Virus record (IMG/VR): IMGVR_UViG_3300043410_000484
Location: 1-22,794 of that record
DNA length: 22,794 bases
From: a virus
Strand: one strand, 5' to 3'
Below are positions 1 through 22,794 of this stretch, piece after piece. The translations under genes were made by a program, and so were the position numbers. The first letter of the stretch is position 1; each line of letters begins with the position of its first letter. The notes below the pieces were generated by a model. The model did no database searches. It worked only from the letters and a program-made list of their open reading frames with translations, and was not told where the DNA came from.

Positions 1-1
1 T

Positions 2-73
2 CGCGGCTTGAACGTGTACGGCACTAGCGTCGTACAAGCTAAAGGTCTGGCTTTGTTGGTCGCTGCAGGTTAA
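2..73 (+). CDS. C-terminal end of an upstream gene, probably the major capsid protein (partial)
   Basis: Only the last 23 codons are present; the frame opening at base 2 runs to TAA at 71-73. The peptide reads roughly GLNVYGTSVVQAKGLALLVA. The pattern 'vYG.. vv.akglavl' at the extreme C-terminus is what major capsid proteins of many short-tailed phages look like. The next genes (small protein, then head-tail adaptors) fit the usual capsid-to-adaptor order. Too short for a firm family call; a different head protein is possible. Confidence 0.5.
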   Translation, partial: RGLNVYGTSVVQAKGLALLVAAG

Positions 74-88
74 ACTCCTACCGGAGAA

Positions 89-108
89 GGCGGGGCTTCG
101 GCCCTGCC
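89..108 (+). terminator. UUCG-loop hairpin after the capsid-like gene (possible weak terminator)
   Basis: GGCGGGGC-TTCG-GCCCTGCC forms an 8-bp stem (one G-U pair) closed by the very stable C(UUCG)G tetraloop, 15 bases after the stop codon. It is followed by ATTTATTA, not a true U run, so termination may be partial. It may instead protect the 3' end of the upstream message. It lies just before the strong ribosome site of the next gene. Confidence 0.6.
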
Positions 109-132
109 ATTTATTAACCTAAGGAGATTGAC

Positions 133-384
133 ATGGCTATTATGGATGACTTGATCGCTGCTGGTCTTTCTTACCCACAAGCCTTGGCTGTGGTTGCAGA
201 AGATTCAATTGGCGATAACACCGATGGCTTGGTTGCTGCAGGTTTTACAACTTCTGAAGCAATCGGCATGCATGCGTATGATGTCAGCAAAACAGCCGCT
301 AACTTGGATAACCTTGTTCAACAAGGCATCTGGGCTGGCCCTGCTTTGACAGCAATCTACAATGCACTTAACGTAACACCATAA
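133..384 (+). CDS. Small capsid-adjacent protein with three internal repeats (function unknown)
   Basis: An 83-residue Ala-rich protein with a strong ribosome site (AAGGAG at 121-126, 6 bases before ATG). I do not recognise the family. It holds three diverged copies of a helix-Gly-helix unit, at residues 6-20 (DLIAAGLSYPQALAV), 31-46 (DGLVAAGFTTSEAIG) and 59-75 (DNLVQQGIWAGPALT), spaced 26-28 residues apart. The pattern 'L-x-x-x-G-F/L-x-x-x-x-A-hydrophobic' recalls small UBA-like three-helix units, but this is only a resemblance. Position between capsid and adaptor genes suggests a virion or head-decoration role. Confidence 0.8.
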   Translation: MAIMDDLIAAGLSYPQALAVVAEDSIGDNTDGLVAAGFTTSEAIGMHAYDVSKTAANLDNLVQQGIWAGPALTAIYNALNVTP

Positions 385-392
385 GGTAGACC

Positions 393-1079
393 ATGGGTAC
401 GGTAACCGCTCAAACCATTCTCAACAAAGCGGCAATTCAATTAACTGATATTGCCAATGTTCGTTGGACCCGTGCTGAATTACTCAGCTGGTTAAACGAT
501 GGTATGCGCCAAATCGTGCTCATGCAACCTAGCGGTTCATCAACTACCGTCTCGGTGAAGTTGGATGCTGGAACACGGCAAACAATTCCATCGGACGGCT
601 GGTTGTTGTTACAAATTTATCGAAATATGGGTACTTCTGGCACGACACCAGGTCGTGCCATTCGTATTATTTCTCGTGAAGTTTTGGATGGTTTTAATCC
701 AAGCTGGCATACTGAAATTCCAAAAGCTGAAGTAAAAAACTACATCTATGATGTACAAGATCAGCTTGCGTTTTATGTATACCCTCCCAACACTGGGACT
801 GGTTACATCGAGTTGAATTACTCAGCTCAACCAACGAACTTAACATCTGAATCACAGACGATTCCAATTTTTGATATCTTCCAGTCCGCACTGGTTGATT
901 ACATTTTGTTTCGCGCTTGTAGCAAAGACGCTGAGTACGCGCCCGGCCTTCAATTGGCGCAAGGATATTTGGCTACGTTTACTGCTTCTGTGCAAGGCAA
1001 GACTCAGTCTGAAGCGACCAACGATCCTACCAACGCTCTTGGCCAACGTAACGTTTCTATTCCAGGATCACAGACATGA
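393..1079 (+). CDS. Head-tail adaptor protein (DUF6682-like phage adaptor)
   Basis: A 228-residue protein resembling the adaptor proteins that form the ring beneath the portal of short-tailed phages. The N-terminal helices (residues about 4-45, with TILNKAAIQLTD and WTRAELLSWLNDGMRQIV) are typical of the family. A central beta region follows (about 50-150, including 'DQLAFYVYPPNTGTGYIELNY'-type strands), then C-terminal helices (about 160-205, FDIFQSALVDYILFRACSKDA). This helix-beta-helix order is the adaptor fold. It starts 8 bases after the preceding stop, with a weak AAGG site. The stop overlaps the next ATG by 4 bases (ATGA), implying coupled translation. Confidence 0.8.
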   Translation: MGTVTAQTILNKAAIQLTDIANVRWTRAELLSWLNDGMRQIVLMQPSGSSTTVSVKLDAGTRQTIPSDGWLLLQIYRNMGTSGTTPGRAIRIISREVLDGFNPSWHTEIPKAEVKNYIYDVQDQLAFYVYPPNTGTGYIELNYSAQPTNLTSESQTIPIFDIFQSALVDYILFRACSKDAEYAPGLQLAQGYLATFTASVQGKTQSEATNDPTNALGQRNVSIPGSQT

Positions 1080-1723
1080 GCGATGTATCTTACGAAGCAT
1101 TCTTGCCCGACGTCGTTCAATTTGTTCGGGACGTACCTGAGATTGTGGCTGTTCAAGCCATTCGTAATGCTGCCATTCAGTTTTGTGAAAAGACACGTGT
1201 CTTACAAACAGAACTTCAACCAATGGACATGACCGCAGAAGTTTCTGTGTATGGGTTTGAGCCTGACGTTGGATACAAAGTTGTCGACATCATGGAAGCT
1301 TGGTACGGCGATCAATTGTTGATTCCTAAAGCAGTTGAAGAGTTGACCCGCATTTACCGCACGTCCAATTGGAACGATTTGGACGGCAACCCTTATTACT
1401 ATTTCCGTAGCCGCACGCAAGAAATTACGCTGGTTCCAAAACCAAAAGTAACTGAAGCTGCAAAGCTAAAACTGCGTGTTGCAGTTGTGCCATCACGTTC
1501 TTCATCTGTAATTGACGAAGAAGTCTTTGAGCGTTACTACGAGATCATTACCTTGGGCGCACGTGCGCGTTTGTACGATACACCCAACCAGCCTTACTAC
1601 GAACCCAAATCTGCCCAGTTGTATTTGAAACGATTCAGCGACGGCATGAACGAAGTTCGTACTCGTGTAGCAAAAGGTTTGACCCGTGCTGCTGTTCAAA
1701 TTGAATTCCAAAGGTTTGTATGA
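1076..1723 (+). CDS. Second adaptor / head-tail connector-like structural protein
   Basis: A 215-residue protein that starts in an ATGA overlap with the adaptor, preceded by an AGGA ribosome site. It has the same broad plan as its neighbour. There is an N-terminal helical part (residues 3-45, 'VPEIVAVQAIRNAAIQFCEKT'), a central beta part (50-145, 'YRTSNWNDLDGNPYYYFRSR', 'ITLVPKPK'), and a C-terminal helical part (150-205, 'YYEIITLGARARLYDTPNQPYYEP'). The motif 'GA.aRLY..P..P...p..A..Y...F..gm' is common in small connector and tail-tubular-A-type proteins of podoviruses. Likely part of the channel between portal and nozzle; exact ring position is inference. Confidence 0.65.
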   Translation: MSDVSYEAFLPDVVQFVRDVPEIVAVQAIRNAAIQFCEKTRVLQTELQPMDMTAEVSVYGFEPDVGYKVVDIMEAWYGDQLLIPKAVEELTRIYRTSNWNDLDGNPYYYFRSRTQEITLVPKPKVTEAAKLKLRVAVVPSRSSSVIDEEVFERYYEIITLGARARLYDTPNQPYYEPKSAQLYLKRFSDGMNEVRTRVAKGLTRAAVQIEFQRFV

Positions 1724-2070
1724 CCGCCGCTGCATATGATTTTGTTATTGAACAAGGTGCAACGCTAGACAAGACATTTGTCTGGAAGGACAGCACTGGT
1801 ACTGTTATCAATTTGTCGGGCTACACTGCCCGTATGCAAATTAGGCAGACTGTTAGCTCAAGCACAATTTTGCTAGAGTTGACCACGCTTAATAACCGAA
1901 TCATTATCACGCCTGGACAGGGCAAGATTCAATTACTGGTAGCTGCTGCTGATACTGGCGCTATTACTTGGCAACGTGGGAAATACGACCTAGAATTGGT
2001 TTCTTCTACAGGCGTGGTGACACGTTTGCTGTATGGTGACGTAGAGGTTTCTAAAGAGGTTACTCGATGA
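1720..2070 (+). CDS. Small beta-sandwich structural protein, BppU N-terminal-like
   Basis: A 116-residue protein starting in an ATGA overlap, with AAAGG upstream. The sequence pattern 'QGATLDKTFVWKDSTG..inLSGYTArMqIR' followed by 'GKYDLELVSSTGVVTRLLYG' is characteristic of small beta proteins found next to fibre genes in many phages. They resemble the N-terminal domain of baseplate upper protein BppU. It sits directly before the collagen fibre genes, so it may be the docking piece that links fibres to the tail or neck. Function is inferred from family resemblance and position. Confidence 0.65.
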   Translation: MTAAAYDFVIEQGATLDKTFVWKDSTGTVINLSGYTARMQIRQTVSSSTILLELTTLNNRIIITPGQGKIQLLVAAADTGAITWQRGKYDLELVSSTGVVTRLLYGDVEVSKEVTR

Positions 2071-2309
2071 GCTACACGATTGTCGAAGAATTAGGATCGG
2101 ATACAAGTTTAATTGTTGAAGACACACCTCTTGCTCCTACAATCGTTGAAGTTGTCACGACGGGGCCACAGGGTCCAGTTGGGGCTACAGGTTCTGGTCT
2201 GGCAATTAGTCAAACTGTTCCAACGTACGCAGATTTACCTGCTACAGGTAGCCCCGGACAGGCAGTGTTTGTTGCCTCTACAGGCAAAATTTATATTTGG
2301 AGCGCATGA
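2067..2309 (+). CDS. Short fibre-base protein ending inside an interrupted fibre domain
   Basis: An 80-residue protein that starts in an ATGA overlap (AGAGG upstream). Residues 30-44 are a short collagen-like stretch ([13 protein letters not shown]). Residues 45-80 are the first part of a small domain ('[12 protein letters not shown].[16 protein letters not shown]') that ends abruptly at TGA 2307-2309. The same domain occurs whole near the start of the next gene, where it continues '[10 protein letters not shown]'. Here the equivalent continuation 'AWVDAG' is read in another frame immediately after the stop. So this is either a separate short protein coupled to the fibre, or the 5' part of a frameshifted or recoded fibre gene. 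Confidence 0.6.
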
Positions 2310-5300
2310 TGGCATGGGTTGATGCTGGTCCTCTTTCCGGTCCGACAGGCCCAACTGGTGCAGCAGGCACCGGTATTACCATCAAGGGCACTGTTCCTAC
2401 CATTGGTGATTTGCCAATTTCTGGCAACAGTCCCGGCGATACATACGTTGTAGCTTCAACAGGACACTTGTATGCGTGGAACGGCGTTGCATGGATTGAC
2501 GCTGGCCAAGTTACAGGTCCGACTGGTCCTACAGGTGCGCAGGGTGTTGTGGGCGATCACGGTCCTACTGGTCCTCAAGGTGTTCAAGGTATTCAGGGTA
2601 ACGTTGGTCCGACTGGTGCAGTTGGTCCTACAGGCGTACAAGGTATCCAAGGTGTCACAGGTCCAACAGGCTCTACAGGCGCGCAAGGTATTCAAGGCCC
2701 TACCGGTTCTACAGGAGCGCAGGGTATTCAAGGCGCTACCGGTCCTACAGGTGCGCAGGGTATTCAGGGTGTTACCGGACCCACCGGTCCTACAGGTGCC
2801 CAAGGTATCCAAGGCGTAACTGGCCCGACTGGTGCTCAAGGCATTCAGGGTGTTACCGGCCCTACAGGTTCTACTGGAGCTGCTGGTGCTAATGGTGATC
2901 GTTATAAAACTACTAGTACAACATTTTTAGCTGTTGCCACGGGCACAAATAAGACACTGACTATTGGTACAGGTCTGTCATATTCTGAAGCTCAGAATAT
3001 CATCATCAGCTACAACGGCGACACAACAACTCACCTTCATGGCCCTGTTGTTTCCTATAACAGTGTTACTGGTGTATTAGTATTTGATGTTGTTAGTGTC
3101 ACCGGTTCAGGTACTTATGCTAACTGGACAATCAATCTTGACGGTGCGCAAGGTGTTCAAGGACCAACAGGTCCTACGGGTGCAGCCTCTACTGTTGCTG
3201 GCCCTACCGGCGCATTAGGTCCTACAGGCCCAACCGGTGCGCAAGGTGTGGTTGGCCCCACTGGCGCAGCTTCTACTATTGCTGGTCCTACTGGACCCAC
3301 AGGCCCGACTGGTGCACAAGGTATTCAAGGTAATGTTGGTCCTACAGGTGATACTGGACCACAGGGTCCTCAAGGTATTCAGGGACCCACTGGACCACAA
3401 GGCATACAAGGCGTTACTGGACCTACTGGTCCTACGGGCGCGCAAGGTAATGTCGGCCCAACTGGTGTACAAGGCGTTCAAGGTATTCAGGGTGTTCAAG
3501 GTAATGTAGGCCCTACAGGCCCTACAGGTGCTACAGGCGCTGATTCAATTGTTGCTGGTCCTACTGGACCAACTGGTGCTACTGGTCCTGCTGTAACAGG
3601 CCCTGCCGGTCCTACGGGCGCGCCTGGTTTTGGTTACCCATTCTCAGCCATTACGTATTCGTTTACTGGTGATAATTCCACGACAACGTTTACGATTGGT
3701 TCAGGCTTTGTCACTGACAACATTCTTGTTTACTTAAACGGTGTAGCTCAAAAGCCCACAACAGACTTTACTGTTTCTGGTACTACCCTTAGTTTTGTTG
3801 TTGCCCCCGCAAGCGGTCATTCAATTGTTGTTCGTGCGCTTAAAGGTGACGGTCCTACAGGTCCTACAGGTCCTTCAGTTACTGGCCCCACCGGCCCCAC
3901 CGGCGCACAAGGCACACAAGGTAGTATTGGTCCAACAGGTCCTCAAGGTATTCAGGGCATACAGGGCAACCAAGGCAATGTTGGTCCCACAGGTCCAACA
4001 GGCTCTACTGGTGATACAGGTGTGCAAGGTCCAACAGGTCCTACAGGTGCTCAGGGTATTCAAGGCGTAGTTGGCCCTACTGGTCCAACTGGTGCGCAAG
4101 GTATTCAAGGCGTAGTTGGCCCCACTGGTGCACAAGGCGTACAAGGCCCAACCGGTCCCACAGGCGCACAAGGTACTATTGGTAACGTTGGACCTACGGG
4201 TCCCCAAGGTGTTCAGGGCGATCAAGGTTTGCAAGGATCGCAAGGTCCTACTGGACCTACTGGTAATACAGGTGGTGTTGGCCCTACTGGAAGTTCTGGT
4301 CCTACTGGAGCTACAGGCCCAACAGGGCCTACTGGCGCTGCTGGTTTAAGCGGTGACCGCTATCTAACTACTAGTACAACGTCGTTAACTGTTAGTAACG
4401 GCACAAAAACGCTGACTATTGGAACCGGCCTTGCCTATAGCGAAGCTCAAAATATTATTATCAGCTACAACGGCGATACTGTTACCCATATGCATGGGCC
4501 AGTTATTTCATACAATGGCTCTACTGGTGTTCTTGTTTTTGAATGCTCTAATAATAGTGGCTCAGGTACATACGCTGACTGGACAATCAATCTTGATGGC
4601 GCTCAAGGTGTAGCCGGTCCTACCGGACCTACAGGCCCAACAGGTGCTGATTCTTCGGTTCCTGGTCCACAAGGTCCAATTGGTAACACAGGTCCAACAG
4701 GCCCCACAGGTACACAAGGCGCAGCTGGCCCTACAGGCCCAACCGGTGTACAGGGCGTACAAGGTGTTCAAGGTGTCCAAGGCAATAGCGGCCCAACAGG
4801 CCCAACTGGTAGCACGGGATCAACTGGTTCTTCTGGCCCCACAGGTCCTACGGGTGCTGACTCAACTGTAGCCGGTCCTACCGGTCCAGCGGGTGCACAG
4901 GGAACTCAAGGTGTTGCTGGTCCTACCGGCCCCACAGGCTCAACTGGTTCAACTGGTTCTGCTGGTCCAACTGGTGCGCAAGGTGCCCAAGGCCCAACTG
5001 GTCCTACAGGAACACAAGGCGCTCAAGGTATTCAGGGTATCCAAGGTGTTCAAGGTGACGCTGGCCCAACAGGTCCAACTGGCGGTTCTGGAGTGGCTGG
5101 CCCAACAGGTCCTGCTGGCACACCTGCGACAACAACTTACACACGTACTAGCTTTACAGCTTCTGACGCCCAAGCGACTTTCACAGTCACTTATGTTGTT
5201 GGATACATTGAGGTTTATCAGAATGGCGTGTTCTTAAACGGCGTTGATTACACAGCGACCGATGGAACAAGCATTGTCTTGGCTACACCAGCAGCTGCTG

Positions 5301-5716
5301 GCGACATCATTGAGACAATCGCTTACACAGTAACCAATATTGCTGCGCCTACAGGCCCAACAGGGCCCGCCGGGTCTACTGGTTTAACTGGCCCAACTGG
5401 TCCGACTGGTGCAGCGTCAACAGTTGCCGGTCCCACTGGTCCAACAGGAAGTACGGGTACTACAGGCACTTCAGGACCAACTGGTCCGACTGGTGCAGCC
5501 GGGGCAACATTAACTGCAGCAACTCAGACCTTTACAGGTGACGGTACAACGACTGCGTTCACAATCACGACTGGCTATACAGTAGACAATTTGTTTGTGT
5601 TCCTGAACGGTGTCTGTATGGCTCCAACTTCTGATTACACAGTAACCGGTACTACGTTAACATTCACGTTCACACCACTATCTGGGCAAGCAATTGTTGT
5701 GCGCCAGCTGAAATAA
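2309..5716 (+). CDS. Collagen-like (Gly-Pro-Thr) tail fibre protein
   Basis: A 1135-residue protein dominated by Gly-x-y triplets, mostly GPT, GAQ, GIQ and GVQ, which should form long trimeric collagen-type rods. Rods are interrupted by folded beta domains. A small N-terminal domain sits at about 21-70. A domain of about 84 residues occurs twice (196-279 and 682-764). A third type occurs three times (about 445-512, 941-1010, 1068-1135), the last forming the C-terminal tip. I chose ATG 2309 because GGAG at 2299-2302 is 6 bases upstream; ATG 2306 or TTG 2297 are alternatives. The TGATG overlap couples it to the preceding gene. Likely a host-binding or particle-surface fibre. Thr in the third triplet position could be glycosylated. 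Confidence 0.85.
2894..3145 (+). repeat. Fibre beta domain, copy 1
   Basis: Encodes residues 196-279 of the collagen fibre, starting [10 protein letters not shown] and ending [11 protein letters not shown]. Copy 2 is at 4352-4600. The shared core includes '[20 protein letters not shown]' and a His-rich turn (THLHGPV here, THMHGPV in copy 2). Protein identity is high while third codon positions differ, so the duplication is not recent. Confidence 0.85.
4352..4600 (+). repeat. Fibre beta domain, copy 2
   Basis: Encodes residues 682-764 of the collagen fibre ([10 protein letters not shown] to [11 protein letters not shown]). It is the second copy of the domain at 2894-3145, and one residue shorter. 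Both copies follow a Gly-rich 'GAAG' linker and run straight back into collagen triplets, so the domain behaves as a module inserted into the rod. Confidence 0.85.
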
Positions 5717-5732
5717 TTTTTGAGGTAATCCA

Positions 5733-6092
5733 ATGACAATCGCAGCAATATTCTCAAAATTCGCCAACAAGGTGAACTCGCTTGGCACAGCGTTCAACGA
5801 AACGGTGTATGCGATTACCGACGGTGCATCTGTAGATATCAACCCAGCAAACGGAACCATTCAAACATGGACGCTTGGAGCCAGCCGCACGCCTACGGCT
5901 ACTTCATTTCTGTCTGGGCAGAGCGTAACTTTAATGGTCGCAGGCACGACTAACACAATCACTTGGACCACAATGGCGGTAACATGGGTGGGTGGAACTG
6001 CACCTACGTTGCCAACAACAGGTAATGCAGTGATCGAATTGTGGAAAGTTAACTCAACAATCTACGGAGCTTCCGTTGGGAATGTAGCCTAA
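5733..6092 (+). CDS. Small beta-rich fibre-associated structural protein
   Basis: A 119-residue protein with a clear ribosome site (GAGGT, 8 bases before ATG). Its C-terminal half has the pattern 'sVTLMVAGTTNTITWTTMAVTWVGGTAPTL.ttGnaVIELWKVNSTIYGA.VG'. This is a widespread small domain in phage fibre loci, present alone or at fibre ends. The later gene at 11354 encodes a similar product. The stop codon overlaps the start of the giant LamG gene (TAATG). Probably a fibre-associated cap or connector; the biochemical role is not known to me. Confidence 0.7.
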   Translation: MTIAAIFSKFANKVNSLGTAFNETVYAITDGASVDINPANGTIQTWTLGASRTPTATSFLSGQSVTLMVAGTTNTITWTTMAVTWVGGTAPTLPTTGNAVIELWKVNSTIYGASVGNVA

Positions 6093-9000
6093 TGTTTTTG
6101 ACCCATGCCTTACGTGCCATCTACCGTGCTGCTGTTGTCACTGGCGACAGCTTGTGGAAATATGTAACTTTATTGTTAAGTGGTACGCCACCAGCAAACA
6201 CATTTGTTTCTGACAACAGTAATAACAGTTTGGTGATTACGCCAAATGGTGACGCACGTCCTAGTAACTTTAGCCCTTACACACCGGGTTATTACAGTAA
6301 TTATTTTGATGGTACTGGTGATTATTTAATTACTTCTAATATTGGTTCTATTACTGGAAATTTTACTATTGAATATTGGTATTACCCACAAGTACCCACT
6401 AATACATGGTACCCTTATGTTTTTGGTTCCAACACTCCTTGGATAACCGGTATAGGTATGTCTTACACTACGCAAACAACAGTAAGTGATGCAACTACTT
6501 TTGACTTATCTGTTGCTGGAGTTAGCGCTACTGTTAGTACTTTTGGAACAATAAAAAATAAATGGAATCATATTGCTGTGGTACGTTCAGGTAGTACTAT
6601 AACTGCTTATTTAAATGGAGTATCTGCCGCCACTCTAACTAATTCATCAACAATTCCTACTACAACGTTTTATATTGGTGGTACGGACGAAGGCGGAAGT
6701 TATGATAATCACGCAATGAAAGGTAATATTAGTAATTTTCGTATTGTCAAAGGCACAGCCTTATATACAGCATCCTTTACTCCATCTACAACCCCATTGA
6801 CCGCTGTCAGTGGTACGTCACTCTTAACCTGTCAATCCAACAGGCTAATCGACACCAGTCCAAACAACTTTGCCATCACAAAGAACGGCGACACGACTGT
6901 CAGTGGATTCCAGCCTTTTGCTACACCAACGTCTGCAAACATCAATACTTTGTACAGCACGTACTTTGACGGTACTGGTGATTATTTAACAGCTGCTAGT
7001 AATGCTGCTTTTGTAATGGGTACTAGTGATTGGACTATTGAAGGTTGGGTGTATGTCGTCAATGTAGGCACAAATTATCCTGTTATTTTGTCCAATCAAA
7101 CAGCATCTTTTACTACTGGTTCTATTTCATTAACTGCAAGCAATGTTTCATCAGGCCCTAGCAAATTTGTATTTAGTGCATACGATGTAAATGCTGGTTC
7201 TACTTTAGTATCATCTGCTACAAATTCTACTAACACATGGTACCATGTTGCAGTAGTTCGAAACGGTACTAATTTAACGATGTATCGAAATGGAACATCT
7301 GTTGCTACAACAACAATTTCTGCTGGAGTAACATTTAATTTTAGTAGTACTGGTTTGTGTATTGGTGGCGGTAACTGGGATGGGGCGCAATCATATTTCA
7401 CAGGAAACATTTCAAATTTCCGGATTGTAAAAGGCACAGCCCTTTATACAGCCAACTTTACACCGCCTACAGCCGATCTGACTGCAATCAGCGGTACATC
7501 TTTGCTGACTTGCCAGTCTTCTACGACCCGAGACAACTCAACCAACGCATTTGCTATTACCAGCAACGGTGATGCACGTCCTATTCCCGTCAGCCCTTTC
7601 ACTCAAACAACGACTGCGATTAATACAACGTATCTGGGTTCTGCTTATTTTGACGGTACTGGTGATTACTTAGTTGGTCCAACTTCTAATGCAAATTTAT
7701 TAGTAGGTACTGGCGACTTTACAATTGAATACTGGGCTTATAAAACAACATCAGCAGCATTAGGAACTGTTGTTTCATTTGGCTCTGGTACAGGTAACTT
7801 ACGACATTTCATTGACGGCGTTACACCCTCATTGTGGAATGGCGCTTCTGCTATTGGCAACGGAAACACAATTACTATAAATACATGGACACATATTGTC
7901 CTTCAGCGAAGTGGTACAACAATTCGTTTTTACACTAATGGGGTTTCATCTACTCCAATAACCAGTGCGTCAAATTTTAGCGCCGGAACAATAAATATTG
8001 GCGGTGAAGGTGCGTCTAATTCATTCCCCGGATATATTACTAATTTCCGTTTTATCAGAGGTACGGCTTTATATTCTGCCAACTTTGATCCCCCAGCACA
8101 GCCATTGACTGCGGTAACAAACACACAACTGTTGGCATGCCAAACAAATCAGCCTGCGACAAACAAAATGTTTGTTGATAACAGCGGCAGCAACCTTCCA
8201 ATCACTCAAGCCGGTAACACAACCCAAGGCACGTTCAGCCCTTACAGTGCAAACTGGTCGAACTACTTTGACGGTACTGGTGATTATTTACAAATTCCAG
8301 ATAATGCCGCTTTTGTAGTTGGTACAGGTGATTTTACTATTGAAGCATGGATATACCCAACCCAAGTTGCGGCATCAGAAGCGCCTATATTTAAGTTACA
8401 CAGTACAGGTAGCATAATCGAGTTACGCCAAAATACTAACAAATTGGATTGCCATTTAGCGCAAGTAGATAGTTCAGTAACAGTATCGACAGGTACTGTT
8501 GCAATGGCAGTGAACACTTGGAACCATGTCGCTTTTGTTAGAACTGGAACCACTACTTATACTTTTGTAAATGGTGTATTAGACCAAACAAAAACATCAC
8601 AAACACAAAATTTAACTACTACAGTAACAACAAAAAGAATTGCGGCAAATCAAACTGCGGCATTTTTCTTCACTGGTTATATTAGTAATTTCCGATTTGT
8701 AAAAGGCACCGCTCTCTACACAGCTGCATTCACACCTTCTACAACCCCGTTTACAGCGACCAGTAGCACATCAGTACTGACTTGCCAATCACCTTCACTA
8801 ATAGACAACAGCCCCAATGCTCTAGCCATTACAAAAGCCGGTGATGTCAGTGTTCAACGCTTTAGCCCATTCAGTCCTATTATCCAGACACCTACTACGT
8901 ACAGCACGTACTTTGACGGCACTGGTGATTATTTAACCGCAACTGGCAGTGCAGCATTTACATTGGGTACCGGTGATTTCACAATTGAATGTTGGTTTTA

Positions 9001-11344
9001 CACTGCTGTTGGTACAAACAATGCAATGTTCCAACTCTCCAACACAGCGGGCGGGTTCAACACAACATACACCAACACAATTGCAATTGGGTTGTTGGCG
9101 GGAAAAATAAATTTGTATGGTGTTGCCGGAACTGGTATCACAAGTACAGGCTCATCCTATGCTACATCGACATGGACTCATGTTGCTTTGGTTCGCAGTA
9201 GCGGTGTCACAAAACTTTATATAAATGGTGTGCTTGACACAACAGTAGGAACTGCGGGTTCTATTACTGACACAACAAGTTACACAATGCAATACGTTGT
9301 GGTTGGTGGCTATTACAGCACAGCGTATCTTTGGAATGGATATGTTTCAAACTTGCGTGTTGTCAAAGGCACTGCTGTTTACACTGCGGCATTTACCCCG
9401 CCTACAACGCCCCTAACGGCAATTACCAATACATCACTATTGACTTGCCAATCAGCCACGCACATAGACAATAGCTCAAACGCATTCACGTTGACACAAA
9501 ACGGTGACGCTGTCCCTCGTCAGTTCAACCCATTTGGTTTTACAAACACGACAACGGGTACAGCTTACACGCCTGCGCTGTATGGTGGCTCAGCATACTT
9601 TGACGGCACTGGTGACTATATTACTGCGCCGACTAATGCAGCGGCATTTAGCTTTGCTACAGGTGACTTTACAGCCGAGATGCAGCTTTATCCGACAGCA
9701 TTTGCCAGCTATAAATCTTTGTGGGGGTGCAGTTCTGGAGCAGCATCATCTACAGGATTCCATACAGGTTTGAACGCAAGCGGCAACGTGTTTATTTACA
9801 GCGCAAGTGCGTTTAAAGTTACCACATCAAATGCAATGAACTTGAACGCGTGGAACCATGTAGCGTTTGTTCGTAACGGCACAGCGCTTAATATTTATAT
9901 CAATGGTGTTTTGGGTGGTACATGGACGCTGACAACTCAAACGTTCACAGATAGCGCTGGCTGGTTTGGCGCAGCTCCCGGTTTAGCTAGTGAATATTAC
10001 ACTGGGTATTTGAACGACTTGAAAATTACTAAAGGCACAGCCCTTTACAAAGCCAGTTTTGTACCGCCACTTGCACCATTAACAGCTACAGCAGGTACTT
10101 CACTTTTGCTCAACATGGACAAAGGCGGCGTGGCAGACAGCAGCCGTTCAAACGATTTAGAGACTGTTGGTGATGCAAAGATCAATTACGAGACACCATA
10201 CGCTGGGTCTTACTACAGTAACTACTTTGACGGTACTGGTGATTATTTAGAAGCAGCGTCAAATGCAGCATTTGCTTTGCCGGGCGATTTTACTTTTGAG
10301 CTTTGGTTTAGATCAAACAACACTGGAGCAACTAGTCAATGGTGTGAAGTTCCAGTTAGTAATGGAATACAAATATATTACAGCGGTACTCAAATTTTTG
10401 TTTCTGCTTATGGTGTAAGTGCTTTAATCACATATACATACACTATGCCTCTTGGGGTGTGGACACATTTAGCAGTAGTTCGTAGTGGTACGGGAACAAG
10501 TAATCTGGTACTGTATATAAATGGTGTTTCAGTAGCGACTGCTACAAGTACTTTATCGTTTGCACAAGGCGCGTTTCGAATTGGCGGAACAAGTTACTAT
10601 TTCAACGGAAACATTTCAAATGCTCGTTTGGTCAAAGGTACAGCTGTATATACATCTGCCTTTACACCTTCAACTACACCTCTGACCGCAATCAGTGGTA
10701 CGTCACTCTTAACCTGTCAATCCAAATCGTTTGTGGATAACAGCACAAACGCGTTCACTATTACAAGGAATGGCGACACTGCGGTCAAATCGTTTAACCC
10801 ATTCCAGAAAAACACGTACAGCAGTATGTATTTTGACGGTACGGGTGACTACCTAACTTCTGCTAACAATTTAATCAGCGATTTTGGTACCGGTGACTTT
10901 ACTGTCGAATTCTGGATGAACGCCAGTGCCGCAGGCACATATGTTTGCGTTGTAGGCACACAAGCTGTCTCCGGAAATACAACTGCCGGTATGTGGCGTA
11001 TCAGTAACAGATTAAATTCTGTTAATGGTATTTATTTTAACTACAGTACTGGTAGTGCTTTTACAGATATAACATTCAGCACAACCAATTACAACGATAA
11101 CGCATGGCATCACGTAGTTGCCTGCCGAACCAGTAACTCGTTAAAAATGTATGTAGACGGAGTGTCTGTTGGTACCGCTACAACAGTTTCTCAAAGTTTA
11201 ACTTCTGGTAAAAATTTGCAGGTTGGATACCAAGCGCAAGACCTTGTTTACTACACAGGTTATATTGCAGACCTACGGATTACCAAGTCTGCTCGTTACT
11301 CAGCCAACTTCACACCGCCAACAGCACCACTGCCTACAGCATAA
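6092..11344 (+). CDS. Giant adhesin with eight LamG-like (concanavalin A-like) domains
   Basis: A 1750-residue protein built from eight tandem LamG/Laminin_G_3-type beta-sandwich domains. Each begins with YFDGTGDYL (residues 71, 291, 519, 725, 940, 1169, 1378, 1580; copy 6 has YI). Each continues 'f.iE.W.y', 'WnHvA.vR.g....yiNGv' and ends 'g.isN.R.vKGTALYtA.FtP'. Linkers of about 50 residues ('sLLTCQS...DNS.NAfaIt.nGDa...FsPF') join them. LamG domains commonly bind glycans or proteins, so this is a probable receptor-binding fibre or surface adhesin. There is no signal peptide, as expected for a virion protein. It starts in a TAATG overlap with its small neighbour. Confidence 0.88.
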   Translation: MFLTHALRAIYRAAVVTGDSLWKYVTLLLSGTPPANTFVSDNSNNSLVITPNGDARPSNFSPYTPGYYSNYFDGTGDYLITSNIGSITGNFTIEYWYYPQVPTNTWYPYVFGSNTPWITGIGMSYTTQTTVSDATTFDLSVAGVSATVSTFGTIKNKWNHIAVVRSGSTITAYLNGVSAATLTNSSTIPTTTFYIGGTDEGGSYDNHAMKGNISNFRIVKGTALYTASFTPSTTPLTAVSGTSLLTCQSNRLIDTSPNNFAITKNGDTTVSGFQPFATPTSANINTLYSTYFDGTGDYLTAASNAAFVMGTSDWTIEGWVYVVNVGTNYPVILSNQTASFTTGSISLTASNVSSGPSKFVFSAYDVNAGSTLVSSATNSTNTWYHVAVVRNGTNLTMYRNGTSVATTTISAGVTFNFSSTGLCIGGGNWDGAQSYFTGNISNFRIVKGTALYTANFTPPTADLTAISGTSLLTCQSSTTRDNSTNAFAITSNGDARPIPVSPFTQTTTAINTTYLGSAYFDGTGDYLVGPTSNANLLVGTGDFTIEYWAYKTTSAALGTVVSFGSGTGNLRHFIDGVTPSLWNGASAIGNGNTITINTWTHIVLQRSGTTIRFYTNGVSSTPITSASNFSAGTINIGGEGASNSFPGYITNFRFIRGTALYSANFDPPAQPLTAVTNTQLLACQTNQPATNKMFVDNSGSNLPITQAGNTTQGTFSPYSANWSNYFDGTGDYLQIPDNAAFVVGTGDFTIEAWIYPTQVAASEAPIFKLHSTGSIIELRQNTNKLDCHLAQVDSSVTVSTGTVAMAVNTWNHVAFVRTGTTTYTFVNGVLDQTKTSQTQNLTTTVTTKRIAANQTAAFFFTGYISNFRFVKGTALYTAAFTPSTTPFTATSSTSVLTCQSPSLIDNSPNALAITKAGDVSVQRFSPFSPIIQTPTTYSTYFDGTGDYLTATGSAAFTLGTGDFTIECWFYTAVGTNNAMFQLSNTAGGFNTTYTNTIAIGLLAGKINLYGVAGTGITSTGSSYATSTWTHVALVRSSGVTKLYINGVLDTTVGTAGSITDTTSYTMQYVVVGGYYSTAYLWNGYVSNLRVVKGTAVYTAAFTPPTTPLTAITNTSLLTCQSATHIDNSSNAFTLTQNGDAVPRQFNPFGFTNTTTGTAYTPALYGGSAYFDGTGDYITAPTNAAAFSFATGDFTAEMQLYPTAFASYKSLWGCSSGAASSTGFHTGLNASGNVFIYSASAFKVTTSNAMNLNAWNHVAFVRNGTALNIYINGVLGGTWTLTTQTFTDSAGWFGAAPGLASEYYTGYLNDLKITKGTALYKASFVPPLAPLTATAGTSLLLNMDKGGVADSSRSNDLETVGDAKINYETPYAGSYYSNYFDGTGDYLEAASNAAFALPGDFTFELWFRSNNTGATSQWCEVPVSNGIQIYYSGTQIFVSAYGVSALITYTYTMPLGVWTHLAVVRSGTGTSNLVLYINGVSVATATSTLSFAQGAFRIGGTSYYFNGNISNARLVKGTAVYTSAFTPSTTPLTAISGTSLLTCQSKSFVDNSTNAFTITRNGDTAVKSFNPFQKNTYSSMYFDGTGDYLTSANNLISDFGTGDFTVEFWMNASAAGTYVCVVGTQAVSGNTTAGMWRISNRLNSVNGIYFNYSTGSAFTDITFSTTNYNDNAWHHVVACRTSNSLKMYVDGVSVGTATTVSQSLTSGKNLQVGYQAQDLVYYTGYIADLRITKSARYSANFTPPTAPLPTA
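6807..6840 (+). repeat. 34-base exact repeat, copy 1 (linker after LamG 1)
   Basis: Begins TCAGTGGTACGTCACTCTTA and ends GTCAATCCAA. It is identical to 10692-10725, encoding SGTSLLTCQS in both linkers. Other linkers encode nearly the same peptide with different codons, so this identity points to recent exchange rather than selection on the protein. Confidence 0.9.
10692..10725 (+). repeat. 34-base exact repeat, copy 2 (linker after LamG 7)
   Basis: Exact copy of 6807-6840, 3.9 kb downstream in the same frame of the LamG gene. Sequence identity breaks down on both sides. Confidence 0.9.
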
Positions 11345-11353
11345 AGGTATAGC

Positions 11354-11836
11354 ATGACTACGCAAATCATATCCCCCAACGTTGATGCTACGTTCTTGGC
11401 CACGTTGGCAACGTTGACGGGTAACCAGACGCTGACCAACAAAACGCTGAAGTCTCCGTTTGAAACTGTGACGGTGTCGGCTTCGGCACCTGCGGCTACG
11501 ACGCAGTTTGATGTGTTAACTCAGAGCATTCTGTACTACACAGGCAACTCAACGACTAACTTCACGTGGAACGTGCGAGGCAACAGCGGCACAACGCTAG
11601 ACTCTTTGCTGCAAACAGGTCAGTCAACAACGCTAATTTTGATTGTGACCAACAGCACAACGGCGTATTACCCAACAGCATTTACGGTGGATACCGTCAC
11701 TGTAACGCCTAAGTATCCTGGCGGGTCGCCCATCACAGCCGGTAGTGCCAGTGCACTGGATATCTACACCCTGACGCTTATCAAGACAGCCGCAGCTACA
11801 TACACTGCGCTTGTGTCTCAGATTAAATACGCCTAA
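11354..11836 (+). CDS. Small beta-rich fibre-associated structural protein
   Basis: A 160-residue protein, AAAGG 7 bases before ATG. The N-terminus includes 'TLTGNQTLTNKTLKSPFETV', a common phage fibre motif ('tLsNKTL.sP'). The rest is Thr/Ser-rich predicted beta strand, ending 'YTLTLIKTAAATYTALVSQ', similar in plan to the product at 5733-6092. It lies between the LamG adhesin and the collar-type fibre, again pairing a small beta protein with a large fibre. Probably virion-associated; specific role unknown. Confidence 0.65.
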   Translation: MTTQIISPNVDATFLATLATLTGNQTLTNKTLKSPFETVTVSASAPAATTQFDVLTQSILYYTGNSTTNFTWNVRGNSGTTLDSLLQTGQSTTLILIVTNSTTAYYPTAFTVDTVTVTPKYPGGSPITAGSASALDIYTLTLIKTAAATYTALVSQIKYA

Positions 11837-11838
11837 CC

Positions 11839-12969
11839 ATGTTATCCGTCAAAAGTTCATTCGGCGGGTTTACTTCACCTTACGTCTATGCGATCCCTGC
11901 TGATACTGTTATTTTTTATAATGGCACTTATTCTGCTGCAGTAGACGGCTGGGATATTTATAGTGCTGCGGCCAGTAAATTTATTGTTGGCACTGCTACG
12001 CAGTCTGAGATTGCTACAACCACTGCAGCCAGTGGGAGTACTGTTGCTACAGCATCTGGGCTAGGTACCGCAGGCGCACACTATGGAAGTGCTGTTTCTG
12101 CAACTGGTGGCGCAGGCACTGCTGACAGCAACCTTGTCACAGCCGGTAATCACACGCATACAGTAACCCCGTCTACAGTCACAGTCAGTACTGAGATGAA
12201 GCCGATCAGTACAACAATTACCATGCTGCGCACTGCCACGGAGCAAAGGTTCTTTCCTGCCAATACCATCCATATCAATGGAACCAATTTGGTTAGCGGG
12301 TCTCAAAAGTTGGCAGCAACATCTGACCGCTATATATCTGGCGGCAGTTCAGTTACAGACAACGCAGCAGCTACGCATACGCCTACGTTCACGGTTTCAT
12401 CCTACAGTTCTGGAAGCCATTCACACCTTCAGTATGTTGGAAGCGGTGCACAAATGACTGGCGCAACATCCGGAACAAGCCAGCCTGCGTATGTTTCTGC
12501 GTCTTCAACTTCACATTCTCATGTGCTGACTGGGTCTGCTTCAATCACTGCCCTTAAAGGCAAACTGTTGAAACTGTGGATTGCAGCGTCACGACAGATA
12601 CCCCAGAACGCCACCATCGTCATGTATTGCGGAAACCTTTCCTTACTTCCACCTTACTGGAAAGTATGTGACGGAACCAACGGCACAATAGACATGCAAG
12701 GGTACTTCCTTGGGTACGCCACGTCTTCTGCCACAGCGCATGGTGCGATTACCAGTGCTTCAACAACTTATGCGACCACGGTTCCTACGGCAGCATCGGA
12801 CAACTTTACCCATGCTCACTTTACTTTGAGCAGCAGCATTTATTCGTTCTTGTACATTCCTCACGCGTCTACTTCGTTCCCCCATACACATACAGTATCT
12901 GGTGCGACTTTGACAACTGATGCGCTTCCTGCAAACATCAAACTTGCTTTTATCCAATTGGTTATCTAG
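11839..12969 (+). CDS. Tail-collar-like short fibre with five His-x-His motifs
   Basis: A 376-residue protein. Residues about 255-295 ('NATIVMYCG......YWKVCDGTNGTIDMQGYFLG') match the phage tail collar pattern ('gaIvmwaG....gW..CDGt.gtpdLrgrF'), as in T4 short fibre gp12. Five HxH motifs occur at residues 105/107, 194/196, 226/228, 325/327 and 349/351. In trimeric fibres such as T4 gp12 and gp37, HxH motifs from three chains coordinate metal ions along the fibre axis. So this is likely a trimeric, metal-stabilised host-binding fibre. ATG lies 2 bases after the previous stop, with no good ribosome site, suggesting coupled translation. A chaperone-like gene follows. Confidence 0.78.
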   Translation: MLSVKSSFGGFTSPYVYAIPADTVIFYNGTYSAAVDGWDIYSAAASKFIVGTATQSEIATTTAASGSTVATASGLGTAGAHYGSAVSATGGAGTADSNLVTAGNHTHTVTPSTVTVSTEMKPISTTITMLRTATEQRFFPANTIHINGTNLVSGSQKLAATSDRYISGGSSVTDNAAATHTPTFTVSSYSSGSHSHLQYVGSGAQMTGATSGTSQPAYVSASSTSHSHVLTGSASITALKGKLLKLWIAASRQIPQNATIVMYCGNLSLLPPYWKVCDGTNGTIDMQGYFLGYATSSATAHGAITSASTTYATTVPTAASDNFTHAHFTLSSSIYSFLYIPHASTSFPHTHTVSGATLTTDALPANIKLAFIQLVI

Positions 12970-12978
12970 GGGTTTACC

Positions 12979-13485
12979 ATGACTCAATACGTCTTTATTG
13001 ATTTTTACAACAACACCGCTTCTTGCCGAATCGACAACGTTGAGCATGCGTTTTCCTCTACCGACGCATTTAAGTATGGTGCGGGTTTTCCCTACTCTGA
13101 AACCATGCAGCTGGTGTCATATGAGCCCGGTCGCAGTATTTACGTGGTTGAGTTCACGGGTGGTAAGTCTGAGCATGGCCCAGATTTGCATGCGATTGTT
13201 TGGATCAAAGAGAACTTAGACAAGATCAAAGCTGCAGCCATTCAAGACTTGGCTGAGCATCCTCCATACCCCCCGCTTACCCTTGTGGACGCACGCAACG
13301 CCAAGTTGTACGCCACCGACTGGGTACTACAGCGCAAACAAGAAGAAGACCTGTTGGGTATTCCCAACACAATGTCAGCAGAGAAATTTACTGCTGTACT
13401 GGCATACCGCCAAGCCTTACGCGACATAACCAAGACGTATTCTGATATAAAGACAGTGGTGTGGCCAACCGACCCACTTTCTTAA
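12979..13485 (+). CDS. Tail assembly chaperone-like protein
   Basis: A 168-residue protein (AGGGGT upstream of ATG). The C-terminal half has 'R.akLyatDWvlqR..EedLLG......e...avlaYRQALRDI......vvWPtdP'. This is the recognisable signature of phage tail assembly chaperone / fibre assembly proteins (Phage_tail_APC-type). Such proteins are usually encoded right after the fibre they fold, here the collar-type HxH fibre. The N-terminal half (1-95) is not recognised and may contact the fibre. Confidence 0.72.
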   Translation: MTQYVFIDFYNNTASCRIDNVEHAFSSTDAFKYGAGFPYSETMQLVSYEPGRSIYVVEFTGGKSEHGPDLHAIVWIKENLDKIKAAAIQDLAEHPPYPPLTLVDARNAKLYATDWVLQRKQEEDLLGIPNTMSAEKFTAVLAYRQALRDITKTYSDIKTVVWPTDPLS

Positions 13486-13494
13486 AGGATACCT

Positions 13495-14559
13495 ATGAAA
13501 ATTGCCGTATACGCCATCAGTAAAAACGAGGAACAATTCGTACAACGTTTCTGTGAGTCAGCCAAAGATGCCGATCTTATTCTTATCGCTGATACTGGTT
13601 CTACAGACAATACTGCTAGTCTGGCCCGTTCTCTGGGTGCTACAGTGTATGACATCTCCGTTAGACCTTGGCGTTTCGACAAGGCGCGTGACACTGCCCT
13701 TAATTTAATCCCTGCCGACTTTGACGTGTGTATCTCTCTTGACTTGGACGAAGTCATGGAGCCGGGCTGGAGACAAGAGATTGAGCGTGTATGGACAGAG
13801 CAGACAACACGCCTGCGCTACAAGTTTGACTGGGGCTGTGGTATCAGTTTCTTCTACGAGAAGATTCATCACCGCACTGGATACCACTGGCACCACCCAG
13901 TTCATGAGTACCCCCGTGCTGACAACCGCACCAAGGAAGTCTACGCACACACAGACATGCTGCTGGTAAGCCATCACCCAGACAATAACAAGTCTCGTGG
14001 CCAGTACATGCCGCTCCTAGAGTTGGCTGTGGCAGAAGACCCACGCTGCCCACGTAATGCGTTTTACCATGCCCGTGAGTTGACGTTCTATTCCCGCTGG
14101 CAAGAAGCCATTACTGCGCTTGAGAAGTACCTTGCCATGCCTGAGGCTAACTGGCAGAACGAGCGTTGCTACGCCATGCGCTTATTGTCTAAGTCACACG
14201 ATGAACTTGGCCATGTTGAAGAAGCCATGAAGTGGGCACGCCTTGCTGTTGCCGAGGCCCCCGGTACTCGTGAGCCATGGGTTGAATTGTCTATGCAGTG
14301 CTACCGCCGTAGCATGTGGGCGGAGTCTTACGCTGCTGCGCTGTCTGCGCTCGAGATCAAAGATAAAGCACTCGTGTATACGATGGACCCGTCGGTGTGG
14401 ACTGAGAAGCCATACGACCTTGCCAGCATTGCTGCTTGGAATCTTGGCCTCAAAGATTCTGCTATCGAGTTTTGCAAAAAAGCTCTAGAATTCAATCCTA
14501 CGGACAGCAGGCTTATTGCTAACCTTGCGTCTATGAACCCTACCGTGGAGTCGACATGA
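13495..14559 (+). CDS. Family 2 glycosyltransferase with C-terminal TPR-like repeats
   Basis: A 354-residue protein (AAAGGAT ribosome site). The N-terminal GT-A domain shows the nucleotide-binding start 'IAVYAISKNEEQFV', the GT2 motif A32-DTGSTDNT-40, and the metal-binding D83-L-D85-E86. Residues about 180-345 are helical with TPR-like spacing ('AFYHARELTFYSRWQEAITA', 'SHDELGHVEEAMKWARLAV', 'AWNLGLKDSAIEFCKKAL'). GT2-TPR fusions are known among protein and peptide glycosyltransferases, such as the SunS type, where TPRs mediate assembly. It lies in the fibre locus, so its acceptor may be a virion protein or a host surface glycan. No membrane segment, so it should act in the cytoplasm. Confidence 0.88.
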   Translation: MKIAVYAISKNEEQFVQRFCESAKDADLILIADTGSTDNTASLARSLGATVYDISVRPWRFDKARDTALNLIPADFDVCISLDLDEVMEPGWRQEIERVWTEQTTRLRYKFDWGCGISFFYEKIHHRTGYHWHHPVHEYPRADNRTKEVYAHTDMLLVSHHPDNNKSRGQYMPLLELAVAEDPRCPRNAFYHARELTFYSRWQEAITALEKYLAMPEANWQNERCYAMRLLSKSHDELGHVEEAMKWARLAVAEAPGTREPWVELSMQCYRRSMWAESYAAALSALEIKDKALVYTMDPSVWTEKPYDLASIAAWNLGLKDSAIEFCKKALEFNPTDSRLIANLASMNPTVEST

Positions 14560-14915
14560 TCGGACGTCTGATCGCACTGTTGTTCTTAAGCCGCGAATAC
14601 GCGCACAGAGCACACTTACGTACAACGAGTTTCGCCCAGCACATGGCGTTGGGTGAGTTCTACGCCAGCATTGTAGAAATTGCTGACTCACTGACCGAAG
14701 CCTACCAAGGACGCCACGGCATCGTTGAGGATATCCCCATGCTGGAAGAAACAGACAAAGGCGACCCCGCTGATGTTTTAGCACGCCACTTGGATTCTGT
14801 AGAAAAGATTCGCTACACAGCAATCAACAAAACAGATACAGCTCTTCAGAACATCGTTGATGAAGCCGTTGCTGAATATTTGAGCACTCTGTACAAACTA
14901 CGGAACTTGAAGTGA
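14556..14915 (+). CDS. DUF5856-like small helical protein, possibly ferritin/Dps-like
   Basis: A 119-residue protein starting in an ATGA overlap with the glycosyltransferase (GGAG 6 bases upstream of ATG). It has the conserved pattern 'REYAHRAHLRTTSFAQHMAL' then 'FYasIveiaDsLtEAYQGR'. His20, His29, Asp44 and Glu48 lie on predicted helices with a D-x-x-x-E spacing, like the ferroxidase ligands of Dps proteins. The length is shorter than typical Dps (about 150-160). I infer a four-helix ferritin-like fold; metal binding is not shown. Similar proteins occur in several phage structural regions. Confidence 0.65.
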   Translation: MIGRLIALLFLSREYAHRAHLRTTSFAQHMALGEFYASIVEIADSLTEAYQGRHGIVEDIPMLEETDKGDPADVLARHLDSVEKIRYTAINKTDTALQNIVDEAVAEYLSTLYKLRNLK

Positions 14916-15148
14916 TGGACAACCAACAGATATTTAACTTTGTAGTAGCCATCGCGGCCTTCTTGGCCGTATTTGTGTTTAACCAAACGACTCGCAAGAT
15001 TCAGAAGCTGGAAGATGACGCCAGTTCTTTGCGAGAAAGTCTGCTGAAAGACTACGTCCAAAAGGACGACTATAAGTCTGACATTGCAGAAATCAAAACC
15101 ATTCTGAGACAAATATTTGACAAGCTAGATTCAAAACAAGACAAATGA
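14915..15148 (+). CDS. Small membrane protein with coiled-coil tail
   Basis: 77 residues from ATG 14915, which overlaps the previous stop (TGATG); a GTG one codon upstream is less likely. A single membrane helix spans residues 6-23. A charged amphipathic, probably coiled-coil segment follows (26-70, 'KIQKLEDDASSLRESLL', 'IAEIKTILRQIFDKL'). This layout is common for small phage proteins near lysis genes (holin-associated or spanin-like). I cannot assign a specific function. Confidence 0.7.
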   Translation: MDNQQIFNFVVAIAAFLAVFVFNQTTRKIQKLEDDASSLRESLLKDYVQKDDYKSDIAEIKTILRQIFDKLDSKQDK

Positions 15149-15149
15149 A

Positions 15150-15437
15150 ATGCGCTGGCTGCTCCTACCATTGTTGCTGTTATTGGCAGGGGCTAGTGCA
15201 AAACCGCCTTGTCTAGTTGTTGACTTTTATAACGTAAGCTGGATCAGTGAGCCCACAAGAAGGCACATGGAATTGTCTCGGTGGCTTACAACAAATGGAG
15301 ATAATTGTTCATCTGAAGACATGGCTTTAATATGGAATCGTTTGGCAGAGTGGGCTGGAGTGGCTGATTCTGCTGAACTCAGGGGCAAGGTTCTTTACTA
15401 CTACGCTCGAGCGCGAGAAAGAGAGGACAAGAAATGA
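15150..15437 (+). CDS. Secreted small protein (function unknown)
   Basis: A 95-residue protein with a clear Sec signal peptide: MRW, a Leu-rich core (residues 4-13), and a likely cleavage after ASA at residue 17. The mature part has two Cys (21 and in TNGDNCSSE) that could form a disulfide, and a charged C-terminus (YYYARAREREDKK). No lipobox. It begins 1 base after the preceding stop. Export to the periplasm in a phage lysis/envelope block suggests a role at the host envelope, but the family is not recognised. Confidence 0.65.
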   Translation: MRWLLLPLLLLLAGASAKPPCLVVDFYNVSWISEPTRRHMELSRWLTTNGDNCSSEDMALIWNRLAEWAGVADSAELRGKVLYYYARAREREDKK

Positions 15438-15670
15438 TTGACAAGATCAGACTGTTCCCGATTGTTGATGCCAGTGGATACCCTCAGAAAATTGATGGTA
15501 CCCAAAGACGAATTGAAAAGCACCAAGAAGAACATCGTGCAATAGTTAAATCGGCCAAAGCAGAACAGAAAATTCAAGACCTGCTGTTTGAGTTGTATTG
15601 CAAGAAGGCCGAACAAAATAGGATTAGGCTGGAAATATTCCAGAATCGTAAACTAGACATCTACGTATAA
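15434..15670 (+). CDS. Small charged helical protein (function unknown)
   Basis: A 78-residue protein starting in an ATGA overlap, with GAGG upstream. Residues about 22-75 are strongly charged and predicted helical ('RRIEKHQEEHRAIVKSAKAE', 'ELYCKKAEQNRIRLEIFQ'). No signal peptide or membrane helix. Placed between two exported or membrane proteins. Family not recognised. Confidence 0.6.
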   Translation: MIDKIRLFPIVDASGYPQKIDGTQRRIEKHQEEHRAIVKSAKAEQKIQDLLFELYCKKAEQNRIRLEIFQNRKLDIYV

Positions 15671-15671
15671 C

Positions 15672-16394
15672 ATGGTCACCAAAAAAGCTCCTGCCAAAGT
15701 GCCAGCCAAAGTAGCACCCGTCAAACGTGCGGTGCCAAAGCCAACGCCAAAACCTAAGGCTGAGCCTGCTATTACTGTGACACATGCCCGTAGAAAAAAC
15801 GAATCAACAGCCGACAAGGTTATTGAGCTTATTAAATGGGTAGACAATCCATTCAAACTGTTTACCGTTATCTTGCTATCGTTTCTTGCCTTTGCAGGAT
15901 ACTTTGCTTGGGATTCACGGCAGGTTATTCTTGGTGCTATTACCAACAGTTCACACAAATCCTCACTGCGTGAAGTTCCTGCGCTTGAGAAAATTACTCA
16001 AAGCGTCATGAAAGACTTGGAAGCTGACACCATGATTGTCCACAAAGCCAATCTGGTCGTGAACGGTCGTACTACGCTACTTGCATATGGTCCTAAAGGT
16101 CGAACCAATGAGTTTGACGGTTATAACTCAACCCTGTTTAATAAAGACCCTGCACGAAATGCCGCCATGATTGCCATGATGAATGGTGAAGTCTATTGCG
16201 CTAAAGGTGAAGTAACGGGTAGAACATCTGAGTGGGAAGCTAAACAAGGTGTTACTTTTACTTGTTGGGTTTCTATCCCACCCGAGATTGGTGAGTTTGA
16301 CGGCTACGCATCTGTTGGGTTCATGAAAGAACCTTCAGACCTGACTGTTGTAAAAACACGGTTGAACTTGGCTTCAACGGAAATGGCCAAATGA
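15672..16394 (+). CDS. Bitopic membrane protein with Lys/Pro/Ala-rich cytoplasmic head
   Basis: A 240-residue protein. Residues 1-32 are a Lys/Pro/Ala repeat-like head (KKAPAKVPAKVAPVKRAV). A membrane helix spans about 62-80 (KLFTVILLSFLAFAGYFAW). The remaining 160 residues form a soluble domain expected in the periplasm ('MIVHKANLVVNGRTTLLAYG', 'GVTFTCWVSIPPEIGEFDGY'). ATG is 1 base after the previous stop and lacks an obvious ribosome site. The basic head could bind nucleic acid or the membrane surface. Related membrane proteins occur near lysis genes in other phages, but no function is established to my knowledge. Confidence 0.7.
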   Translation: MVTKKAPAKVPAKVAPVKRAVPKPTPKPKAEPAITVTHARRKNESTADKVIELIKWVDNPFKLFTVILLSFLAFAGYFAWDSRQVILGAITNSSHKSSLREVPALEKITQSVMKDLEADTMIVHKANLVVNGRTTLLAYGPKGRTNEFDGYNSTLFNKDPARNAAMIAMMNGEVYCAKGEVTGRTSEWEAKQGVTFTCWVSIPPEIGEFDGYASVGFMKEPSDLTVVKTRLNLASTEMAK

Positions 16395-16597
16395 GATATC
16401 TGCTCCTAATCCTTTTACTGACAGGGTGCAAAGATGTTTACCGCTACCCATGTCAGAACCCTGACAACTTTGGTTTGGAACAATGCCAAAAGCCAAAGTG
16501 CTTATTTACACAGCAGTGCCCCGAGTATTTAGTAGCACCCATATTAGATAAGCAAGCCCAGCCTGTTGTACAGCCTGCACCGGAGCCACACAAATGA
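16391..16597 (+). CDS. Small Cys-rich lipoprotein
   Basis: A 68-residue protein starting in an ATGA overlap. A type II signal peptide ends in the lipobox L10-T-G-C13, so the mature protein should be lipid-anchored. It has four further Cys (residues 21, 32, 37, 43), enough for two disulfides, and a Pro/Gln-rich C-terminus (QAQPVVQPAPEPHK). It lies 0.9 kb before the Rz1 lipoprotein, giving this phage two small lipoproteins in its lysis region. Function unknown; superinfection exclusion or an accessory spanin-like role are possibilities only. Confidence 0.72.
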   Translation: MRYLLLILLLTGCKDVYRYPCQNPDNFGLEQCQKPKCLFTQQCPEYLVAPILDKQAQPVVQPAPEPHK

Positions 16598-17079
16598 AAC
16601 TTGAAATTAAAACAGTAGATGAATTAGTCCTACTGATCCAAGTGCTGGCTTGGGCGTTTGTAGTGTTTGTAGTCATGATGGTGTTTGGCGGGACGGTTAT
16701 GTCCATGCTGTACTCGGTCATCTTTGTGACGCAGCCTATTAAGTCTATGGCCCCCATAGATATGGCGTTCACCAAAATGCTTAACGACGTGATGCTGCTG
16801 ATGACTGGCTCGATCACTACGTTGATTGGTATGTTTGCAATTAACAAAGCAGCCAAGGCTGTGGCAGAAAAGTTGGCACCTTCAGTGCTGCCGCCTACGA
16901 CACCTACAAGCACGCCTGCACCCACTTCTCCAATGTCCAACTACAACTGGATGGGATATACAAACCCTGAGCTGGATGAAACATGGGTGCCACCACCCCC
17001 ACCCACAACGCCGCCAGATCATTTAGAAGACGATCATGAAAGAGCGCAGACTGCGCTTGCACGGAAAGAGGCTGAGTGA
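16594..17079 (+). CDS. Two-helix membrane protein, holin candidate
   Basis: A 161-residue protein starting in an ATGA overlap, GGAG upstream. Two hydrophobic segments are visible, at about residues 12-45 (Val/Met-rich, 'AFVVFVVMMVFGGTVMSMLY') and 64-84 ('DVMLLMTGSITTLIGMFAIN'). A Pro/Thr-rich tail (97-145, including PPPPPTTPP) and a charged end follow. Two membrane helices, immediate placement before Rz/Rz1 and endolysin, and a hydrophilic C-terminus all fit a holin. It is longer than typical class II holins because of the tail. Confidence 0.65.
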   Translation: MKLEIKTVDELVLLIQVLAWAFVVFVVMMVFGGTVMSMLYSVIFVTQPIKSMAPIDMAFTKMLNDVMLLMTGSITTLIGMFAINKAAKAVAEKLAPSVLPPTTPTSTPAPTSPMSNYNWMGYTNPELDETWVPPPPPTTPPDHLEDDHERAQTALARKEAE

Positions 17080-17546
17080 TGTTTGGCATCCCACTTCCAT
17101 GGTTAATCATCGGTGTCGCAGTTGCACTGTTTGGATCGTACCGTGGCGGATACCACTATGGCTGGACAGACCGTGACGCAGAAATGCAGATCGAGATTGC
17201 CAAGAAGAATGACGAAGCCCGTGAACTTGAAAAGAACATGTCTTCCAAGTTGGCGGACAAAGAAACTGAACTGAGAAAGGCGCAAGATGACATTGTTAAA
17301 AAGCAGTCTGCTATGCGTGAGCTTGCTCGGACTGGCCAGCTGCGGCTCCCCACCGCAAGTTGCGTACAAGCCGCCCCAAGTACCCCCGCTCCCGCAGGAG
17401 ATAAGCAAGATGGAACCGACGCTGAGCGACAGACTATTGAAGCTCTTATCGACCTCGTCGCAGAAGGAGACAAAGCCATCACCAAGCTCAATGCCTGCGT
17501 CGACTCCTACAACCAAGTAAGGGATTTGATAAATGGTAACCGCTAG
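17079..17546 (+). CDS. Rz: i-spanin (Rz-like)
   Basis: 155 residues from ATG 17079 (TGATG overlap with the holin candidate; GAGG upstream). An N-terminal membrane anchor spans residues about 1-20 (PLPWLIIGVAVALFGSY). A periplasmic coiled coil follows, about 28-85 ('DRDAEMQIEIAKKNDEAREL', 'LADKETELRKAQDDIVKK'). This is the classic inner-membrane spanin layout. The gene completely contains the Rz1 reading frame in the +1 frame, a hallmark of nested spanin pairs. With Rz1 it links inner and outer membranes and fuses them in the last step of lysis. Its end overlaps the endolysin start by 14 bases. Confidence 0.88.
   Translation: MFGIPLPWLIIGVAVALFGSYRGGYHYGWTDRDAEMQIEIAKKNDEARELEKNMSSKLADKETELRKAQDDIVKKQSAMRELARTGQLRLPTASCVQAAPSTPAPAGDKQDGTDAERQTIEALIDLVAEGDKAITKLNACVDSYNQVRDLINGNR
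17287..17520 (+). CDS. Rz1: o-spanin lipoprotein (Rz1-like), nested inside Rz
   Basis: A 77-residue frame wholly inside Rz, read +1, with its own AAAGG ribosome site 7 bases before ATG. The signal sequence ends in lipobox L16-A-S-C19. The mature part starts Pro-rich (GSPPQVAYKPPQVPPLPQ), as in Rz1 outer-membrane lipoproteins. Nesting, lipobox and Pro-rich start together make the call firm even though sequence similarity between Rz1 proteins is low. Easily missed by automatic annotation because of the full overlap. Confidence 0.88.
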   Translation: MTLLKSSLLCVSLLGLASCGSPPQVAYKPPQVPPLPQEISKMEPTLSDRLLKLLSTSSQKETKPSPSSMPASTPTTK

Positions 17547-18129
17547 TCAACTACAGCAGCTTCACATTGGCCCCGAGTGGGTTGATGGGCTTAACGCTAC
17601 GTTTCAAAAGTTTGACATTTCGTCGCCTTTGCGCCAAGCATCGTTCATTGGTCAGTGCAGCCATGAGTGTGGCAACTTCAAAATACTTGAAGAGAACTTG
17701 AACTACAGAGCCGAAGCCCTACAAAAGCTGTGGCCTAAACGATTTGACGCAGTTAAGGCACAAACGTGCGCCCGTAATCCAAAGCTCATTGCCAATACTG
17801 TTTACAGCAACCGTATGGGAAACCGTGACGAAGCCTCAGGCGACGGGTATCGTTTTCGCGGACGCGGATGCATTCAGTTGACCGGTCATGCTAATTATTA
17901 CCATGCAGGTCAAGCACTGGGTATCGACTTTGTTATGGAGCCCGATCTGGTTGCCACGCCCATGTATGCATCGTTAACTGCTGGCTGGTTCTGGGACGTT
18001 CAAAAGCTCAATCGCTTTGCTGATACTCGTGACTATATTGGCATGACCAAGAAAATTAACGGCGGTACGATTGGTTTGAACGACCGCATCAAACATATTA
18101 CTCATGCGCTTGAAGTCTTGACTTCTTAA
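17533..18129 (+). CDS. Endolysin, glycoside hydrolase family 19 (chitinase-like muramidase)
   Basis: A 198-residue single-domain enzyme expected to cut the glycan strands of peptidoglycan. The GH19 signature is clear. 'FIGQCSHECGNF' has catalytic acid Glu45, and 'LEENLNY' has Glu54, the same 9-residue spacing as in SPN1S-type GH19 endolysins. 'RMGNRD...GDGYRFRGRGCIQLTGHANY' and the C-terminal 'KKINGGTIGLNDRI' are also family hallmarks. No signal peptide, so release depends on the holin. It starts 14 bases inside the Rz end, with AAGGG upstream. It closes the lysis block, followed by a likely terminator. Confidence 0.95.
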   Translation: MVTASQLQQLHIGPEWVDGLNATFQKFDISSPLRQASFIGQCSHECGNFKILEENLNYRAEALQKLWPKRFDAVKAQTCARNPKLIANTVYSNRMGNRDEASGDGYRFRGRGCIQLTGHANYYHAGQALGIDFVMEPDLVATPMYASLTAGWFWDVQKLNRFADTRDYIGMTKKINGGTIGLNDRIKHITHALEVLTS

Positions 18130-18144
18130 TGGCAGAATGTGTGT

Positions 18145-18164
18145 AGGTCTGTGGAGACCTTTTA
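18145..18164 (+). terminator. Probable rho-independent terminator after the endolysin
   Basis: AGGTCT-GTGG-AGACCT is a perfect 6-bp stem with a 4-base loop, followed by TTTA. It lies 16 bases after the endolysin stop and before a new strong ribosome site (AAGGAG at 18174-18179). The T run is short, so read-through is likely. It divides the lysis genes from the nozzle/tip genes. Confidence 0.65.
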
Positions 18165-18184
18165 TCAACTTTTAAGGAGCCAAA

Positions 18185-18430
18185 ATGGCAATCAGTTTTG
18201 AACAATTCATGGAAGCAACAGGCGCTGAGCTGGTTGCTGGCAACATTATCGTAGGTGTTATGGCGGGCCGTAAAAAAGTCGGTAGCTTGGACGATGACGG
18301 TGTTTTTAACCTGAATGACGACGGTAAGGCTTTGGCAGATGAGATTGAGTCTGCTGGTGGTAAGAAAACAACAAAATCTAAAAAGGCCGAAGCTGTTGAA
18401 GCTCCTGCCGAAGACGCTCCTGCAGCTTAA
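18185..18430 (+). CDS. Small protein with charged Lys/Glu/Ala tail (function unknown)
   Basis: An 81-residue protein with one of the strongest ribosome sites in the window (AAGGAG, 5 bases before ATG), suggesting high expression. Residues 1-30 are mixed hydrophobic ('FEQFMEATGAELVAGNIIVG'). Residues 34-55 are acidic ('LDDDGVFNLNDDGKALADE'), and the tail is Lys-rich then Ala/Glu/Pro-rich (KKTTKSKKAEAVEAPAEDAP). Placed between terminator and nozzle gene. High expression and position hint at a minor virion or head protein; not recognised. Confidence 0.7.
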   Translation: MAISFEQFMEATGAELVAGNIIVGVMAGRKKVGSLDDDGVFNLNDDGKALADEIESAGGKKTTKSKKAEAVEAPAEDAPAA

Positions 18431-18446
18431 TTGAGAAGGTGGGATC

Positions 18447-20117
18447 ATGCCCGGATTACGTATTGATAATTTTTCCGGTATTGTGCCGAGGACTGGTCCC
18501 ACTGCGCTCGAGGGTAACCAAGCGCAGATTGCTAACAATGCCAAGCTGACGTCTCTTGAGATTCGTCCTTGGAGAAACCCGACCTTAGAGTACACGCCAA
18601 GTGGCGGCTCTAGCGTTCAATCTATTTATAAGTTTAGAGGCCCATCCAGTTCTTCGCCTGTGTGGCTTGAATGGAACTATGACGTAGACGTTGTACCCGG
18701 TCCCGTAGCTGACTTAGATGAATTTCGCTTGTACTATACAAGCTCAGGGTTTACCCCTAGAAAGACTAACTGGGCGATGGCGACCAGTTCAGGAACTGCC
18801 CCTTACCCTAACTCCTATTATGAAATGGGAGTTCCAGCCCCAACAGGTGCGCCTGCTCTATCCAAAGCAGGCACAGGTACTGCGCCCAGCGAAGACCGTG
18901 CGTATGTATATACCTATGTGACTAAATTTGGGAACGTATATGAGGAGTCTGCTCCTAGTCCCCCTACCAATATTACAGGAGTCAACACATCTGGTGACTC
19001 TGTAACCATTACAGGTTTTGCTACGCCCCCCACTGGCAACTACAATTTCTACGAACGCCGTATTTATCGTTCTGTTATTGGGGCTACCACTTCTACCTAT
19101 TTGTTAGTAGCTGCAATACCAATGGCTACAACTTCCTATGTGGACACAAAAACTGCAACTCAGTTAGGTGACTCACTGCAGTCGTTGTACTATTCACCCC
19201 CACCTTCTACTCTACAAGGTATTGTGGCCATGCCTAACGGCATGTTGGCAGGTTTTACGGGCAACGAAATTTGGTTCTGCGAACCTTATTTACCCCATGC
19301 TTGGCCTGAAACCTATAAATTGACAACACATTTTCCAATTGTTGGGCTTGGTGTCTTTGGTAATTCACTCTTTGTAGGCACCACACATAACCCGTACATG
19401 ATTACGGGTACGACACCTACTAGCATGATGCAAGAAAAACTGCCAATGATGCAGCCTTGTGTGTCTAAGAAATCCATTACATCTGACCAGTATGGCGTGT
19501 TGTACGCCAGTCCCAACGGCTTGGTTTCTATAGCCCCCGGCACTCAAGAAGTTATTTCTAATGCGCTATACACCCGTGAAGAATGGCAACAGTTAAACCC
19601 GTCATCCATGATTGGCGCGGTATACAACAACATGTACTTTGGATTTTTCCAGACTGTCGCTGGTGCTCGTAACTCAATCATTGTTTTGCGAGGTGATAAC
19701 CCGCCGTTGGCTACGTTTGACTCCCCTGCTAAAGCACGGTTTGTTGATTCTGTTACCGGTACGGTTTACTTTCTATCTGCCACAGACAACAAAATTTATT
19801 CGCTGGACACCAGTACAACGGGCAATACGATCTATACATGGCGGTCTAAAAAGTTTATTCACAACCGCCCTACAACCTACGCGGCGCTTCAAGTGCACGC
19901 AGATTATGTATACATGGCGGCTAACCCAGGTTCTTATCTAACAGTCAATCTGTACGCTGAAGGGCAGGGAGTTCTAACAATCAATATGACTGGCGATGAA
20001 CCAGTCAGGATTCCAAATGTCACTCGGTCTTACTATTGGGAGATTGAACTTACCGGTAACGTGCCTGTACGCCGTATTACTGTAGCCACATCTGTGGATG
20101 AGTTGGAGCAAGCCTAA
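18447..20117 (+). CDS. Tail nozzle / stabilisation protein (P22 gp10-like, tail tubular B-type)
   Basis: A 556-residue protein (GAAGGTGGG upstream). The start 'LRIDNFSGIVPRTGPTALEG..AQ.A.NAkLtSleirPWRNP' is typical of podovirus nozzle proteins, which begin by naming a parameter-like 'n.. G.i.pr'. The rest is beta-rich with propeller-like repeats: 'YTYVTKFGNVYEESAPSPPT', 'GIVAMPNGMLAGFTGNEIWF', 'ITSDQYGVLYASPNGLVSIA', 'SATDNKIYSLDTST'. It forms the distal tail tube that plugs and opens the channel. The stop overlaps the next start (TAATG). Confidence 0.82.
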   Translation: MPGLRIDNFSGIVPRTGPTALEGNQAQIANNAKLTSLEIRPWRNPTLEYTPSGGSSVQSIYKFRGPSSSSPVWLEWNYDVDVVPGPVADLDEFRLYYTSSGFTPRKTNWAMATSSGTAPYPNSYYEMGVPAPTGAPALSKAGTGTAPSEDRAYVYTYVTKFGNVYEESAPSPPTNITGVNTSGDSVTITGFATPPTGNYNFYERRIYRSVIGATTSTYLLVAAIPMATTSYVDTKTATQLGDSLQSLYYSPPPSTLQGIVAMPNGMLAGFTGNEIWFCEPYLPHAWPETYKLTTHFPIVGLGVFGNSLFVGTTHNPYMITGTTPTSMMQEKLPMMQPCVSKKSITSDQYGVLYASPNGLVSIAPGTQEVISNALYTREEWQQLNPSSMIGAVYNNMYFGFFQTVAGARNSIIVLRGDNPPLATFDSPAKARFVDSVTGTVYFLSATDNKIYSLDTSTTGNTIYTWRSKKFIHNRPTTYAALQVHADYVYMAANPGSYLTVNLYAEGQGVLTINMTGDEPVRIPNVTRSYYWEIELTGNVPVRRITVATSVDELEQA

Positions 20118-21937
20118 TGGCTAACCTGCCAAAACTACCGGGTATACCCTCAATTAGTCCAGTTCAGGACACGACCATAGCGGCAATTCTGCGCCCTATG
20201 AAAGAAAGTCTGGAAATTCTTGGCGGGGCTATATCGGGTAATCCCTTACCTAATGGCACGGTGGTTGATGCAGGGTTAAACCCTGCCATCTCAAATACGA
20301 CCATAAACAATACCAATGTTTATGACGGGGCCACAGATACCACACCACCCCCTACCCCTGGTGGGTTATCAATCAGTGCTGGTTTTACCAACATTCTGCT
20401 TAGCTGGACTGATCCCAATGTATCGGGCGGATTCCTTAATTACGCATATACAGAAGTCTGGCGTTCAGTTGACAACGTTCTTGCCCATGCTGTACTTCAA
20501 GGTTTTGCTCCCGGGGCTGTGTATTCCGATCCTGTAGGTACAAATAAAAGTTATTACTATTGGATTCGTTTTGTATCTCAAGCCAACATTGCTGGCCCAT
20601 ACAACAGTTCAACTGGCACACTTGGTGGCACTGGCCTTGTAGGCGGAGTAGACCTTAGCAATTTAATCATTGATGCCACAAAACTGGCAGCAGACGCAGT
20701 CGAGTCTGGCAAGATTAAAGACTACGCAATCACGACAACCAAGATTGCCAACCTTGCCGTGGGTAATGCAGCCATTGCAAACCTTGCGGTCTCTAACGCC
20801 AAGATTCAAGACCTTGCTGTAGACGATGCCAAAATCTCTAGCCTAGCGGTCAATAAACTTACGGCTGGCTCAATTAACGTTGGCCAATATATTCAATCTA
20901 CCGGCTTCTCTTCTGGTTCAACTGGCTGGAAGATTGATGGCAATGGCTCTGCTGAGTTTGGTGCTGCCTCTATTCGCGGTCAATTAACTGCAAGCCAAAT
21001 TGATACCCGTGGCTTATCCATCAAGGATATGTCAGGCAATGTAATCTTTGCCGCTGGTACAGCTCTTAGTTACAACTATATCAACGCCGACCCTGGCTGG
21101 TTAAATTCTGCATTAACCCCAAGCATTACTACCGCGCAAAATACAGCCAACTCCAAGATATCTAAGTCTGGCGATACAGTTACAGGACGTATTACTTTTT
21201 CCGTAACCGATGGTATGTTTGCTGGGTCTGACCTCAGCAATGGTGTGTATTTTGGTAAAGACGGCATTGTCGCCAAAAAAGCCGGAACTACTACTTTCGC
21301 CATTGACAACCAAGGTAACGCCACGATTGGCGGTAATGTCACGACCGGTACGGTTGGCGGTAGCAACGTCAGCCCTACATATATTCGCTCCGGTAACTAT
21401 TCTGCTGGTTCAACAGGCTGGACTATTGACAGCAACGGCAACGTAGAATTTAACGCCATCAGCGTACGATCTGGGCAAATTTCTGGTGCGCTAATGACTG
21501 CGTATCAAGTTAATTACTATTCAGGGCTTTATGTTCGAATTGTTAGTGGTACTCCTGTTTCTACAACAAACGGTCCATATTATTTAAACGGAAGCGGTAG
21601 CCCGTTATATCTTGTCTATGCCGGTACCATGCCTGCGCCTGTTAGCGCGCCCCACAAAATTGTTGTAATTGCCAACGTACAAGCAGCTGGCGTATCTGCT
21701 TCTCGCGATCTTGGCGTAATGATCCTTGCAAACTACAATATTTCAGGCAGTACTGTAACTGCCGCAGAACAAATTTCTTATATGACCAATTCAGGATCAT
21801 ATGGAATTACCACCAACTCATCGGGTGTGACGGCTGCTACGTATTCATCTGCAACCCCTGTAGGCATCTTTGTTACTGGAAATAACGCTGAATACACTGT
21901 CGAGCTAATTAACGGCGTGGCGTGGGGGGTCCGGTAA
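20117..21937 (+). CDS. Tip attachment protein with FN3 and J-like repeats
   Basis: A 606-residue protein starting in a TAATG overlap with the nozzle. Residues about 73-167 form an FN3-type domain ('PPTPGGLSIS......NILLSWTDP....YTEVWRS'). Residues 209-248 are four decapeptide repeats (KIANLAVGNA-type). Two copies of a J-like module follow: 'GWKIDGNGSAEFGAASIRG' (about 273) and 'GWTIDSNGNVEFNAISVRSG' (about 434), as found in the C-terminal part of lambda gpJ-type host specificity proteins. The C-terminal 140 residues ('VRIVSGTPVSTTNGPYYLNG' to the end) are beta-rich and probably the receptor-binding tip. Most likely a tail tip or spike attached to the nozzle. Confidence 0.78.
   Translation: MANLPKLPGIPSISPVQDTTIAAILRPMKESLEILGGAISGNPLPNGTVVDAGLNPAISNTTINNTNVYDGATDTTPPPTPGGLSISAGFTNILLSWTDPNVSGGFLNYAYTEVWRSVDNVLAHAVLQGFAPGAVYSDPVGTNKSYYYWIRFVSQANIAGPYNSSTGTLGGTGLVGGVDLSNLIIDATKLAADAVESGKIKDYAITTTKIANLAVGNAAIANLAVSNAKIQDLAVDDAKISSLAVNKLTAGSINVGQYIQSTGFSSGSTGWKIDGNGSAEFGAASIRGQLTASQIDTRGLSIKDMSGNVIFAAGTALSYNYINADPGWLNSALTPSITTAQNTANSKISKSGDTVTGRITFSVTDGMFAGSDLSNGVYFGKDGIVAKKAGTTTFAIDNQGNATIGGNVTTGTVGGSNVSPTYIRSGNYSAGSTGWTIDSNGNVEFNAISVRSGQISGALMTAYQVNYYSGLYVRIVSGTPVSTTNGPYYLNGSGSPLYLVYAGTMPAPVSAPHKIVVIANVQAAGVSASRDLGVMILANYNISGSTVTAAEQISYMTNSGSYGITTNSSGVTAATYSSATPVGIFVTGNNAEYTVELINGVAWGVR
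20741..20860 (+). repeat. Four 30-base coding repeats (decapeptide repeats)
   Basis: Four tandem 10-residue units with consensus K/A-I-x-x-L-A-V-x-x-A/L: KIANLAVGNA, AIANLAVSNA, KIQDLAVDDA, KISSLAVNKL. Codons differ between units, so this is an old repeat kept by protein structure, probably a trimeric coiled or beta-helical stalk between the FN3 domain and the J-like modules. Confidence 0.85.
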
Positions 21938-22254
21938 TGCAGCAATGGGTTAAAGTCGAAAACGGCCAAATTGTGTCCGGCCCAAGTACGCACAAAGAGG
22001 ACGATACATACCTTGAGTATGTGGAAATCCTGAACCTGACCCGCCCATACACACAAGTTTCAATAGAAACTGCCATAGCAGACGGTAAGTACATAAAGAC
22101 CGTTACCAGCATTCCTGACTATAGGCTCCAGCGGGAAACGGAGTACCCACCCATAACTGACTACTTGGACGCAGTTGTCAAAGGTGACCAAGCTGGGATT
22201 GACGCATATATTGCTGCTTGCCAAGCCGTAAAAACTAAGTATCCAAAAACTTAG
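21937..22254 (+). CDS. Small tail-assembly/chaperone-like protein
   Basis: 105 residues from ATG 21937, which overlaps the tip-protein stop (TAATG); an upstream in-frame GTG at 21922 is less likely. The N-terminus 'WVKVENGQIVSGP' and the C-terminus 'R.tEYPPITDYLDAVVKGDQ..ID.YiaaCqaVKtKYPK' follow a pattern common in small phage proteins encoded after fibres, many annotated as fibre assembly or XkdW-like. Its place right after the tip gene fits a chaperone for that protein. Function by position and resemblance only. Confidence 0.7.
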   Translation: MQQWVKVENGQIVSGPSTHKEDDTYLEYVEILNLTRPYTQVSIETAIADGKYIKTVTSIPDYRLQRETEYPPITDYLDAVVKGDQAGIDAYIAACQAVKTKYPKT

Positions 22255-22294
22255 CTATAGGACATAATGCACAAACAATGTAAGATACAGCCCC

Positions 22295-22747
22295 ATGAGT
22301 AACCATACACTTCGGCCCTTGTCCCCATGGATGACCGAGTCTGTAAAAGACTTGGAGGCTTTGGAGTTCCTGACTCTTGTCTTGAACGCTATTGAAGTAT
22401 GGGATGACATCATTGACCAAGACAATCGGGTTACCCCTGATGACATTAACAATGTGTTTTCTCAGCTGCTACTTAAGTTGCCTGCAAACGAATTCTATCA
22501 GCGGCACTACACGGCTTTGGCTGGAATGATTGTGGTCATGATTACGTCGTGGCATACATCCAACGCTGACCATAGTACTGATGAATCGCAAGCGCACGCC
22601 TATACGCTGCGCAAAGAATTTATTAATTTGGTAGTCTTGTGCGTGGCTTTAACCAGTAACTTTGCAGACGCACGTGCAGCATCATTGAGAGGGTGGACAG
22701 ACTCCGCTTCCAATGATTCCTTTAACGAATTTTCAAGAGGTGAATAA
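22295..22747 (+). CDS. Helical phage protein of unknown function with an Asp-rich motif
   Basis: A 150-residue, mostly helical protein. No good ribosome site is visible, but an in-frame stop at 22265 excludes any earlier ATG start. Conserved-looking features are 'VLNAIEVWDDIIDQD' (Asp37, 38, 41, 43), 'vNNVFSQLLLKLPANEFYQR' and 'LRKEFINLVVLCVAL'. I recall similar proteins beside fibre genes in aquatic phages but know of no function. The DDxxD spacing resembles metal-binding motifs of isoprenoid synthases, though the length is far too short for one. It is followed in a TAATG overlap by a probable internal virion protein gene. Confidence 0.7.
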   Translation: MSNHTLRPLSPWMTESVKDLEALEFLTLVLNAIEVWDDIIDQDNRVTPDDINNVFSQLLLKLPANEFYQRHYTALAGMIVVMITSWHTSNADHSTDESQAHAYTLRKEFINLVVLCVALTSNFADARAASLRGWTDSASNDSFNEFSRGE

Positions 22748-22794
22748 TGTCATTCTGGGGTGGCTCTGCTCCTGCGCCCGATCCTAATATCGGT
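22747..22794 (+). CDS. Start of a gene, probably an internal virion / DNA-transfer protein (partial)
   Basis: Sixteen codons to the window end: MSFWGGSAPAPDPNIG. An N-terminus of the form 'M.fwg....P.PDP.IG' is common in podovirus internal virion or injection proteins. A good ribosome site (GAGGTG, 6 bases upstream) and the TAATG overlap with the preceding stop support the start. Only the N-terminus is visible, so the call is tentative. Confidence 0.6.
   Translation, partial: MSFWGGSAPAPDPNIG

Follow-up and report, generated by a model that had tools for sequence, protein, structure and literature searches.

The locus analysed here raises a simple question: what is a gene boundary doing in the middle of a fibre domain? 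The window (IMG/VR virus record IMGVR_UViG_3300043410_000484, the whole 22,794 nt stretch of a freshwater phage) encodes a short protein, chain A, followed in another frame by a long collagen-like protein, chain B, with a small domain straddling the boundary between them (Table 1). Chain A ends in IYIWSA at a TGA stop (2307-2309), and its match to the profile of the domain, covering profile positions 2-35, halts two residues short of that stop. The DLP and Y-x-W motifs of strands 1-3 are present in chain A according to this profile; strand 4, carrying the W-x-[DN]-x-G motif, is absent from it and is encoded in chain B. An alternative start for chain B, in the same frame as the overlapping ATG, lies at 2306-2308, and counted from there the protein has 1136 residues; its match to the Pfam Collagen family extends over 2309-2880 (E 2.2e-19). 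Residues 32-79 of chain A are 56% identical to the downstream copy of the domain (E 2.3e-13), so the two copies are related beyond chance. Direct reading of the sequence and its open reading frames thus confirms the original prediction, in coordinates as well as frames, that a domain is cut at a stop/start overlap within 2215-2350, the upstream copy being broken and the downstream copy whole.

Table 1. Features of the window at and around the split fibre domain (nt positions)
Feature	Position	Strand	Basis
Two tandem proteins, Pfam SU10 adaptor family	393-1079, 1076-1723		Pfam match
116-aa protein, PHROG 1084 (unknown function)	1720-2070	+	PHROGs, E 3.8e-30
Chain A, 80 aa, presumed anchor/adaptor, ending with three quarters of the small domain	2067-2309	+	ORF
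Half-domain of chain A (strands 1-3 plus a short helix, up to IYIWSA)	2202-2306	+	Profile match, AlphaFold
GGAG, Shine-Dalgarno-like, from Trp and Ser codons (TGG-AGC)	2299-2302	+	Sequence
Stop/start overlap TGATG (chain A stop, chain B ATG 2309)	2307-2311	+	Sequence
Chain B, long collagen-like fibre protein	2309-5716	+	ORF, -1 frame relative to chain A
AWVDAG at the chain B N-terminus, the strand 4 that the chain A domain lacks	2312-2329	+	Matches strand 4 of intact copy (residues 40-45)
Intact second copy of the domain inside chain B	2375-2521	+	AlphaFold, pLDDT 94.5

Because SU10-type adaptors and a protein matching PHROGs 1084 and 3304 lie nearby, we take this part of the window to be a tail region. 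The match of the 116-residue protein to PHROG 3304, 'L-shaped tail fiber protein assembly', is the weaker of the two (E 1.2e-08), and tblastn places covering at least 80% of this protein were found in 54 phage records. Several other features of the window were noted in passing, most of them by eye. Chain B carries a second small fibre domain (GDRYxTTSTTxL) twice, at about 2899-3150 and 4357-4605, and a 1750-residue protein at 6092-11344 consists of LamG-like repeats of the form YFDGTGDYL...VKGTALYT..FTPP. A glycosyltransferase with TPR repeats is encoded in the tail region at 13495-14559, and another locus, L129, has a look-alike (MKICVYAISKNE, 8307-9371) close to its split fibre. Further along, an open reading frame at 17287-17520 with a lipoprotein-like start (LLGLASCGS) is nested, in another frame, inside a longer one at 17076-17546, an arrangement reminiscent of Rz/Rz1 spanins.

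Where in the fold does the boundary fall? AlphaFold models the intact copy from a 32-row alignment with a mean pLDDT of 94.5, as strands at residues 2-7, 22-26, 31-35 and 40-45 and a short helix; on this model the cut lies in the turn at 36-39, between the third and fourth strands. Chain A by itself is modelled poorly overall (mean pLDDT 56, 8-row alignment), with the first three strands predicted in its last 35 residues (47-51, 66-69 and 74-78, pLDDT about 71-82) and a 3-residue helix at 54-56. In the 32-row alignment of intact copies (A4) the strand 4 Trp never varies; it is nearly invariant in a 35-row one, and invariant again in the chain B starts of alignment A2. Foldseek returned no match to the intact-domain model in the PDB at E <= 0.001. 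The VIA fold comparison against the PDB placed Geobacillus virus E2 ORF18 first, at Z 6.9, where values below 8 may mean no more than a common arrangement, and aligned the trimerization domains of collagens XV and XVIII over 47 residues at Z 5.0-5.8 (rmsd about 2.4-2.5), a likeness of folds that we regard as suggestive only. In BFVD the model has 33 matches at E <= 0.001, and the fold is common in predicted structures of collagen-like phage fibres. A solved relative sought by sequence was rejected, as only designed propeller repeats matched and each single repeat was insignificant.

Is the interruption an accident of one genome? In favour of a recent mutation or an assembly error in a single fused gene, fused relatives do occur in other anchor groups. 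The relatives of the window itself tell against such an accident. Viral contigs scanned with chain A yielded 21 loci, of which 19 hold the junction (L003-L021; L022 and L023 are distant), and the split is kept in every one of the 19, with a chain A of 80-81 residues that stops within the domain. The overlap exists in two versions, TGATG in eight relatives (GGAGCGCATGATGGCATGG, as in the window) and TAATG in eleven (GGAGTAAYACATAATG), and chain B starts at the overlapping ATG as M-x-W-[VI]-[DN]-[AS]-G (MAW, MPW or MVW). Across nine distinct haplotypes, pN/pS is 0.19, 0.19 and 0.18 in three segments of chain A, and because it is this low in each of them chain A is, on these ratios, a maintained gene under purifying selection. 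The comparison of relatives that the original prediction had proposed as a check therefore rules out a sequencing error or lesion. The uninterrupted frame that it had named as a sign of such an error does exist, but only in other anchor groups; the cut is fixed in whole anchor groups, which argues for gene fission rather than an error in the data, and the same cut recurs on other anchor genes. We thus find a recent mutation or assembly error scarcely credible.

The two versions of the junction do not follow overall relatedness within the family. The most diverged chain A (78%; L021, 807-1046) has the junction sequence of the window, yet a closer relative (L010, 95%) carries the other version, which suggests that the junction module has been exchanged. 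Among annotated phages, a DNA search with the junction region gave no match; tblastn with chain A reached 221 records, those examined for splits being L030, L031, L135 and L136, so that a split like that of the window may occur among the rest. Alignment A1 reached no further among distant relatives than the single query did.

How might chain B be translated? The GGAG within chain A precedes ATG 2309 by 6 nt and ATG 2306 by 3 nt, in keeping with the earlier view that it is well placed for the former. A motif of this kind, formed by the Trp-Ser codons, stands at the same place, after the Trp of strand 3, in 15 of 22 distinct split junctions as against 4 of 59 intact copies; these counts are support rather than proof, because the rows are related and the DGV-type group (7 of the 22) has no GGAG, GAGG or AGGA motif. 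All 19 relatives have the overlapping stop and start, TGATG or TAATG, that is looked for in translational coupling, and reinitiation at the overlap would be the simplest reading. Programmed -1 ribosomal frameshifting at the overlap, by which some fused A-B chain would be made, has in its favour the -1 frame of the second half and, in the window, the 55 nt upstream of the stop over which the ATG frame stays open. At the same time, the 60 nt that lead up to the stop in the window contain no X-XXY-YYZ slip heptamer, in line with what had been remarked from the first, and neither does any of the 22 distinct junctions, where XXXY stretches are present but unconserved. In 7 of these 22 a stop 4 nt upstream closes the ATG frame; the eleven relatives with TAATG (L010-L020) have a stop of the downstream frame just before the overlap, right after the GGAG; and the equivalent genes of three actinophages, described below, do not overlap. 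With no slip heptamer in 22 junctions and a downstream-frame stop in L010-L020, we consider frameshifting very improbable.

The same cut is found behind other anchor genes. A first DNA pattern, requiring both overlap and strand, matched 103 stretches, those outside split loci being mostly chance matches, and revealed the cut on other anchors in L049, L062, L068, L044, L063, L066, L099 and L129; in L062 and L068 it follows a long protein that by eye resembles a gpJ-like tail tip. A second pattern, conditioned only on the start of chain B, matched 36 stretches. Collagen lies downstream in 24 of these (the 19 of the window family together with L049, L062, L068, L258 and L268), and a half-domain lies upstream in 24 of the 24; ten of the 36 have neither half-domain nor collagen, and in L272 and L274 the half-domain is present, with 11-13 residues of chain B before the end of the contig. 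The second pattern thus adds the anchor backgrounds of L258, L268, L272 and L274. Because both scans demand TRATG and M-x-W, the place and manner of the cut in the other groups are partly preselected, and other arrangements would escape. In L268, around position 6119, the domain is present twice in one chain, first whole and then, where the chain ends, in split form. Searches by tblastn of annotated phages with two other split chain A proteins, and by blastn with an L049 stretch, gave no match, and a scan of the bacterial and archaeal genomes available found no split of the exact pattern, its sole match (L277) being a chance one with four in-frame residues upstream.

A profile search over 258 loci recovered 60 distinct whole and 18 distinct split copies of the domain, or 60 and 22 when later loci are included, and allows the two forms to be compared. 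Fused counterparts are plentiful in some groups: anchor, whole domain and collagen are uninterrupted in 14 of the 14 listed loci among L147-L161, the closest relatives of the L044 group, and they form one fused gene in L217 and L220, which have the L062-type anchor. An isolate, Methylophilaceae phage P19250A, likewise has a fused gene with an intact domain. In many other loci with the L062-type anchor, the domain was not seen in the stretch inspected. The spacing from Trp codon to Trp codon across the turn is 14 nt in the window, and among the distinct split junctions 14 nt in 7 of 22 and 17 nt in 15 of 22; in distinct intact copies it is 12 nt in 53 of 60, 15 nt in two and 18 nt in five. A tree of the N-terminal half of all 60 intact and 22 split copies requires four changes of label, against a mean of 19.6 and a minimum of 13 in 300 shuffles, and suggests more than one split event, the number being uncertain because the sequences recombine and the tree has only about 35 columns. 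Since certain junction versions are common to different anchor groups (TTTGGAGCGCATGATGG in the window and L062, SNT/MPW in L010 and L258), some of the splits that share a version may be a single event spread by recombination, and the DGV group (L044 and others) looks like a separate split. From the sequences, we read this history as one in which a fused gene was split at the hairpin turn, apparently on at least two occasions, with some subsequent spread by exchange.

A parallel exists in actinophages, with a different small domain. Nocardia phages NBR1 and KYD2 and Corynebacterium phage EmiRose (L030, L275 and L276) each have three consecutive tail genes linked by two such joints. At each joint the upstream gene closes with GDxYxDTxTGxxYxL(x)-stop, or with a sequence close to it, and the gene after it opens with MAW. 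Four of the six starts lead on to G-x-[IL]-x-GP, the exceptions being the last start in NBR1 and in KYD2 (MAWDKVA). The layout fits separate chains, because the genes do not overlap. The intact form of this small domain was matched by eye only, in L214.

Overall, we believe that the conserved gene boundary inside the fibre domain likely reflects a fused gene that was split at a turn and whose halves are coupled in translation and rejoined by strand complementation. On this view, the break in the ancestral fused gene would have come in the turn between the last two strands of the domain, through a change that added 2 or 5 nt to the usual length of the turn and created the overlapping TGATG or TAATG. 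Ribosomes would end chain A and start chain B at the overlapping ATG, aided by the GGAG within chain A. Chain A, contributing the anchor and three strands, and chain B, contributing the fourth strand and the collagen, would then build the domain jointly, strand 4 of each chain B filling the open edge of one chain A half-domain. The joint would link the fibre to the anchor, and so to the tail, and align three B chains for the collagen helix. Three A and three B chains would probably be arranged around the fibre axis. Should the domain trimerize, three A half-domains would each receive their fourth strand from one of three B chains. Of the three explanations originally put forward for the junction, then, two chains sharing one domain is the one we favour, frameshifting being unlikely and mutation or assembly error rejected.

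Another account of the split is that chains A and B are simply separate and the domain is not rebuilt: the edge of the half-domain would be closed otherwise, the start of chain B would be an inherited remnant, and the gain, if any, would be separate control of the amounts of anchor and fibre. The beginning of chain B is compatible with this, in that codons 2-7 have a pN/pS of 0.83 (six codons, few changes) and residue 2 varies between A, P and V; over codons 2-12 the ratio is 0.29 (ten distinct haplotypes). Nonetheless, the strand Trp, the hydrophobic V/I and the Gly are kept in all chain B starts compared, and the V/I, D/N and A/S changes of the chain B strand are also seen in intact copies. 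A neutral or regulatory split would also have to contend with the co-occurrence of half-domain and strand in all 24 collagen matches, and with the cutting of the same turn on several anchors. We judge it unlikely, and hold that in this phage and its relatives the anchor and the long collagen-like fibre protein are probably joined because each supplies what the fold of the other lacks.

Such a joint would differ in several respects from known systems. In donor-strand complementation, as in pili and TasA, a strand from a neighbouring subunit completes a beta fold; here, unlike there, complementation would act once, between two different fibre chains derived from one domain, and would build no polymer. 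The intact fibre domain of phage P19250A and of Pectobacterium phage phiTE is the same 49-position domain between collagen stretches, with the difference that its fourth strand is in the same chain. The N-terminal domain of a Klebsiella phage K1 lyase is a trimer that its authors, in the part of the paper available to us, liken to a collagen XVIII domain (PMC8822698). In this domain and in those of collagen XV and XVIII each subunit is built by one chain, unlike the split domain, and we found no sequence relation between them. The nearest known idea in the accessible text comes from KP32-type Klebsiella phages, where a conserved N-terminal peptide docks one receptor-binding protein on an anchor fibre protein (PMC13082707). 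Here too a short N-terminal peptide of one fibre protein would attach to an anchor; the peptide, however, is the missing strand of a domain that is whole elsewhere, whereas the KP32 branching domain is, as far as that text goes, T4 gp10-like. In the portions of the open-licence literature available to us, we found no description of fibre domains split as in chains A and B.

Splits at the hairpin turn may represent a recurrent click joint between successive phage fibre proteins, a broader proposal to which we give an even chance. Such a joint would have arisen more than once, would move between anchors, would have its actinophage parallel in another small domain, and would set the order of assembly, 1:1 synthesis and the exchange of fibres. 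If so, a collagen-like fibre can be fastened to its anchor without a separate adaptor domain, and the two halves would offer protein engineering a natural strand-complementation pair. A pairing rule for fibre genes would also follow, in which one gene ends at strand 3 and the next starts with M-x-W and strand 4, and the same rule would correct annotations in which such pairs resemble broken genes. One could then also test whether formation of the collagen helix in phage collagens has to wait until their trimerization domains are complete on the anchor.
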